Assembly (NCBI GenBank): GCA_947501325.1
Contig: CANMVC010000002.1
Span: 620,001-684,000 of the forward strand
Length of the DNA stretch: 64,000 nt
Direction: 5' to 3'
Source: an uncultured Sphingomonadaceae bacterium
GTDB taxonomy: Bacteria; Pseudomonadota; Alphaproteobacteria; Sphingomonadales; Sphingomonadaceae
Under the pieces are notes generated by a model, which worked only from the letters and a program-made list of their open reading frames with translations, was not told where the DNA came from and searched no databases. Position numbers and translations under genes: made by a program. Below, in pieces: positions 1-64,000 of the stretch (the first letter of the stretch is position 1; every line of letters starts with the position of its first letter).

Positions 1-993
1 AGCAAACCCTTTGTAATTTCATGTGGCGATCCAGCAGGGGTAGGGCCTGAAATTATCAGCAAAACCTGGCTGGCGCGCGAAAGCTTCGATCCTCCGCCCT
101 TTTTCGTCGCCGGGAATTTCGCCGATTTCGAAGGACGCTATAATATTCCTGTTGTGAAAATTTCTGAGCCTGTGGAAGCAAGTCTCAAATTTGATGACGC
201 CCTGCCCGTTTTACATATTTATGATGGTGAAATGACTCACCCGGGCAAACCGACGCTGGACGGGGCCCAATGTGCGTTACATGCCTTGGAAATCGCCTGC
301 GGTTTGGCCCGCTCGGGGGACGCGGGAGCCGTAATCACCGCCCCGGTTTCCAAGTCACAGCTCTATCAAGTCGGCTTTCGTTATCCGGGACAAACCGAGT
401 TTGTTTCTGAAAGATGCGGCATTGCGCGTGAGAATGCGGTGATGATGCTGGCAGGACCATCACTTCGCGTCATACCGATGACAACGCATATCCCGCTAAA
501 AGAAGTTTCGAGCCAACTCACCCATGGCTTGATCGTCGCTCGCATCAAGTCCGCTGCCAAGGCGATGACACGGAATTTCGGTATTGAAAATCCCCGTATC
601 GCCATTGCCGGTATTAACCCCCATGCCGGCGAAAATGGCAATTTGGGTGAAGAAGAAAAACTGGTGATGCAACCGGCAATTGATGAGCTTCGCGAACTAG
701 GTCTGGATATAAGGGGCCCGCTCCCGGCCGACACAATGTTCCATGAAGAAGCCCGCGCAAAATATGATATCGCTCTGTGCCCTTATCATGATCAAGCTCT
801 AGTGCCGTTGAAAACACTACATTTTTTTGACGGTGTAAACATGACACTGGGTCTTCCCATCGTCCGGACATCGCCCGATCACGGCACGGCATTTGATATT
901 GCCGGTCAAGATATCGCTGACCCGCGGTCGATGATTGCAGCAATCGAAATGGCAGCGACCGCCGTGTCCCACCGTGAAAAATACGACAATTGA
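1..993 (+). CDS. pdxA: 4-hydroxythreonine-4-phosphate dehydrogenase, 5'-truncated by window edge
   Basis: PdxA oxidises 4-phosphohydroxy-L-threonine in pyridoxal 5'-phosphate synthesis (DXP-dependent route). The frame is open from base 1; only a few N-terminal residues are missing because the family's opening motif GDPAGVGPE is read at about residues 9-17. Other family motifs are present: [31 protein letters not shown] and [13 protein letters not shown]; the histidines of the last ones are the usual metal ligands. The family's usual GHTEF is GQTEF here. The stop overlaps the TTG start of rsmA, the common alphaproteobacterial pdxA-rsmA arrangement. Confidence 0.95.
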
Positions 994-1820
994 AAGACCG
1001 ACCGCCCCTGCCTCCGCTAAGAGAGGTGATTAAGAAACATGGCCTGACCGCCAATAAGGCACTAGGTCAGAATTTCTTGCTAGATACCCAATTGCTATCA
1101 CGGATTGCAGCCGTTCCGGGCGATTTGACTGGCGCTTCGGTTTTCGAAGTTGGTCCCGGCCCTGGCGGGCTGACGCAAGCTTTGCTGCAAGCGGGCGCAC
1201 AGGTGACGGCGGTGGAACGAGATGAGCGCTGCTTGCCTGCCCTCCAAGACCTGTCCGATCATTTCCCTGGAAAACTGACGGTCATCAACGAAGACGCCTT
1301 AAAAATTGACCTGACACAATTGTTCGATATGCCTTTTCATATCGTTTCAAATCTGCCTTATAATGTCGGGTCCGCCTTACTGATCAAATGGCTATCAGGT
1401 GCAGATTGGCAACCTGCATGGCAATCCCTGACGCTAATGTTTCAACGGGAAGTGGCAGAGCGGATTGTCGCCAAGGAAGGCTCAAGCGCTTACGGGCGGC
1501 TGTCAATATTGGCGCAATGGCGTTGTGATACGAAACTCGCCATGTCCGTTCATCGTTCAGCTTTTACGCCCCCACCGAAAGTCATGTCGGCAATCGTACA
1601 TCTGACCCCGAAACCGCAGCCAGATGGCGTCGATCCCGAGATGCTCGCCAAACTCACCCAGACCGCCTTTAGCCAGCGCCGCAAGATGCTGCGCCAGAGC
1701 CTCAAAAGTCTGACGGGTGGGCTCGATGCTTTAGACGCCGCACAAATTGATAGCGCGCGGCGTCCCGAAACGATGAGCGTCGATGAATTTGTCGCGCTAG
1801 CGCGTTTCTTATCCGCTTAA
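990..1820 (+). CDS. rsmA: 16S rRNA (adenine(1518)-N(6)/adenine(1519)-N(6))-dimethyltransferase
   Basis: RsmA (KsgA) dimethylates two adjacent adenines in the 3' hairpin of 16S rRNA using S-adenosylmethionine, late in small-subunit assembly. The 276-residue length is normal. The N-terminal region carries the family signature ALGQNFLLD (about 24-32), the SAM motif EVGPGPGG (53-60) and the target-adenine pocket NLPY (121-124). The start is a TTG at 990-992 that overlaps the pdxA stop by three bases, so the two are translationally coupled. The 3' end overlaps the convergent glcB gene by four bases, leaving no room for a terminator between them. Confidence 0.95.
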
Positions 1821-3922
1821 CTAGCTGCCTTTAATTTTCGGCGGTAAGCGTGCAACAGCGGCTCTGTATAACCGCTGGGTTGCTCGACACCCTTAAACAC
1901 CAAATCCCGCGCGGCCTGAAACGCCAGGCTGTTCGCCGGGTCATTCGCCATCGGTCGATATAAAGGGTCGTCGGCATTCTGTCCGTCCACCTTGGCTGCC
2001 ATGCGTAACAACGCTGCATCAACCTGCTCTGCGGAACACACACCATGCAACATCCAGTTAGCCATGTGCTGTGAGGAAATCCGCAAGGTCGCGCGATCTT
2101 CCATCAGGCCAATATCATGGATATCGGGAACCTTGGAACACCCAATACCTTGGTCGATCCAGCGCACCACATAGCCTAAAATGCCCTGCGCATTATTATC
2201 CAGCTCACGCTCGATTTCTTCCGCTGACCAGTTATGGCCCTCAGCCAAGGGAATAGTAAGCAACCGGTCAAGTGATGGGATGCCATCATCTGCTACCTCT
2301 TTCTGGCGCGCGAACACATCCAACCGGTGATAATGGATGGCATGCAGCGTGGCTGCCGTCGGGCTGGGTACCCATGCGGTATTGGCGCCCGTCATCGGAT
2401 GGCCAATTTTCTGCTCCATCATGTCCGCCATCATATCCGGTGCCGCCCACATGCCCTTGCCGATCTGTGCCTTGCCAGACATGCCGCAAGCCAAACCAAT
2501 AGCGACATTTCGTGCTTCATAGGACTGAATCCAGTCGCTCGATTTCATATCCGCCTTGGCGACCATGGCGCCGCCTTGCATGCTGGTATGAATTTCGTCG
2601 CCGGTACGGTCCAGAAAGCCGGTATTGATAAACACGATCCGGTCTTTCACAGCATGGATACACGCCGCCAAATTGGCCGAAGTTCGGCGCTCTTCGTCCA
2701 TTACGCCCACTTTGATCGTGTGGCGTTCCAGGCCCAACAGATCTTCTACCGCATCAAACAGATCATTGGTAAAAGCACATTCCTCCGGCCCGTGCATTTT
2801 GGGTTTCACGATGTAAATGGAGCCGGCCTTGCTGTTGCGCAATTCGCCCAGACCTCTCAGATCATGCATGGAGATCAGGCTGGTAAACACGCCATCAAGC
2901 AAGCCTTCCGGGGCTTCTGAACCATCAGCGAGCAATACCGCCGGATTGGTCATCAAATGCCCGACATTACGAACGAACATCAGGCTACGACCCGGCAGCT
3001 TGAAAGAATTGCCATCCTGATCAACATATTCGCGATCCGGATTGGCTCGGCGTTCTGCTTGCTTGCCACCCTTCATGAATTTGGCTGCGAGATCACCGCG
3101 CATCAGACCAAGCCAGTTGGTATAGGCAAGCACTTTGTCTTCCGCATCAACCGCCGCAACGGAATCTTCCATATCTATAATTGTTGTGAGTGCCGCCTCC
3201 ATAAGGACATCGGCAATATGCCCCGGATCATCTTTGCCAATAGGGTGATTGGCATTGATAACGACTTCAATATGGAGGCCGTTATGTTTGAGCAGCAGAG
3301 AGTCGCCATTGCGGCCAACCAGCTGCGCCGCATCTGACAATGCCGGAGTACCGCCCTGATAGTCGGCCCAAGATCCTGCCGCCAATGGGAAGGTTTCGTC
3401 CAGAAACGCCTTTGCCGCCTTGATCACAGCCGCGCCGCGTACCGGATCATAGCCACCCGGCTGGGCTGGTGCTGCATCCAGAGCATCCGTGCCGTAAAAG
3501 GCATCATAGAGGCTGCCCCAGCGCGCATTGGCAGCGTTGAGCACGAACCGGTCATTTAGCGATGGTACCACTAGCTGCGGCCCGGCCATGGTTGCAATTT
3601 CCGGATCAACATTTTCGGTTGTGATGGCAAACGGCGATGGTTCGTCCACCAGATAGCCGATTTCCTTCAGGAATGCCTGATAAGCAACCTGATCAATTGG
3701 CTTGCCCTTGTTTGCCAGATGCCAGTCATCAATTTGCGATTGCAGTTTTCCCCGTTTGGCCAGCAGCTCAGTGTTGCGCGGCGCAAATTTACCGAGCAGG
3801 TCGGCAAAACCGGACCAGAATTGATCCTGATCGACGCCGGTTCCAGACAAAGCGCGGTTGTTGATAAAATCAAACAGTAACGCAGAAATCTGCACTCCGT
3901 TTTGACGGACATATTCGGACAT
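1817..3922 (-). CDS. glcB: malate synthase G
   Basis: Malate synthase G condenses acetyl-CoA with glyoxylate to give malate and CoA, the second step of the glyoxylate shunt. The protein has 701 residues, close to the roughly 720 typical of isoform G. Family stretches are clear: [31 protein letters not shown] (with the Mg-binding acidic residues), and the C-terminal [19 protein letters not shown] that contains the catalytic Asp. It stands alone on the minus strand, convergent with rsmA. Its metabolic partner, isocitrate lyase, lies 22 kb away at 26.4-28.0 kb. The ATG is preceded by an AGAGGAA-like ribosome site. Confidence 0.96.
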
Positions 3923-4043
3923 GGGTAGTTCCTCTTATTCACAAAAACACGGTACGACCCCGACGTCATTGCCTGAGCCTAAAAAGGTGATGTTCCGGGG
4001 AGGAATCGGTCGCAACCTATGGCTGTTGACGCTGTTTTTGTAA

Positions 4044-4520
4044 ATGCTCGAAATCAAATCCTTGCTGATGGCGCAGCGATGGTCCAAATCACCTGCAATG
4101 GACTTGAACGCAAAAATGATGTTGCTGGAAACTAGGCTCGAACGCGCTGCAGACGCCTTGGGCGATATCACGGACCCCGTGATGAAACGCTATTATTCTA
4201 TACATCCCGACGCGAGGGCATCATTTCGCGAACATGGGCTAGGCAATAGGGTAAAGCTCGAAGCGGAGATGGTGGAAAGCGTGGTCTATTGTCTTATGAA
4301 TTGGCTCGACCGACCCCAGGAAATCCGGGTTATGTTTGGCAGTACCGTTCCGCACCATGAGGAAACCCTCCATGTCGATAGCGATTGGTTCACCGGGCTC
4401 GTCGACGCGGCAACTGATGTCATTACCGAAACTATCCCATCAACGCATCAGGACGAACGCCAACTTTGGGAGGAGATCCGTCAGGGCGTTAACGCGCTGA
4501 TCGCAGACGCCAGATACTAA
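4044..4520 (+). CDS. hypothetical protein, all-helical, possibly globin-like
   Basis: This 158-residue protein is not recognised with certainty. It is predicted mostly helical, without signal peptide or membrane segment. The middle (RYYSIHPDARASFREHGLG, then a long helix ending NWLDRP, then VPHHEETLHV) recalls the E and F helices of globin-fold proteins, with histidines in both parts. That is a weak resemblance only. Internal ATG codons at 4098 and 4113 are alternative starts; none has a strong ribosome site. It lies 34 bases or more upstream of the arginine-degradation genes on the same strand and divergent from glcB, so it may head that operon. Confidence 0.6.
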   Translation: MLEIKSLLMAQRWSKSPAMDLNAKMMLLETRLERAADALGDITDPVMKRYYSIHPDARASFREHGLGNRVKLEAEMVESVVYCLMNWLDRPQEIRVMFGSTVPHHEETLHVDSDWFTGLVDAATDVITETIPSTHQDERQLWEEIRQGVNALIADARY

Positions 4521-4590
4521 GCCAGCCTCTGTTTTCTGGCGCTGTCGGAAACAGGTGACAGCGATTGATTACAAATGCTATCAGTTTGCA

Positions 4591-5799
4591 ATGACTATCC
4601 AAACATTGCCAGAAACGCCCCTGCTCGAAAAAGCGAATGATATTGCGCTGTTAAAACGCACTGAGGATTGGGCCAAGGTCAACAGCGGCACGACCAATCT
4701 CGATGGCTTGAAAACCGTCGCCGGATATCTCGCAGACGCTTTCGCTATCCTGCCCGGCGAGATAGAGCTGGTAGAGCCAGAGCCGGTCGAGGCCGTGGGT
4801 AGTGACGGTTCCGTCGATCAGGTCCAGCGTGGCCAGCATCTGCTCGGTACGATCCGCCCCGACGCGGCTGTGCGCATATTGCTCACCGGTCATATGGACA
4901 CCGTATTTCCGGCCGAGCACAGCTTTCAAAAGCTCGAATGGATCGAAAAAGGCGTCCTTAACGGCCCGGGGGTTGCCGATATGAAAGGCGGCATATCCGT
5001 CATGCTCGGCGCGTTGCAATTGCTCGAACAAAGCGAACAGGCCAGCCACATCGGCTATGACATCATGATCAACAGCGATGAAGAAGTCGGCTCCGCTTCC
5101 TCTGCTGCACTCATCGGGCTTTGCGCCAAGGACAAGGTCGCGGCCCTCACCTATGAACCCGCCCTGCCCGATGGCACTTTGGCGGGTGAACGCGGCGGTA
5201 GCGGTAATTTTTCGCTCATCTTTACCGGTAAAAGCGCTCACGCAGGCCGTAATCCCGACGAGGGACGCAATGCACTGGTCGCGGCAGCGGATATGGCTTT
5301 GCAGCTCAAAGCCATGCACCGTGAAGGGTTGAGCGTTAATCCTGCTAAAATCGAAGGCGGCGGACCCAATAATGCTGTGCCGGATCATGCCATATTACGG
5401 GTCAATTTCCGGCCGAAGGCCCTTGCTGATCAACAGGAGGCGCAGGGTACACTCGATAATCTCGTGGCGAGCATTGCTCGCGATCACGATCTTGACGTGC
5501 ATTGTCATGGCGGCTTTGGCCGCCCGCCCAAGCCGATTGATCCGCAGGCCGAAAAGCTGTTTCATCTGGTCAAAAGTTGCGGAGCAGATTTGGGGCTGGA
5601 CATAAATTGGCGCGGAACCGGCGGTGTGTGCGACGGCAATAATATTGCGGCTTGCGGCGTACCGGTGGTTGACACAATGGGGGTGCGTGGCGGCGCCATT
5701 CACAGTGCTGACGAATTTCTGATTGCGGACAGTCTGGTAGAACGTACGCAACTATCGGCGCTGACGATCATGCGCATTGCCGCCAAAGGGGGATTATGA
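4591..5799 (+). CDS. M20 family zinc hydrolase in the ast operon
   Basis: A metallohydrolase of the M20 (ArgE/DapE/carboxypeptidase G2) family that cleaves amide bonds of N-acyl amino acids. The metal-binding set is complete: TGHMDTVFP, GVADMKGG, NSDEEVGS, an acidic residue in TYEPAL, and the late IHSADE. The dimerisation-domain motif GKSAHAGRNPDEGRNA is also present. The start used is ATG 4591; an in-frame GTG at 4555 with a GGA six bases upstream would add 12 residues. Its stop overlaps the astA start (ATGA), so it is translated with the succinylarginine genes. A role as succinylglutamate or succinylarginine desuccinylase in place of AstE is inferred from position only. Confidence 0.85.
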   Translation: MTIQTLPETPLLEKANDIALLKRTEDWAKVNSGTTNLDGLKTVAGYLADAFAILPGEIELVEPEPVEAVGSDGSVDQVQRGQHLLGTIRPDAAVRILLTGHMDTVFPAEHSFQKLEWIEKGVLNGPGVADMKGGISVMLGALQLLEQSEQASHIGYDIMINSDEEVGSASSAALIGLCAKDKVAALTYEPALPDGTLAGERGGSGNFSLIFTGKSAHAGRNPDEGRNALVAAADMALQLKAMHREGLSVNPAKIEGGGPNNAVPDHAILRVNFRPKALADQQEAQGTLDNLVASIARDHDLDVHCHGGFGRPPKPIDPQAEKLFHLVKSCGADLGLDINWRGTGGVCDGNNIAACGVPVVDTMGVRGGAIHSADEFLIADSLVERTQLSALTIMRIAAKGGL

Positions 5800-6815
5800 C
5801 GAATTTCAAAATAAGAGCCGCGCGGATTGACGATCTCCAGCATCTTTACGAGATGGCGAAGTTGACCGGCGGCGGCTTTACCAACTTGCCAGCCGACAAG
5901 GATAGCCTGACAGAGAAGCTGGAACGCTCAAGTCGGGCCTTTGAGCGAACCACGGATGAACATGGCAACGACCTTTTTGTCATGGTCCTCGAGAATGTTG
6001 AAACTGGCGTGGTGCGCGGAACGTCGCAATTATTCACGATGGTTGGTCAGAGTTGGCCCTTTTATTCCTATCGTTTGAGTACCCTGTCTCAAACCAGCAA
6101 AGAACTCGACCGTACATTTCGCGCTGAAATGCTAACCCTCGTTACTGATCTGGAAGGTGCCAGCGAGGTCGGCGGCTTATTTTTGCATCCCGGTGAGCGC
6201 GCCGGAGGTCTGGGGATGCTGCTGGCTCGCAGCCGCTATCTGTTCATCAAAGAACATCGATCCCGTTTTGGTGACCGCCTGTTTGCGGAACTACGCGGAG
6301 TGATCGATGAAGCCGGCGGATCGCCGTTCTGGGACGGGCTTGCAGGCCGGTTCTTTGGCATGGGATTTCAGGAAGCCGACTATTTTAACGCCATCCATGG
6401 CAACCAATTTATCGCTGACCTGATGCCCAAGCATCCAATCTATACGGCGATGTTAAGTGAAGCTGCCCGTTCCGCCATCGGCATTCCGCATCCCAAAGGT
6501 CGTGCGGCCATGCGAATGCTGGAAAATGAGAATTTTTCTTATGGCGGTTATGTCGATATTTTTGACGGTGGCCCGACGATGATAGCCAAAACCGATGATG
6601 TCACCAGTGTCAGAAATAGCAAATCGGGAAAAATCGCCGACATCACAGCCTCGGGCGTGGGATTGAAATCGATTATATCCCACGGCCATCTGGCTGATTT
6701 TCAGGCTACATACGCATTTATAGGGGAAGCCGAGGCTGGCATTACCATAGATGAGGATGCTGCTGCCCATCTCAGCCTCTCGGTCGGCGATACGATCCGG
6801 CATATACCAAGGTAG
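5796..6815 (+). CDS. astA: arginine N-succinyltransferase
   Basis: AstA transfers succinyl from succinyl-CoA to L-arginine, the first step of the AST arginine-catabolic pathway. The 339-residue length fits the family. Recognisable stretches are the N-terminal DLYMAKLTGGGFTNLP-like region (LYEMAKLTGGGFTNLPAD), VGGLFLHPGER, FAELRGVIDEAGGSPFWD and YVDIFDGGPTM. The ATG overlaps the stop of the M20 hydrolase, and astB follows four bases downstream, so the three genes form one operon. The fold is GNAT-related and the enzyme acts in the cytoplasm. Confidence 0.95.
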   Translation: MTNFKIRAARIDDLQHLYEMAKLTGGGFTNLPADKDSLTEKLERSSRAFERTTDEHGNDLFVMVLENVETGVVRGTSQLFTMVGQSWPFYSYRLSTLSQTSKELDRTFRAEMLTLVTDLEGASEVGGLFLHPGERAGGLGMLLARSRYLFIKEHRSRFGDRLFAELRGVIDEAGGSPFWDGLAGRFFGMGFQEADYFNAIHGNQFIADLMPKHPIYTAMLSEAARSAIGIPHPKGRAAMRMLENENFSYGGYVDIFDGGPTMIAKTDDVTSVRNSKSGKIADITASGVGLKSIISHGHLADFQATYAFIGEAEAGITIDEDAAAHLSLSVGDTIRHIPR

Positions 6816-6819
6816 ATAG

Positions 6820-8082
6820 ATGACGATGATTCAGGAAATCAATTTCGATGGGATTATCGGTCCCAGTCACAATTATGCCGGTCTCAGCCTGGGCAATATA
6901 GCTTCGTCAACCAACGCAGGAGAAGCGTCTTATCCGCGTGAAGCGGCGTTGCAGGGCATTGCCAAGATGCGCAACAATATCGGATTGGGGCTCGCTCAGG
7001 GGTTTTTCATGCCGCTGGACCGCCCTAATATGAGCTGGATATCCTCACTGGGAACAACCCTTGCCGATGCGGAGCCCCATATTCGAGCTGCAGCTTATTC
7101 GGCTTCCTCGATGTGGGCAGCCAATGCCGCGACCATATCCCCCGCGCCCGATTGTAAGGATGGCAGATGCCATCTGACGGTTGCGAACTTGCAAACCATG
7201 CCGCATCGCAGCCACGAATGGCCAGGTACTTTTACGCAATTGCGCACCGCCTTTGCCAACCAGGATCATTTTGTCGTTCACACGCCCGTTGCCTCTCCCT
7301 TTGGTGACGAGGGCGCGGCTAATCATATGCGGTTGTGTTCTTCTCATGAAGCGGCTGGTATCGAGATATTTGTCTATGGTAAAACCGGCGGCCCCTTCCC
7401 TGCTCGTCAACATATCGAGGCCAGCAAGGCGGTAGCGAGAAAGCATGGCCTGGCGACCAACCGCGTCATTTTCGTCCAACAGTCCGAAAAAGCCATTGCC
7501 GCCGGCGCATTCCATAATGACGTAGTCGCTGTGGCCAATGAGCAAGTGTTGTTTGCGCATGAAGAGGCGTTTGAACATCGTGAAGATTTTTATGCCGAAT
7601 TGCGGGAGAAATTTCCGCAAGCAGAAATTATTACCGTGCCAGCGGATAAAGTCAGCCTAAACGACGCGATCAAATCCTATTTGTTTAACGCGCAGCTAGT
7701 CACCCTTCCTGATGGTGGCGGGATGGCCTTAATCCTGCCAACCGAGGCCAAAGAGAATGAAGCCGTCTGGTCTTATCTGGAACAGCTAGTGGCAGGCAAT
7801 GGAGCGATCCGCGAGCTCTGCCCCGTTGATGTCCGTCAATCCATGGCCAATGGCGGTGGCCCGGCATGTTTGCGGCTAAGGATTGTGACAGACCCCCAAT
7901 TGGTGGATCAGCGTTTTATGGCGACTCCGGAAAAACTTGATGCCATTGCCGAAGTGGTGGGGCAATATTGGCCAGAAACTATCAGCCCCGACCAATTAGC
8001 TGACACCGGTTTACTCGCAAATATCCAAGAAGCACGGCAAAAGCTCTTAAAGGTTTGCGGATTGATGGAACTTGATGGCTAG
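6820..8082 (+). CDS. astB: N-succinylarginine dihydrolase
   Basis: AstB hydrolyses N2-succinylarginine to N2-succinylornithine, two ammonia and CO2, the second step of the AST pathway. The family's start IIGPSHNYAGLS, the segment YPREAALQGIAKM, FHNDVVAVAN and the C-terminal MANGGGPACLRLRI (which carries the nucleophilic Cys) are all present, in a normal 420 residues. A weak GGTAGAT ribosome site lies just upstream, and the start is four bases after astA stops. The later genes of the pathway (astC, astD) and a canonical astE are not in the window. Confidence 0.95.
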   Translation: MTMIQEINFDGIIGPSHNYAGLSLGNIASSTNAGEASYPREAALQGIAKMRNNIGLGLAQGFFMPLDRPNMSWISSLGTTLADAEPHIRAAAYSASSMWAANAATISPAPDCKDGRCHLTVANLQTMPHRSHEWPGTFTQLRTAFANQDHFVVHTPVASPFGDEGAANHMRLCSSHEAAGIEIFVYGKTGGPFPARQHIEASKAVARKHGLATNRVIFVQQSEKAIAAGAFHNDVVAVANEQVLFAHEEAFEHREDFYAELREKFPQAEIITVPADKVSLNDAIKSYLFNAQLVTLPDGGGMALILPTEAKENEAVWSYLEQLVAGNGAIRELCPVDVRQSMANGGGPACLRLRIVTDPQLVDQRFMATPEKLDAIAEVVGQYWPETISPDQLADTGLLANIQEARQKLLKVCGLMELDG

Positions 8083-8185
8083 ATCCCGATCATCAACTGT
8101 CGAATTAACTTACAGTTAACTATGTTGCCCTTCAAAGAACTCCCACTTTTCTGGGCTTGGCACAGTGCTTGCTGCTATAAGTTAC

Positions 8186-8416
8186 ATGTGGAAAAAATTC
8201 AAAAGACTGTTCATCATAAAGACAAAATTTGAAGCGTTTTTGATTACTTATGCGCTTGCCACAGGGGCGATTGCACGTGGACAGGACTATTTGATCCAAT
8301 ATCCCGGCTATGGCGGATTGCTATTGTTTCTTGCTTGTACCGGATCCGTTTTCATGGCTGGTGCCAAGATGCTTGAAGCGATTGATTATCAAAAAACCTA
8401 TGGGCGGGATTATTGA
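8186..8416 (+). CDS. small conserved membrane protein, function unknown
   Basis: A 76-residue protein from ATG 8186 (an in-frame GTG at 8165 would add seven residues). It has a basic N-terminus (MWKKFKRLF) and two likely membrane segments: the stretch around FLITYALATGAIARG and GGLLLFLACTGSVFMAGA. Charged residues end the protein (DYQKTYGRDY). I recognise this only as the type of small inner-membrane protein often annotated as hypothetical in sphingomonads. It stands about 100 bases after astB and before the 3' end of the convergent tmRNA gene. Confidence 0.65.
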   Translation: MWKKFKRLFIIKTKFEAFLITYALATGAIARGQDYLIQYPGYGGLLLFLACTGSVFMAGAKMLEAIDYQKTYGRDY

Positions 8417-8453
8417 CGATTTAGCTGTCCGCAATTTGATAAGGTGCGGACCA

Positions 8454-8485
8454 ACAAAAAACTCACGTCTGACGTAAAGTGGTGA
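8454..8485 (-). terminator. candidate terminator of tmRNA
   Basis: On the minus strand, arms CTCAC and GTGAG enclose an inner ACGTC/GACGT dyad and are followed directly by TTTTTT. The position immediately after the tmRNA coding piece fits intrinsic termination. The stem is short, so the call is moderate. Confidence 0.45.
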
Positions 8486-8818
8486 GCTTCTGTTGCTCGG
8501 TGCTCACCAAACCGCCGGTATCCCTTCTGTTGCCCGGTGGGTCCGACCGCGCTTTAACTTCTTAAGTTACAACCGTGAGGTCGTTGGCTTAAGCCGCTAC
8601 TGCGAGTGCTTCATTATCGTTTGCACTTATAGTTTTTGAGCAATCACGGCATACTCAGGCCGGGTAAAAATAATGCTTTTCAACACACGTCGATCCTAGT
8701 TCGGCCCCATCAACCAAGATGCCCTAAGACATCCCAAATGGTGGAGCCGCCGGGTACCGCCCCCGGGTCCGTTGTGCCTATTGCACATCACAATTTATCA
8801 CCATAGTCCACCGAAGCA
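8459..8818 (-). ncRNA. ssrA: two-piece (circularly permuted) transfer-messenger RNA
   Basis: tmRNA rescues stalled ribosomes and tags the nascent peptide for proteolysis. Reading the minus strand, the acceptor piece comes first and ends near 8739 with GGTACCCGGCGGCTCCACCA, giving the T-arm side of the tRNA-like domain and the CCA end. A short spacer follows. The coding piece then starts near 8708 with GGGGCCGAACTAGGATCGACG, the usual tmRNA 5' end. The tag frame lies at 8625-8590. This order (3' half before 5' half) is the permuted form typical of alphaproteobacteria, in which a precursor is cut into two RNAs. Outer ends are approximate; the 5' end of the acceptor piece may lie a few bases either side of 8818. 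Confidence 0.92.
8590..8625 (-). other. tmRNA proteolysis-tag reading frame (ANDNEALAVAA)
   Basis: From GCA at 8625 the frame reads ANDNEALAVAA and stops with TAA at 8592-8590. With the alanine carried by the tRNA-like part, the tag added would be A-ANDNEALAVAA. The hydrophobic AVAA-type end is the form recognised by ClpXP, and the AND(N) opening is shared by alphaproteobacterial tags. Confidence 0.92.
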
Positions 8819-8865
8819 GACAGGTCCTATATAGGCGCTTAATTCTGAATGAAAAGAGAATGTAG

Positions 8866-8902
8866 CAAAAATATAGGCGTGGATATTGCTATCCACACCT
8901 AT
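8866..8902 (-). terminator. rho-independent terminator of mscL
   Basis: A hairpin with 13-base arms (ATAGGCGTGGATA and TATCCACACCTAT, one mismatch) and the loop TTGC lies at 8873-8902. On the minus strand it is followed by ATTTTTGC. It lies about 30 bases after the mscL stop and separates mscL from the tmRNA gene. Confidence 0.8.
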
Positions 8903-8933
8903 AGGTATTGCTTCTAAATTATTGATTTATAGA

Positions 8934-9350
8934 TTATTTCTTCAGGCTATCCCGAATTTCGGTCAGCAAATCAATTTCGCTTGGACCCGAAGGTGCTTCT
9001 TCCTTCTTCGCCATTACTTTATTGGCATAGCGGACGATCATGAAAATAATAAATGCCAGAATGATGAAGTTGATCACGACCGTGAGGAACTGACCCCAAC
9101 CAAGCATCGGAACACCGGCCTCTTTCAGCGCTGCGTAGTCAGTGGAACCGGCCAGTTCAGCTGGCGGCGTAGCCAGAAGGATGAACATTGTTGAGAAGTC
9201 TGGAGCTCCAAAAATCGCACTCACCACCGGTATGATCACATCTTCGGTCAGCGATGTTGTGATGGTAGCAAAAGCCGCACCAATAATGACCGCAACTGCC
9301 AAATCCAGCACATTGCCTTTCAAGATAAATTCTTTAAATTCTGCAAACAT
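8934..9350 (-). CDS. mscL: large-conductance mechanosensitive channel
   Basis: MscL is a homopentameric inner-membrane channel that opens under membrane tension during hypo-osmotic shock. The 138-residue protein shows the amphipathic N-terminal helix FKEFILKGNVLDLAVAVIIG, the first transmembrane segment with the pore-lining AVAVIIGAAF, a periplasmic loop, the second segment around FLTVVINFIILAFIIF, and a C-terminal cytoplasmic helix SEIDLLTEIRDSL. Length and motifs are ordinary. It is a single gene divergent from lemA, with its own terminator. Confidence 0.96.
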   Translation of the reverse strand: MFAEFKEFILKGNVLDLAVAVIIGAAFATITTSLTEDVIIPVVSAIFGAPDFSTMFILLATPPAELAGSTDYAALKEAGVPMLGWGQFLTVVINFIILAFIIFMIVRYANKVMAKKEEAPSGPSEIDLLTEIRDSLKK

Positions 9351-9494
9351 CGGCTAATCTCCTCTTCCCCGTAAGATAATGATTAAATGCCTGATAAGCA
9401 TCGAATTGTCGAGAGAAGTCATTGCAATTAGCCGCTTTCGCACCTATTTTTACATCTAGTGAGGCGTTCAATCCGAATGTGGGAGAAATTCAAT

Positions 9495-10085
9495 ATGCGT
9501 GGCAACTTAGCGAAATTTTTGATGGTACCAGTTCTGGCGTTAGCGCTCAGCGCGTGTGGTATTAACAGCGTTCCGACCGCTGAAGAACAGGCCAAGGCCA
9601 AATGGGCCGACGTCGAAAGCACCTATCAGCGCCGCGCTGATCTGATCCCCAATTTGGTTGAGACCGTCAAAGGATTCGCGGCTCAGGAGCAGGATACATT
9701 GACCGCCGTGGTTGAAGCGCGTGCGAAGGCGACATCCATTCAGGTGAGCGCTGATGATCTGGGCGACGCGTCCAAAATTCAGGAGTTCGCGGCAGCCCAA
9801 GGGCAGCTTACGCAAGGCCTAGGACGGTTGTTAGCAACCGTAGAAGCTTATCCTGATCTGAAATCGAATCAGAACTTCCTGGCTCTACAAAGCCAACTGG
9901 AAGGTACGGAAAACCGTATCAACGTAGCGCGCCGCGATTATAACGAAGCGGTTAGGCAGTATAATACGACTATCCGGACTTTCCCCGACATCATCGGTGC
10001 GAAGATTATTCATGGTGCTGAGCCAATGGAACCCTTTGCCGCAACCACTGAAGGCGCGGATGAAGCGCCTGCAGTAGCGTTTTAG
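9495..10085 (+). CDS. LemA family lipoprotein
   Basis: LemA-family proteins are helical envelope proteins of uncertain role, often paired with TPM-domain proteins as here. The start is ATG 9495, preceded by GGGAGAAA at a good distance; a GTG at 9459 would add 12 residues in front of the signal peptide. The N-terminus has a lipobox-like LALSACG, so it is probably a lipoprotein. Family motifs: WADVESTYQRRADLIPNLVETVKG, where ADLIPNLVETVK is diagnostic, followed by YNEAVRQYNTTIRTFPD. The two following TPM genes are on the same strand, so lemA probably heads the unit. Confidence 0.92.
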   Translation: MRGNLAKFLMVPVLALALSACGINSVPTAEEQAKAKWADVESTYQRRADLIPNLVETVKGFAAQEQDTLTAVVEARAKATSIQVSADDLGDASKIQEFAAAQGQLTQGLGRLLATVEAYPDLKSNQNFLALQSQLEGTENRINVARRDYNEAVRQYNTTIRTFPDIIGAKIIHGAEPMEPFAATTEGADEAPAVAF

Positions 10086-10218
10086 GGATTAAACGCAGCT
10101 GCCGACCATGATGACACCGGTTTTTGCTGGGATCGATCTTCTGAATATACAGATTGTCCCAGCTTCTTGGTGGGGTGGTCGGAATGTTCATGTCATATAA
10201 CTCGAAAAGGCTAATATC

Positions 10219-11019
10219 ATGAAGATAATACGCAGCATTTGTTTCATGATATTTTGCGCCATGGCCGTTCCAGCCGCCGCTCAAAATTTTCCTGAGTTGA
10301 CGGGCCGTGTCGTGGATCAAGCAAATTTGCTGGATCCTGCTCAGGAGGCGGCAATCTCCGCCAAGTTGGAGGCTTTGGAAACAAACTCAAACCGGCAGCT
10401 GGTCGTTGCCACGGTGTCCGATCTCGAAGGCTATGACATTGCTGACTATGGCTATCAGCTGGGCCGGGCATGGGGCATCGGACAGGATGGCGACGGTGAA
10501 ACCGAGAAAGACAATGGCACGATCTTGCTGGTCGCGCCCAATGATCGCAAGGTTCGCATAGAAGTTGGTTATGGGCTGGAAGGTATCATGACCGATGCAT
10601 TGTCCAGCATGATGATTCAAAACGATATCCTCCCACGGTTCCGCGACGGCGATATGCCTGCGGGAATCAATGCTGGCGTGGACAGGATAATAACGCAGCT
10701 AACGCTTCCTGAAGATGAAGCGCGCGCCTTTGCTTCCCAGGCGGTCAGCCAGCAACGCGAACGATCTAGCGACGGTGAAGGCGGACTGATCATATTCTGG
10801 ATCGTCGTGGGGCTGGTTATATTCATCATGTCGATCTCCAATTCCCGTGGCGGCAAACGCTATCGTGGTGGCGCAGGGCCTGTCGTTATCTGGGGCGGTG
10901 GGGGCTCCGGTGGATGGGGCAGTTCCAGCGGAGGATTTAGCAGCGGCGGTTTCGGCGGTGGCGGCTTTAGCGGCGGAGGCGGAAGCTTTGGCGGCGGCGG
11001 CGCATCGGGAGGATGGTAA
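10219..11019 (+). CDS. TPM-domain exported protein with Gly-rich tail
   Basis: A 266-residue protein with a signal peptide ending VPAAAQ, a TPM domain (TPM_phosphatase/YgcG type; VVDQANLLDPAQEAAISAKL to about residue 160, including VRIEVGYGLEGI), one transmembrane segment near 195-213 (LIIFWIVVGLVIFIMS), and a C-terminal tail of about 50 residues made mostly of Gly and Ser ending FGGGGASGGW. The TPM domain is thought to face the periplasm. Function is not firmly established in bacteria; association with LemA is widespread. The stop overlaps the next start (TAATG). Confidence 0.9.
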   Translation: MKIIRSICFMIFCAMAVPAAAQNFPELTGRVVDQANLLDPAQEAAISAKLEALETNSNRQLVVATVSDLEGYDIADYGYQLGRAWGIGQDGDGETEKDNGTILLVAPNDRKVRIEVGYGLEGIMTDALSSMMIQNDILPRFRDGDMPAGINAGVDRIITQLTLPEDEARAFASQAVSQQRERSSDGEGGLIIFWIVVGLVIFIMSISNSRGGKRYRGGAGPVVIWGGGGSGGWGSSSGGFSSGGFGGGGFSGGGGSFGGGGASGGW

Positions 11020-11705
11020 TGCAAAAGGTAAATCAGCTTTCCGAAGCGGATCATAAGCTCGTCACAACAGCAGTCGGCGAGGCAGAAAAATCCACGGATG
11101 GCGAGATCGTGACGATAGTCACCGATCTATCGGACAAATATCATGATGCTGGTTTGCAATGGGCCATTGGGATCACCTTTTTCTTTTTGTCGACACTAGC
11201 CATGGTCCCGGCTTTTTATCAGTCTGTAATCAAGGGTTTATTTGGTGGATGGGAGCAGGATTTTACGACCGCGGGTGAGCAAATGGCTATATTATTGGTT
11301 GCCAGTGTCGCGTTGTTTCTTATTTTGCGTTATGCCTTTGCCTGGATGCCGCTGCGGCTGTTGGTCACGCCCAAAAGTACCAAGCAACGGCGCGTTCGCA
11401 GGCGAGCGATTGATTTCTTCAAAGTAGGCGCCGAACGCCGAACCGTAGGCCTAACCGGGATATTGATTTACGTTTCGCTGAAAGAACATCGCGCAGAAAT
11501 TGTTGCTGACGCAGCCATTGCCGAAAAAGTTTCGCCAGAAGTATGGGGGGAAGCCATGGTCGCCTTAATCGATGAGATCCGTGCTGGCCGACCCGGTGAA
11601 GGCATGGCCGCAGCGGTGCGTCATGTCGGTGTTGTGTTGAAAGAGCATTTTCCCAAAACCGACAAAAACCCCAACGAACTGCCTGATCGGTTGATCGAGA
11701 TTTGA
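11019..11705 (+). CDS. second TPM-domain membrane protein
   Basis: A 228-residue TPM-domain protein. The ATG at 11019 overlaps the preceding stop and has GGAGG six bases upstream; an ATG at 11013 is less well placed. The N-terminal part (LVTTAVGEAEKSTDGEIVTIV) is a TPM domain lacking a cleavable signal; two hydrophobic segments follow (WAIGITFFFLSTLAMVPAF and MAILLVASVALFLILRYAF), then the rest of the domain with RRTVGLTGILIYVSLKEHRAEIVAD. Such shorter TPM proteins usually follow the Gly-rich one. Role unknown; same operon as lemA by spacing. Confidence 0.88.
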   Translation: MQKVNQLSEADHKLVTTAVGEAEKSTDGEIVTIVTDLSDKYHDAGLQWAIGITFFFLSTLAMVPAFYQSVIKGLFGGWEQDFTTAGEQMAILLVASVALFLILRYAFAWMPLRLLVTPKSTKQRRVRRRAIDFFKVGAERRTVGLTGILIYVSLKEHRAEIVADAAIAEKVSPEVWGEAMVALIDEIRAGRPGEGMAAAVRHVGVVLKEHFPKTDKNPNELPDRLIEI

Positions 11706-12229
11706 GCGCTATAGATTCCGATGCGCCCGTTGAAACCATGTGGGAAGGTCGTTTTATAACGGCCAAACGCCAAGGTCGCTGGGAGTATGTCTCGCGCAGC
11801 CGGGGCATCAGAGCAGCCGTGATACTGGCAGTGGATGATGGCCACGTCCTGCTAGTCGAGCAATTTCGCGTACCGCTTGGAAAAAACTGTATTGAATTGC
11901 CAGCTGGGCTGGTTGGCGATCATGATGATAATAGCGGTGAAGATGCTTCTCTGGCCGCTGTACGGGAGCTGGAAGAAGAGACTGGTTATCATGCCGAAAT
12001 CATCAAAGATTGTGGCGAATTTTACTCATCACCCGGGATGGTCTCGGAAAACTTTTCCTTATTCAAAGCCGACCGCCTGACCAAAACTGGTGAAGGCGGC
12101 GGCGTGGAGGGCGAAAATATCACCGTCCATCGGATCGCGCTTGAACAGCTGGATGACTTTATTCAACAAAAACGCAAGGACGGCGCAGCAATTGACGTCA
12201 AACTGCTCTTGCTTCTGCAGATCAAATGA
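11702..12229 (+). CDS. Nudix hydrolase, ADP-ribose pyrophosphatase-like
   Basis: A Nudix enzyme that hydrolyses nucleoside-diphosphate derivatives. The catalytic box ends REVxEExG-like as RELEEETGY near residues 91-99, with an upstream ELPAGLVG typical of ADP-ribose pyrophosphatases and a short insertion (DHDDNSG) between them. The substrate is therefore probably ADP-ribose or a related sugar nucleotide, by family resemblance only. The start is TTG 11702, overlapping the previous stop (TTGA); an ATG at 11738 would cost 12 residues. It is the last gene of the lemA group and converges on the complex I subunit gene with nine bases between. Confidence 0.88.
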   Translation: MSAIDSDAPVETMWEGRFITAKRQGRWEYVSRSRGIRAAVILAVDDGHVLLVEQFRVPLGKNCIELPAGLVGDHDDNSGEDASLAAVRELEEETGYHAEIIKDCGEFYSSPGMVSENFSLFKADRLTKTGEGGGVEGENITVHRIALEQLDDFIQQKRKDGAAIDVKLLLLLQIK

Positions 12230-12238
12230 AGTGCAAAT

Positions 12239-12517
12239 CTATCGAAAATTGTCCGCGTAAGCCTGTAATTTCAGGGTTTTATTTGGCGTTGGAACAACCG
12301 AATAAGCGATACCATATTTATCAGCGTAGGCCTTTGCCGCTTCAACATTCGGGAATTTGATCTGAACCTGGCGCTGTGTATCACCCGATCCAGCCCAACC
12401 AGTCAGCGCGTCAGCCTTGCGCGCTTCGGATGGTTCAAATTCCAATATCCATTTGTCCGTCAGCGCCCTGCCAGACTGCATAGCATTCATAGGGTTCTGA
12501 TAAATCCGTGCAGCCAT
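12239..12517 (-). CDS. NADH dehydrogenase (complex I) accessory subunit, NDUFS4-like
   Basis: A 92-residue protein of the ETC complex I subunit family (NDUFS4/18-kDa type), an accessory subunit shared by mitochondria and alphaproteobacteria. Diagnostic stretches are ARIYQNPMNAMQSGRA, WILEFEP, GWAGSGDTQRQVQIKF and the C-terminal YADNFR. The ATG at 12517 has a GAAGGAAA ribosome site; the open frame extends 10 codons further upstream without a better start. It is 27 bases downstream of the polyprenyl synthase gene on the same strand, and may be co-transcribed. Functional link between the two (ubiquinone side chain and complex I) is inference. Confidence 0.92.
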   Translation of the reverse strand: MAARIYQNPMNAMQSGRALTDKWILEFEPSEARKADALTGWAGSGDTQRQVQIKFPNVEAAKAYADKYGIAYSVVPTPNKTLKLQAYADNFR

Positions 12518-12543
12518 CACATTTTCCTTCGTTGATAGTTGCC

Positions 12544-13557
12544 TCAATAAGCGCGTGAAATCGCAAATTCAACTGCTTCGGTCATCGCTGATTTTGCTTT
12601 GCCCGATGGAAACGCGCCCAGCGCATCGATTGCCCGCTGGCCATAATGCCGCGCGCGTGAAATTGTGTCATCAATTGCACCTGTCTTCTTGAGAAGGCTT
12701 GTCGCAAAACTCAGATCATTATCGGTAATCTTGTGCCCGATTATTGCATCTTTCCAGAATTTTCGATCCTCTTCGCCACCACGTGCATAAGCCAGAATTA
12801 CGGGTAAAGTGACCTTCCCTTCTCGGAAATCATCGCCGGCATCTTTGCCCATGGTTTCACTGTCGGAAGAATAATCGATAGCATCATCGACCAGTTGAAA
12901 AGCAATACCGAGATTGCGACCGTAAGAATCGAGCGCCAATTCTGTTTCCTCATCCCGTTCTGCCACCACGGCGGAAATCCGGCTGGCTGCAGCAAACAAG
13001 GCGGCTGTCTTTGACCCGATAATATCGAGATAGCGATCTTCGCTGGTATCAATCTTGCGTTGGGCAGTGAGCTGATTGACCTCACCCTCGGCGATAATGG
13101 CTGAGGCACTGGAAAGAATCTTGAGGACTTTCAGCGAACCATCTTCAACCATGAGTTCGAAAGACCGGCTAAACAAGAAATCACCGACCAATACTGTCGC
13201 CGGATTCCCGAAAACCAGATTGGCTGTAGTCTTGCCACGCCGAAGATCCGATCCGTCGACTACGTCATCATGTAACAATGTCGCGGTATGAATAAACTCG
13301 ACCGCGGCGGCCAGTTTGAAGTGACGATCGCCCTCATAGCCAATGAGTTTAGCAGCCGCTAACGTCAGCATCGGCCGCATTCTTTTCCCACCACCAGCAA
13401 TCAAATGGCCCGCGAGCTCTGGTATCAAGGGTATCTGCGACTGCATACGATCCAAAATCACGCTGTTCACATGATTCATATCGCTGGCGACCAAGGCCAT
13501 AAGGGGTTCTAGCGACGGGTTAGCTTCGCGACCCAGATGATGGACTGTTGCAGACAT
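12544..13557 (-). CDS. polyprenyl diphosphate synthase (ubiquinone side chain)
   Basis: A trans-prenyltransferase that extends an allylic diphosphate with isopentenyl diphosphate. It has both aspartate-rich motifs, DDVVD (in LLHDDVVDGSDLRRGK) and DDAID (in FQLVDDAIDYSSD), and the GGGKRMRPML substrate motif. At 337 residues it fits octaprenyl/decaprenyl synthases (IspB/DdsA), so ubiquinone-10 side-chain synthesis is the likely job. The start is ATG 13557; the frame stays open 24 codons upstream with a less plausible hydrophobic extension. Divergent from the chorismate mutase gene. Confidence 0.92.
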   Translation of the reverse strand: MSATVHHLGREANPSLEPLMALVASDMNHVNSVILDRMQSQIPLIPELAGHLIAGGGKRMRPMLTLAAAKLIGYEGDRHFKLAAAVEFIHTATLLHDDVVDGSDLRRGKTTANLVFGNPATVLVGDFLFSRSFELMVEDGSLKVLKILSSASAIIAEGEVNQLTAQRKIDTSEDRYLDIIGSKTAALFAAASRISAVVAERDEETELALDSYGRNLGIAFQLVDDAIDYSSDSETMGKDAGDDFREGKVTLPVILAYARGGEEDRKFWKDAIIGHKITDNDLSFATSLLKKTGAIDDTISRARHYGQRAIDALGAFPSGKAKSAMTEAVEFAISRAY

Positions 13558-13686
13558 ATTGCATGCGATGTGGCAAGGGAACCAAGATAAGGCAAGTGAA
13601 AACAAAGCATCGACAGGTGAAGTTTGCAAAACTTGCGGGCCAGTCTATCAACAGGCAATTCAATTAAGGGAAACAGGCAGCTATCC

Positions 13687-13971
13687 ATGGACGAAAAGCT
13701 CAAGCAATACCGTCAAAGCATCAACAATATCGATGCAGCCCTCGTATTCATGCTCGCAGAGCGCTTCAAAGTCACTCAAGCTGTGGGCCAGTATAAGGCC
13801 GCCAACAACTTACCACCCGCTGATTCGTCCCGCGAAAAAGAACAAATAGCGCGCTTGCGGCAACTGGCCAGCGACGCAAATTTGGACCCCGAGTTTTCGG
13901 AAAAATTTCTACGCTTCATCATCGACGAAGTCATTCGCCATCATGAGCAGATTCGTGACGAAGCTAGCTAG
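13687..13971 (+). CDS. chorismate mutase, AroQ type
   Basis: A 94-residue stand-alone AroQ chorismate mutase that rearranges chorismate to prephenate for Phe and Tyr synthesis. The active-site pattern is visible: Arg in QYRQSI, Arg in LAERFKVTQ, Lys in VGQYKAANN, and Asp, Arg and Glu in PADSSREKEQ. The ATG 13687 fits the family start better than the upstream codons at 13624. The stop overlaps the 3' end of the convergent histidine-kinase gene by eight bases. Confidence 0.93.
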   Translation: MDEKLKQYRQSINNIDAALVFMLAERFKVTQAVGQYKAANNLPPADSSREKEQIARLRQLASDANLDPEFSEKFLRFIIDEVIRHHEQIRDEAS

Positions 13972-15301
13972 CGTCTGGTACCTGTGACTTGGGCAGACTT
14001 AACCGAACCATCAAGCCGCCAAGATCTTCGCTTTCTTCTAACGACACGCTGCCCTGGTAGATCTCTGCTACATCACGGACAATAGCCAGTCCCAAGCCTG
14101 TTCCCGGCTTGCCTGTGTCCAAACGCGCGCCGCGGTCGAATATCCGCTGGCGTTCTTGTGACGGTATACCCCGACCGTCATCTTCGATTAGTAATTCAAC
14201 AAATTCATCATCATCCGTTTCAACGGTGATGAACACACTTCCACCACCATATTTGGCGGCGTTCTCAACAAGATTGCCGATCATCTCATCCAAATCTTGG
14301 CGCTCGACAGAGACCACCGCTTCTTCATCACCATCAATATCAATCCGAACATGCTTATAGAGCCGCCCTACCGCTCGTTCCACCGCCTGCAGACTGGGCC
14401 ATACGCGAGATCGGCTATGTGCGTGACCGCGACGACCAACAGCACGCGCGCGCGCCAGATGGTGGTCGACCTGTCGGCGCATCACGCCCGATTCTCTGAT
14501 GACTGTATCAGCAAGATCGTCGGCCTTTGCGGTCGCGCTATTCATGATGACAGTGAGCGGTGTTTTTAGCGCATGAGCGAGATTGCCCGCATGACGCCGC
14601 GCTTCTTCCGCCTGCTTTTCGTTGTGATCAAGCAGCTCGTTAAGTTCATCAACCATCGGCGTTACTTCATTGGGCATGGGTTCGCTCACCCTCTTCTGCT
14701 GACCGTTACGCATCTCACCAATCGCTTTGCGTATTTTGCGCAAAGGCCAAAGCCCATAAAGCGTTTGCAAAGCCGCCATGCCGATTAACCCGAGCGCGAG
14801 CATCAGAAAGCTGTTCACCAGAATCGAGCGTATTTCGCTCACTTGAGCGTCCAACCCCTCGCGGCTTTGCGCAACCTGGAAAGTCCATTTTACATCGGAG
14901 TCCGGTAAAATTACGCTTCGCTCTGCCATCCGCAACCCCTCACCCGCAAATTGGTCGCTGTCGTAAAGATGCGTCTCCAGATCGTCGTGAGGAATACCTT
15001 GTTCTAACGTACGATCCCAGAGTGATCGTGACGTAAAATCTTCATGCCCCGAGCCGCTAATCTGCCAATAGAGGCCACTATTGGGTTCTAAAAACCTCTG
15101 GTCACCGAGTGGCCGGTTGAAGAAGACTTCTCCAGTGGGATCAATCTCGGCCGACGCAATCATAGCGGTCAGCGCATATTCCAATTGATTGTCGAAATTG
15201 CGTGTTACGGCATTGACGAGCACCCGGTCCAGCGCGACCCCGCCGCCAAAAAGCAGGACGATGATCCATGCAGCGGCGATACCAATCATCCGGCGGCTCA
15301 A
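13964..15301 (-). CDS. sensor histidine kinase
   Basis: A membrane-bound two-component kinase. From the start used, residues 8-28 form the first membrane segment, a periplasmic domain of about 140 residues follows, then a second segment (SILVNSFLMLALGLIGMAALQTL region), a HAMP-like linker, the phosphoacceptor His in AHALKTPLTV, and the ATPase motifs NLVENAAKYG, DDGRGIP and GTGLGLAIV. The TTG at 15301 is the first conventional start, but the frame is open upstream through 29 more codons to a CTG at 15388 that overlaps the stop of the regulator gene (CTGA). The true N-terminus may therefore be longer. Partner: the OmpR-type regulator just upstream. Confidence 0.93.
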   Translation of the reverse strand: MSRRMIGIAAAWIIVLLFGGGVALDRVLVNAVTRNFDNQLEYALTAMIASAEIDPTGEVFFNRPLGDQRFLEPNSGLYWQISGSGHEDFTSRSLWDRTLEQGIPHDDLETHLYDSDQFAGEGLRMAERSVILPDSDVKWTFQVAQSREGLDAQVSEIRSILVNSFLMLALGLIGMAALQTLYGLWPLRKIRKAIGEMRNGQQKRVSEPMPNEVTPMVDELNELLDHNEKQAEEARRHAGNLAHALKTPLTVIMNSATAKADDLADTVIRESGVMRRQVDHHLARARAVGRRGHAHSRSRVWPSLQAVERAVGRLYKHVRIDIDGDEEAVVSVERQDLDEMIGNLVENAAKYGGGSVFITVETDDDEFVELLIEDDGRGIPSQERQRIFDRGARLDTGKPGTGLGLAIVRDVAEIYQGSVSLEESEDLGGLMVRLSLPKSQVPDAS

Positions 15302-15384
15302 GGACCCGGTAGTTTGCGTGCCTAACGGGGGTTTTGGCTGGACTGCGGCTTCATCAACAGGAAGGTCTATTTTGCTCGTTTCAT

Positions 15385-16050
15385 TCAGCTGTCGGGATCC
15401 TCTAGACTATAGCCCAGCCCCCTGATGGTCGAAATAACGTCCGCACCCAGTTTCTTTCGGATCCGCGTAACAAACACTTCAATAGTGTTGGAATCGCGAT
15501 CAAAATCCTGGTCATAAATATGCTCGATCAACTCCGTACGGGACACGACCTTGCCTTTATGATGCATAAGATAGGACAGTAGTTTATATTCCTGTGCCGT
15601 CAATTTCACCGGACTGCCGTCCAGAGTGACTTTACCAGAACGCGTATCAAGCCGGACATCTCCGGCCGTCAGCTCCGACGATGCATTACCAGAGGCGCGT
15701 CGAATAAGAGCGCGAAGACGTGCAATAAGTTCTTCCGTCTGAAACGGCTTGGCCAAATAATCGTCAGCGCCGGCGTCCAAACCGGCAACCTTGTCCGACC
15801 AACTGTCACGAGCGGTCAACACCAATACCGGAAAATTCCGATCTTCTTTACGCCAGCGATCCAACACTGTCAGACCATCAATTTCGGGAAGGCCGAGATC
15901 AAGTATTACCGCGTCATATTCTTCTGTCGAGCCCATGAAATGGCCGTCTTCGCCATCCGTCGACAGATCAATCGCATAGCCATTACTTTCCAGCGTCGAT
16001 TTCAGCTGTTGTCCCAATGTGGGTTCATCTTCGACTATCAGCACGCGCAT
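15385..16050 (-). CDS. response regulator, OmpR/PhoP family
   Basis: A 221-residue regulator with an N-terminal receiver (EDEPTLGQQ, phosphoacceptor Asp in AVILDLGLPE, Thr in VLTARDSW, Lys in YLAKPFQ) and a C-terminal winged helix (KLTAQEYKLLSYLMHHKGKVV, SNTIEVFVTRIRKKL). It resembles PhoP/QseB. It is followed on the same strand by the kinase gene, and preceded by a PepSY-domain gene, a gene order common in two-component loci of this kind. Confidence 0.95.
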   Translation of the reverse strand: MRVLIVEDEPTLGQQLKSTLESNGYAIDLSTDGEDGHFMGSTEEYDAVILDLGLPEIDGLTVLDRWRKEDRNFPVLVLTARDSWSDKVAGLDAGADDYLAKPFQTEELIARLRALIRRASGNASSELTAGDVRLDTRSGKVTLDGSPVKLTAQEYKLLSYLMHHKGKVVSRTELIEHIYDQDFDRDSNTIEVFVTRIRKKLGADVISTIRGLGYSLEDPDS

Positions 16051-16164
16051 AGAGTTACTCCAGAAAACCGTTTTTCATGATGATGTAGCTATATCACCGT
16101 CATGAAATCCCACAATGATAAAGACAATACGGCCTAGCGCCGCGATAAGGAAAGAGGAAGCCGC

Positions 16165-16473
16165 TTAGCGGCGCTCACGGAGTATGGCTCCGGTCCGGCC
16201 ATCGACGTCAATAAAGACGACACGACCGTCTTCGATGAATTTCAATCGGTATACCTGAGCCGACGGATCATATTCTGGCCCGAGATACTGGCTACCTGCC
16301 ATTCTTGGCAGAACCTTGTTTTCAATCGAACGCAGAGACTTCCCCTTGCCTGCCATCATCTGGGCACGGGCCGCTTTTTGTTCATTGTCGCGCTGCACGG
16401 CCTGAACCGGAACTGCGGTCACAGCAAAAGCTGTAAAAGCACCAAGGGCTGAAAGAACGATTTTGTTCAACAT
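16165..16473 (-). CDS. PepSY-domain periplasmic protein
   Basis: A 102-residue exported protein with a signal peptide (cleavage likely after VPVQA) and a PepSY-type domain: ARAQMMAGKGKSLRSIENKVLP then YRLKFIEDGRVVFIDVDGRTGAIL. PepSY proteins beside two-component genes are thought to modulate or report envelope conditions. ATG 16473 was preferred to an upstream TTG at 16479. It lies 114 bases upstream of the regulator gene and is probably part of the same unit or regulon. Confidence 0.85.
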   Translation of the reverse strand: MLNKIVLSALGAFTAFAVTAVPVQAVQRDNEQKAARAQMMAGKGKSLRSIENKVLPRMAGSQYLGPEYDPSAQVYRLKFIEDGRVVFIDVDGRTGAILRERR

Positions 16474-16541
16474 GGACAAATCTTTACCTTCGGTGCTTTT
16501 AACATCACGTGAACGAGGGGTTCACGTTGCAGCTTATATCC

Positions 16542-17255
16542 CTAACGCGTCATTTCATAAGTAATATTGAGATTTACTCTGGTTCCCACCTGGCCCGGTG
16601 CGACAGGAACGGACTCTTCGTTCATCATGCGCACAGCTGGAATCGGTCTCGGCGCATTATTACTGATCCCTTCGGCAATTGAAAGCACTCGCACGCCTGT
16701 ATAGCCAGAAGCTGTAGCATAGGCTTCCGCCTGATCCCGTCCCTTTGTCAGCGCTCGCTCGCGAGCTAACTGTGTTACCGTGCTGTCATCATCGATTGAA
16801 AAATAAGGTCCGCTGAGATTGGTCGCACCACCGCTGCTGACCAGCGCATCCAATATTGTGCCAAGTTTATCAATATCACGCACGACTACCTGAACCTGAT
16901 TGGACACGCGATAACCGACAAAACGGTTTGTTTCACTTGCGCGGTCATATTTATAATCTGCGTTTAGATTAATACCTGTTGTCTGGATATCTTTCTCCGC
17001 GACGCCAATTGATTTCAGCTTGTCGATCATCATTTTAGCCTGTCGCGAGTTGTCGCGCAGCGCCTGTGTTGCGGTTGAAGCCTTTGTTTCGACGCCAGTG
17101 CTGAACGTTGCGGTATCAGGTAGGCTATCGACCTGTTCTGATATGCTGAGCTCAATCACCGGGTTCTGCGCGATGATCTGCACATCTGCTGCCCGCGCCA
17201 TAGAACTGCCGCTTATCGTTGCAACAGCGAGGCAAATCATTCCAAGATATTTCAT
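16542..17255 (-). CDS. SIMPL-domain (DUF541) periplasmic protein
   Basis: A 237-residue protein with a signal peptide ending GSSMARA and one SIMPL/DUF541 domain. Typical features are the start VIELSISEQVDSLPDTATFS, the DKLKSIGVAEKDIQTTGINL stretch, YRVSNQVQVVVRDIDKLGTI and the late ARERALTKGRDQAEAYA. Members are periplasmic or outer-membrane-associated proteins linked to oxidative-stress resistance in some species; the biochemical activity is unknown. Divergent from the ABC-F gene. Confidence 0.9.
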   Translation of the reverse strand: MKYLGMICLAVATISGSSMARAADVQIIAQNPVIELSISEQVDSLPDTATFSTGVETKASTATQALRDNSRQAKMMIDKLKSIGVAEKDIQTTGINLNADYKYDRASETNRFVGYRVSNQVQVVVRDIDKLGTILDALVSSGGATNLSGPYFSIDDDSTVTQLARERALTKGRDQAEAYATASGYTGVRVLSIAEGISNNAPRPIPAVRMMNEESVPVAPGQVGTRVNLNITYEMTR

Positions 17256-17401
17256 TTTATTCTCCGAAAATTCTCTTCAAAGTTCAGAACCCTGCATCGG
17301 CGTGTTTCAGATACTCCCCGCAATATAATTGGTTCCCATATCATGGATTTATCAAAACGTAACTTGAGCAATTCGCCACTTGCCCCTAACGCGCTAGGAT
17401 A

Positions 17402-19213
17402 ATGTCACAACCACCTATTTTCTCTTATGAACAACTCGCTCTCCATCAAGGAGAGGGCTGGCTCTTCAAAGATTTGAACCTGCATGTCGGACCACGTGAC
17501 CGGCTGGCTTTGATCGGTCGTAATGGTGCCGGGAAGACAACCTTACTAAGGTTGATCGCCGATCAGATCGAAGCGGACAAGGGTAAGCGAATGATTCAGC
17601 CCGGCACGAATATCGTGATGCTGGAGCAAGAACCCGACTTTACACCTTTCGCAACATTGCTTGATTTCGCCCTTTCCGGAAACCCCGGGCCGGCAGAGCA
17701 CGAAGTGCGATCGATCGCAGATCAGCTGTCCACCGATCTCTCGATTCGAGCCGATAAAGCCAGCGGCGGTGAAAAACGCCGTGCTGCAATCTGTCGTGCG
17801 CTGGCCTTGCAACCGGACTTGTTGCTGCTTGATGAGCCGACCAACCACCTTGATCTTAGCGCCATCGATTGGCTGGAGGATTGGCTGCGCCGATATAAGG
17901 GCGCGTTCATCACCATATCGCATGACAGGACTTTTCTGACCCGACTGACCAAACAAACCATTTGGCTCGACCGTGGCGCGCTGCGGCGTCAGGAAATCGG
18001 ATTTGGGGGCTATGATGCTTGGATGGAAAAAATCCATGCCGACGAGGCGCAGGCCGCCCAGAAAACAGATGCCAAACTGAAACTGGAAGCGCGGTGGTTA
18101 GAACGTGGCGTCACAGCTCGGCGCAAGCGTAATCAAGGACGGCTCGAAAAGCTCTATCAAATGCGGGCCCAGCGGGCGGCAATGATCGGGCCAGCAGGTA
18201 TCGCTAATCTGAAAGCACAGAGCGATGATGTGCGTACCAAGTCTGTGATCATGGCCGAGCATATTTCCAAGACTTTCGGAGAGGGCGACGCCAAACGCAC
18301 GATCATTCGTGATTTTTCGCTGCGTATCCAGCGCGGAGACCGTATTGGTATTGTTGGGTCCAATGGCGCGGGCAAGACCACCTTGCTTAAGATGCTTACT
18401 GGCGAACTTGAGCCAGATACTGGCACTGTCAATCTGGCAAAAACGCTCAACGGCGTTTTTATCGACCAGCAGCGACAGCTCCTGGAGGGCAACAAATCGG
18501 TCCGCGATGTGCTGGCCGATGGCAGTGATTGGGTCGATGTTCGTGGCGAGAAAAAGCATGTGCAGGGTTATCTTAAGGACTTCCTGTTCGCTCCGAGCCT
18601 AATTGACGCCAAGGTTGGAACCTTGTCCGGTGGCGAACAATCACGGCTGCTCCTCGCCCGCGAGTTTGCGCGTATGTCCAATTTGCTCGTTTTGGATGAG
18701 CCAACCAATGACCTTGATCTAGAAACACTTGATTTGCTGCAGGAAGTGATCGCCGACTATGAAGGCACCGTTCTTCTCGTCAGCCATGACCGCGATTTTC
18801 TTGACCGCACGGTCACCGTTACTTTGGGTCTCGACGGCATTGGTAAGGTTGATATTGTCGCTGGCGGCTATGCCGAATGGGAAGCCAAACGCAAAGAAGA
18901 AAGCACAGCAAAAAACAAAAGTAGCAACACTAAGTCCGTTGCAACGAAATCGGGCGCTAAATCGAGCAGTCCGGCCAAGAAGCTTAGTTACAAAGATCAG
19001 CGCGACTATGATATGCTGCCGGGCCGCATTGAGGCTATTGATCTACGCTTGTCTGAGATTGCAGATGCTCTCTCCGATGCCGATTTATATATCAAGAATA
19101 TTGCCCAGTTTGAAAAACTGACGGAAGAAAATACCGCTCTCATAGAAGAGAAAGATGCTGCGGAAATGCGCTGGCTTGAACTCGCTGAAGAAGTCGAGCA
19201 GCTAGGAAGCTAA
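17402..19213 (+). CDS. ABC-F family ATPase, Uup-like
   Basis: A cytosolic ABC-F protein with two ATPase domains and no membrane segments; the family acts on ribosomes, and Uup also influences transposon excision and recombination. Domain 1: GRNGAGKTTLL, SGGEKRRAA, LLLLDEPTNHLDL. Domain 2: GSNGAGKTTLL, LSGGEQSRLLLA, LLVLDEPTNDLDLETLD. The final 70 residues form a charged coiled coil after a Ser/Lys-rich linker, as in Uup. The linker between domains (EARWLERGVTARRKRNQGR) matches the Uup/TupA type. Length 603 residues is usual. Confidence 0.93.
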   Translation: MSQPPIFSYEQLALHQGEGWLFKDLNLHVGPRDRLALIGRNGAGKTTLLRLIADQIEADKGKRMIQPGTNIVMLEQEPDFTPFATLLDFALSGNPGPAEHEVRSIADQLSTDLSIRADKASGGEKRRAAICRALALQPDLLLLDEPTNHLDLSAIDWLEDWLRRYKGAFITISHDRTFLTRLTKQTIWLDRGALRRQEIGFGGYDAWMEKIHADEAQAAQKTDAKLKLEARWLERGVTARRKRNQGRLEKLYQMRAQRAAMIGPAGIANLKAQSDDVRTKSVIMAEHISKTFGEGDAKRTIIRDFSLRIQRGDRIGIVGSNGAGKTTLLKMLTGELEPDTGTVNLAKTLNGVFIDQQRQLLEGNKSVRDVLADGSDWVDVRGEKKHVQGYLKDFLFAPSLIDAKVGTLSGGEQSRLLLAREFARMSNLLVLDEPTNDLDLETLDLLQEVIADYEGTVLLVSHDRDFLDRTVTVTLGLDGIGKVDIVAGGYAEWEAKRKEESTAKNKSSNTKSVATKSGAKSSSPAKKLSYKDQRDYDMLPGRIEAIDLRLSEIADALSDADLYIKNIAQFEKLTEENTALIEEKDAAEMRWLELAEEVEQLGS

Positions 19214-19220
19214 ACGGATA

Positions 19221-19355
19221 TTATGTGATCCATAGCCGCAATATATAAGCTACGATACCCAATACAGTTATGCTCATCGCCCAGATCGCTGCCATCCAGG
19301 TCAAACGCTTCCACAATGGCGCGTCGTCGGCAGATTGTTGTTTTCCGGGCACCAT
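19221..19355 (-). CDS. DUF2474 small bd-oxidase-associated membrane protein
   Basis: A 44-residue protein starting MVPGKQQSADDAPLWKRLTW with a single membrane segment (MAAIWAMSITVLGIVAYILR). This is the DUF2474 type found after cyanide-insensitive bd-oxidase genes, comparable in position to CydX. The ATG at 19355-19353 overlaps the cydB stop by one base (TAATG), so it is coupled to cydB. The gene is short and lies at the 3' end of a longer frame overlapping cydB, so it is easy to miss. Confidence 0.85.
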   Translation of the reverse strand: MVPGKQQSADDAPLWKRLTWMAAIWAMSITVLGIVAYILRLWIT

Positions 19356-20350
19356 TAGTGATAGCCTTCCGTTCCGACCTTGCCGCGAAACACCCAGTAG
19401 GCCCAACCGGTATAGATGAGAATAAGCGGCACTGTGATAGCCACCCCGACCAGCATGAATATCTGACTGCTTTCCGGAACGGCCGCATCCCAAATCGTAA
19501 TCTGATCTGGCACGATATAGGGGAACATTGAAATACCGAGCCCTGACATGCCGAGGAAGAATAGTCCGAGTGAAATCAAAAAAGGCGCTGCCTCCTGTTT
19601 TTTGTGCAGCCCGCGAAATAGAAAATAGGTCAGGACCAAGACCAACAATGGCACTTGAGCTGCGAACAATATGTTCGGCATTTCGAACCATCGCGCCCAA
19701 TATTGTCCGTCGAGGAAAGGCGTATAAAGGCTGACCGCTGCCATCAACGCCAGCGTTGCAATCGCAGCTGGTCTGGCCATTCGATAAGCCATATCCTGCG
19801 CACCATGCTCCGTTTTCCAAATGAGCCAAGTGGCACCTAACAGCGCGTAGCCTGCAACGGTACCGACACCCGTCAGCAACGTATAAGGCGTAAACCAATC
19901 AAACCAGCTGCCTGCATAAGCACGATCCGCGACTTCGACGCCTTGCAACAACGCCCCCAAGATCATGCCCTGTGAAAAGGCCGCCGCAAAGGAACCGCCG
20001 GTAAAAGCAAAATCCCAAAACGCGCGATGTCCCGGATCACGCCAGCGAAATTCAAAAGCCACACCACGAAACACGAGGCCCAACAACATGATGATGATCA
20101 ACGGGTAGGTAGCCGGTAATATTATCGCATAAGCCAAAGGAAAAGCGGCCAGTAATCCACCACCGCCCAACACCAACCAGGTTTCATTGCCGTCCCAGAC
20201 AGGCGCAATGCTATTCATAGCTTGATCGCGCTCTTCGCCAACCTTGAATGCAGGAAATAATATACCAATACCAAGATCAAATCCGTCCATCACCACATAG
20301 GCGAAAACAGCAAATGCAATGATGAAGGCCCAGATAACTGTTAAATCCAT
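19355..20350 (-). CDS. cydB: cytochrome bd / cyanide-insensitive quinol oxidase subunit II
   Basis: Subunit II of a bd-type quinol oxidase, an inner-membrane protein that stabilises the oxidase complex. The 331-residue protein starts MDLTVIWAFIIAFAVFAYVVMDGFDLGIG, whose VMDGFDLGIGIL stretch is diagnostic, and includes WDGNETWLVLGGGGLLAAFP and FRGVAFEFRWRD. About nine membrane segments are predicted. The cydA stop lies five bases upstream, and the small DUF2474 gene overlaps its stop. Confidence 0.95.
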   Translation of the reverse strand: MDLTVIWAFIIAFAVFAYVVMDGFDLGIGILFPAFKVGEERDQAMNSIAPVWDGNETWLVLGGGGLLAAFPLAYAIILPATYPLIIIMLLGLVFRGVAFEFRWRDPGHRAFWDFAFTGGSFAAAFSQGMILGALLQGVEVADRAYAGSWFDWFTPYTLLTGVGTVAGYALLGATWLIWKTEHGAQDMAYRMARPAAIATLALMAAVSLYTPFLDGQYWARWFEMPNILFAAQVPLLVLVLTYFLFRGLHKKQEAAPFLISLGLFFLGMSGLGISMFPYIVPDQITIWDAAVPESSQIFMLVGVAITVPLILIYTGWAYWVFRGKVGTEGYH

Positions 20351-20355
20351 AACAT

Positions 20356-21789
20356 CTACTCCGTTGGCTTCGGCTCAAAAGCTGGCGCGTCTTTTTGCGC
20401 AGGCCCGGGTGCTATGCCAGCCGTGCGGACGGGGCCGGTCTCCGTCGCTTTAACGCCCTGCTCTCCGACCTGAGGAACTTTGCTCATCAAGCGCATGATG
20501 TACCAAGTGCCAATGCCAAAAACGAAGAAATAGACAATGATGAAAGCGATCAGCGATGCCGCTACAGCAGGCGCGGCGAGCGGCGAGGCACTATCGGCAG
20601 TGCGCAACAGGCCATAGATGGTAAACGGTTGCCGTCCGACCTCTGTTGTGATCCAGCCCGCGATAACCGCGATAAAGCCCGAGGGGCCCATCACAATCGC
20701 AGCTTTGTGCAACAACGACCAATCGTACAATTTTTTTCGCATCCGCGCGAAGAGGCTCCACAACCCGATACCGAGCATAGCAAATCCAATGCCGACCATG
20801 ATCCGGAACGACCAGAAAACCATTCCGACGGGCGGCTCGTCTGCATCAGGGATTGTATCGAGACCATCCAACGGCGCATTCAAATCATGCTTGAGGATAA
20901 GAGACGACAGTTTCGGGATCTCGATCTTATAATCGACCCGTTTTTCGTCGCTATTGGGAATACCGAACAAAATGAGCGGCGCACCGCCGGGATGACTGTC
21001 ATAATGGCCTTCCATGGCCATCACTTTCGCTGGCTGGTGCTCCAGCGTATTGAGCCCATGCAAGTCACCAGCGAAAATCTGCACTGGGGCCACGAGAGCG
21101 GCCATCCACATCGCCATCGAAAACATTTTGCGGGCATGGAGATTGGTCTTGTCTTTCAACAAATGCCACGCTCCGACGCCGCCAACCACAAAAGCTGTCG
21201 TCAAATAGGTCGCCATTAGAGTGTGGAACAATCGATAAGGAAAGCTGGGGTTGAACACGATATCCCACCAGCTATCGCCAGGTACGAATTGTCCGTTCTG
21301 GGCAATCAAATGACCGGTCGGTGTCTGCATCCAGCTGTTCACGCTCAAAATCCAGAAGGCAGAAATAAACGTCCCAACGGCCACCAGTAACGTCGCGGTG
21401 AAATGCAGTTTCTTACCGACCTTGTTCATGCCGAAAAGCATGACACCCAGAAAGCCCGCCTCGAGGAAAAAGGCTGTCAGCACTTCGTAAGCCATAAGTG
21501 GCCCGATAACCGGCCCCGCTTTATCGGAAAAGACCGACCAGTTAGTCCCAAATTGATAAGACATCACGATGCCAGACACGACACCCATCGCGAAGGTCAC
21601 AGCGAATATCTTTATCCAGTATTTGAACAGATCCATATAAATCTGCTTGCCGGTTTTGAGCCAGAGCCCCTCCAGCACCGCGAGATAGCTTGCCAGACCT
21701 ATAGAAAAGGCCGGAAATATGAAATGAAAGCTAATCGTAAACGCAAATTGTATGCGCGCCAGCAAAATGGCATCAAATTGCTCAAACAT
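20356..21789 (-). CDS. cydA: cytochrome bd / cyanide-insensitive quinol oxidase subunit I
   Basis: Subunit I carries the haems and reduces oxygen with ubiquinol. It is 477 residues, shorter than E. coli CydA, as in the CioA (cyanide-insensitive) branch that lacks the long Q loop. The N-terminal ARIQFAFTISFHFIFPAFSIG carries a haem-ligand His, and FPYRLFHTLMATYLTTAF a second. The loop with GRQPFTIYGLLRTADS is typical of CioA. No cydDC genes are nearby. Promoter and any oxygen-responsive site must lie in the 148 bases before dsrE; no FNR box was recognised. Confidence 0.94.
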   Translation of the reverse strand: MFEQFDAILLARIQFAFTISFHFIFPAFSIGLASYLAVLEGLWLKTGKQIYMDLFKYWIKIFAVTFAMGVVSGIVMSYQFGTNWSVFSDKAGPVIGPLMAYEVLTAFFLEAGFLGVMLFGMNKVGKKLHFTATLLVAVGTFISAFWILSVNSWMQTPTGHLIAQNGQFVPGDSWWDIVFNPSFPYRLFHTLMATYLTTAFVVGGVGAWHLLKDKTNLHARKMFSMAMWMAALVAPVQIFAGDLHGLNTLEHQPAKVMAMEGHYDSHPGGAPLILFGIPNSDEKRVDYKIEIPKLSSLILKHDLNAPLDGLDTIPDADEPPVGMVFWSFRIMVGIGFAMLGIGLWSLFARMRKKLYDWSLLHKAAIVMGPSGFIAVIAGWITTEVGRQPFTIYGLLRTADSASPLAAPAVAASLIAFIIVYFFVFGIGTWYIMRLMSKVPQVGEQGVKATETGPVRTAGIAPGPAQKDAPAFEPKPTE

Positions 21790-21937
21790 CGTCTACTGTC
21801 CCCTTTAGCGTGGACCGAATTTCAAATGTATTGGCCGCTAAATAGCGATCAAACTGATCTTTCACAATGCTATCGCACTTGATAAGCAGAGCGTTACAGT
21901 TGCATGGAACGCAATAGAAAACACAGATGGAACACTT

Positions 21938-22483
21938 ATGAAAACTTTGAAAGCCGCTCTTTTCTTCAGCGCATTTGCGTTTGCAAACCCTGCGCTCGCT
22001 CAGCTGGAAGGGTTCAGCACCGGTCCTGTTTTCGACGATTTTGGACCAACCGCGCCAGTACAGTCTGACATATTGGTCACGCCAGAGACGCAGTTTAAAA
22101 TAGCTTTTGATGTCGCCAAGAAAGCTGAGCCGGGAAAGCTCAACCGCACCATTGAAAGCGCAGCACGGTTTATCAACATGCATGTTGCCGCCGGTGTTCC
22201 CGTTGGAAACATCCGGCTTGCCATCATAGTTCATGGCGGTGCATCAGTGGATCTTGCAAAACAGACATTATACGGTGTGCGCAACGATGGCGCGACTAAT
22301 GGCAGCGCTAATGCAATTGCTGCTCTCCAAAAACATGGTGTGGAATTTCGTCTGTGCGGTCAAAGTGCTGCAGCCCATAAAATCACCAACACTGATCTGT
22401 TGCCAGGCGTAAAAATGGATTTATCCGCGATGACTGGACATGCCTTGTTGCAGCAGCGAGGATATACTCTCAACCCTTTTTAG
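21938..22483 (+). CDS. DsrE-family exported protein
   Basis: A 181-residue protein with a signal peptide (FANPALA) and a DsrE-like fold: YKIAFDV-type strand (FKIAFDVAKKAEPGKLNRTIE), IRLAIIVHGGASVDL, and a single Cys in EFRLCGQSAAAH at the position used by cysteine-carrying DsrE proteins. Members handle sulfur or act in periplasmic redox chemistry, but the role of exported ones is not settled. Divergent from cydA, possibly linked to redox control. A weak hairpin (ACCCC, seven-base loop, GGGGT) follows the stop at about 22496-22512. Confidence 0.8.
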   Translation: MKTLKAALFFSAFAFANPALAQLEGFSTGPVFDDFGPTAPVQSDILVTPETQFKIAFDVAKKAEPGKLNRTIESAARFINMHVAAGVPVGNIRLAIIVHGGASVDLAKQTLYGVRNDGATNGSANAIAALQKHGVEFRLCGQSAAAHKITNTDLLPGVKMDLSAMTGHALLQQRGYTLNPF

Positions 22484-22740
22484 GTTGAAAATTGACCCCT
22501 CCAATCGGGGTTATGTCATTCTGACAGCCTTCATCAAAATACTCGTAGCTGTGCAATCTCTGAGTCGCAGCAGTTCTTCATATTTGATGATTTGGGGCAG
22601 ATCGCACCACATTTCCGACGAATTTCGGCCATTTTTCATTTGACCGCACAGGCTGTTCCGCTTGCCGCTTACTTCTGGAATGTCGCATGATAACCACCAT
22701 TTTTTAGGTAAGCAGGGGGTTAACAATGGAGTTGAGTATA

Positions 22741-23022
22741 ATGAAAAAGCTACCAATGATTGCAGCCGCTTTCGGCGCTGCCACACTAATCGCCGCCCCT
22801 AGTTTCGCGCAGGACGCTGGTGCAGAAGCACCGGAAGAAGGCGCAGCGGAAGCGGCTCCTGCCCCTGAGGCAGCACCTGCTACCATCGATACCGATGGCG
22901 ACGGCACAATGGATGCCTGGGATCAACGCGGTGACGGTAAACCCGATAGCTGGGATACCGATGGCGATGGTGCGCCAGATGCTTTTGACCAGGATGGTGA
23001 CGGCGCGCCCGACCCTAAATAG
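22741..23022 (+). CDS. exported acidic protein with thrombospondin-type-3-like Ca-binding repeats
   Basis: A 93-residue protein with signal peptide MKKLPMIAAAFGAATLIAAP, an Ala/Glu/Pro-rich linker, and four tandem Asp-rich motifs: DTDGDGTMDAWD, RGDGKPDSWD, DTDGDGAPDAFD and DQDGDGAPDPK. These DxDGDGxxD loops are the calcium-binding pattern of thrombospondin type 3 repeats. ATG 22741 (MKKLP) fits the signal peptide; a frame start at 22726 adds five residues. It is the first of three exported or secreted-type genes leading to the matrixin gene. Function unknown. Confidence 0.8.
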   Translation: MKKLPMIAAAFGAATLIAAPSFAQDAGAEAPEEGAAEAAPAPEAAPATIDTDGDGTMDAWDQRGDGKPDSWDTDGDGAPDAFDQDGDGAPDPK

Positions 23023-23141
23023 TCAAAGCATATAAGGCCTAATCTGCCTTAAGCTGTGCCTAACGTGTGCGGCCAATTTGAACAACACCTCCCTCCCTGT
23101 TCGATTGGCCGCCACATGTCTCTGACAAAGGAAGAGAGCTC

Positions 23142-23468
23142 ATGAAAAACCTATTGAAACCAGCCTTGATTTTGACGCCCGCAATATTTGCGCTTGCCGG
23201 TTGTGATGCCCCACCGGCAGACGATCCAGCCGTTGATGGCATGGAAGATGGAACAGGAATGGAAGCGGCACCAATGGAAGAGCCCGTTGATACGGCGCCA
23301 ATGGACGATACCTTACCAGCTGATGGTGGTCTCGAAGGCGGCGCTGCTCCGGCAGATGAAATGTTACCGGAAGCAAGCGAAGCCGCACCTCCGGCAGGCG
23401 ATGAAAGCGCTACGGATAGCGCGGACGAACCGGCAATGCCTGAAACCGAAACGGAAACATCCGAATAA
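23142..23468 (+). CDS. acidic lipoprotein, low complexity
   Basis: A 108-residue protein with a type II signal (lipobox LAGC at residues 18-21) followed by an extremely acidic, Pro/Ala/Met-rich stretch (EDGTGMEAAPMEEPVDTAPM and similar), ending ETETETSE. No known domain. The acidic composition would suit calcium binding or a surface spacer. A clear AAGGAAGAGAG ribosome site precedes ATG 23142. It lies between the Ca-repeat gene and the matrixin gene on the same strand. Confidence 0.75.
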   Translation: MKNLLKPALILTPAIFALAGCDAPPADDPAVDGMEDGTGMEAAPMEEPVDTAPMDDTLPADGGLEGGAAPADEMLPEASEAAPPAGDESATDSADEPAMPETETETSE

Positions 23469-23563
23469 CATTCAGATAACCGAGCATCGGGTCGCAACAG
23501 ATGCTCAGGGATATTTCGGGGGTGGACGAACAGGGCTAATTTTCTTTCGAAGAGGCGAGACCT

Positions 23564-24385
23564 GTGACAACACCCCCAAATATCTCTCAAATGCCGCTCA
23601 ATGATATGCTTTACTCACGCGGTATGTCCGGCGACGAAATTCGTAGCATCCAATCTTATCTTCAGCATTACGGATATCTTCAGGACCGTTTTGGCGTCCT
23701 ACATGACGGCGAATATGATGACACCACTGAAAAGGCTGTACGGCTCTATCAGTGCTGTTTCGGTCTACCGGTGTCGGGAAAACTAGATCCAGCCACTCTT
23801 TGTGAAATGGCAAAACCGCGTTGTGGATTTGAGGATATCCCTGCAATGGGTAGTGCATTCACTGCAGTCAGTCGGTGGGAACAGTCACAGCTTACCTACA
23901 AATTCAATAGTTTTTCCACGAAAATGGCACAAGCGGACATTGAACGTGATGTTACCGCTGCATTCGCCTTATGGTCAGAACAATGTGATCTTCGCTTTAC
24001 TGTGGCTAGCGATGGCGCTGTCGATATCGAAATTGAGTTTGCACAAGGAGACCACGGCGATGAGAGCCCATTTGACGGACCATCCGGCGTCCTCGCCCAT
24101 GCTTATTTTCCGCCACCCAATGGCGGACCGCTGGCGGGGGACACCCATTTCGACGATGACGAAAACTGGACTTCCAATGTCAGTGATACCCAAGGCATCG
24201 ATTTTCTAACCGTCGCAGCCCATGAATTTGGTCATGCCATTGGCTTAGGCCATAGCCGCCAGAGAGGCGCGCTGATGTTCCCCAGCTATTCGGGCCCGCA
24301 ACGCTTTTTAGCCATGGATGATATTGCGGGATGTCAGTCGCTCTACGGGCCACCCAGCATCTCGACCGATGGCGATTGCGCGTAA
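23564..24385 (+). CDS. matrixin (MMP-like) zinc metalloprotease with cysteine switch
   Basis: A 273-residue protein with the architecture of a minimal matrix metalloproteinase. Residues about 24-80 form a peptidoglycan-binding-like prodomain; PRCG at 85-88 matches the cysteine switch of MMP zymogens. The catalytic domain spans about 105-263: structural Zn/Ca region around GDHGDESPFDGPSG (162-175), LAHAYFPP and GDTHFDDDENW, the zinc motif HEFGHAIGLGH (220-230), and the Met-turn ALMFPSY (236-242). No signal peptide is visible from the GTG at 23564 (an ATG at 23591 is alternative), which is odd for a family that acts outside cells. Activity and target are unknown. Confidence 0.9.
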   Translation: MTTPPNISQMPLNDMLYSRGMSGDEIRSIQSYLQHYGYLQDRFGVLHDGEYDDTTEKAVRLYQCCFGLPVSGKLDPATLCEMAKPRCGFEDIPAMGSAFTAVSRWEQSQLTYKFNSFSTKMAQADIERDVTAAFALWSEQCDLRFTVASDGAVDIEIEFAQGDHGDESPFDGPSGVLAHAYFPPPNGGPLAGDTHFDDDENWTSNVSDTQGIDFLTVAAHEFGHAIGLGHSRQRGALMFPSYSGPQRFLAMDDIAGCQSLYGPPSISTDGDCA

Positions 24386-24543
24386 CGACCTTGGCATCAA
24401 AGCAGTCCTTTAATCGACGGCCTACAACCCTTTATCTTGAATGTGTAACCTTCTGCCTGATTTTGCGAAATACTGAACATCAGACAAATTTCCTATTTCA
24501 GACATAGCTATGCTATTGTGCTCATCTAAACGAAGGAACCAAA

Positions 24544-25467
24544 ATGCACATTTTCAAATCAGTGGTGATCTTGGGCGCAGCAGCTACGCTCTCTTTTAAC
24601 CCGGGTTCGGCTATCGCCGCGGGCGGCGGAGGCGGCAGTAGCTCAGCACCCAGCAACAGCGCCCCGCGATATGACGCATCAGCCGAGTATCAAAAAGGCG
24701 TTACGGCCTTGAAAGCAAAAAATTATAAAGCGGCGGTCAAAGCCTTTAAACGCTCGCTCAGCGTCACATCGCGCAATGCCAATGCGCAATATCTCTTGGG
24801 CGTCAGCTACATCGAGATGAACGATTACAAAAAGGCGCGCAAACCCTTAGAGAAAGCGGTCAAATATAACGGTGACTTAATTGGCGCTCACCGCGATTTG
24901 GCGATTACCTATCACAAGCTTAAAATGGCAGACAAAGCAGAAGCGTCGCTTGGTAAGCTGACAGCCAAGGACAGCGCCTGCGGCAATGGCTGTGCCGACA
25001 AGGATGAACTGACCAAGGCCATTGCCAAGGTCAAAGCGACGATGAATGGTGGCGGTTCTGCCGGTTATCAACCAGCTGACAGCATTGAATTTGCGACTAT
25101 TGGCAATGGCGATACTGCCTATATGGGCGCAGTGGCTCTCATAAACGAAAAGAAATATGACGCCGCAATTGCAGAGTTGCAATTGGCATCAATGACTTTT
25201 GGCCCGCATCCTGATATTCTAACCTATCTGGGCTTCGCCAACCGCAAACTCAAAAACTTTGACAAGGCTGAACAATATTATCAGACGGCCTTGGCCGTTG
25301 CGCCAGACCATCGTGGTGCGACAGAATATTATGGCGAACTGATGGTGGAGCGTGGCGATCTCGCTGGGGCCAAGAAGAAACTCGCGAGACTGGAAAGCCT
25401 ATGCAACTTTGGTTGCTATGAAGCCGAGGAGTTGCGCCGGTGGATTGGCGAAGCGTCCGTTTCCTAA
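24544..25467 (+). CDS. exported tetratricopeptide-repeat protein
   Basis: A 307-residue protein with a signal peptide (SAIAAGGGG) and at least five TPR units: residues about 48-82 (YQKGVTALKAKNYKAAVKAF), 83-116, 117-150, 194-228 and 229-262 (LGFANRKLKNFDKAEQYYQ). Two Cys pairs (ACGNGC and CNFGC) may form disulfides. It is preceded by CGAAGGA at a good distance. The end overlaps the downstream cytochrome gene by 28 bases, implying coupled translation and a shared job. Confidence 0.88.
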   Translation: MHIFKSVVILGAAATLSFNPGSAIAAGGGGGSSSAPSNSAPRYDASAEYQKGVTALKAKNYKAAVKAFKRSLSVTSRNANAQYLLGVSYIEMNDYKKARKPLEKAVKYNGDLIGAHRDLAITYHKLKMADKAEASLGKLTAKDSACGNGCADKDELTKAIAKVKATMNGGGSAGYQPADSIEFATIGNGDTAYMGAVALINEKKYDAAIAELQLASMTFGPHPDILTYLGFANRKLKNFDKAEQYYQTALAVAPDHRGATEYYGELMVERGDLAGAKKKLARLESLCNFGCYEAEELRRWIGEASVS

Positions 25468-26372
25468 AATATAATGTGGCGATTGGTTCGGTGTGCGCAG
25501 CAGTTGCGCATGCCGCCGATCGCCCGGTTATTCAGGCCATGGCATGGCTGGATCCGGCACAGCATCTCGCTGCGCTAACGACTGAACCGAGCAGTAATAT
25601 TGCAGTTCAAAATAAACAGGTGGTTGCGGGTGAGGCGTTGTTCCACACACCTACCTTGTTGGGTGGGCAAGCGGCCAAGGCTGGGCTATCCTGCGCCAGT
25701 TGCCATGAAAATGGGCGTGACAACTCTGCCTTCCTGTTTCCGAATGTGTCAGACGAACCCGGAACAGCCGACGTCACGAGCAGCTTTTTCAGTTCCTATC
25801 GCGGCAATGCGATATTTGATCCGGTAAAAATTCCCAACCTCACGGAGCCGGGCAAAATCTCTCGCGCCGCCGATAGTCAGGAGTTGGAAAAGTTCATCCG
25901 AGACTTGATTGTTGAAGAGTTTAATGGACAAGAACCGACACCCTCGGTTCTTTCCGCCCTCGCCTATTATGTGCGGTCCCTGTCGGCCGATCGCGACAAT
26001 GATCGTATGCCGGTGATGGTCGAAGGTCAGTTCGACGCGGTTGATCGGGCTTTGCTCGCGGCAAAAGCGGCTCGACAAGAAAATGACTTGAAACTATCTG
26101 CTTTGTTGATTGCCTCTGCGCGTCATCGTCTAGGACTGATCCACGAACGCTATGCGGGAAACCGGCTCATACGGCAGCGCAAGGCGATTATTACAGCTAG
26201 CCAACAGCTTCGTGAACTGGAGACGATCAAGGACACTGCTGTCTTCATTGAAGCGTTGCAGAAGTGGGGTAATGACTTCCAGAAAACCAGAAAGCTAGTG
26301 AGCGGAAAGCAGCATCTGTCGCTTTACAATCCTACGATATTGAAAGCAGCCTTAAAGCCAGACACTAAATAG
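25440..26372 (+). CDS. mono-haem cytochrome c, CcpA/MauG-like
   Basis: A 310-residue exported protein with one CxxCH haem site (SCASCHENG, about residues 86-94) in the surroundings typical of cytochrome c peroxidase/MauG relatives: GEALFHTPTLLGGQ before it and IPNLTEPGKISRA after it. Only a single haem motif is present, whereas peroxidases have two. The signal peptide ends AAVAHA. The GTG at 25440 overlaps the TPR gene. The C-terminal 100 residues are helical and unassigned. Probably a periplasmic electron-transfer or haem-relay protein working with the TPR protein; substrate unknown. Confidence 0.8.
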   Translation: MDWRSVRFLKYNVAIGSVCAAVAHAADRPVIQAMAWLDPAQHLAALTTEPSSNIAVQNKQVVAGEALFHTPTLLGGQAAKAGLSCASCHENGRDNSAFLFPNVSDEPGTADVTSSFFSSYRGNAIFDPVKIPNLTEPGKISRAADSQELEKFIRDLIVEEFNGQEPTPSVLSALAYYVRSLSADRDNDRMPVMVEGQFDAVDRALLAAKAARQENDLKLSALLIASARHRLGLIHERYAGNRLIRQRKAIITASQQLRELETIKDTAVFIEALQKWGNDFQKTRKLVSGKQHLSLYNPTILKAALKPDTK

Positions 26373-26381
26373 CAACGAAAA

Positions 26382-26407
26382 CGGCCCGGAGATTAATCTC
26401 CGGGCCG
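26382..26407 (-). terminator. perfect-palindrome terminator shared by convergent genes
   Basis: A 26-base perfect palindrome (CGGCCCGGAGATT and its complement) lies between the cytochrome gene and aceA, which converge. On the minus strand it is followed by TTTTCGTTG, so it ends aceA transcription well. On the plus strand it is followed by a C-rich run and would work less well. Confidence 0.8.
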
Positions 26408-26434
26408 CCCCTAGCTCGATCTGTAGTAAGATAA

Positions 26435-28033
26435 TTAGCCGAATTGGTTCATCGTATTGTCTTCGCCGCCCGCCTTGAGCGCTGCATCACCAGCAAAATA
26501 TTCTTTATGATCATCACCAATGTCGGAACCCGCCATGTTTTGGTGTTTCACGCAGGCAATGCCCTGGCGAATTTCTTCACGTTGAACGTTAAGAACATAA
26601 CCCAGCATCCCTTGCTCGCCGAAATATTCTTTGGCGAGGTTATCGGTCGACAGAGCCGCCGTGTGATAGGTGGGCAATGTGATCAGGTGGTGGAAGATAC
26701 CAGCCCGCTTCGCACCGTCAGCCTGAAAGGTCCGAATACGCTCATCGGCATCAGCAGCCAATTCAGTCGCATCATATTCCACGCTCATCAGGTTCGCACG
26801 GTCATAAGCGCTGACGTCTTTGCCTTCTGCAGCCCATGCGTCATAAACCTGCTGACGGAAGTTCAGCGTCCAGTTGAATGATGGCGAATTATTATAGACC
26901 AATTTGGCATTGGGCATGACTTCGCGGATCCGGTCAACCATCCCCGCGATCTGCTCAACATGCGGCTTCTCGGTTTCGATCCACAACAGATCAGCGCCGT
27001 GCTGCAAGGACGTGATGCAATCCAGAACACAGCGATCTTCACCGGTTCCTTCACGGAACTGGAAGAGATTGCTTGGCAAACGTTTCGGACGCATCATTTT
27101 GCCGTCGCGGTTTAAGATAACATCGCCATTTTGCGCCGTTGCCGGATCAATTTCTTCGCAATCAAGGAAACTGTTATACTGGTCGCCAAGATCGCCGGGC
27201 TCATTGCTCACTGCAATCTGCTTGGTCAGGCCAGCACCCAAAGAATCGGTGCGGGTGACGATGATGCCATCTTCGACGCCCAGTTCCAGGAACGCGTAAC
27301 GACAAGCACGGACCTTGGCGAGAAAGTCTTCATGCGGCACAGTCACTTTACCGTCCTGGTGGCCACATTGCTTTTCATCCGAAACCTGATTTTCGATTTG
27401 CAGGGCACAGGCACCCGCTTCGATCATTTTCTTCGCGAGCAAATAAGTCGCTTCGGCATTACCAAAACCAGCGTCGATATCGGCAATGATCGGAACAACA
27501 TGGGTCTGGTGATTTTCAATTTCGTTCAGCAAACGCTTTTCAGTAACCATGTCGCCGCTGGCACGTGCCTTATCTATGTCGCGGAACATGCCGCCCAGTT
27601 CGCGAGAATCAGCCTGACGCAAAAAGGTATATAGCTCTTCGATAAGCGCAGGTACCGAGGTCTTTTCGTGCATAGACTGATCCGGCAATGGACCAAATTC
27701 GGACCGCAAGGCAGCAACCATCCAACCGGACAGATACAGATAACGGCGCTTGGTGCTGCCGAAATGTTTCTTGATCGAGATCATCTTCTGCTGACCGATA
27801 AAACCATGCCAGCAACCTAGTGACTGGGTGTAATTGGCTGGATCAGCATCATAAGCAGCCATATCTTCGCGCATGATTGCAGCTGTATATTTGGCAATAT
27901 CCAGACCGGTGTGGAAACGGTTCTGCAAACGCATCCGTGCAACCGCTTCGGAATCAATACCGTCCCATGTTCCATTTTGACTTTTGATCAGCGCATCCGT
28001 CTGATTGATATGATCTTGATATGACATTGTCAT
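26435..28033 (-). CDS. aceA: isocitrate lyase, long form
   Basis: Isocitrate lyase splits isocitrate into succinate and glyoxylate, the first glyoxylate-shunt step. The 532-residue length and the catalytic motif KQCGH (in SDEKQCGHQDGK, instead of KKCGH) place it in the long Pseudomonas-type subfamily rather than the E. coli type. Also present: IIADIDAGFGNAEATYLLAKK, VTRTDSLGAGL and the C-terminal GSDIGDDHKEYFAGD. The gene is divergent from the RamB/ScfR-type regulator, with two inverted-repeat sites between them, and ends at a strong terminator. Confidence 0.96.
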   Translation of the reverse strand: MTMSYQDHINQTDALIKSQNGTWDGIDSEAVARMRLQNRFHTGLDIAKYTAAIMREDMAAYDADPANYTQSLGCWHGFIGQQKMISIKKHFGSTKRRYLYLSGWMVAALRSEFGPLPDQSMHEKTSVPALIEELYTFLRQADSRELGGMFRDIDKARASGDMVTEKRLLNEIENHQTHVVPIIADIDAGFGNAEATYLLAKKMIEAGACALQIENQVSDEKQCGHQDGKVTVPHEDFLAKVRACRYAFLELGVEDGIIVTRTDSLGAGLTKQIAVSNEPGDLGDQYNSFLDCEEIDPATAQNGDVILNRDGKMMRPKRLPSNLFQFREGTGEDRCVLDCITSLQHGADLLWIETEKPHVEQIAGMVDRIREVMPNAKLVYNNSPSFNWTLNFRQQVYDAWAAEGKDVSAYDRANLMSVEYDATELAADADERIRTFQADGAKRAGIFHHLITLPTYHTAALSTDNLAKEYFGEQGMLGYVLNVQREEIRQGIACVKHQNMAGSDIGDDHKEYFAGDAALKAGGEDNTMNQFG

Positions 28034-28141
28034 GCTCCTTTAAAATAGCTGTACGTCAGCTTGCATTTGCGAATCATTTCTGAAACTCGTGCCCTGTCTT
28101 ACGCCGCAGAACAGCGGGACCGAAGCGTTGTGCAGTTTAAC

Positions 28142-28187
28142 TGTAACGCTTTACAAAATATTGTTGTACAGCTGTAAGGATATTACA
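28142..28187. promoter_or_regulatory. paired inverted-repeat operators between aceA and its likely regulator
   Basis: Two near-identical dyads lie in the 190-base divergent intergenic region: TGTAA-CGCT-TTACA at 28142-28155 and TGTAA-GGATA-TTACA at 28173-28187. Their centres are about 31-32 bases apart, three helical turns. A palindromic TGTACA (28165-28170) is between them. The shape fits cooperative binding by a dimeric regulator, presumably the adjacent gene product. Binding is inferred, not shown. Confidence 0.6.
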
Positions 28188-28223
28188 AACAATGTGAGTC
28201 GCCAGAGATGTTGAAGATTAAAA

Positions 28224-29645
28224 ATGTCCAGTGAACGCCCCGTCTATATGGGTCCGCGCCTGAAAAGACTCCGGCGTGATCTCGGTCTTACGCAGGCGGA
28301 TATGGCTGCCGATCTGGAGATTTCCGCCTCTTATGTGGCTTTGCTAGAGCGTAATCAACGCCCGTTGACCGCTGACATGCTGCTGCGGCTTGCGCGCACC
28401 TATAAGATCGATATGGCGGAACTCGCTGGCGATGGCGGCGAAGAATATACAGCGCGGTTAGAAGCTGTGTTCAAAGACCCGATGTTTGCCGATATTGATT
28501 TCCCACAACTCGATACGGCCGATGTCGCGACCAGCTATCCCGGTTTTACGGAAGCCATGCTGCGTCTTTACACCGCCTATCGCGAGGAACAACTGGCGCT
28601 GGCCGACAAAGACACGGTTCCGCGCGCTGATGGTAGCAGTGTCGACCCTGACGCCGCCGACCCTGTCGCACAGGCACGCCGTTTCCTTGCCGCACGGCGC
28701 AACAGTTTTTCATCTATTGATGATGCTGCCGAGCGAATTGCAGAAACCGTCAGCAGTCAGGAAAGCCTGATCGCTCATCTTAAAGATAAACACGGCTTGC
28801 AGGTCCGGAGGCTGCCCGCTGATGTCATGATGGGCGCAACGCGGCGACTAGACCGACATCGCCGACAGATTTTGATAGATGATCAGTTGGACAATGCTAG
28901 CCAGCGCTTTCAATTGGCGCTGCAACTCTCCTATTTGGAACTGAACAACGAAATCGGCTCCGTGCTGCAAGAGGGTAGCTTTGCAACGGATAGTGGAGAA
29001 AGACTGACGCGAAGAGCTCTTACCAGCTACGCTGCGGCAGCATTACTCATGCCCTATTCAGCTTTCGCCAAAGCCGTTGAAGCACGCCACTATGATGTTG
29101 AGGCACTGGCGCGCCAATTTGGAACCAGCTTTGAACAGACCGCCCACCGGTTGACTACATTGCAGAAGCCCGGCCAAGAACGTGTGCCGTTTTTCTTTAT
29201 CCGGGTCGATCCGGCCGGCAATGTTTCGAAACGGCTGGACGGGGCGGGATTTCCCTTTGCACGGCATGGCGGTGCTTGCCCCTTGTGGTCAGTGCACCAG
29301 GCTTTTCGATCCCCGCGGCAAGTCGTAACCCAATGGCTTGAACTACCCGATGGCGAACGTTTTTTCTCGATCGCACGCACGGTTACCGCAGGCGGCGGGG
29401 CGTTCGGAGCGCAGCAAGTCGAACGAGCCATTGCCCTCGGCTGCGCAGCAGAACATGCTGACCGCCTGATTTACACGCGTGATCGTCCTGATATTAGCGC
29501 GGAAAGCGCCACCCCAATTGGCGTTACCTGCCGCCTCTGCCATCGCACGAAATGCCGCGCGCGATCTGCCCCGCCCATTGGCCGCCAGATTTTATCCGAC
29601 GATAATCGCCAATCCAACACGCCGTTTGGGTTTTCCCACAGCTAA
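28224..29645 (+). CDS. XRE-family short-chain acyl-CoA regulator (RamB/ScfR-like)
   Basis: A 473-residue regulator. An N-terminal XRE helix-turn-helix (about residues 9-66; LKRLRRDLGLTQADMAADL and SASYVALLERNQRPLT) is followed by an ImmA/IrrE-type domain without a HExxH zinc site (LQLSYLELNNEIG instead) and a DUF2083-like C-terminal part with a Cys cluster (TCRLCHRTKC). The family includes RamB, which represses acetate and glyoxylate genes in actinobacteria, and PrpC/ScfR regulators of propionate/acetate genes in other bacteria. Divergent position next to aceA supports control of the glyoxylate shunt; direction of control is unknown. Confidence 0.9.
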   Translation: MSSERPVYMGPRLKRLRRDLGLTQADMAADLEISASYVALLERNQRPLTADMLLRLARTYKIDMAELAGDGGEEYTARLEAVFKDPMFADIDFPQLDTADVATSYPGFTEAMLRLYTAYREEQLALADKDTVPRADGSSVDPDAADPVAQARRFLAARRNSFSSIDDAAERIAETVSSQESLIAHLKDKHGLQVRRLPADVMMGATRRLDRHRRQILIDDQLDNASQRFQLALQLSYLELNNEIGSVLQEGSFATDSGERLTRRALTSYAAAALLMPYSAFAKAVEARHYDVEALARQFGTSFEQTAHRLTTLQKPGQERVPFFFIRVDPAGNVSKRLDGAGFPFARHGGACPLWSVHQAFRSPRQVVTQWLELPDGERFFSIARTVTAGGGAFGAQQVERAIALGCAAEHADRLIYTRDRPDISAESATPIGVTCRLCHRTKCRARSAPPIGRQILSDDNRQSNTPFGFSHS

Positions 29646-29699
29646 GTCGTTTGAAAATCAACTTTCCAAAAGATCAGCCCAGCCATGAAACGAAATATC

Positions 29700-29773
29700 T
29701 GGAGGCCCGACCCGGAATCGAACCGGGGTACGCGGATTTGCAATCCGCTACGTAACCACTCCGCCATCGGGCC
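29700..29773 (-). tRNA. tRNA-Cys (GCA)
   Basis: On the minus strand: acceptor stem GGCCCGA/TCGGGCC, anticodon arm GCGGA-TTGCAAA-TCCGC with anticodon GCA, T-arm CCCCGGTTCGATTCCGGG, discriminator T and an encoded CCA at 29702-29700. U73 is the identity base for Cys. The remaining 240 bases up to the methyltransferase gene (29774-30012) hold no gene or structure I can support apart from the presumed promoters. Confidence 0.97.
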
Positions 29774-30012
29774 TCAGACGGAGCGCAATTGCTTCGCTTT
29801 TCAGCCAATGTCAACCCAAAGTTCATACAAGATTGGACTTCATCTATAGTTCATATCACGCTACCGATTTGACCATAACAGAAAAATCCCTGAAATCCGT
29901 CTTGGCGACATCATGAAGTGCGGTTAGAAGCGAGCGAATAATATCCATACTGTATTGCCTAAATAATACAGGGATGGCATAGGCGAACAATAAATATGGC
30001 AAAGGTAGTATA

Positions 30013-30666
30013 GTGGGTCACGAAAATTTCAACGAAATGCGCAAAGCCATGGTGGTCAGCCAGCTACGGACCACTGATGTCAGCGATCCCCGTGTCATCG
30101 CCGCAATGAGTCATATTCCGCGTGAGGATTTTGTCCCCGCCGCATCTCGCAATGTTGCTTATTCCGACCGCGGCGTCAGCATAGGTGATGGCCGCTCCCT
30201 CAATGCACCGCTGTCCACCGGACGGTTAATTAATGCTGCAGAGTTGACCAAAGATGACAAGGTTCTGTTGATTGGCGCGGCGACTGGCTACACTGCGGCC
30301 GTTATCGCGCAACTGGCCGGGTCGGTTGTTGCTGTCGAACAATCTTCAAAACTGGCAACAAAAGCCAAATCCAATCTCGAAAATCTCGATAATGTCCAAG
30401 TAGAAAAAGCCAACCATGCCGACGGGTTTGTTGGACAGAGTCCATATTCCGCGATCGTGGTAGATGGTATCGTCGATACCTTTCCAGCAGCATTCGCGGA
30501 ACAACTGGCTCCCGAAGGACGTCTGGTGGGGGCAGTTCTTGACAATGGCGTAGCGCGATTGGCTATCGGTCACAAAGCGGGCGACACCATAAGCTATCAA
30601 TTTTTTGCAGATTGCGGTGGCGTTACCCTGCCCGGTTTCGAACAAGCCAAAAGTTTCAATTTTTAA
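30013..30666 (+). CDS. protein-L-isoaspartate O-methyltransferase family protein
   Basis: A 217-residue SAM-dependent methyltransferase of the PIMT family: VVSQLRTTDVSDPRVIAAM near the N-terminus, IPREDFVPAA, then VLLIGAATGYTAAVIAQLAG in place of the usual LEIGTGSGYxAAVLA, and VAVEQSSKLA. The SAM-motif change (GAATGYTA) suggests it may not be a true repair enzyme. Start is GTG 30013. In sphingomonads such a gene commonly sits directly before tolC, as it does here with a 44-base gap, so an envelope-related role is possible. Confidence 0.85.
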   Translation: MGHENFNEMRKAMVVSQLRTTDVSDPRVIAAMSHIPREDFVPAASRNVAYSDRGVSIGDGRSLNAPLSTGRLINAAELTKDDKVLLIGAATGYTAAVIAQLAGSVVAVEQSSKLATKAKSNLENLDNVQVEKANHADGFVGQSPYSAIVVDGIVDTFPAAFAEQLAPEGRLVGAVLDNGVARLAIGHKAGDTISYQFFADCGGVTLPGFEQAKSFNF

Positions 30667-30709
30667 TATGCAGTTGTTTCTGCAAAAATTCCCTGGGAGA
30701 GGTTTTTTG

Positions 30710-32173
30710 ATGAGTAAACGCAGTTTGTTGCTCGGCGCCGTCGCCATTGCAACTCTCTCTCCGCCGGCCCATGCAGACACGCTCCGAGAAGCCTTTGTTG
30801 CCGCGTATAAAACCAACCCGACACTGTCAGGGGCGCAAGCGGCGCAACGCGCCGAAGACGAAAATGTCGCTATCGCCAAGGCTGATGGTCGGCCCAGCTC
30901 GGGTTCCCAGTTTGGCTTTCAGGAAGATTTTCTCCGCAACTCAATCAGCTTTACCGCTCCTCTTCGGCGGGTCTCGGCTTCCGGAGACGTTAGCGTGCCG
31001 CTTTATTCAGGCGGCAGAGTGAAAAATGCTGTCCGCGCAGCCAAAACCCGAGTTGTTGCAGGGCAATATGATTTGCGTGGCACAGAAGCCAGTCTGTTTA
31101 GCAATGTCGTCGCTGCCTATATGGACGTGATGCGCGATGAAGCCGTCGTAAAGCTCAATCGCGCCAATGTCGGCGTCTTAGCGGTCAATCTGGAAGCGAC
31201 CAGCGATCGTTTTGAAATTGGAGATTTGACCCGCACGGATGTGGCTCAGTCGGAATCACGATTAGAGGTTGCAAAAGGCGAACTCGAATCCGCGCGTGCG
31301 AATCTCATTGCAAGCAAGGAAAACTATATCGCCTTGGTCGGGCAGGAGCCTGGCGAACTGCAGTCACCACCACCACTACCTAACCTTCCCAAAACGCCAG
31401 ATGAAGCGGTGGATATTGCCTTGCAGTTTAATCCCGACTTACTGGCGGCCAAGGAACGGAGCGCAGCATCTGAAATTGACATTAAAACTGCGCGCGGTGC
31501 GGTCAAACCGTCAGTCGAAGCCTATGTGCAGGGGACTTATGTAAATTTTCTAGATACACTCGGCCGTGATGTTCCCAACTCAACCGTGGACCAGGGGCAA
31601 TCCAACGCAGAAGCCGGTGTGCGCCTCACAGTTCCGATCTATCAGGGTGGGCGCCCTGCAGCACAGGTAAGGCAGGCACAGGCGCGATCCGGTCAGGCCT
31701 ATGAGCAAATCATTGCAACCGAACGCAATATTATCGCGCAAACCCGTGCGGCTTATTCCAGCTGGCGTGCTTCGGAGCGGGTGATCCAGTCCTCTGAACG
31801 CGCTGTTGCAGCCAGCGCCTTGTCTCTGGAAGGCGTTCGTGCAGAAAATAGTGTGGGTAATCGAACAATCCTCGACATATTGAATGCTGAGCAGGAACTG
31901 CTCAATGCGCAGGTCCAATTGGTTACGGCCCGGCGGAACAGCTATGTTGCTGGCTTTACTCTTTTGGCCGCTATGGGCCGCGCAGAGGCGCGTGATCTGG
32001 GACTCGATGGCGGACCGCTATACGACCCGAAGGTCAATTATGAACGTGTCGAAGGCCAATTCTACGATTTCCAGACCGATCCTAATCCGCAGCCCAAGGC
32101 CACACGAACGATCGATACTCCGGCGCAAACCGCCGATATCGAGCCAATACCAGATTCAGAAACACGTAAATAA
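30710..32173 (+). CDS. tolC: TolC-family outer-membrane efflux/secretion channel
   Basis: The outer-membrane, periplasm-spanning channel of type I secretion and RND efflux. The start is ATG 30710, preceded by GGGAGAGG; the frame open from 30605 is not needed. Signal peptide ends SPPAHA. The two-fold repeated OEP domain is visible in the paired helices (GTEASLFSNVVAAYMDVMRDEA and IIATERNIIAQTRAAYSSWRAS) and the conserved TILDILNAEQELLNAQVQLV. The C-terminus is Pro/Thr-rich. Functions with partners outside the window. Confidence 0.93.
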   Translation: MSKRSLLLGAVAIATLSPPAHADTLREAFVAAYKTNPTLSGAQAAQRAEDENVAIAKADGRPSSGSQFGFQEDFLRNSISFTAPLRRVSASGDVSVPLYSGGRVKNAVRAAKTRVVAGQYDLRGTEASLFSNVVAAYMDVMRDEAVVKLNRANVGVLAVNLEATSDRFEIGDLTRTDVAQSESRLEVAKGELESARANLIASKENYIALVGQEPGELQSPPPLPNLPKTPDEAVDIALQFNPDLLAAKERSAASEIDIKTARGAVKPSVEAYVQGTYVNFLDTLGRDVPNSTVDQGQSNAEAGVRLTVPIYQGGRPAAQVRQAQARSGQAYEQIIATERNIIAQTRAAYSSWRASERVIQSSERAVAASALSLEGVRAENSVGNRTILDILNAEQELLNAQVQLVTARRNSYVAGFTLLAAMGRAEARDLGLDGGPLYDPKVNYERVEGQFYDFQTDPNPQPKATRTIDTPAQTADIEPIPDSETRK

Positions 32174-32266
32174 CCACCATGGGTTGCCAAATGGTTGCCG
32201 ATATTGTGGTTAATGCGCTAAGGTTGTTGAGAAAATATCAGCATTTTGAGTTTTGGGGATTTGCAT

Positions 32267-32836
32267 ATGGCGGAACAGAATAAAGAATCGTCCATGGAAG
32301 AGATCCTTTCGTCGATCAAACGGATCATCGCAGAAGACAAGGCGATTGAGCCTGATCGATCTGATGCACAGAATAGGGACGCTTCTGAAAGCAAGGCCAG
32401 CGCTGCACCTAACAAGTCCGTAACAGACAATGTCACTCCGATAGCACCATTGCCCAAAAATATTACGGCGAGAAAAGAAGCGCCAAAAAAGACGCCAATT
32501 GCCGTGAAAAACGAAGATGAAGGCGTGCTCGAACTCACCAACGAGGTAAAGGACAGCGCCCCCTCTTCCGCGCAAGGGGTTTTCGGCGACCGACGCAAAG
32601 ATGATCGACTGATAAACGACCAGAAGCTTGATGCCATGCGACAATCGCTGTCCGCGCTTGTCGCGATGGACGGCGCCGTTGCTCCTGCTACGGCGAAATC
32701 AAGCACTGGCACATCACTGGAAGATTTGACCCGTGATCTTATGCGACCGATGCTGAAAACATGGCTCGATGAGAACCTGCCGCAGTTGGTCGAGGAAATG
32801 GTGGCGAAGGAAATTCAACGAATTAAAGACAATTGA
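32267..32836 (+). CDS. popZ: PopZ-like polar organising protein (DUF2497)
   Basis: PopZ forms polar condensates that anchor chromosome and regulator proteins in Caulobacter. The 189-residue protein has the two family ends: an N-terminal helix MEEILSSIKRIIAEDKA and a C-terminal region DLTRDLMRPMLKTWLDENLP then VEEMVAKEIQRI, joined by a variable acidic/Lys linker. ATG 32267 has a GGGGAT ribosome site. Location a little upstream of valS is the known alphaproteobacterial synteny, here with two extra genes between. Confidence 0.9.
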   Translation: MAEQNKESSMEEILSSIKRIIAEDKAIEPDRSDAQNRDASESKASAAPNKSVTDNVTPIAPLPKNITARKEAPKKTPIAVKNEDEGVLELTNEVKDSAPSSAQGVFGDRRKDDRLINDQKLDAMRQSLSALVAMDGAVAPATAKSSTGTSLEDLTRDLMRPMLKTWLDENLPQLVEEMVAKEIQRIKDN

Positions 32837-32891
32837 TCCTTTCCAGCTAATCCCAATTGCCATGGTGAGCAGGCCTGCTAAACCTGTATCC

Positions 32892-34985
32892 ATGAAAATT
32901 ATATCCAAAGCATCATGCGTCGGCCTGTTGATGGCAAGCTCGCTTCTCTCCACCGCGATGGCGTATGCACGCCCAATGACCGCCGAAGATTTGGCAACGC
33001 TGAAGCGCGTTGGTAGTGTAGCGGTATCTCCGGATGAAAAATGGACCGCCTTCGGTGTCACGGAAACGGATCTGGAAAGCTACGAACGATCGACAGCGCT
33101 CTATTTGCTGGACCTGACAAATCCGGATGCCGCGCCCGTACGTATTGCCGATAAGCCCGATGCCAGTGAGCATAGTCCGTCATTTTCTGCCGATGGTGAC
33201 CGGCTCTACTATTTGTCTGACGCTAGTGAATCCGAACAACTATGGCAGGTCGCGATTACTCCCAGCGGTCAAGAAGGTGAACCGGTGCAGGCGAGCGAAT
33301 TGAAAACCGATATCGCAGGCTTTAAACTTTCGCCGAAGGGCGACAAAATAGCGGTCTGGGGAGATATCGCAAAGAACTGCCCGACCTTCGGCTGTGACGC
33401 AACCGAAGGCGGAGACGGAAATCGAGCTTTGCCCGGTCCCGGCACAGGCCGCGAATATGATGAACTTTTTGTAAGACACTGGTCAAGTTGGGAAACGCCA
33501 GGCAACTATAGCCGGATATTTGCCTTCGATATACAAGATGGGAAGTTAGTCGGACAAGGAAACGCGCTCGACGGTGACCTGGTCGGTGATAGCCCGACTA
33601 AACCTTTTGGCGGTGGCGAAGAAATTTCCTGGTCACCAAGCGGAAGCGAATTGGCCTTCACCCTTCGCAAAGCGGACCGCAACGAACCCAAGTCAACAGA
33701 TTTGAACATTTACGGCGTGGGTCTCAGTGACCCCGAACCCAAAACCATACCGGGCAACGGTCGGGCGACCGATAACCTACCCGCCTTCTCTCCAGACGAC
33801 CAATGGCTGGCCTGGGCCGCGATGGAGCGTCCTGGATATGAAAGCGATCGCATGGTCGTCAAATTGCTCAGCAAAGGCCAGACGGAACCGCGTGTGCTCA
33901 CTGGCGACTGGGATCGCTCTGTCAGTTCCATCACATGGACACCGGACAGCAAAGCGCTGATCGTCACAGCCTCTGAAGTCCTCGACTATGCCGCCTTTCG
34001 TGTTGATATAGACAATGGCAAGGTCGAACGTTTGACGGGAAAAGGCAGTGTCGGCAATATCACACCGCTGAAAGACGGGTCGATGATATTCACCAAGAAG
34101 AGCTTGCAAGCCCCTGATGATATCTACCGCCGGGCTGTTGATGGAACGGTGACGCAGCTTACCAATATCAATGGCAATGCATTGGCGGAGATTGACGAAG
34201 TTACCGTGGAACGGTTTAATTTTAAGGGTGCGGAAGGCACGAAGGTCTGGGGGCAGATCATCAAGCCGGAAGGGGCGAAGGGCAAGCTGCCGATGGCGTT
34301 TCTGGTCCATGGCGGACCGCAGGGCAGCTTCGGTGATAGCTGGTCAACCCGTTGGAATCCCAAGGTAATGGCCTCGCAAGGCTATGCTGTAGTCACCATC
34401 GATTTCCACGGCTCGGCGGGCTATGGGCAGGAATTTATGGACAGCATAAATCAGGACTGGGGCGGCAAACCGCTCGAGGACCTGAAACTGGGCCATGAAG
34501 CCGCCCTGAAAATCGACAAGCAGATTGACGGGGAGCGTTCCTGCGCCTTGGGCGCCTCTTATGGCGGCTATATGATGAACTGGATAGCTGGCCAATGGCC
34601 GGACCGATTTGACTGTATCATCAACCATGCGGGCATATTTGACCTCCGCAGCTTTGCATTCTCGACTGAAGAGCTGTGGTTCGATCAATGGGATCATGGC
34701 GGTCCCTGGTGGGAGCGGCCCGATCCGGAGAAATGGAACCCAATCCAGCATATCGAAAAATGGAAAACACCAACCCTGTTCATCCACGGTGAGAAGGATT
34801 TCCGCATTCCCTATACCCAGTCGCTGATGCCTTTCACCTATGCACAGGAACGAAACATCCCTTCCAAACTATTGATTTTCCCCGATGAAAACCACTGGGT
34901 GTTAAAGGGCAAGAATAGCGTCCAGTGGCACAATACGGTGTTCGACTGGATGGCCCGATGGACAAAGGAGGCTGAAAGCGAATGA
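32892..34985 (+). CDS. S9 prolyl oligopeptidase family exported peptidase
   Basis: A 697-residue serine peptidase of the S9 family, with a signal peptide (MASSLLSTAMA), an N-terminal beta-propeller of repeated YWTD-like blades (VAVSPDEKWTAFGV, HSPSFSADGDRLYYLS, LPAFSPDDQWLAWA) and a C-terminal alpha/beta-hydrolase domain. The nucleophile is in GASYGGYMM, the Asp in HGEKDFRIPYTQS and the His in DENHWVL. ATG 32892 was chosen over upstream starts because it begins the signal peptide. It lies 55 bases after popZ and overlaps the next gene by four bases (ATGA). Periplasmic dipeptidyl peptidase activity is likely. Confidence 0.93.
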   Translation: MKIISKASCVGLLMASSLLSTAMAYARPMTAEDLATLKRVGSVAVSPDEKWTAFGVTETDLESYERSTALYLLDLTNPDAAPVRIADKPDASEHSPSFSADGDRLYYLSDASESEQLWQVAITPSGQEGEPVQASELKTDIAGFKLSPKGDKIAVWGDIAKNCPTFGCDATEGGDGNRALPGPGTGREYDELFVRHWSSWETPGNYSRIFAFDIQDGKLVGQGNALDGDLVGDSPTKPFGGGEEISWSPSGSELAFTLRKADRNEPKSTDLNIYGVGLSDPEPKTIPGNGRATDNLPAFSPDDQWLAWAAMERPGYESDRMVVKLLSKGQTEPRVLTGDWDRSVSSITWTPDSKALIVTASEVLDYAAFRVDIDNGKVERLTGKGSVGNITPLKDGSMIFTKKSLQAPDDIYRRAVDGTVTQLTNINGNALAEIDEVTVERFNFKGAEGTKVWGQIIKPEGAKGKLPMAFLVHGGPQGSFGDSWSTRWNPKVMASQGYAVVTIDFHGSAGYGQEFMDSINQDWGGKPLEDLKLGHEAALKIDKQIDGERSCALGASYGGYMMNWIAGQWPDRFDCIINHAGIFDLRSFAFSTEELWFDQWDHGGPWWERPDPEKWNPIQHIEKWKTPTLFIHGEKDFRIPYTQSLMPFTYAQERNIPSKLLIFPDENHWVLKGKNSVQWHNTVFDWMARWTKEAESE

Positions 34986-35653
34986 GCTTTTTTCCCACTG
35001 AAACGGACGGCGAAACCGTCATCGTCACCCTCACCAATGCGCCGCGCAATACGTTATCGACCGAGTTGCTCAACGAGGGCACGGAGGTGTTCCGGAAGTT
35101 CACGCAGGACAAACCCAAAGGTGGCGTTGTGCTCACGGGAGCGGGCGAACATTTCACCTGCGGCATGGACACCAAGATCGCGGCATCCCTAGATGAAGCG
35201 GGCCAAGAACAAGCGATTGCGGCCATTAACGCCTATGCCGCATCGCTCCACCGCCTGCCCTGCGCGCTGGTATGCGCGGTCAATGGCAATGCGATTGGTG
35301 CTGGCGGGATCATGATGCTGTGCGCCGACTGGATCTACGCTGCCTCTGGCAACTACAAAATCGGCCTGCCCGAGGCCAAGGCTGGCCTGCCCTTCCCGCC
35401 CGTTCCGCAAGCGATATTGGACCATTGGCTGGAACCATCGTGGCGGCGGCGGTTGGCGCTGTCGAGCATGTTGCTGAAACCCAATGAAGCCATTGGCGCC
35501 GGATTGGTCGAAGCGACCTTGATGCCCGGCGATTTGATCGAAAAATCCGTAGCAAAGGCACAGGAGCTAAATGCGCAGCCCGGTTTTGCCGCCTGCAAGC
35601 GCCAGCTGCGCGCCAAAGCCAATGCAGAAATTGATGCAATTTTGCACGGTTGA
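34982..35653 (+). CDS. enoyl-CoA hydratase/isomerase family protein
   Basis: A 223-residue crotonase-fold protein. The oxyanion-hole segments are present (FTCGMDTKIA, NGNAIGAGG). The second catalytic Glu (in KIGLPEAKAG) is kept, but the first, normally in a GGGCELALACD-type motif, is replaced: the motif reads GAGGIMMLCAD. Enzymes with only the second Glu are often isomerases rather than hydratases, so a delta3-delta2 enoyl-CoA isomerase or another variant activity is possible. Start overlaps the peptidase stop, and valS begins 31 bases later. Confidence 0.85.
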   Translation: MSFFPTETDGETVIVTLTNAPRNTLSTELLNEGTEVFRKFTQDKPKGGVVLTGAGEHFTCGMDTKIAASLDEAGQEQAIAAINAYAASLHRLPCALVCAVNGNAIGAGGIMMLCADWIYAASGNYKIGLPEAKAGLPFPPVPQAILDHWLEPSWRRRLALSSMLLKPNEAIGAGLVEATLMPGDLIEKSVAKAQELNAQPGFAACKRQLRAKANAEIDAILHG

Positions 35654-35684
35654 ATAACGGCGCAAGCGCTGGCAAAGGCAGCGC

Positions 35685-38624
35685 ATGACATTAGATAAAA
35701 ATTTCGACCCGGCGGCCATTGAAGCGCGCTGGTATGCACATTGGGAAAAGTCCGGCCAGTTTCGCCCTGAACGCGGCGATGCGGAGCCTTTTACGATCGT
35801 CAATCCGCCGCCCAATGTCACCGGAAGTTTGCACATTGGTCACGCGCTCGACAATACACTCCAGGATATCATCATCCGCCATGAACGGCTGAAGGGCAAG
35901 GATGCGCTTTGGGTTGTTGGCATGGACCATGCCGGCATTGCCACCCAGATGGTTGTCGAAAGGCAGATGGAAGAGCGGCAGGACAAGCGTACCAATTATA
36001 CGCGCGAAGAATTTGTCGAAAAAGTCTGGGAATGGAAAGAGGAATCCGGCGGCGCGATCACCGGACAGCTCCGCCGTCTCGGCTGTTCAATGGACTGGTC
36101 CAACGAGCGCTTCACCATGGACGATGGCATGAACGAAGCCGTGCTCAAGGTGTTTGTCGATCTTTATAATGACGGCCTGATCTATCGCGACAAGCGATTG
36201 GTGAACTGGGACCCGGCGCTGAAAACCGCGATTTCCGATCTGGAAGTTGAGACTGTCGATACAAAAGGCAGCTTCTGGCATTTCAAATATCCGCTGGCCG
36301 ATGGTGTGACACTGGACCACCCAGATTTTAGGGGCCAGGACTTTATCGAAGTCGCCACCACCCGGCCCGAAACGATGCTCGCCGATATGGCTGTCGCCGT
36401 TCACCCGAGTGACGAGCGCTATCAAAGCGTCATCGGCAAAGAGATTGAGCAACCGATCACCGGACGCCGTTTCAAGATTGTAGCAGACGAACATGCCGAT
36501 CCGGAACTGGGCAGCGGTGCGGTGAAAATTACACCGGGCCATGATTTCAACGATTTCGAGGTCGGAAAACGCGCCGGTTTTGCGGCGGGCGAGATGCTCA
36601 ACATGCTCGATGGTGAAGCCAATGTTTGCCAAAGCGCTGACGGGCTGATTCCGGAAGAATTTATCGGCCTCCACCGGTTCAAGAAAGACGGCGTCGATGG
36701 CGCACGCGAACTGGTGGTGCAGCGGATGAAGGAACTCGGCTGCCTGATCCCGCACGTCACCAAAAACAAGGACGGCGAAACGCAAGAGCATGATGCCGAA
36801 CCACGTACCATTGCGACACCTTTTGGTGATCGCGGCGGTGTGGTAATTGAACCGTGGCTTACCGATCAATGGTATGTCGATGCCGAGACGCTGGCACAGC
36901 CTGCGATTAAAGCCGTGCGCGATGGCAGCATCGAGATTGTTCCCAAGACCTGGGAAAAGACCTGGTTCAACTGGATGGAAAATATCCAGCCCTGGTGTGT
37001 GTCGCGCCAACTTTGGTGGGGACACCGGATACCGGCCTGGTTTGACGATGCTGGCAAAATCTATGTCGCGGAAGATGAAGCCGCCGCGCAGAAACAGGCC
37101 GGTGAAGGTGTCGCGCTTACCCGCGATCCCGATGTGCTCGACACATGGTTCTCCTCTGCCCTTTGGCCCTTTGGTACCCTAGGTTGGCCGGAAGATATGG
37201 TGCCAGAAAAGCCCTCTCCCCTTCAGGGGAGAGGGTTGGGAGAGGGGGAGTCTCACGATGCTTCCGATACCCCCCTCTCCCCGGCCCTCTCCCCTGAAGG
37301 GGAGAGGGAGAGGATGGTTCCCCGTCCCGGCTCTGATCTCGAACGCCACTACCCGAACGACCTGCTGATCTCAGGCTTTGATATCCTGTTCTTCTGGGAC
37401 GCCCGGATGGCGATGCAGGGCATCCAGTTTATGAAGGATGTGCCTTGGAAGCGGCTCTATCTCCACGGGCTGGTGCGGGCCGAAGACGGCTCGAAAATGT
37501 CCAAGTCCAAGGGCAATGTGGTGGATCCGCTCGGCCTGATTGATCAATATGGCGCGGATGCGCTGCGTTTCTTCATGGCGGCAATGGAAAGCCAGGGCCG
37601 CGATATCAAGATGGATGACAAGCGGGTTGAAGGCTATCGCAACTTTGCGACCAAGCTCTGGAACGCCTCGCGCTTCTGTGAAGTGAACGGCATTGGCGCG
37701 AGCAAGACTCTGCGCGCACCAGAGGCTAAGCTGCCCGTCAACCGCTGGATCATTTCCGAGGTGACCGAAACGCTCGCTGCACTCGACAAGGCGCTGGGTG
37801 ATCTGCGCTTTGATGCGGCGGCCAACACGATTTATCATTTCACCTGGGACCGGTTCTGCGACTGGTATCTCGAACTGATCAAACCGATTTTGTCACAAGA
37901 TTCCGTTCATCCTGAGCCTGTCGAAGGATTGGATGGCGCGGCAGATCGTACTTCGACAAGCTCAGCACGAGCGGAGGTTGACGAAACCCGCGCCGTTGCC
38001 GGTTGGGTGCTCGACCAGATCATTGTGATGCTGCACCCGTTCATGCCGTTCATCACCGAAGAATTGTGGCACAGCATGGCTTCCGAAACCGGTGGTCGGA
38101 ACTATGACCTGATCGTCGCGAAATGGCCGGAGCCGAAAGCGGAAATTGATGCTGACGCGAAGGCAGAAGTCGACTGGCTCATCCGCCTGATCTCGGCAAC
38201 CCGTACGGCTAAGGTCGAACTCAACATCGCGCCGGGGACCAAGATGACCGCCCATGTGCGCGATGGCGATGATGCCCTGCAGGAACGGATTGCGCGGCAG
38301 TCTTCGGCTCTGGATCGTGTAGGTCGTTTGGAGAGTTTCTCCTTCGACCCGGCCCCTGAGGGCGCGACCGCACAAATCGTTATCGATGGCGCAACCTATG
38401 TCCTGCCATTGGCTGGCGCGATAGACATTGATGCGGAAAAAGCGCGACTGAACAAAGCGCTGGAAGCCGTGTCCAAGGAAGCCAAGTCGCTTGAAGGCCG
38501 TCTCGGCAACGCCAATTTTGTCGAGAAGGCCAAACCGGAAGCGGTTGAAAAAGCCCGGGCCGACCTGGCTGACAAAAGCGCGGAAGCCGAACGGTTACAA
38601 GCCGCGCTTGACCGTTTGGGGTGA
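35685..38624 (+). CDS. valS: valine--tRNA ligase carrying two in-frame palindromic-element insertions
   Basis: ValS charges tRNA-Val. The class I motifs are HIGH-type ([10 protein letters not shown], with [15 protein letters not shown]) and KMSKS ([11 protein letters not shown]). An editing domain lies between ([18 protein letters not shown]). Anticodon-binding and C-terminal coiled-coil regions ([20 protein letters not shown]) complete it. The 979-residue length exceeds the usual 870-950. Two extra stretches explain the excess: about 35 residues between LGWPED and ERHYPND ([14 protein letters not shown] ... [12 protein letters not shown]) and about 27 residues after LIKPILS ([13 protein letters not shown] ... 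[13 protein letters not shown]). Both are palindromic DNA elements read in frame, and no stop or shift results. Confidence 0.96.
37212..37308. repeat. REPIN-like palindromic element inside valS
   Basis: Two hairpins face each other: CCCTCTCCCC-TTCA-GGGGAGAGGG at the left and CCCTCTCCCC-TGAA-GGGGAGAGGG at the right, each a perfect 10-base stem. The flanking bases (TTGGGAGAGGGGG at left, matching in inverse the CCCCCTCTCCCCGG before the right hairpin) extend the large inverted repeat to about 37 bases. The doublet is read in frame in valS. Short similar octamers ATGGTGCC (from 37198) and ATGGTTCC (from 37314) flank it and may be a degenerate target duplication. Confidence 0.9.
37901..37976. repeat. 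second palindromic element inside valS (HPEPVEG type)
   Basis: Arms of 29 bases, 37901-37929 (CCTGAGCCTGTCGAAGGAT at its end) and 37948-37976 (starting GTACTTCGACAAGCTCAGCA), are inverted copies with 22 of 29 matches and an 18-base centre. Read in frame it gives SVHPEPVEG ... TSTSSARAE. The sequence family is unrelated to the element at 37212 and is of a type common between genes in sphingomonads. Confidence 0.85.
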
Positions 38625-38627
38625 TGA

Positions 38628-39125
38628 TTTCACGCGAAGAGCGCCAAGATTTTTAAGAGGGCAGTTTGGAAGTCGATCTTGAGGATATCGCCAGCCGGGT
38701 CATTGATGTGGCTATGGGGGTTCATATTGATTTGGGGCCGGGCTTGCTGGAATCGGTTTATGAGCAGGTTCTTGCTAACCGATTGCACAAGCAAGGCCTG
38801 AAGGTTGACCGGCAGATGCCGGTCGGTACGCGGATTGACGGTTTGGATTTTCCCGACGCATTTCGTGCAGACATATTGGTGCAGGACAGATTGCTGCTGG
38901 AAATTAAAGCCGTGGAACGGCTTTCTCCTATTCACACCCGCCAGACTCTAACCTATCTGCGACTCATGAAGCTGCCATTGGGACTACTTATCAATTTCGG
39001 CGGCATCACCTTGAAAGAAGGACTCAAACGCGTAGCGAACAACTACCGCCTGCCCTGATCCGCTAACCATCAATCTCAAGATCTTTCGCTAACTTTTTCA
39101 AAATCTTAGCGCGCTTTGCGTGAAA
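38628..39125. mobile_element. GxxExxY cassette bounded by inverted repeats (copy 1)
   Basis: The GxxExxY gene lies between a left repeat at 38628-38664 (TTTCACGCGAAGAGCGCC...) and a right repeat at 39085-39125 ending TTTGCGTGAAA, which is the inverse of the left. Left and right share the outer 8 bases exactly and AAGATTTT at the same distance. The same left and right repeats recur around a shortened copy at 39164-39396. No transposase is inside, so movement in trans is inferred. Confidence 0.6.
38666..39058 (+). CDS. GxxExxY family protein (PDDEXK-like fold)
   Basis: A 130-residue GxxExxY protein: GPGLLESVYEQVLANRL carries the name motif (GLLESVY), with DRQMPVGTRIDG, an acidic core ADILVQDRLLLEIKAVERL and TYLRLMKLPLGLLINFG. 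The fold is related to PDDEXK nucleases (D in RADILV, ExK as EIK), but no activity is established. The start is TTG 38666, five bases after AAGAGGG. It begins immediately inside the left boundary repeat, so the repeat supplies the ribosome site. It follows valS by 42 bases and is not related to it. Confidence 0.88.
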   Translation: MEVDLEDIASRVIDVAMGVHIDLGPGLLESVYEQVLANRLHKQGLKVDRQMPVGTRIDGLDFPDAFRADILVQDRLLLEIKAVERLSPIHTRQTLTYLRLMKLPLGLLINFGGITLKEGLKRVANNYRLP

Positions 39126-39163
39126 CCCATCCGTAGAGTCATTCTCGCAGGTAGGAGCAGTAG

Positions 39164-39396
39164 TTTCACGCGAAGGACGCTAAGATTCTAAAGAGGGCAG
39201 CTAAGTTTTTGATTTGAAGGGCTTAGCCAGGCGTGTGATTGATACGGCTATCGCCGTGTGTTTAGATTTGAACGATGTCATGTCGCTACAAAGTTTCAAT
39301 CGCGCAGCGAAAAACGACCGCTTACCTTAATCCCTGATAACCAACTGCAAACTCCTTCGCTAACCTCTTCAAAATCCCAGCGCCCTTTGCGTGAAA
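39164..39396. mobile_element. shortened GxxExxY cassette (copy 2, MITE-like)
   Basis: Boundary repeats match copy 1: left 39164-39200 is 32 of 37 identical with 38628-38664, right 39356-39396 is 36 of 41 identical with 39085-39125. The interior is about 155 bases instead of about 420, and retains only the ends of the gene. Copies 1 and 2 lie in direct tandem order 38 bases apart. The rest of the 39059-39475 gap holds a degenerate CTCTCCCCTGGAGGG hairpin near 39440 and no gene. Confidence 0.6.
39205..39330 (+). pseudogene. internally deleted GxxExxY gene remnant
   Basis: The frame from 39205 reads VFDLKGLARRVIDTAIAVCLD, which aligns with the start of copy 1 (VDLEDIASRVIDVAMGVHID), and then ends KNDRLP-stop, matching its end NNYRLP-stop. 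The middle, including the GxxExxY motif and the PDDEXK-like core, is missing. A stop codon (39202-39204) lies directly upstream and no normal start remains. The frame itself is still open across the deletion. Confidence 0.75.
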
Positions 39397-39475
39397 TCAA
39401 TCCACAACTCGGTTCTAGAAAATCCAAGGTGAAATCATTCTCTCCCCTGGAGGGAAGAGCTTTGGCAGGAAATTT

Positions 39476-39913
39476 CTAGTTTGTATCGCCGCGCCGCATT
39501 TTTTCTGCGGCTCTGCGCATTTCCGCTGCGCCCTCGCGCATTTCGGCGGCCCCGCGGCGAAACTCAGGGGCTTGCTTCAACAGCTCGTCCGCCGTCATAT
39601 TCCCTTCGTTCCACTTGTTCCGTTTGGCAGCTTCCGCCTCACGAAAGGCTGCGTCACTTTCCAGTCGGTCGGCATAGGCTTCCATCTTGTCGGCACCGCG
39701 CAGCATTTTTTCTGAGCCTTTTTCCATGCCTATTGCACCTTTAGCCATGCCGTTGGCGACCCTGGCCTCAATCTTCTTGGCCAGGTCTTTGCTCCATTTT
39801 TTGTCGAACTTATGCTCACCATCATGCGCATTGCCGGCGGCGGGCGGAGTTATCGATGCCATGGCTATGACCGCCAGTCCCGCAATTGCTCCCGTAAATT
39901 TTCCATTGGTCAT
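39476..39913 (-). CDS. exported charged helical protein, function unknown
   Basis: A 145-residue protein from ATG 39913, with a signal peptide (AIAGLAVIAMASITPPAAG) and then an almost entirely helical, strongly charged region rich in Ala, Glu, Lys and Met (KGAIGMEKGSEKMLRGADKM and RRGAAEMREGAAEMRRAAEK). The pattern suggests a long amphipathic helix or coiled coil in the periplasm. The open frame extends 11 codons upstream of this ATG. No family is recognised. Confidence 0.75.
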   Translation of the reverse strand: MTNGKFTGAIAGLAVIAMASITPPAAGNAHDGEHKFDKKWSKDLAKKIEARVANGMAKGAIGMEKGSEKMLRGADKMEAYADRLESDAAFREAEAAKRNKWNEGNMTADELLKQAPEFRRGAAEMREGAAEMRRAAEKMRRGDTN

Positions 39914-40043
39914 CTTTGTTCTCCATCCAATCGGACCGGGCATCATGCCCGGTCTATTGACTACAGATGTAATCGAACAGCATGGCTGTGCTATTGCTGT
40001 TCGACCAACAACCTATGAACAAAGACAAAAGTCAGATTTTGGT

Positions 40044-41759
40044 TTAGCGACCCTGGCTTCTCCAGCGCTTGATAACCCGCTGGATAATCTCTTCCTCACC
40101 GCCCTGCTCGCGCCATAGATCAGAGAACATCGGATCTTCGGATGCCGGACGGCGTTCTTCGATCAGCGTGTCGAGCGACACACGGATGGGAATAGCCACA
40201 CCCTCGCCGCAACAGATAATCTCACGGTTTCTGAGGGCAGGAATGGAATCGAGGAAGCCACGTGCGCCCTCTGGCATCGCCGCTTTGACAAAGGCTTGGT
40301 CACGGTCGTTGTTCAGACGCATGGACAGGATGGTACCGCATTGTGAAAGCACGCCCTCGGCCAAATCCGATGGACGCTGCGTAATCAAGCCCAGCGAAAC
40401 GCCATATTTACGGCCTTCCTTGGCGATCCGGCTGAGAATATCGCGGACACTGCTCTCACCGGCAATATCGTCATTGGGAATATAACGGTGAGCCTCTTCG
40501 CAAACCAGCAGGATAGGGCGGCTCGGTTCATTTTTTGCCCAGATGGAATAATCGAATACCAACCGGCTGAGCACCGCGACCACTGTCGGGGTTATCTCGG
40601 AAGGAACCGCTGATACGTCGATGATGGATATCGGTTTGCCTTCCGCGGGAAGACGGAAAATTTTCGACAGAAAGTCCGCCATGGTGTCGCCGACCAACAT
40701 TCCGGAGAACATGAAGCTATAGCGAGGATCGGCTTTGATCTCGTCAATCTTGGTTTTGAGCCGCATGAAAGGTGCGGTATTGGTGGACTTGTCGAGTTTA
40801 CCCATTTCATTCTGGATAATGTTGGTCAGATCGGAAAGCAGATACGGAACCGGGCTATCGACGGTCAGCTTAGCCACACCGGCCGCTGCCTGGCTCTTGG
40901 ACTTGGCCGCGAGCAGGCATTTTGCAAGAATATCGCAATCCATCTGCTTGGCATCACCGGTAGATTGAACGAATACTTCGCAATGTTCGCGAAAGTTCAT
41001 CAGCCAATAGGGCAGATTCAGGTTGTTCACATCGAACAGGCGCCCGTTATTTTTGAACGCGGCGGAATATTCTCCGTGGGGGTCGATCATCAGGATATGA
41101 CCCTCTGGTGCAATATCGCATATTTTGTGAAGGATCAGAGCAGCCGACGTAGACTTACCGGTACCGGTTGAACCCAGCAGCGCAAAATGCTTGCCGAGCA
41201 TGGCGTCAACATAGAGCGCACCGCGAATGTCATCTGTGGGATAAACCGTACCAATTTCAACATTGGCGCGCCCATCTGAGGCATAGACCTGCTTCAGGTC
41301 AGCGGTGGTCACGGCGAAAACAATGGAGCCGGGAACGGGATAACGTGTCACACCGCGGCGGAAATTATAGATATGGCCGGTCAGGCGTTCTTCATCGCCC
41401 TCGCCGAGGAAATCAATCTCTGCGATGATCAGACCGGCTTGGCCTTCATGGAGCTTCTGGGTCCGGATATTGGCGAGCAACCAGGTCTGGCCGACCCGGA
41501 TTTTTACCTGACTGCCAACCTGCCCCGCCATAGTGACAGTCTTATCGGGATGATCACCCAAACCGGCGAGAACCGTCGCATCCATAACGATGCGCGATCC
41601 TGATCCGGCAATCTCTATGACTTCGCCAATTTGATGCCCCTCAGACCGCTTCGGGGTCGACGATGGCGCATGGGTCGCCACTGCTGGTACCACATCTTCG
41701 TCATCGGTCGGAGGAAGCGGTTGTGCCGCTGGAAAATTATGGGAGCCCATATCTGACAT
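40044..41759 (-). CDS. HerA/DUF87-type ATPase
   Basis: A 571-residue ATPase of the HerA/FtsK superfamily. The N-terminal third contains a HAS-barrel-like domain (GEVIEIAGSGSRIVMDATV). The Walker A motif is LLGSTGTGKSTSAA (about residues 190-203), Walker B is PILLVCEEAHRYIP, and the sensor-like LGLITQRPSDLAEGVLSQCGT follows. HerA relatives form hexameric rings that move DNA, in archaea with NurA. No nurA-like nuclease is adjacent here. It is a single gene; function in alphaproteobacteria is not established. Confidence 0.88.
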   Translation of the reverse strand: MSDMGSHNFPAAQPLPPTDDEDVVPAVATHAPSSTPKRSEGHQIGEVIEIAGSGSRIVMDATVLAGLGDHPDKTVTMAGQVGSQVKIRVGQTWLLANIRTQKLHEGQAGLIIAEIDFLGEGDEERLTGHIYNFRRGVTRYPVPGSIVFAVTTADLKQVYASDGRANVEIGTVYPTDDIRGALYVDAMLGKHFALLGSTGTGKSTSAALILHKICDIAPEGHILMIDPHGEYSAAFKNNGRLFDVNNLNLPYWLMNFREHCEVFVQSTGDAKQMDCDILAKCLLAAKSKSQAAAGVAKLTVDSPVPYLLSDLTNIIQNEMGKLDKSTNTAPFMRLKTKIDEIKADPRYSFMFSGMLVGDTMADFLSKIFRLPAEGKPISIIDVSAVPSEITPTVVAVLSRLVFDYSIWAKNEPSRPILLVCEEAHRYIPNDDIAGESSVRDILSRIAKEGRKYGVSLGLITQRPSDLAEGVLSQCGTILSMRLNNDRDQAFVKAAMPEGARGFLDSIPALRNREIICCGEGVAIPIRVSLDTLIEERRPASEDPMFSDLWREQGGEEEIIQRVIKRWRSQGR

Positions 41760-41875
41760 GCAGTCATAATCCTGTATTGTTTATCTAACCCATGGATTAA
41801 GCCGTCATGGTTAAGGATTATTTACCGGCCTTTCAAAAAGGTAAATTGGACTGGAAACCGCCTTTCGAAATCTTT

Positions 41876-42649
41876 CTAAATCTTGCGGAACAGATAGCCG
41901 GCGCCCCAGCCGAATATGATCGAAATAAGCACCGCCAACAAACCATAGATAAAGCCATTTTCCTGAGACAGGTTCGTAATGAAACGCCCCATGCCGATTT
42001 TTTCAATGGTAATATCTTTGATTTCCGCCGCTTCCACGCGCCCATCGATAATCAGAAAAGTCTCCGCAGAATATTCACCCACCGGCACGCTAGCGGGCAG
42101 ATTGATGCGCGCCTGATACAAGACCGAGTCGGTAATCTCGACGCTATTGGGCAAGTTCTTGTAGAGGCTCCCGCGGCTGTTCAGGTCAACGAGACCATTG
42201 GTGAAGCGGGACAGCTCCTGACTCTCTATGGCTCCGGCTGGCGACAGTTGCAGATGATTGAGACCAAGCTCATAGATGTCAGCGGTTTTGTCATCCACAA
42301 TTTCTTCAACGGGCCGTGACGAAGCGACCGCATAAAAGCCTGGGGCGGACCGAAATTCGCTACTTGCAGCATTTATCCATATTCCCGCCACCTGTTGCTT
42401 TTCGCGCAATATGATGGATTTCGTCGGGCCTTTTAAAACAACAACAATATCGGCGCGCTCACGATTGCGAGTTCCCGGTGGATAGGTAATTGCTCCGAAG
42501 AGCAGCAGCTGGGCACCGTTAAAGTCCCCTTTGATGCTGATCTTGTCCTGCGACACATCCGGCACCAATATCGGCGTATTGGCGCTCGCCAGAAACAGGA
42601 TGGCAAGACCACACAGAGCTTTGGTCCATTTTGAAGCCAGACCCGTCAT
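41876..42649 (-). CDS. TIGR02186 / Alph_Pro_TM family membrane-anchored protein
   Basis: A 257-residue protein with an N-terminal signal or anchor (LAILFLASANTPILVP), a beta-rich extracytoplasmic domain (DKISIKGDFNGAQLLLFGAI, DIVVVLKGP, IWINAASSEF) and a C-terminal membrane segment (YGLLAVLISIIFGWGAGYLF). It matches the alphaproteobacterial TIGR02186 family. The ATG overlaps the stop of the TauE/SafE gene (ATGA), a partnership repeated across alphaproteobacteria, so it probably assists export of sulfite or organosulfonates; the mechanism is unknown. Confidence 0.88.
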   Translation of the reverse strand: MTGLASKWTKALCGLAILFLASANTPILVPDVSQDKISIKGDFNGAQLLLFGAITYPPGTRNRERADIVVVLKGPTKSIILREKQQVAGIWINAASSEFRSAPGFYAVASSRPVEEIVDDKTADIYELGLNHLQLSPAGAIESQELSRFTNGLVDLNSRGSLYKNLPNSVEITDSVLYQARINLPASVPVGEYSAETFLIIDGRVEAAEIKDITIEKIGMGRFITNLSQENGFIYGLLAVLISIIFGWGAGYLFRKI

Positions 42650-43560
42650 AACAGCTGTATCGTATAAATTTCGTCGGGCTGGAAACCAAGCCCAAGCGCC
42701 ATGCGAATAGCCACGATCAACACCATGACGGCAAGTGCGAGGCGAAGATATTCCGGCCGCATGCGTTGGGCAAATTTGGCCCCCAATTGCGCCCCGGTAA
42801 CGCTACCAATCAAGAGCAATCCGGCCAAAACAATGTCAACAGCACGGGTCGTCATACTATGCATCATGGTCGATGCGATCGTAACGAACAATATCTGGAA
42901 CAAGGATGTTCCGACAACAACCTGCGCGCCCATTCCAAGCAGGTAGAGCATTGCAGGAACCATAATAAAACCGCCGCCGACGCCAAGTAGCATCGTCAAT
43001 ATACCGGTCAAAAGTCCCAACACAAAAGGCGCTATCGGTGAAATATAAAGACCGGACCGATAAAAGCGCCAGCGCATAGGCAAGTTTGCGACCAAGGGAT
43101 GATGCCGCCGTTTTCGTGCGGGTAATGGTTTGCCCGAACGAACAGCCTTAACGCTGCCCCACGCTTCCTTAGCCATCATACCGCCGATGCTGCCCAGCAT
43201 CAGGACATAAAGGACCGAAATAACAGTATCAATCTGACCCCAGCGCTGCAAAATCTGGAACAACCCGGTGCCAATCAAGGTACCAAAAACGCCGCCAGCA
43301 ACCAGCACTGCCCCCATCCGGAAATCGACACCTTTTCGTCGCATATGCGCAGCAACGCCAGAAATACTGGCACCTGTTACCTGGGTTGATGCAGAGGCTG
43401 CAGCAACCGTCGGTGGAATGCCATAAAATATCAAAAGCGGCGTCGTTAGAAATCCACCACCGACACCAAACATCCCGGACAGGATACCGACAAGCCCTCC
43501 CAGCAGCACGATGACAAACGCATCGACCGATAAATTCGCAATAGGGAGGTAAATATCCAT
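42646..43560 (-). CDS. TauE/SafE family sulfite exporter
   Basis: A 304-residue TSUP-family transporter with eight or so membrane segments in two repeats. The twin signature glycine motifs are LVGILSGMFGVGGGFLTTPLL near the N-terminus and LTGILTMLLGVGGGFIMVPAM in the second half. The central loop is basic (ARKRRHHP). The family exports sulfite, sulfoacetate or related anions. Co-translated with the TIGR02186 gene downstream. Confidence 0.92.
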   Translation of the reverse strand: MDIYLPIANLSVDAFVIVLLGGLVGILSGMFGVGGGFLTTPLLIFYGIPPTVAAASASTQVTGASISGVAAHMRRKGVDFRMGAVLVAGGVFGTLIGTGLFQILQRWGQIDTVISVLYVLMLGSIGGMMAKEAWGSVKAVRSGKPLPARKRRHHPLVANLPMRWRFYRSGLYISPIAPFVLGLLTGILTMLLGVGGGFIMVPAMLYLLGMGAQVVVGTSLFQILFVTIASTMMHSMTTRAVDIVLAGLLLIGSVTGAQLGAKFAQRMRPEYLRLALAVMVLIVAIRMALGLGFQPDEIYTIQLL

Positions 43561-43661
43561 ATTTCCAATGACTAATCTCTTTTCGCTACGGGATAAAGAG
43601 ACTTGACCTGATCTCGTGCAAGAAATCTGATCTGAGACTAGCTGACAGACTGTAAAACGGA

Positions 43662-44780
43662 TCAGAATGCTGTCGATAAAGTCACAGAAGCGCCCGATCC
43701 GGGAAGCGCATTTCCACCGACCCGCTCACGCCAGTCTATTGCCATCTGAAACTCGGTCTGCCCTATCGGGACGTGGACCTTCATGCGCGGACCGATATCA
43801 AGGCGCGTCGCACCCTCTTGCCCGCTTGCCCAAATACCTGCGCCAGCGGTCATTCTACTGCCTCCATCAGCGGCGACTTGTTTCTGCAACGTACCCGAAG
43901 CGTCAAAGAAATAGCTGTCATTGCTGGCGAACAGAAACCCTGCCTGACCATATGTTTCAAGGCTGATTTCCGGGAGCACTAGATCTGGACCAGTTCCACC
44001 TGCAATATAGAAAGCAGTTCCACGATTATGGCCGTTTTTGGCATCGAAACGTTGTTCTGTGAAAAAGGATACAGGAACCTTGCCGGTCGGCTTGGCCCTG
44101 ATACCGATAGCAAGTTCCTCTTGGCCGCTTGATGAGAGCGCGCTGGACATCCTGAAAAACGTCGAAATATGGCGCTTCCTGTCTCCCGACATTCGATAAT
44201 TCAAAATTGCGCCCGCTTGGCTCGCACCATATTGGGCAGAAGCAAATTGCGGCGCTATGGGGCCTAAGCGTGCCTGCCGCAAACCACTCCCCTGACGAGC
44301 AAATAACCAAGCATATCCTGACAATGCGTTGGACGTTTGCACAACAGTGTCGTCCAATGATTCTCCAATTTTTTGTTTTGGCGAAACACGGGGTAAGCTT
44401 TGTTCTGGCGCATACGATTCTGATCTGGTTCTTCCCGCTAATAATGCGGCCCGCTCCTCACGAGGTTGGCTGACATAGATTTTGTGAAGCTCGGCATTTA
44501 GCGACTTTATGGAGTTTTTGATTTGAGAGGACGACAGTTTCCAGGAGACACCGGATATCTCCCCAAAATCGGCCGACAATGAATTCGCGAGAGTGGGCGA
44601 TTGGACCCGCGATTTTCCCCGTAGGGCCGCCTCAAACTGATGTGTAAGTGACGGTGTGTAAATCTGCGCAGTCGGGATAATATCATGTGAAAATAGCCGC
44701 AAGGCCGCCCAAACACAAAGAACAATCAGCAGCAGTTTAAATGGTTCGCCGCGTCGAGCCGGCCCCGACGCATCATTCAT
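43662..44780 (-). CDS. NfrA-C-like outer-membrane partner of the glycosyltransferase
   Basis: A 372-residue protein with a single N-terminal membrane segment (LLLIVLCVWAALRLF), a variable middle, and a C-terminal part (from about residue 200) of alternating beta strands ending SVTLSTAF with a terminal aromatic residue, as in outer-membrane barrels. The last 60 residues (RLDIGPRMKVHVPIGQTEFQ, IDWRERVGGNALPGSG) resemble the C-terminal domain of NfrA. The N-terminal TPR part of E. coli NfrA is missing. Its start lies eight bases inside the end of the glycosyltransferase gene. The family call is by resemblance and is moderate. Confidence 0.6.
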   Translation of the reverse strand: MNDASGPARRGEPFKLLLIVLCVWAALRLFSHDIIPTAQIYTPSLTHQFEAALRGKSRVQSPTLANSLSADFGEISGVSWKLSSSQIKNSIKSLNAELHKIYVSQPREERAALLAGRTRSESYAPEQSLPRVSPKQKIGESLDDTVVQTSNALSGYAWLFARQGSGLRQARLGPIAPQFASAQYGASQAGAILNYRMSGDRKRHISTFFRMSSALSSSGQEELAIGIRAKPTGKVPVSFFTEQRFDAKNGHNRGTAFYIAGGTGPDLVLPEISLETYGQAGFLFASNDSYFFDASGTLQKQVAADGGSRMTAGAGIWASGQEGATRLDIGPRMKVHVPIGQTEFQMAIDWRERVGGNALPGSGASVTLSTAF

Positions 44781-46197
44781 GATTCGCGACAGTTCCCGTG
44801 GTTTTCAATTGCCGAACATCCGCCGCCTGAGGATGAAAATGGGCGGTTTTCTCCCATTTCGGCGCAACGCCCGCCAGACTTTTGAGATACTGAAACAAAG
44901 CCCGCCGCGCTGCCATTATATTGATGATATTGGCAATTACAGTGCGGGGAACAGACAGAAATGCCTCTCGCAGACCATAAAGTGAAAAAACAAAATAGCC
45001 CTTAAGTATCAAGCGCCAGGTCAGGAACGACCCGTTGATAATCAACATCGTCTTTAGCAGATCAGAAATCGGGCGCGGTTGATACAGACCGCTCAACTCC
45101 AGCCCATATAGAAAGCCCGTCAAAATCATTACGAAATAGGCGACCGCTAGAACCAGGGCCGCAAAGCTGGCCTTTCGATCCCTGTAGCGCATCCAGTTTT
45201 CGCGCCAACAGCGCTGCCACCCCAGCCGGTCCCATCCCGAAAGGGCGATACCCATCATCCAACGGCTTTTCTGTCTTATGGCATCGTCCAAATTTTCCGG
45301 GAAAAATTCCTGTGTGGCGACCCATTGCCCTTGCCTGTCCTTAAGCCGAGCGAAAATACCTCTCGCCCTTCCCTGCGTGAGCTGTAGACCTATTTCATAA
45401 TCCTCTGTCAGGCTGGTGGCATCAAAAGGCTTGCCCTGGGTAACAGTTGACAGCTGGCGCAGCTCATCACGCCGGAACGCGCACCCTACGCCGGCCGAGG
45501 GCATGGACACACCCAAAGCCTCCCGCAGAACCATCTGCTTGCCATGCATTTCTGCAAACTCATCACCATAATGACCGGCCACCCAGATGGAGCGGGCCGC
45601 GCGCCGCGGAATGACCGGTATCTGGACGAGAGAAGCGCGATCAATCAGATAGGCGAATAAATCGAGCGCGTTGGAATGAACCAAATCCTCCGCATCCTGC
45701 AATATGACAGCTTTGTAGCTAATGGCTTCGAGATTTTCATCCTGGCATAATGCGCGCCACAGCCGATTCAAACAGTCGGCTTTGGACGTCGGTCCCGCAT
45801 GATCACATATGACCATGCGTATATGGCTCGCATCCTTCGCCGCGGCAGCGACGGCTGCAATAGTCTGGCCATCATTGGGATAGCATCCTACATAGATACG
45901 ATAATTTCTGTTGCTCCATTGATCAATGCATCGCCGCAGCATCGCGCCAATAACCGCTGCCTCTCGCCATGCTGGTACAAATATCGCCAAGGGCTTATCG
46001 TCGTCAGATCGGGGCAACTGGTCCACGACGACCCGATTGTGACGCGTATAAATGAACAATTTTCGTTTTATCGAATGTGTCATCCAGACAAGGTCGAATA
46101 TCACGTCATCAATGGCGCCCAGAATAAAACACATGCTCGCGAACAGGAGCAGTTCTTTTTGCAAAAGATCGACCGTCGGCAGAATATACTCGCCCAT
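44773..46197 (-). CDS. NfrB-like processive glycosyltransferase (GT2)
   Basis: A 474-residue membrane glycosyltransferase. An N-terminal membrane segment, a GT-A domain (FVPAWREAAVIGAML; metal-binding acidic cluster in LQDAEDLVH; acceptor motif LTEDYEIGL; QKSRW of processive GT2 synthases), then three or four C-terminal membrane segments (from AALVLAVAYFVMILTGFLYG). E. coli NfrB has an added c-di-GMP-binding MshEN domain at the C-terminus; it is absent here. NfrB-type enzymes make an exopolysaccharide that also serves phage N4 adsorption. Co-translated with the NfrA-C-like gene. Confidence 0.82.
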   Translation of the reverse strand: MGEYILPTVDLLQKELLLFASMCFILGAIDDVIFDLVWMTHSIKRKLFIYTRHNRVVVDQLPRSDDDKPLAIFVPAWREAAVIGAMLRRCIDQWSNRNYRIYVGCYPNDGQTIAAVAAAAKDASHIRMVICDHAGPTSKADCLNRLWRALCQDENLEAISYKAVILQDAEDLVHSNALDLFAYLIDRASLVQIPVIPRRAARSIWVAGHYGDEFAEMHGKQMVLREALGVSMPSAGVGCAFRRDELRQLSTVTQGKPFDATSLTEDYEIGLQLTQGRARGIFARLKDRQGQWVATQEFFPENLDDAIRQKSRWMMGIALSGWDRLGWQRCWRENWMRYRDRKASFAALVLAVAYFVMILTGFLYGLELSGLYQPRPISDLLKTMLIINGSFLTWRLILKGYFVFSLYGLREAFLSVPRTVIANIINIMAARRALFQYLKSLAGVAPKWEKTAHFHPQAADVRQLKTTGTVANHE

Positions 46198-46417
46198 AAA
46201 CCGGCTTACTCCAGCAGCTTAAGCACCATATCCTAATTACCCAAGCCGCCCGACCAGCTCCCTATCAGCGCCGTCTTGGCGAGTACCTGCGCAGATATAT
46301 CACGACGTAACTTCGTGTAAACTATTTTATTGGTTCAATGAATAGGCATTGTAATAGACGCTGGACTTGCGGTGCAGATCAGGCCATCACACAAAGAAAA
46401 CTATTTCAGGAGATCTT

Positions 46418-47842
46418 ATGAGCGCAACACAGGCCCAAGGCTCGCCCACCACCAATACCGGACAAGCATTTGGTACCAGCGGATATCGCAATTACGTGAT
46501 TATTTCCCTGATGTTGCTCTACACTTTGAACTTCATTGACAGGATCCTGATCGGTGTCGTTGCGCAGCCGATCATTGAAGAGTTTAAATTGCAGGATTGG
46601 CAATTTGGCCTGCTGTCAGGATTTGGATTTGCCCTGATGTACACGGTGATGGGGATTCCCATCGCAAGGCTTGCGGAGAAGTGGAACCGGGTCAAGATTA
46701 TCGCAGCCAGCGTTGTCATGTGGTCTCTCATGACCGCACTATGCGGCATTGCTGGTAGCTTTCTGGCGCTGCTGGTCTTTCGTATCGGCGTTGGCATTGG
46801 CGAAGCGGGCTTAACGCCGGCGGCAAATTCCATCATTTCCGACTATTTCCCACCACGCAGCCGCGCCCGCGCCATAGCCATCTATACGATGGGCATCACT
46901 CTAGGTGGTGTGTTAGCGAACGCTTTTGGCGGGCCGATTACTGAGATGTTTTCCTGGCGGGAAGCATTTCTGGCGCTTGGCATACCAGGTATTCTGTTCG
47001 GGTTGATATTTCTTTGGACCGTCAAGGAACCACCGCGCGGCTATGCCGATCCGCCAACCGCGACAAAACCCAAGAAAATGAGCATGAGCGAAACAGTCAA
47101 GGAACTGTCTGTTAAACCGACTTTCTGGATCAATATGTTTGCGGCAGCCCTGGTCGCCTTTGTCGGCTATGGCGTCAGCAATTTCCAGGTCGCTTTTTTC
47201 CAGCGCGTTCACGAGATGTCGATATCGGAAGTCGCACTGCAAATCGCGGTACCCCTGGGTCTGGCGGCGTCCTTTGGTGCGTTCATGACGGGATATCTGA
47301 CCGAGAAACTCAGCGGACGTTATCCCAATGTTGTCGCATGGCTACCGGGCGTCATGCTGATTGCCTGTGTGCCGCTATATTGGATTGGCTTCACCACTGA
47401 CAGCGTCCCGTTTTCTTTGGGCGTACTGATTGTCGGTGCTACGCTTCACTACGGCTATCTTGGCGCGCAATATACCATTTGCCAAGGCGTCGCGAGCGCG
47501 CAATGCCGGGCAACAGCTGTCGCCCTGTTCCTGTTTGTGGTCAATCTGATCGGCTATGGCTTTGGTCCGCTGGTCATGGGCATATTGAGCGATATTTTAA
47601 TGAACGCTGATCTGGCCGCATCGCAATTTGCCGCTGAACTGACGCCCCAAATATGTAAGGGCAAACCAGATGAGCTGATCGCTGCTTTGGGTGCAGACAA
47701 AGCGCAGGCTTGCCTGACCGCCAGTGCCGAAGGACTGCGTTGGTCGATGATATATATTGTCAGCATCTTCTTTGTCGCCGGCGCGATGTATGTCTACGCC
47801 TGCAAGACCCTGCAGAAAGACCTGGTCGCCAAGATGAACTGA
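46418..47842 (+). CDS. MFS transporter, spinster-like
   Basis: A 474-residue major-facilitator permease from ATG 46418 (CAGGAG ribosome site). Twelve membrane segments can be drawn; the first begins [20 protein letters not shown]. The intracellular loop motif ([13 protein letters not shown]) and [27 protein letters not shown] match the spinster/hexuronate-like group frequently annotated as generic MFS in sphingomonads. Substrate unknown. A thioesterase gene follows on the same strand. Confidence 0.9.
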
Positions 47843-47872
47843 TCATCCAACCTACATTACAAAGAGTATCCG

Positions 47873-48307
47873 ATGTCCAAACCCGAACCCTGGCAGCTGT
47901 CAAAGGCCAGCTATCCCTTTTCCAATGTCACCCAGACGCGCTTTGGCGATATGGACCTGCTTGGCCATATCAATAATGTCGCGATGGCCGATCTGTTCGA
48001 AAATGGCCGGGTCCGCTTCAACCGGTCCATGGGTATGGAAAATCGTGCAGAGGGGGACCGCTGGCTGATCGCCGCGGTGCAGATCAACTATCTGAGGGAA
48101 GCCCACTTCCCCGATGATGCGGAGATTTGCAGCGGCATTGTCCGGATCGGCAACTCATCCTGGGACATCCTGTCGGCCGCGTTTCAGAACGACCTATGCG
48201 TCGCGACCTGCACCACGACGTTGGTGCTGACCAATCCGCAAGGCGCCAAAGCGATTGACGCGGAGTTTCGGGCGGTGCTTGAAGCGCAGATGGTCAAGCG
48301 CGACTAG
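47873..48307 (+). CDS. acyl-CoA thioesterase, 4HBT hotdog fold
   Basis: A 144-residue hotdog-fold thioesterase: FGDMDLLGHINNVAMADLFENGR contains the catalytic Asp and the HINN motif of the 4-hydroxybenzoyl-CoA thioesterase type, with INYLREAHFPDDAEICSG and SSWDILSAAF in the core. ATG 47873, with an AAAGAG ribosome site, lies 30 bases after the MFS gene. The stop is followed within four bases by the end of the convergent crotonase gene. Substrate unknown. Confidence 0.88.
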   Translation: MSKPEPWQLSKASYPFSNVTQTRFGDMDLLGHINNVAMADLFENGRVRFNRSMGMENRAEGDRWLIAAVQINYLREAHFPDDAEICSGIVRIGNSSWDILSAAFQNDLCVATCTTTLVLTNPQGAKAIDAEFRAVLEAQMVKRD

Positions 48308-48310
48308 TTT

Positions 48311-49093
48311 CTAGTCGTTAAAATTGGCCGCGCGTTTCTGCATGAAGGCCATCACGGCCTCTTTCTGATTGGGGCCCTTGCCGACCTTGTCCTGCTCGGC
48401 GCTTTCCATCATCAGGATCTCGTCTTCATTCATGTCCGGCAGCTGGTTCATCAACCGCTTGGCGGCCTTGATTGCATCCGGATTCTTGCCGGCAATTTCT
48501 GCGGCCAGTTCCATCGCCTTGGCATGCGGATCATCGGCGAGATGTGACACAAAGCCCAGCTCCTTGCCTTCCTCGCCAGAGAATATCCGGTTGGTGTAGG
48601 TAAGCTCCCGCAAAATATCATCGCGCACAAAGCTGCGCCAGGTTGTGTAGCTGCCCATGTCCGGGATCAGGCCCCAGCGCATTTCCATGATCGATAATTT
48701 GGAGTCCGGCGTCGCAATCCGCACGTCCGCCGCCGAAGCAAATTGCAGACCACCGCCGACACAGGCACCATGGATGGCAACGATTACCGGCGCGGGCAAC
48801 CGCCGCCACTGCAGCACGACATGCTGATATTTATTCGCATTGCCATAGCTGCGATCGGTCAGACTGCCGGTCGTGCTCGACTGCGTAAAGCTCGCCATGT
48901 CGAGCCCCGCACAAAAGCCTTTGCCATTGCCGGACAGCACGATCGCCCGCACATCCTTCATTGCGGCAAGCTTGTCCGTCGCGTCAATAATCGCATCAAT
49001 CTGGTCCGGGTCGAGCGCATTCATCTTTTCCGGCCGGTTGAACCGGACGTCGGCAATATGATTTTCAACCGAAATTGTGACGCGTTCTGACAT
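48311..49093 (-). CDS. enoyl-CoA hydratase/isomerase family protein
   Basis: A 260-residue crotonase-fold protein from ATG 49093 (the frame is open well upstream but MSERVTISVENHIADVRFN is the normal family start). The oxyanion segments are CAGLDMASF and GACVGGGLQFASAADVR. The residue at the first Glu position is Gln, while a Glu in SIMEMRWGLIPD is kept, as in many crotonase-family enzymes of uncertain activity. Same strand as the downstream-lying isomerase and GST genes; possibly aromatic or fatty-acid breakdown. Confidence 0.87.
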   Translation of the reverse strand: MSERVTISVENHIADVRFNRPEKMNALDPDQIDAIIDATDKLAAMKDVRAIVLSGNGKGFCAGLDMASFTQSSTTGSLTDRSYGNANKYQHVVLQWRRLPAPVIVAIHGACVGGGLQFASAADVRIATPDSKLSIMEMRWGLIPDMGSYTTWRSFVRDDILRELTYTNRIFSGEEGKELGFVSHLADDPHAKAMELAAEIAGKNPDAIKAAKRLMNQLPDMNEDEILMMESAEQDKVGKGPNQKEAVMAFMQKRAANFND

Positions 49094-49121
49094 GGTTAGG
49101 CTCCGTAGCAGCTGGATTCGT

Positions 49122-49751
49122 TTATGAGTTTCCCGCGAGTTTAATCGCTCGATTAACCAACGGCAACTGATCATTGCCAAAATACATCCGTTCGCCATCT
49201 CCGAAAGGCACAAATATGCTAGGCGACCCATAGGCACCGCGAGCGATGGCTTCCTCAGTATTGGCGCGCAGCCGGTCCTTCACGGCCTGTTCCTGCGTTC
49301 GCGCCACAAGCGCCTCCCCATCCATCCCGATCTCATTGGCAATGGCCGCCAATACCGCCGGGTCGTCCAGATTGCGCTGATCCGTATAATAAGCGTTGAA
49401 AGCCGCCGTCGCAAATTTGTGCAATGCGGCCTGATCTTCCTCCAAGGCACAACAGGCGCGCATGGCGTGGACCGATTTGACCGGATGATGCTCGCTCGGA
49501 AAATTCATCGGTATCCCGGCCAGCGCGGCCCAATCCTTCATCACCCGAAAGCTATGCACAAATTTCGGATTGTCGGGATTTTCGCGTGCAGAATAAACGC
49601 TCTGGTTCACCGCGTTGAAGACGCCGCCAACCAGAAACGGTTTCCAGGTGATTTTGGCACCGGTGTCCGCAATGATGGGCTGGATATTGTGGAACGCCAG
49701 ACAGGTCCACGGGGACGAGAGGTCGAAATAAAAATCTACACTTACGGTCAT
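49122..49751 (-). CDS. 2-hydroxychromene-2-carboxylate isomerase family protein
   Basis: A 209-residue DsbA-like protein of the HCCA isomerase (GST kappa) group. It starts VSVDFYFDLSSPWTCLAFHN, where SSPW replaces the CxxC of thiol oxidoreductases, and ends with GSPSIFVPFGDGERMYFGND, typical of the group. HCCA isomerase acts in naphthalene-type degradation with glutathione; many homologues have other roles. ATG 49751; the frame extends upstream through a palindromic repeat and that part is not likely coding. Confidence 0.88.
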   Translation of the reverse strand: MTVSVDFYFDLSSPWTCLAFHNIQPIIADTGAKITWKPFLVGGVFNAVNQSVYSARENPDNPKFVHSFRVMKDWAALAGIPMNFPSEHHPVKSVHAMRACCALEEDQAALHKFATAAFNAYYTDQRNLDDPAVLAAIANEIGMDGEALVARTQEQAVKDRLRANTEEAIARGAYGSPSIFVPFGDGERMYFGNDQLPLVNRAIKLAGNS

Positions 49752-49776
49752 ATATTCACCCTTTTTTCCGATACAG

Positions 49777-49864
49777 CCGTGCTCCTGCGCAGGCAGGAGC
49801 CTATCTCCAGTTCGCGAATAACTGCACAAGCGAGAGATGGACCCCTGCCTGCGCAGGGGCACGG
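49777..49864. repeat. palindromic repeat, third family, copy A
   Basis: Left arm from 49777 (CCGTGCTCCTGCGCAGGCAG...CTATCTCC) and right arm 49834-49864 ending CAGGGGCACGG are inverse copies with about 27 of 31 matches; each arm also contains a CCTGCGCAGG hairpin. A second copy is at 53281-53432, whose left arm differs at only two of 29 positions. It lies between the HCCA isomerase and GST genes. Confidence 0.85.
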
Positions 49865-49884
49865 TGGCTTTTCATATCCAAGCA

Positions 49885-50574
49885 TCATTCCTTTATCCCG
49901 AATAGCGTCTTGCGCACTTCGGCATCATCCTGCGGGTTGCGATTAATCTTGTCGCGGCCCAAAGCCATGCCGCGCCGCAATCCCTCGCGCTGCTTCAGCT
50001 CCTCATACCAGCGCTTCACGCTGGCAAAATCGCCCAAGTCAATTTCCTGCCGCTTGTACGTCTGCACCCACGGAAAGCAGGCCATATCGGCAATGCTGTA
50101 ATCACTGCCAGCGAGATAATCATGCTCCGCCAGCCGCCGGTCCATCACCCCGAACAGCCGCAGCACTTCGCCACGATAGCGCTCGGTGGCATAGGCAATC
50201 CGGTCAGGCGCGTAGAGTTTGAAATGGCCATGCTGCCCCATCATCGGCCCCAGCCCGCCCATTTGCCACATTAGCCATTCCGTCGCCGCGATCTGACCGG
50301 GCAAATCATGCGGCAGGAACTGCTCCGCCTTGTTGGCCAGATAGAGCAGGATTGCGCCGGTTTCGAAAACGCTGATCGGTTCCTCGCCTTCGATCGGGTC
50401 ATGATCGACAATGGCCGGGATGCGGTTATTCGGGCTGATCGCCAGGAAATCCGGCTCAAACTGCTCCCCTGCGCCAATATTCACCCATTTGACCCGATAA
50501 TCGAGCCCGCATTCCTCCAGCATCACACTGATTTTCCAGCCATTGGGTGTGGGAGCGAAATAGAGGTCAATCAT
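49885..50574 (-). CDS. glutathione S-transferase, nu-class (YfcG-like)
   Basis: A 229-residue cytosolic GST. The N-terminal thioredoxin-like domain begins MIDLYFAPTPNGWKISVMLEE, with the PTPNGWKI turn typical of YfcG-like enzymes, and includes NNRIPAIVDHD and VFETGAILLYLA (the glutathione-binding Glu/Thr region). The helical C-terminal domain has DYSIADMACFPWV. Disulfide-reductase activity toward small molecules is typical of the class. On the same strand as the HCCA isomerase. Confidence 0.92.
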   Translation of the reverse strand: MIDLYFAPTPNGWKISVMLEECGLDYRVKWVNIGAGEQFEPDFLAISPNNRIPAIVDHDPIEGEEPISVFETGAILLYLANKAEQFLPHDLPGQIAATEWLMWQMGGLGPMMGQHGHFKLYAPDRIAYATERYRGEVLRLFGVMDRRLAEHDYLAGSDYSIADMACFPWVQTYKRQEIDLGDFASVKRWYEELKQREGLRRGMALGRDKINRNPQDDAEVRKTLFGIKE

Positions 50575-50857
50575 TGCACATTAAATCCCGTTAGAAAGAA
50601 GACAAATTATGCGCCATTCAAGGCTGAAATTCTGTCAAACCGAGCCTTTAAAACGACCAACGGAAAAGCGGAATCAACAGGGCGTATAATGGCCATAATT
50701 CATGGTTGCATAAAACAGGTCTTGTAGGACAGTAAAATATTGCGTCAGTACCGGCCGTTATCTGACAATAGCGGCAACACGGCCCTGAGGGCTGGACGTC
50801 GGACGCGGAACGGGTAGGATGTCACTAGAAATCCCCCCTCTTTGAAAGGAACGCCCC

Positions 50858-51283
50858 ATGTCTATCGATGTAATCTACAAAACCAGCGCCACCGCCACCG
50901 GCGGTCGCGACGGATCGGCCAAATCGGATGACGGCTCCGTCGACGTCAAACTTGTAGTACCCAAGGAAATGGGCGGCCCGGGTGGTACTGGTGCCAATCC
51001 GGAAAAGCTGTTCGCTGCCGGCTACTCCGCCTGCTTTCTCGGTGCGATGAAAGCCGTGTCGGGCAAGGCCAATGTCAGCGTCCCCGCCGATGCAACTGTC
51101 ACCGCCACCATCGGCTTTGGCCCGCGCGAAGCCGGCGGCTATGGGATTACCGCCGACCTGGAGATCAGCTTGCCCGGCATCGATAAAGCCGATGGCGAGC
51201 GGCTGGTCCACGCGGCCCATGCCGTCTGCCCCTATTCCAATGCGACGCGGGGCAATGTGGATGTCGGACTAACGGTCGTTTGA
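50858..51283 (+). CDS. ohr: organic hydroperoxide resistance protein
   Basis: Ohr reduces organic and fatty-acid hydroperoxides with a Cys-based peroxidase reaction. The 141-residue protein carries both active-site cysteines: FAAGYSACFLGAM and HAVCPYSNATRGNV, and the catalytic Arg region at GGREG-like GGRDGSAKSDDG. A GAAAGGAACG ribosome site precedes ATG 50858. No ohrR repressor is adjacent, and no OhrR box was recognised in the 283-base upstream gap, which otherwise shows nothing I can assign. Confidence 0.95.
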   Translation: MSIDVIYKTSATATGGRDGSAKSDDGSVDVKLVVPKEMGGPGGTGANPEKLFAAGYSACFLGAMKAVSGKANVSVPADATVTATIGFGPREAGGYGITADLEISLPGIDKADGERLVHAAHAVCPYSNATRGNVDVGLTVV

Positions 51284-51363
51284 GGAGAGAGTACACGATC
51301 AGATGATTTTCGAATAAACTGATCCGCACCCACACCCAAAATCCATGCTGGAGCTATCCATTC

Positions 51364-51930
51364 ATGACCTTAACCAACCTCATAGTTCCAACCTATACGC
51401 TCATGCTCAAAGCGCTTTCGGGTTGGCTGAAGAAGGCAGAGACGCAGATGCCGGAAGCAGAGGCGGAAGCGCTGCTATCCGCGCGTCTTGCGCCCGATAT
51501 GTTTCCTCTCTCGACCCAGATTCGGTTTGTCTGCCTACAGGCGCAAGAAGCTGTATTCCGGCTTAGAGGAGAAGCTTTCCCGAAATCATTCGATGACCTG
51601 GTTAATGAAGGAAGAAATGCCGGTGAGCGGCCCGGTTCGCTTGCGGATGCGCAAGCCCGGATTGATGAGGCTATCGCGCTGCTGGAGAGCCTTGCACCCG
51701 ATGCGCTGGATGCAGAGCCGGACCAATCCGTCGCGCACGAACTGCCTAGCGGCATGATCTTCGATCTGACCGCAGAGCAATATGCCCGTGATTGGGCGCT
51801 GGCCCAATTTTATTTTCACCTGATGACGGCTTATGCGATATTGCGCAGCGAGAAAGTCGCGCTCGGCAAAGCGGACTTCATACCGCATTTATTGCCCTAT
51901 CTTCGTCCCGAAACGATGCCCAAAGGCTAA
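51364..51930 (+). CDS. DUF1993 family protein
   Basis: A 188-residue helical protein of the DUF1993 family (DinB-like four-helix bundle). Family-type stretches are YTLMLKALSGWLKKAE, LAPDMFPLSTQIRFVC and HFYHLMTAYAILR-like FYFHLMTAYAILRSEKVALGK, with IPHLLP at the end. No enzymatic role is known. It is about 80 bases after ohr, so it may share stress-dependent expression. Confidence 0.85.
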   Translation: MTLTNLIVPTYTLMLKALSGWLKKAETQMPEAEAEALLSARLAPDMFPLSTQIRFVCLQAQEAVFRLRGEAFPKSFDDLVNEGRNAGERPGSLADAQARIDEAIALLESLAPDALDAEPDQSVAHELPSGMIFDLTAEQYARDWALAQFYFHLMTAYAILRSEKVALGKADFIPHLLPYLRPETMPKG

Positions 51931-51983
51931 TCATCGGTTTTCGGATCAGGCAGCCGCTCTCCCGATTCCAAAGCCGTAGCCAA

Positions 51984-53162
51984 TTATCCCTGGCTCAAAA
52001 ACTTCCGCATGTTTCGAGCGGCTTGCCGGATGCGCTGTTCATTCTCGACCAGCGCAAGGCGGACATAGCCCTCGCCTTCGTCGCCAAAGCCCGGACCCGG
52101 GGCCACCGCGACGCCCGCTTCTGCGATAAGCCGCTTGGAAAACTCCATGGATCCGAGATGTTTGAACTGTTCCGGAATCGGCGCCCATGCAAACATACTG
52201 GCTTCTGGTGGAGGAATATCCCAACCGGCGCGGCCGAAGCTTTCTACCATCACGTCGCGACGCTTTTTGTATAGCGCCCGGTTCTCTGCGATAATATCCT
52301 GCGGGCCGTTGAGCGCAGCGGTTGCCGCCACTTGAATCGGCGTGAACGCGCCATAGTCGAGGTAGCTTTTCACCCGCGTCAGAGCGCCGATCAGTTTCTG
52401 ATTGCCGACGGCAAAACCCATGCGCCAGCCGGGCATACTATAGGTTTTGGACATGCTGGTAAATTCAACCACGCAGTCTTTGGCGCCCTTAACCTGCAAC
52501 ATCGAGGGTGTGGGGGTGTCGCCATAGTATATCTCGGCATAAGCAAGATCGCTAATAACCCACAATTTATGCTCGCGCGCGAAGTCGACAACCTTCTGGT
52601 AGAAGTCGAGATCGGCGACATAGGCGGTCGGGTTGGATGGATAGCCCATCACCAGCACCGATGGCTTGGGCACTGAATAACTCATCGCATATTCCAGCCG
52701 GGTGAAAAAATCCGGACCGGGCGCTGCAGGAATAGAGCGGATCGCCGCACCTGCAATGATGAACCCGAAAGTGTGGATCGGATAGGATGGATTGGGTGCC
52801 AGCACGACATCGCCGGGCGCTGTGATCGCCTGCGCGAGATTGGCGAGCCCTTCTTTGGAGCCGAGCGTCACAATGACTTCGCTCTCGGGATCAAGGTCGA
52901 CGTCAAAGCGGCGCTTGTAATAGTTGGACTGGGCGAGGCGCAGGCCCTTTATACCTTTGGACGCGCTATAACGGTGTGCGGTGGGATCATTGGCCGTTTC
53001 GCAAAGCTTGTCGATTACATGCTTGGCCGGCGCGCCATCGGGATTGCCCATGCCCAGGTCAATAATATCCTCACCGCGGGCGCGCGCCTCTGCCTTCATC
53101 GCGTTCACTTCAGCGAACACATAGGGCGGCAGACGTTTGATGCGGTAGAATTCTTCTGACAT
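51984..53162 (-). CDS. alaC: AlaC-like PLP-dependent aminotransferase
   Basis: A class I/II aminotransferase of 392 residues close to AlaC, the glutamate-pyruvate aminotransferase, though often annotated as LL-diaminopimelate aminotransferase. It starts FYRIKRLPPYVFAEVNAMKA, the AlaC start. The PLP lysine is in SMSKTYSMPGWRMGF, with SNPTAYVADLDF and VLAPNPSYPIHTFG as further motifs. Single gene with a palindromic repeat upstream. Confidence 0.9.
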   Translation of the reverse strand: MSEEFYRIKRLPPYVFAEVNAMKAEARARGEDIIDLGMGNPDGAPAKHVIDKLCETANDPTAHRYSASKGIKGLRLAQSNYYKRRFDVDLDPESEVIVTLGSKEGLANLAQAITAPGDVVLAPNPSYPIHTFGFIIAGAAIRSIPAAPGPDFFTRLEYAMSYSVPKPSVLVMGYPSNPTAYVADLDFYQKVVDFAREHKLWVISDLAYAEIYYGDTPTPSMLQVKGAKDCVVEFTSMSKTYSMPGWRMGFAVGNQKLIGALTRVKSYLDYGAFTPIQVAATAALNGPQDIIAENRALYKKRRDVMVESFGRAGWDIPPPEASMFAWAPIPEQFKHLGSMEFSKRLIAEAGVAVAPGPGFGDEGEGYVRLALVENEQRIRQAARNMRKFLSQG

Positions 53163-53280
53163 GGCTTAATCGATTCCGGTGTTTCGTTTTACGCAGGCGC
53201 TGCTTTGCGCAACTTTGAAAGGAATGTCGAGAGGTTCGGGACAATTTATGAGAGCGGCTGAAAACTCTATCCCTATTTCT

Positions 53281-53432
53281 TGTGCTCCCGCGCAGGCGGG
53301 AGCCTATCTCCCAAGCGCGTGGTAAAACGCCACAGATATTGTTGTCTTGATATCTCGCCTGATCGCTTCCCCAATTCTGTTGGCCTTCGTTTTACGGTCC
53401 GGAGATTGGGCCCCGCCTACGCAGGCGCACAG
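53281..53432. repeat. palindromic repeat, third family, copy B
   Basis: Left arm 53281-53312 (TGTGCTCCCGCGCAGGCGGG...) and right arm 53401-53432 (GGAGATTGGG...GCACAG) are inverse, imperfect copies about 90 bases apart. The arms match copy A at 49777. The 273-base gap between alaC and phoD contains only this repeat. Confidence 0.8.
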
Positions 53433-53435
53433 TGC

Positions 53436-55073
53436 CTAGACCATCAAAGACCGTTGCCCGCGCATCACCGTCCGGCTCTCACTGCCCTTCAGCACCGTTG
53501 ACTTTGCCCGGACCGTATCAAGGAAATGCCAGGTCGATGTCGCCTTTTCCGGTGTCAGAGATACGGTCATATAGCCACGATTAGATGTGTTACACCATTG
53601 CAACTGGTCATTGGTTTCCCGCACCGCCCGAGCCGCCGTCGCTGGATCTGCTCCGGATAGGTAGGATTCCAGGCCAGGCGAAGTCACGCTATGGCCGCCA
53701 AATTCGACACCCGCTGCGCCGCTGCCGGTTTCCAGGTTAAAAGCCCAGCCATTATGGCTATCGCCGGAGAGAACAATCAGGTCAGCATCGGCCTCCTGGG
53801 CGCCCATCAACGCCCGTTCCCGTGCCTGGGGATAGCCATCCCAGCTATCGAGATTGATCGGCAGACCGACTTTGGCCGCCAATGCGCCGACAGCGACCCG
53901 TGCCTTGGCGAAGGCCGGCGCATCATCGGCCAGCCAGTTGACGGCTTCTTGAGGTAATTTCAATTCGCCCATGACGCATTGCTGGCCCCAAACCTGCCAC
54001 TTGGTACCCGATGTCCGGGATTTACGCATTGCCTCGGTCAACCACGCTTCCTGGACCGCACCCAACATCTGCCGCTCGGGGTCTTGCCAGATGGTGTCGC
54101 GAAATGTTTCCAATGCGCTTTGTATATTTTCTTGACCCTGCAAGGCAGCAGCCAAATCTGCCGGTTCGCTGCGCCCGCCAATCCGGCTTTCGGTCAGGAA
54201 CAATGTCGCCAGATCGCCGATCTGATATTCGCTCCACAACGGCCCGCCATCATCGCGATCCCGCACCGGCATCCACTCGCGGTAAACCTGTTCTGCCGCC
54301 CGCTTGCGTACCTCCCAGTCACCTTCGGTCTTGGGTTGGTGATTCTGCGCGCCGCTCATGTGGGCGTCATTGGTAAACTCGTGATCATCCCACATTGCGA
54401 CCATCGGATAAAACTGATGGATGCGCTGCAAATCCGGGTCACTGCGATAGGCGGCGTAACGCAGCCGATAATCTGCGAGCTGTACAATCTCATGCCCGGG
54501 ATCAAGGGTTCGGCCTGCCAGTGCCTCTTTGGTCGAGGGATAGGTGCCTACGGGATATTCATAGAGATAGTCACCGCTATGCATGATCAGGTCGAGATCA
54601 TTGCGCTCAGCCGCATGGGCGTAAGCGTTGAAATAGCCGAAAGGCATATTGGAACAGCCAAAGACGCCGAGGTTAAATTTCTCGGTCGGCCCTTGCGGTA
54701 AAGTGCGCGTCCGGCCCGTAGATGACGTTGATCCATCCGCCGCGATAAAGCGGTAGAAATACCACTGGTTCTCCGAGAGATCCGGCGCGACAAATTTCGC
54801 AATATAATCGCGGCTGGCCGATGCAGTGGCTTCCCCAACCATTTTGGCGCCGGAGAAATCAACATTTTGCGCCATTTCAACGGTCAGCTTGTTGTCGCCG
54901 CCACCAACATATCGGGTCCAGAGCAACACCGAATTCTGCGAAGGCTCACCGCTCGCCACACCATGAGTGAATCCGCGTGCGCTGGCCATGGAAGCATAGG
55001 CAGGTGCAGACATCGCACCGAGGCCAAATGTGCCCAGAGCCATCAACTGGCGACGATCAATTTTAATGGTCAT
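53436..55073 (-). CDS. phoD: alkaline phosphatase D (PhoD) family protein
   Basis: A 545-residue phosphodiesterase/phosphatase of the PhoD family. The N-terminus has a Tat-like signal (DRRQLMALGTFGLGAMSAP). Metal-binding motifs: IMHSGDYLYEYP, ATWDDHEFTND-like AMWDDHEFTNDAHM, GGPLWSEYQIG, and the late LSGDSHNGW with GVEFGGHSVTSPG. The purple-acid-like fold uses Fe3+ and Ca2+ in PhoD of Bacillus. Periplasmic phosphate scavenging is the likely role. The DUF3667 gene ends four bases downstream? No: it lies upstream on the same strand, 3' next, with no gap for a promoter of its own. Confidence 0.92.
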   Translation of the reverse strand: MTIKIDRRQLMALGTFGLGAMSAPAYASMASARGFTHGVASGEPSQNSVLLWTRYVGGGDNKLTVEMAQNVDFSGAKMVGEATASASRDYIAKFVAPDLSENQWYFYRFIAADGSTSSTGRTRTLPQGPTEKFNLGVFGCSNMPFGYFNAYAHAAERNDLDLIMHSGDYLYEYPVGTYPSTKEALAGRTLDPGHEIVQLADYRLRYAAYRSDPDLQRIHQFYPMVAMWDDHEFTNDAHMSGAQNHQPKTEGDWEVRKRAAEQVYREWMPVRDRDDGGPLWSEYQIGDLATLFLTESRIGGRSEPADLAAALQGQENIQSALETFRDTIWQDPERQMLGAVQEAWLTEAMRKSRTSGTKWQVWGQQCVMGELKLPQEAVNWLADDAPAFAKARVAVGALAAKVGLPINLDSWDGYPQARERALMGAQEADADLIVLSGDSHNGWAFNLETGSGAAGVEFGGHSVTSPGLESYLSGADPATAARAVRETNDQLQWCNTSNRGYMTVSLTPEKATSTWHFLDTVRAKSTVLKGSESRTVMRGQRSLMV

Positions 55074-55076
55074 AAT

Positions 55077-56252
55077 TTATCCCAAAATACCAACTGCGAA
55101 CAGAATGGCGAAAAACAATGTCATGCTGATGACAGTGAAGACAAGCAACGCAGAAAGTCGGAGCAGAGCCTCAATTCTGGAGAGCTTATAGGCATGCCGC
55201 AGCTGTCGGTACATATGAAAAGGCGGATAAAAGACAAGCAAAGCCCCCCATATGGCTTGCGACACGCCAAGTGCCGCGAGAATGGCGCAAGTGATGAAAA
55301 GCAAGGACATGAAGCTGATCGAATAAGTGGTGAAAACGGCATGGTCGTAAAAATGATAACCACGACGACCGATCAGGGTGAGCCAAACAAATGGCAGCGA
55401 AATCGGGATCAGCAACCAGGCAAATTTATAGCCATTAGCCTTGAGCTTGTAGAGCAGCAGATCCGGATTTTCGTTTACGGCTTTGATTCCATCCCTGATC
55501 GTCTTATCCAGTTCCTTCGAACCGGTCGTCACGCTGCTGTCCTCGTTCAGAACATTGCCCTCTTGAATATCATCAAGGCCGGTCTGCAATTGATCAATCT
55601 CTTCTTTAGAAAAATTGCCCAGTTCAATAGCACCGTCACCCAATTTAACCTCAGGATAGGGCATGTCCTCCCCGGTCATGGTCGCCAGAAGATTGCGACC
55701 TTTCTTCAAATCAAGAAGATCCTGTTGCAATTTCCCCTGATCCGCAGCGGCGGCAGATTCCAGCTCTGCTTCCTTTTCGGTAATCTGCCGTTCGATATCG
55801 GCCGCTTGCATTACAACGCCGGTATTGAAGTCTTTGTTGGTCTCCGCTCCGTTGCCGCCCGAAAAGGGATCACCCAGGAAGGAAAAGACCGCGAACATCA
55901 TGAACACGGAAAACAAGAACAATGCCATGGGAGAGATAAACCGTGCGCGCTGACCATGGATATAGCGCCGGGTCAAGTCTCCCGGTTTCCATGCCAAAAG
56001 AGGCAGTGTGTGCCAGAATTTGCCTTCGAAGTGCAGAACACCATGCAGGATATCATGCCAAAACGCGCCGATAGAGCGGTGGATATGCAGCGGCTGTCCG
56101 CAATTGCTACAAAAGCTTCCAGTGACCGGCGCTTGGCAGTTGAGACATACGCCCGGATCACCGGCGATGGCGTCGCTATTTCCCCCCTCGACTGCTTTCG
56201 CAATCAAAGCGCCTTCAATGGCCGTTCCGGCTGCGTCAAATTCCCCCGACAT
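55077..56252 (-). CDS. DUF3667 membrane protein with zinc-ribbon-like N-terminus
   Basis: A 391-residue protein from ATG 56252. Two CxxC knuckles (CLNCQAPV and CSNCGQP) near the N-terminus form a zinc-ribbon-like unit, followed by the conserved HDILHGVLHFEGKFWHTL and LLAWKPGDLTRRYIHGQRARFISPM region and several membrane segments (FLFSVFMMFAVFSFLG; FAWLLIPISLPFVWLTLIG; and two near the C-terminus). A long charged coiled-coil insert lies between segments. Function unknown. Its stop is four bases upstream of the phoD start, so the two are co-transcribed. Confidence 0.88.
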   Translation of the reverse strand: MSGEFDAAGTAIEGALIAKAVEGGNSDAIAGDPGVCLNCQAPVTGSFCSNCGQPLHIHRSIGAFWHDILHGVLHFEGKFWHTLPLLAWKPGDLTRRYIHGQRARFISPMALFLFSVFMMFAVFSFLGDPFSGGNGAETNKDFNTGVVMQAADIERQITEKEAELESAAAADQGKLQQDLLDLKKGRNLLATMTGEDMPYPEVKLGDGAIELGNFSKEEIDQLQTGLDDIQEGNVLNEDSSVTTGSKELDKTIRDGIKAVNENPDLLLYKLKANGYKFAWLLIPISLPFVWLTLIGRRGYHFYDHAVFTTYSISFMSLLFITCAILAALGVSQAIWGALLVFYPPFHMYRQLRHAYKLSRIEALLRLSALLVFTVISMTLFFAILFAVGILG

Positions 56253-56330
56253 GCGAAAGAGTTTTCGCCAATTTGACGAATAAGGCAAGCTGCATTTTGC
56301 ATTGGCCGCTTGCCCTTCATATTCCCGAAA

Positions 56331-56639
56331 TTACATATCCATCGCTTGGGCGACTTCGACACTGCCATGGTCCATGATCGGACAGCCTTTGGCCATCGTA
56401 ACGGCCGCATCCATATCAGGCGCTTCGATTAGGGAAAAACCGGAAATGGGATTGCTGCCGCCATCATCGGCGACACCTTTGGCCGAAACCGTTTTAGACG
56501 GACCAGCCGGATTGCCCTCATCCACCACCGCATCACCGAGCCCCGCCAACCAAGTGTTCCAGCGATCCATCACTTCAGCACCTTCTTCGGGCGATTCTGG
56601 CGGTTTGCCGCCGTGATAAGCAAAGATAAATTTGGGCAT
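56331..56639 (-). CDS. YciI-related protein
   Basis: A 102-residue dimeric alpha-beta barrel protein of the YCII-related (DGPF) family: FIFAYHGGKPPESPEEGAEV, WNTWLAGLGDAVVDEGNP, SGFSLIEAPDMDAAVTMAKGCP. No fixed biochemical role; some members are small-molecule hydrolases or dehydrochlorinase-like. It is third in an ArsR-SRPBCC-YciI operon, a repeated bacterial arrangement. Start MPKF at 56639 is preferred to the ATG two codons before. Confidence 0.88.
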   Translation of the reverse strand: MPKFIFAYHGGKPPESPEEGAEVMDRWNTWLAGLGDAVVDEGNPAGPSKTVSAKGVADDGGSNPISGFSLIEAPDMDAAVTMAKGCPIMDHGSVEVAQAMDM

Positions 56640-56675
56640 AGTCATTCTCCTTTTTGGTTTGGGGTTAAATGGGGC

Positions 56676-57119
56676 TCAAGCGGCTACCTGCTCGGCATAG
56701 CGTTCCAGCTTGACGAGGCTGGAAGTCCAGCCGCTTTCGTGATTGTGTGCGCTATCGTCATCAGGCAGATTGCGATGCAGCATTGTAAAATCGGTGCCAC
56801 CCTTGCCGTCGCTTTCGACGGTAAAATGCACCTCACTCTCATGACCGCGCTTGTCGTCATCATCATGCCACGCCCAGGTGAAGCTGACGCTCTTGCAGTG
56901 TTCAACAGACAGCACCTCTCCGGTAACCTTGTATATACCGCCTTCGCTATTCTTCATGATCGACATCCACGGACCGGGACGGGAAAAATCAAGCTCATGC
57001 TCGGCCAATATGATGCCCTCAGGGCCCCACCACTTGCTGAGATGTTGTGTCTGCGTCACAAAATCGAAAACCTTTTCCGGGGGCGCAGCAAAATGCCGTT
57101 TCATTTCCAAGTCAGCCAT
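56676..57119 (-). CDS. SRPBCC/AHSA1-domain protein
   Basis: A 147-residue START-like protein of the AHSA1 family: MKRHFAAPPEKVFDFVTQTQHLSKWWGPEG is the classical opening; SIMKNSEGGIYKVTGEVLSV and a C-terminal HRNLPDDDSAHNHESGWTSS complete it. The family binds hydrophobic ligands. The start lies eight bases inside the ArsR gene end, so the two are translationally coupled. Confidence 0.9.
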   Translation of the reverse strand: MADLEMKRHFAAPPEKVFDFVTQTQHLSKWWGPEGIILAEHELDFSRPGPWMSIMKNSEGGIYKVTGEVLSVEHCKSVSFTWAWHDDDDKRGHESEVHFTVESDGKGGTDFTMLHRNLPDDDSAHNHESGWTSSLVKLERYAEQVAA

Positions 57120-57459
57120 TTTCGTCCTTCTCCTCTTTTTCTTTAGTGTCAGCGTTCAGAGCATGCTCCAACCGATCGAAGCTGGTCTCCCAGAATTCGC
57201 GATAGGTGATTATCCAGGCGGAAATCTGACGCACCGCTTCGGGCCGCACCGAATAGAGCCGCCGCTGTTTGTCCGTCCGCTGCTCGACCAGCCCTGCCTC
57301 CCGCAGCACTTTGAGATGGCGTGAAAAGGCGGGCGAAGAAATCGGCGCGGTATCGGCAATGTCACCGGCGCTTAGCTCGCCTTCCTGCAACAAACGATCA
57401 ACAATCGCGAAACGTGTCGGGTCGCCCAGCGCGGCAAATATCGGGGAAAGCTGTTCCAT
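57112..57459 (-). CDS. ArsR-family transcriptional regulator
   Basis: A 115-residue winged-helix regulator: FAALGDPTRFAIVDRLLQEG, ISSPAFSRHLKVLREAGLVEQRTDKQRRLYSV. No metal-binding Cys motif (ELCVCDL) is present, so it is the non-metal type usual beside AHSA1-domain genes. It is first in the operon and probably represses it through the dyad at 57489-57506. Confidence 0.92.
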   Translation of the reverse strand: MEQLSPIFAALGDPTRFAIVDRLLQEGELSAGDIADTAPISSPAFSRHLKVLREAGLVEQRTDKQRRLYSVRPEAVRQISAWIITYREFWETSFDRLEHALNADTKEKEEKDENG

Positions 57460-57488
57460 ATCACTCCAATGATTAACTGATTCGTTAT

Positions 57489-57506
57489 TTAACTTATATG
57501 TTAAGT
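57489..57506. promoter_or_regulatory. candidate ArsR operator
   Basis: Overlapping dyads TTAAC-TTATAT-GTTAA (57489-57504) and ACTTA-TATGT-TAAGT (57492-57506) lie 30 bases upstream of the ArsR start, in an AT-rich stretch. The size and AT-rich dyad shape are usual for ArsR-family operators. Binding is inferred. Confidence 0.55.
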
Positions 57507-57667
57507 AAAAAGAGTCAATTCCAGATTGCGTCGCGGAAAAGGCTCACTGTGTCGCAGGGTGGGAAAGTGGGTTGCGGGTTTGGCGCGGCAACATCGTCAT
57601 CTCTCTGTTCATGTTCGGATCCTTATTGACGAACATTATTTGGCAATCAAAAACGGATAAAGTTGAT

Positions 57668-58354
57668 ATGATAATTTCCCAGCGCTCCGCATCCCTTGGC
57701 TTCACACTTCTGTCCGCATGCTGTCTGGTGTCGACGCCTGCTCTTGCACAAACACCGCTACAGCGGGCAATGGATGCGCCAACGCGCGGTCCGGCCTATT
57801 CCTATGATATCAGCTATAGCACGCCGAAAATAAAAGCCGCTGGCCGCATCGACCCAACCCGTCCGGTTGGCAAACGGGTGACGGTCACCCGTCCAGCGAA
57901 ATCGGCCTGGACAAAGGAATTTAAAGAAGCTGTCGCGGAAGCGGAAAAAAACGGGGACAAGGATTTCTGGTGCAGCGCGATGTTCGAAAGCATTCCGGCC
58001 AATGCGCGCTTGATCAGCGAAACCGCGACAACGGCAACTTATGCGTTCAAACCAAAACTGAATATGGAAAACAAAGACGACGCAAAATTCACCAAGAACC
58101 TGACTGGCAGGGTCACCGTCGACAAAAAAGCGCCAGCGATCTTGAGCTACCACCTGACGGCACCAAAATCTTTCAAGATCAATTTGCTGGCCCGGATCAA
58201 TAGCTTCAATCTCGACTTAAGCTGCGCCAGGGCACCGGATGGAAGGACCTATGTGAAGCGATCTGAAGTCAAGGTTTCCGGTTCCGCCTTGGGGAAGAGT
58301 TTTAGCGAAAACAGGCTGCAGCAGCATGGCGGACTGAAACGGGCATCGCGCTAG
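57668..58354 (+). CDS. exported protein, function unknown
   Basis: A 228-residue protein from ATG 57668, which starts a good signal peptide (LGFTLLSACCLVSTPALA). The mature part is predicted beta-rich and basic (RVTVTRPAKSAWTKEFKEAV, RVTVDKKAPAILSYHLTAPK), with two Cys (FWCSAMF and DLSCARA). No family is recognised with confidence. The frame is open from 57572 but that extension includes a second hydrophobic stretch and is unlikely. Confidence 0.72.
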   Translation: MIISQRSASLGFTLLSACCLVSTPALAQTPLQRAMDAPTRGPAYSYDISYSTPKIKAAGRIDPTRPVGKRVTVTRPAKSAWTKEFKEAVAEAEKNGDKDFWCSAMFESIPANARLISETATTATYAFKPKLNMENKDDAKFTKNLTGRVTVDKKAPAILSYHLTAPKSFKINLLARINSFNLDLSCARAPDGRTYVKRSEVKVSGSALGKSFSENRLQQHGGLKRASR

Positions 58355-58475
58355 CCCTGACCCGTCCCTTGGCTTGTTAAGGGCTCACCCACCTTGCATC
58401 ACGCGCAGAATAGCGTATAATGTTATAACATCACATATATTTACTGGAGTCATATTAAAAACGGGAGAGAGAGAA

Positions 58476-58931
58476 ATGCCAACATACAGACCAACTTTTC
58501 GTCAACATGGTATTCGCGTTTCGCAGAGTCAGCCCATGTCGCAACTGAACATCACACCGCTTATTGATGTGCTTCTGGTCCTGTTAGTCATGATGATGCT
58601 CTCCATTCCCGTCGCTACACACAAGGTTGAGGTCGAGCTGCCGCCCCCTGGTGCCGGATCGGGTGAGCCGCCCAAAGTAAACATATTACGCATCAACGGT
58701 GCCGGTTCGACCCTGTGGAATGGTGAAGTGGTGACGGCGGCGAAGCTCAAATCGCTGCTCGCGAACATGGCCAAAGATCCCGATCTGCCACAGCTACACA
58801 TGCAGACGGATGGTAATGCCCGTTACGAGATATTTGATCATACGATTGCCACCGTGAAACGCTCTGGTGTTCAGGCCATCGGCTTTGTCGGTAACAAGCA
58901 ATTTGCCAAATGGGATGACGCACCGAATTGA
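58476..58931 (+). CDS. exbD: ExbD/TolR-type biopolymer transport protein
   Basis: A 151-residue ExbD-family protein. The single membrane segment (LIDVLLVLLVMMMLSIPVATH) contains the proton-channel Asp in the usual NITPLIDVLLVLL motif, followed by a periplasmic domain (VNILRINGAGSTLWNGEVV). Such proteins work with ExbB/TolQ and a TonB-type protein to energise the outer membrane. No exbB or tonB is adjacent, so it is an orphan here. ATG 58476 has GGGAGAGAGAGA upstream. Confidence 0.9.
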   Translation: MPTYRPTFRQHGIRVSQSQPMSQLNITPLIDVLLVLLVMMMLSIPVATHKVEVELPPPGAGSGEPPKVNILRINGAGSTLWNGEVVTAAKLKSLLANMAKDPDLPQLHMQTDGNARYEIFDHTIATVKRSGVQAIGFVGNKQFAKWDDAPN

Positions 58932-58979
58932 CTCCCCTGCTCCGGGCTGACAAATTGGATTCCCATTGGGGAGACTGTG

Positions 58980-59636
58980 ATGATTGGTCCGGAGCTTTTC
59001 GCCTTTTTGAGGGAATTGGAACAGAATAACGACCGCGAGTGGTTCAAGGCGCAGAAAAAACGCTATGAAGCAGAAGTCGTCGATCCGGTTACCGATTTCA
59101 TCGCCAATATGGTCCCGCGCGTTGCAGCGATCAGCCCGCATATCATCGTCGACCCGCGGCCCAATGGCGGCAGCCGCTTTCGCATCTATCGCGACACGCG
59201 TTTTTCCAAGGACAAGAGCCCGTATAAGACCCATGTCGGTTGCCAGTTTCGCCACGAAGCGGGAAAGGACGCCCACGCGCCGGGATTTTATGTCCATCTC
59301 GGCCCTGGCGAGGTCTTCTTCGGTGGTGGCGTGTGGGGACCGCAAGGGGAAGCGCTGCGCCAGATCCGCCAGCGTATCGTTGACAAGCCTGCCCGCTGGG
59401 AAGAAGCGGTCGAAGACCTCGACCTGCGTGGCGATCAACTGGTGCGTGCACCCAAAGGTTTTGACGCAGAGCATCCCCTGATCGACGACCTGCGCCGCAA
59501 AAGTTTCTTCAGCATGCAGGACGCCGATGAGAAACTCGCCACGTCGTCCAAATTTGAGGATGCCGTCGATGCACAGTTCCAGAAAGTCGCGCCGCTGATG
59601 GGCTTTGTTGCCGATGCCATGGGCGTGAAATTCTAA
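58980..59636 (+). CDS. DUF2461 (TIGR02453) family protein
   Basis: A 218-residue cytosolic protein of the DUF2461 family: FLRELEQNNDREWFKAQKKRYE, FRIYRDTRFSKDKSPYKTH, GFYVHLGPGEVFFGGGVWGP and the late DLRRKSFFSMQDADEKL. Function unknown. A GGGGAGACTG ribosome site precedes; GTG 58977 one codon upstream is an alternative start. Its end lies a few bases before the convergent SDR gene. Confidence 0.92.
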   Translation: MIGPELFAFLRELEQNNDREWFKAQKKRYEAEVVDPVTDFIANMVPRVAAISPHIIVDPRPNGGSRFRIYRDTRFSKDKSPYKTHVGCQFRHEAGKDAHAPGFYVHLGPGEVFFGGGVWGPQGEALRQIRQRIVDKPARWEEAVEDLDLRGDQLVRAPKGFDAEHPLIDDLRRKSFFSMQDADEKLATSSKFEDAVDAQFQKVAPLMGFVADAMGVKF

Positions 59637-59648
59637 GCCGCCCCTGCG

Positions 59649-60404
59649 CTAGATGCTCAAGCCACCATCCACAGCGAATGCGGCACCAGTTGCAAATTTG
59701 CTTTCATCAGAAGCCAGATAGACCAGCAAATGCGCAATATCATCGGGCTCTCCCATATGCCCAACCGGCTGGGCCAGAGCAAAGGATTGCTCCGTTGCGG
59801 CGGGATCAGGCGTTCCGTCGATCACGCTTTGCACGTTGGGTGTCATGATCGTTCCGGGCAGCACCGCGTTGACCCGCACGCCGTTTTTTTCCCTCGCGCA
59901 ATATAGCGCGATGGATTTCGTCAGCATCGGAATGGCCGCCTTTGCCGAATTATAGGCGACGAGATCCGCGCTCGCGCTGATCGCCGCTGCGGATGAAAAA
60001 TTTATCATCGAACCACCGGTCTTGCTCATCAAATCCATCGCGGATTTGCAGCCGAGGAAAATGGAATCCACATCGACAGTGTAACAGCGTTTGAAATCTT
60101 CATAGCTGACGTCGGCAATAGAGCCGAAGACCGTAACTGCCGCGTTGTTAATCAACACGTCCAGCCGGCCATATTCCGATTCCACATAACTTATCACCTC
60201 AGTCCAGCGATCGGGGTCCGTCACGTCCTGTTCAAGAAATTCCACGTTGTCGCCAAGCTCCTGTGACGTTTTCTCGCCCACCGCTACATTATGGTCGGTA
60301 ATCACAACACGCGCGCCTTCTTCCAACAATCGGATGGCTGCAGCCTTGCCCAATCCCATTGCGCCACCCGTCAGCAATATAACCTTGTCCTGCACGCGCC
60401 CCAT
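59649..60404 (-). CDS. short-chain dehydrogenase/reductase
   Basis: A 251-residue NAD(P)-dependent SDR: cofactor motif TGGAMGLG, NNAAV, catalytic Ser in NFSSAAAIS, Tyr and Lys in YNSAK, and the C-terminal GAAFAVDGG of classical SDRs. ATG 60404 was chosen; the open frame continues 60 codons upstream over the start region of the divergent oxidoreductase gene and is not likely coding. Asp at the end of beta-2 (VVITDHN) suggests NAD preference. Confidence 0.92.
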   Translation of the reverse strand: MGRVQDKVILLTGGAMGLGKAAAIRLLEEGARVVITDHNVAVGEKTSQELGDNVEFLEQDVTDPDRWTEVISYVESEYGRLDVLINNAAVTVFGSIADVSYEDFKRCYTVDVDSIFLGCKSAMDLMSKTGGSMINFSSAAAISASADLVAYNSAKAAIPMLTKSIALYCAREKNGVRVNAVLPGTIMTPNVQSVIDGTPDPAATEQSFALAQPVGHMGEPDDIAHLLVYLASDESKFATGAAFAVDGGLSI

Positions 60405-60567
60405 GTTCCATCTCCTGTTTCCTTGCTTCGCCGCTCTTACTGCTATCCGGGAACCGATTTTGGCAATGCACAGAATAGATACTGCGCAAACACTATCGTC
60501 CTGCACAGTTTTGCCAGTCGCACTGTCGGCTATCACTGATACTGTCGGCATAATTAGGAGATAAATT

Positions 60568-62706
60568 GTGGCTGTTGAGATCAAAAGAAGCTTTTGCCGA
60601 TTCTGTCATGCCAGCTGTGCGATGCTGGTGGATGTGGAAGATAATAAGATCAAAGCGGTGCGCGGTGACAAGGAAGATCATCTGTTTAAAGGCTATACCT
60701 GCATCAAGGGCCGCCAATTGACCGATATGCACAACCTGCCCGACCGGATGATCACTAGCAAAATCCGCCAACCCGATGGCACGTTCAAGGATATTGCGAC
60801 CGCTGATGCGCTGGCACTGGCTGGCGCGCAGATGAAGAAGATGGTCGAAGAGCACGGTCCCCACAGCATCGCGGTATATTGCGGCACCAACGCGTTTCAG
60901 AACAGTGCTGTGCTTGGCACATCCTACGCTTTTGCGCAGGGAATCGGCTCGCGCAACTGGTACACCAGCGTCACCGTTGACCAGCCCGCAAAAGTTTTCA
61001 CGACCGCGCGCTATGGCATGTGGATGGGTGGCGGCAATGCCTTCACCGATTCAGACGTGGCGATGTTTGTCGGCAACAATCCGATCGTATCGCATTATTC
61101 CGGCGGCATGCCGACATCTTCTCCCTCTCGCGGTCTGCAGGACGCACAGGAACGTGGACTCAAGTTAATCGTCGCTGATCCGCGTGTCAGCGACATGGCC
61201 CGGCGGGCCGACGTGCATCTGCCCGTCAAACCGGGCGAGGACCCTGCCCTGCTCGCTGGCATGCTCAACGTCATTTTCGCCGAAAAGCTGTTCGACCAGA
61301 ATTTCGTCGCCGCCCATGTGGATGGCGTTGAAGAGCTGGAAGCAGCGGTTAAATCGATGACGCCCGATGTTGCCGCAAAGCGCGCCGGCGTGGATAAGGA
61401 CGAACTGATCAAGGCCGCGCGCATGTTCGCTGGCGCTAACAAGGGCCGCGTCGTAACCGGAACGGGTCCGGAAATGGCGGGTAATGGCACGCTTACGGAA
61501 TATCTCGTGGCATCGCTCAACATATTATGCGCGCGTTTCAATCAGGAAGGCGAAAGGGTCTCCGCCCCGATGGTGTTCAATCCCGTCAGCGGCGCCCCAA
61601 AAAAAGCACAAGTTGCGCCGCCTGTTCCGATGTTCGGCGAAGGTTTTCCCAAGTCCCGCATTCGTGGCCTCGGTCATCTGGGCAAAGAAATGCCATGCAA
61701 TGTATTGGCTGACGAGATTTTGACGCCGGGAGAAGGCCAGATCAAAGCGCTGATCTCGATTGGTGGCAACCCCGAAATTGCCTTCCCCGATCAGCACAAG
61801 GTCCGTCGCGCACTCGAAGAATGCGAATTGTTCATTCAGGTTGACCCCTGGATGTCCGCCAGCGCCAAACGCGCCGACATGATCCTGGCGCCCAGCATGT
61901 GCCTGGAACGCGAAGATATTAACAACGTCTCCGACGCCTTCACCGAGGAAGCTTATGCCCATTATACCGAGGCCATGGTTCCGCCACCCGGTGACACGAT
62001 GGACGAATATGAAATGCTCTGGTGGCTGGCCAAGCATATGGGTATTGAAATGAACTATCCCGGCGGCTCCGTCTCGATGTATGAATGTCCCGACAAAGCG
62101 ACCGTTCTCGACCTGATTTCCGAAGGCTCATTGCTCAAACCGAGCAAGGCCAAAGCGGATGCGGCGGCACTCGAACGCAAGGGCGCGGCGATCACTTACG
62201 ACGAGTTGCACCCGGTTGTCGGGCCAGCCGATCCGGACAGTGAAAACCGTTTTGATCTCAATGCCGGTGCCATGCCGAGCCAGTTGATCGATTACGCGGC
62301 CAATGACCCCGTGAAGGACGGCTTTGACTTCCGCCTGATCTCACGCCGTTCCAAGCATCGCTACAACAGCAACGGCCATCCCTTCCCGAAACTGGTTGAG
62401 AAAATGCCAACCAATCCGGCGTTCATCAATCCCGAAGATATGGCCAAAGCGGGCATCGACGACGGCGCGATTATCGAAATCACGTCCCCGACGGCCTCTA
62501 TCTTTGGAATGGCCAAAGCCGACGAGAAAGTCCGTCCAGGCGTGATCTCCATGAGCCACGCTTTTGGCGATAGCGACGCCGGCAAGGATGACGTCATGAC
62601 CAAGGGTGGTTCCACCAACCGCCTGATTGTCGATGATGATTGGCTGGACCCCATTACTGGTCAAGCGGTACAGAGCGCCATACCGGTCCGGGTGAGCGCA
62701 GCCTGA
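60568..62706 (+). CDS. molybdopterin-dependent oxidoreductase (bis-MGD type)
   Basis: A 712-residue DMSO-reductase-superfamily catalytic subunit. An N-terminal [4Fe-4S] site is formed by CRFCHASC and a fourth Cys in YTCIKG; MGD-binding stretches follow (AVYCGTNAFQNSA, VGNNPIVSHYSGG, LKLIVADPRVSD, RVVTGTGPEMAGNG) with a C-terminal molydop_binding domain (LISRRSKHRYNSNGHPFPKL). No Cys, Sec or Ser with the usual CH/UH context is seen at the molybdenum-ligand region (TVDQPAKVFTTARYG). Start is GTG 60568 with TAGGAGA upstream. No signal peptide; no electron-transfer partner is adjacent. Substrate unknown. Confidence 0.88.
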   Translation: MAVEIKRSFCRFCHASCAMLVDVEDNKIKAVRGDKEDHLFKGYTCIKGRQLTDMHNLPDRMITSKIRQPDGTFKDIATADALALAGAQMKKMVEEHGPHSIAVYCGTNAFQNSAVLGTSYAFAQGIGSRNWYTSVTVDQPAKVFTTARYGMWMGGGNAFTDSDVAMFVGNNPIVSHYSGGMPTSSPSRGLQDAQERGLKLIVADPRVSDMARRADVHLPVKPGEDPALLAGMLNVIFAEKLFDQNFVAAHVDGVEELEAAVKSMTPDVAAKRAGVDKDELIKAARMFAGANKGRVVTGTGPEMAGNGTLTEYLVASLNILCARFNQEGERVSAPMVFNPVSGAPKKAQVAPPVPMFGEGFPKSRIRGLGHLGKEMPCNVLADEILTPGEGQIKALISIGGNPEIAFPDQHKVRRALEECELFIQVDPWMSASAKRADMILAPSMCLEREDINNVSDAFTEEAYAHYTEAMVPPPGDTMDEYEMLWWLAKHMGIEMNYPGGSVSMYECPDKATVLDLISEGSLLKPSKAKADAAALERKGAAITYDELHPVVGPADPDSENRFDLNAGAMPSQLIDYAANDPVKDGFDFRLISRRSKHRYNSNGHPFPKLVEKMPTNPAFINPEDMAKAGIDDGAIIEITSPTASIFGMAKADEKVRPGVISMSHAFGDSDAGKDDVMTKGGSTNRLIVDDDWLDPITGQAVQSAIPVRVSAA

Positions 62707-62792
62707 CGGCAATAGCTTTGGCTATACTGATCGGTCGCAAGACGCGAAGCAGCGGTTATGCGGTGAAAGGCAATATAGACAAACATCTATAA

Positions 62793-64000
62793 TCAGTCCG
62801 CCGCGACAGCCGCGCCCATCTCTGGATCGCTTTTCACGGCTGGTAGAACAAAGCCAGCAACCGCATTTTCCGTGATGAAAATTTGTCCTGCTAAAGCATT
62901 GATGTCGTCAACGGTCATCGTCTTCAAAACTTTCTCGCGTAGCCGATGTCTTTTCATGCCATAACCCTCGGTCTGGGCATCTCCCAATACCGACATCCAA
63001 TAGCCGTTATTCTCCAGCGTGCTATCGATATCATCGACAATAGGTTTCAAAGCCCGCCCGAAAATATCCTGATCAATGGTCCCTTTAGAAAGATCCTCGC
63101 CAACAGTGAGAACAGCCTGGCGAATGTCCTCGGCTTTTTCTGGAGCGGCAGTGACGCTCGCGAATATATAGCCATAGTCGTCGAACAGATCGCTCACGAA
63201 TATCCCAGCACCCGGTGAATAGGTGGCGCCCATTTCTTCCCGAAGCACCGTCGTCAGCCTGTTGCGAAACACGCTACGCAGCACCTGCATCCTGAAAACA
63301 TTGCTGGGATCGGAAGCATCCGGCGCGGGCCAATAGACCCGAACGACCGCCTGATCATCATTGCCTTGATGATAATAGGTAAAAGGTTCGGTAGGCGCTT
63401 CGGGAAATTTCAGCATCCGCATATCGGGATATGCATTCTTGTTGTCGGCTCGCTTTGGCAGAGCGCCAAATGTCCGAGCCACTTCGGCGACAGCGGTGGC
63501 TCTATCAATATCGCCGACGATGGTGACTTCAATCAGCCCGTTTTGCAGCTGCGGGCCCATCCAGTCCCTCACGTCCTGAATTTCGGGTGCCAGAAAACTA
63601 TCAAGGTCTGAATAACCATAGCGCAGATCACCGGAGCGGATCATCCGCGGCAACTCCTTTTCCGCCACCGTCATCGGGGTGGCATCATGCGTGGGATACC
63701 AAGCCTTCATTTTCTCATGATAGCGTGTGGCTGTCTGCTCGCGATAGGCGGGCGCTACCACATGGGCCGTCATCAAATTCAGCTGGTCCGCCAAGTCTTC
63801 ACGGCCAGTGCCGCCAACAAGTTCCAATGCATTGTTATCCGGACGCAGCCGGACCCGTGTACCGACCCTTTTGCCGGCAAAGAGCGTCTGTAGCTCATCG
63901 GAGCTATGCCCTTCTACGCCGCTGCCATTGAGTAGATTTTCCGCCAGCCGCCGCAAGCTCTCGCTTTTTTCCGGCATGGAGAGAAAACCGCTGCCTATTC
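62793..64000 (-). CDS. M16 family metallopeptidase, C-terminal part, cut by window end
   Basis: The frame is open across the window end at 64000, so the gene starts outside; an internal ATG at 63977 is not the start. The visible 400 residues are the C-terminal half of a two-domain pitrilysin-type peptidase: LNLMTAHVVAPAYREQ, QDVRDWMGPQLQNGLIEVTIVGDIDRATAVAEV, YYHQGNDDQAVVRVYWPAPD, VFRNRLTTVLREEMGATYSPG (the R..Y motif of inactive M16C halves) and EDLSKGTIDQDIFGRAL. No HxxEH is expected in this half. Zinc-peptidase activity would reside upstream. Confidence 0.9.
   Translation of the reverse strand, partial: IGSGFLSMPEKSESLRRLAENLLNGSGVEGHSSDELQTLFAGKRVGTRVRLRPDNNALELVGGTGREDLADQLNLMTAHVVAPAYREQTATRYHEKMKAWYPTHDATPMTVAEKELPRMIRSGDLRYGYSDLDSFLAPEIQDVRDWMGPQLQNGLIEVTIVGDIDRATAVAEVARTFGALPKRADNKNAYPDMRMLKFPEAPTEPFTYYHQGNDDQAVVRVYWPAPDASDPSNVFRMQVLRSVFRNRLTTVLREEMGATYSPGAGIFVSDLFDDYGYIFASVTAAPEKAEDIRQAVLTVGEDLSKGTIDQDIFGRALKPIVDDIDSTLENNGYWMSVLGDAQTEGYGMKRHRLREKVLKTMTVDDINALAGQIFITENAVAGFVLPAVKSDPEMGAAVAAD

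Follow-up and report, generated by a model that had tools for sequence, protein, structure and literature searches.

The closest described systems are bacterial repeats of the REP type. In RAYT/REP systems, according to the parts of two papers available to us (PMC2817692, PMC3116915), the gene lies between two inverted palindromic repeats and occurs as single distinct copies, the repeats are lineage-specific, and gene-less repeat pairs are dispersed. REPs usually number more than 100 per genome, as given in the available part of the first paper (PMC2817692). The CGTC-tagged REPs are dispersed palindromes with a stem of 8-9 bp and a loop of 4-5 nt, found mainly in Alphaproteobacteria and, in the available part of the source, without known transposase (PMC3733652).

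GxxExxY genes occur widely and owe their only name to a motif. In the portions available, the library descriptions of TIGR04256 and PF13366 give neither function nor repeats, and three papers only mention the family (PMC8934634, PMC12085832, PMC9756366). A search of the open-access literature, with subscription papers mostly outside its scope, found no paper describing GxxExxY genes together with repeats. Within that scope the locus described here looks like an undescribed element type, as an earlier note on this DNA had suspected.

The window, i.e. the whole stretch of 64,000 nucleotides analysed, carries such a gene behind valS (valine-tRNA ligase, named by reading of the protein), an open reading frame at 35685-38624 on the forward strand that was used as anchor for the orthologous site. 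The valS stop codon is followed after 3 bp by the left repeat of a first unit of 498 bp (38628-39125), which holds the GxxExxY gene (38666-39058, forward strand, 130 amino acids, TTG start). The left boundary repeat of this unit (38628-38664, forward strand) contains the octamer-type blocks CGCGAAG and CGCCAAG, and its right boundary repeat (39085-39125, reverse strand) is the inverse of the left one. Following a spacer at 39126-39163, placed by sequence reading, comes a second unit of 233 bp (39164-39396). Its left repeat (39164-39200, forward strand) and right repeat (39356-39396, reverse strand) were delimited by repeat search and alignment, and between them lie decayed remnants of the gene (39201-39330, forward strand), namely its start region and final codons with the middle deleted, recognised from direct repeats and alignment.

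The earlier note had described two adjacent units with common left and right boundary repeats, inverse of one another within each unit, and recounting bears this out. The left repeats are identical at 32 of 37 positions (38628-38664 against 39164-39200) and the right repeats at 36 of 41 (39085-39125 against 39356-39396), while the left repeat matches the reverse complement of the right at 29 of 37 positions in both units. An independent repeat search reported direct repeats (107 nt at 70%, 79 nt at 73%) as well as inverted pairs (42 nt at 76%, 36 nt at 83%). Of the description 'in tandem', the two units with shared ends stand and the second full cassette does not: two equal tandem cassettes are ruled out by the alignment, in which unit 2 corresponds to unit 1 minus about 265 bp from the middle. 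The same deleted second unit is common to three relatives (G019, G020 and G021), and three further genomes (G014, G017 and G027) have just a single unit. Judging from the deletion and from its presence in these relatives, unit 2 is an old, gene-less deletion derivative.

Two repeat-like stretches were also seen inside valS. One is an inverted repeat at 37212-37308, running in frame, whose arms of 43 nt are 81% complementary (CCCTCTCCCC...GGGGAGAGGG). Around 37906-37970 an insert CATCCTGAGCCTGTCGAAGG...CTTCGACAAGCTCAGC, palindromic by eye, is likewise read in frame; the repeat search reported no inverted pair at this place. Of 29 other valS sequences of the genus, 28 lack the residues of this second insert at this place; a different insert stands there in G007.

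The window protein scores 121.8 bits against TIGR04256 (cut-off 35) and 121.6 bits against PF13366 (PDDEXK_3, cut-off 22), i.e. above both curated cut-offs of the GxxExxY / PDDEXK_3 family. The residues E29 (of the GxxExxY motif), D69, E79 and K81 are present and each is at least 90% conserved over 68 sequences; by this conservation they form a putative active site. The fold model, a confident one (pLDDT 93.6), is of the PD-(D/E)XK type. Foldseek alone gave no match at E <= 0.001, and no credible sequence match to a solved structure was found. In a second structural comparison the nearest solved structures were SSO0001, which we take to be a Cas4-type nuclease, and a restriction enzyme, with Holliday junction resolvases lower down. 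The family matches, the motif residues and the fold model agree with the PDDEXK-like protein first proposed for this gene, and according to the model the GxxExxY protein is a predicted nuclease with the PD-(D/E)XK fold. Some copies look inactive, since motif residues are lost: a relative at the valS site (L003) is without E79, and two other loci (L021 and L027) are without both E29 and K81. Two GxxExxY matches per open frame were seen in L204 (G098:C12) and in G101:C40, with frames of 269 and 308 codons; these are possibly natural tandem fusions.

Read in relatives, the boundary repeat consists of arrayed octamers (consensus R-CGC-N-AAG), often in three copies, with the variants CAC for CGC and GAG for AAG. 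Compared with these arrays that of the window is degenerate, its two blocks lying 2 nt apart. Genome contigs were scanned with a 14-sequence alignment, and the best 80 of 576 confirmed loci were retained. Among these 80, 77 loci were usable for array scoring, for which a double octamer in the expected orientation was required. An array was found on one or both sides of 66 of the 77 loci (both sides 26, left only 32, right only 8), and 11 had neither. In the controls (1540 shuffles and 430 displaced windows) arrays on both sides never occurred and any array occurred in 0.7-1.6%; arrays in the opposite orientation lay beside 17 of the 77 loci from the best 80. Bracketing of GxxExxY genes by inverted boundary repeats, which the earlier note proposed to test across genomes, is a general property of these genes; some loci lack arrays, and arrays also occur without the gene.

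Arrays bracket the gene in many phyla. Within the 77 usable loci of the best 80 they were found in 38 of 40 from Pseudomonadota, 9 of 10 from Verrucomicrobiota, 3 of 7 from Thermodesulfobacteriota, 3 of 3 from Chloroflexota, 2 of 2 each from Planctomycetota and Sumerlaeota, 1 of 2 from Bacteroidota, 0 of 2 from Gemmatimonadota, the single loci from Cyanobacteriota, Ignavibacteriota, Binatota and Actinomycetota, and 4 of 5 unplaced loci. This amounts to 11 of the 12 named phyla sampled, where Actinomycetota rests on one doubtful record (L085) that looks like a misnamed sphingomonad, because its protein groups with a Sphingomonas protein. The arrays accompany the gene in different genomic contexts in different lineages. 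In three Geobacter-like loci (L111, L116 and L133) arrays of CGCAACG instead of CGCNAAG, missed by the search pattern, were noticed by eye.

The distance from the end of the left array to the first in-frame start codon has a median of 8 nt and is at most 25 nt in 52 of the 61 loci with a left array (best 80). By this closeness the left array probably shapes translation of the gene. The distance also fits the earlier suggestion that the left repeat supplies the ribosome site: in the window, the ribosome-site-like AAGAGGG at 38655-38661, inside the left repeat of unit 1, is by reading able to serve. The arrays around a gene are mostly of one octamer class. Mapped on the protein tree, octamer class requires 17 changes against a shuffled mean of 42.8. 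By this measure array class follows the GxxExxY protein lineage, a pattern that common descent of the gene with its flanks gives as well.

The boundary repeats show no sign of dispersal in the window genome itself. The pattern CACGCRAAGNNCGCNAAG without mismatches occurs in 4 places, three at this locus and one elsewhere, which by reading lies inside a coding region and is a chance match. Allowing up to 2 mismatches raises the number to 26, not above the 32 of the reversed control pattern. Two single triple-octamer matches were found in this genome (C1:141781 and C3:77550).

In relatives, gene-less arrays are present. The triple octamer (at most 1 mismatch) gave 403 matches in 98 relatives against 43 for the reversed pattern, with 0-35 matches in each genome of the genus. 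Reading of 20 places in two genomes (G012 and G025) revealed two inverted arms of a short hairpin in 16 and one arm, or a degenerate second arm, in 4. These hairpins are about 70 nt long, with arms of about 25 nt made of up to three octamers, and their outer ends read CTCGCACGAAG or TCACGCGAAG. L223 is an example (GGGCTCGCACGAAGACACGAAG ... CTTCGTGTCTTCGTGCGAGTCCC), which folds with 28 pairs and an 8-nt loop. It is one of three gene-less units that fold strongly, and another, L232, has an outer stem of 18 pairs. The earlier note had counted a wide occurrence of the repeats without the gene against the cassette. This half applies: gene-less arrays are indeed carried by relatives, but as hairpins in a REP-like pattern.

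The hairpins vary at one orthologous spacer. Among the 26 species scored, this spacer is without a unit (14-52 bp) in 9, holds a CAC hairpin in 6 and a CGC hairpin in 3, and contains an unrelated element in 8. Being present, absent or of another class at the same place, the hairpins come and go, as far as this sequence comparison tells; some of them are common to species 18% apart in valS. An open-frame test of hairpins outside genes did not separate the units from controls, so the intergenic placing of the hairpins rests on this one spacer. The unrelated element in the 8 species is MITE-like, with the ends CCTTCTCCC...GAGAAGG and GGGAGAGG and spacers of 181-272 bp (L250, L252, L253, L254, L255, L256, L259 and L262, where L259 is from the window genome, G000).

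The co-occurrence of repeats and gene was evaluated at three levels, with the gene's own flanking arrays included in all array totals. Within the genus, 12 genomes with a CAC-type gene have 4-35 CAC arrays and 20 genomes without have 0-9. The genome with 9 arrays but no CAC-type gene is G008, 82% complete, and the four arrays of G023 are the flanks of its own gene. CGC arrays fit less well with the gene in the genus. Among the 98 relatives, genomes with a gene match have more arrays (p 3e-8, kinship being ignored and remnants counted as gene); an excess of 6 arrays is absent in 16 of 30 gene-bearing genomes and present in 4 of 68 others. In the sample of 199 genomes across the phylum, an excess of at least 5 arrays was seen in 15 of 30 gene-bearing genomes against 8 of 169 others, and the highest count, 144 arrays, belongs to a genome without a detected gene. 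Inside f29, the family in which the gene is most frequent, this difference disappears (11 of 22 against 6 of 17).

As to the gene itself, 30 of the 80 loci (best 80 of 576) are situated upstream of a fabG-like gene. By record title nearly all of these belong to Sphingomonadales, and often no right array was seen; the shared neighbour looks like the result of vertical inheritance at a single site. In the genus of the window the gene is present at several sites. Behind valS it has the same orientation as in the window in 7 of 30 genomes and the opposite orientation in G009, and only a left end is found in G006. In G009 (L009/L054) the reversed gene, with one in-frame stop, has a gene-less repeat pair of a TTTCGCGC variant on each side. 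A CAC-flanked gene occupies one other orthologous site in 12 genomes, each of a different species (one copy truncated and one split by a contig end), and in further genomes of the genus the gene stands before a gene starting MTNPADMVPFAKTMG. These recurring fixed sites suggest that within the genus each gene lineage mostly stays put. G012 has one CAC-flanked and one CGC-flanked gene on different contigs, with arrays of both classes elsewhere.

Comparison of 40 regions from seven multi-copy genomes gave matches that were 66-73% identical and gene-sized or shorter, plus stretches of 37 nt (86%) and 92 nt (82%). Recent duplication of the gene within these genomes was rejected on account of this divergence, and there is no sign of recent gene transposition. 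Mobility of the gene as a cassette, as the earlier note had it, finds no support in these divergent copies or in the single orthologous site in 12 species. The target duplication that was to be sought by comparing occupied and empty sites was not found at the valS site or at one hairpin site (30 loci each), where the flanks are too diverged for clear comparison. Phage cargo was discarded, as neither 50,697 phage records nor PHROG gave a match and two IMG/VR scans gave none that was confirmed; plasmid cargo was discarded as well (matches in 7 of 72,556 plasmid records).

We give an even chance to the reading that the window locus represents the resident gene of a REP/RAYT-like system that uses an unrelated PD-(D/E)XK enzyme and whose gene-less palindromes are spread in trans. 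The wider proposal is more tentative and falls somewhat short of that chance: GxxExxY proteins would be repeat-cognate PD-(D/E)XK nucleases that spread octamer palindromes in many phyla, having arrived at the REP/RAYT way of life independently. A small PD-(D/E)XK GxxExxY protein, with inverted arrays of its cognate octamer on the two sides of its gene, would recognise the array, probably as a hairpin, a cruciform or paired inverted arrays, and would cut or nick there. Gene-less palindromes of two inverted arrays would reach intergenic places by copying or movement in trans, whereas the gene would be mostly stationary and vertically inherited, with occasional transfer between lineages. Unit 2 would be a gene-less derivative, formed by internal deletion beside its parent. 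Binding, cutting and spreading of arrays by GxxExxY are proposed by analogy, because the locus is organised like RAYT/REP systems.

Three other explanations were weighed. The hairpins could be spread by another transposase (RAYT or IS), with the gene captured between two of them and travelling by homologous recombination of dispersed copies. Hairpin arrays in genomes where no gene was found (G006, G032 and G264) agree with this, as do the half of the gene-bearing genomes in the phylum sample without excess arrays and the lost association within f29. A captured gene should, however, carry the repeat class of its host, yet class follows the protein lineage; CAC arrays go with the CAC-type gene in the genus; and flanking arrays in nearly all phyla sampled, one of them doubtful, are much to ask of a random passenger. 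We regard such capture as the main rival, though an unlikely one.

Less probable still, the arrays may be terminators, RNA stabilisers or a ribosome-site module, the scattered hairpins being similar terminators that are not mobile. The short distance from left array to start codon and the strong folding of the three gene-less units suit this role, but a terminator has no reason to conserve the octamer sequence, each gene has its arrays in inverted orientation and mostly of a single class, and the units differ in presence and class at one orthologous spacer. We would put at the same low level a GxxExxY protein acting as a structure-specific nuclease that trims repeat cruciforms or hairpins, limiting instead of spreading them, which leaves the position of the gene inside a repeat pair unexplained.

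If the arrays are the substrate of GxxExxY, a large orphan family gains a testable function and a widespread class of intergenic hairpins gains a maker. Spreading by GxxExxY, if true, would suggest that REP/RAYT-type repeat systems arose more than once from unrelated nucleases.

Several known systems share features with this locus. The reverse-transcriptase-associated PDDEXK of DRT defence systems resembles the window protein through a weak profile match (E 2.2e-5, residues 36-100), but no reverse transcriptase was recognised by reading among the open reading frames at 36000-42500. With MITEs the locus has in common short gene-less inverted-repeat units, unit 2 being an internal-deletion derivative; it differs in that neither a DDE transposase parent nor, with flanks too diverged for clear comparison, a target duplication was found. 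The CGTC-tagged REPs, as presented in the part of the source available, are also dispersed palindromes and belong mainly to the same bacterial class, but the octamer hairpins, with arms of about 25 nt, do not show this short stem and loop or the CGTC tag. A CGTC-REP-like repeat, CGTCATCCTGAACTTGATTCAG, and variants of it were read in the valS 3' spacer of three genomes where the cassette is absent (L039 in G024, L040 in G030 and L042 in G011), and for this reason the octamer arrays and the CGTC-REPs look like different families.

From RAYT/REP systems, as far as the available parts of the papers describe them, the present locus differs in its enzyme, which is of the PD-(D/E)XK type (TIGR04256/PF13366) and not an HUH Y1 (IS200/IS605-type) transposase, and in its repeat, which is an octamer array with no GTAG tag seen by reading. 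Triple-array matches number 0-35 per genus genome and reach 144 in the phylum sample, against the more than 100 REPs per genome that are usual, and the arrays occur in genomes without a detected gene too. The likeness lies in the organisation: the gene is flanked by inverted repeats, on both sides in the window and on both sides in 26 and one side in 40 of the 77 loci scored among the best 80, the repeat class tracks the protein lineage, and gene-less repeat pairs are found elsewhere.
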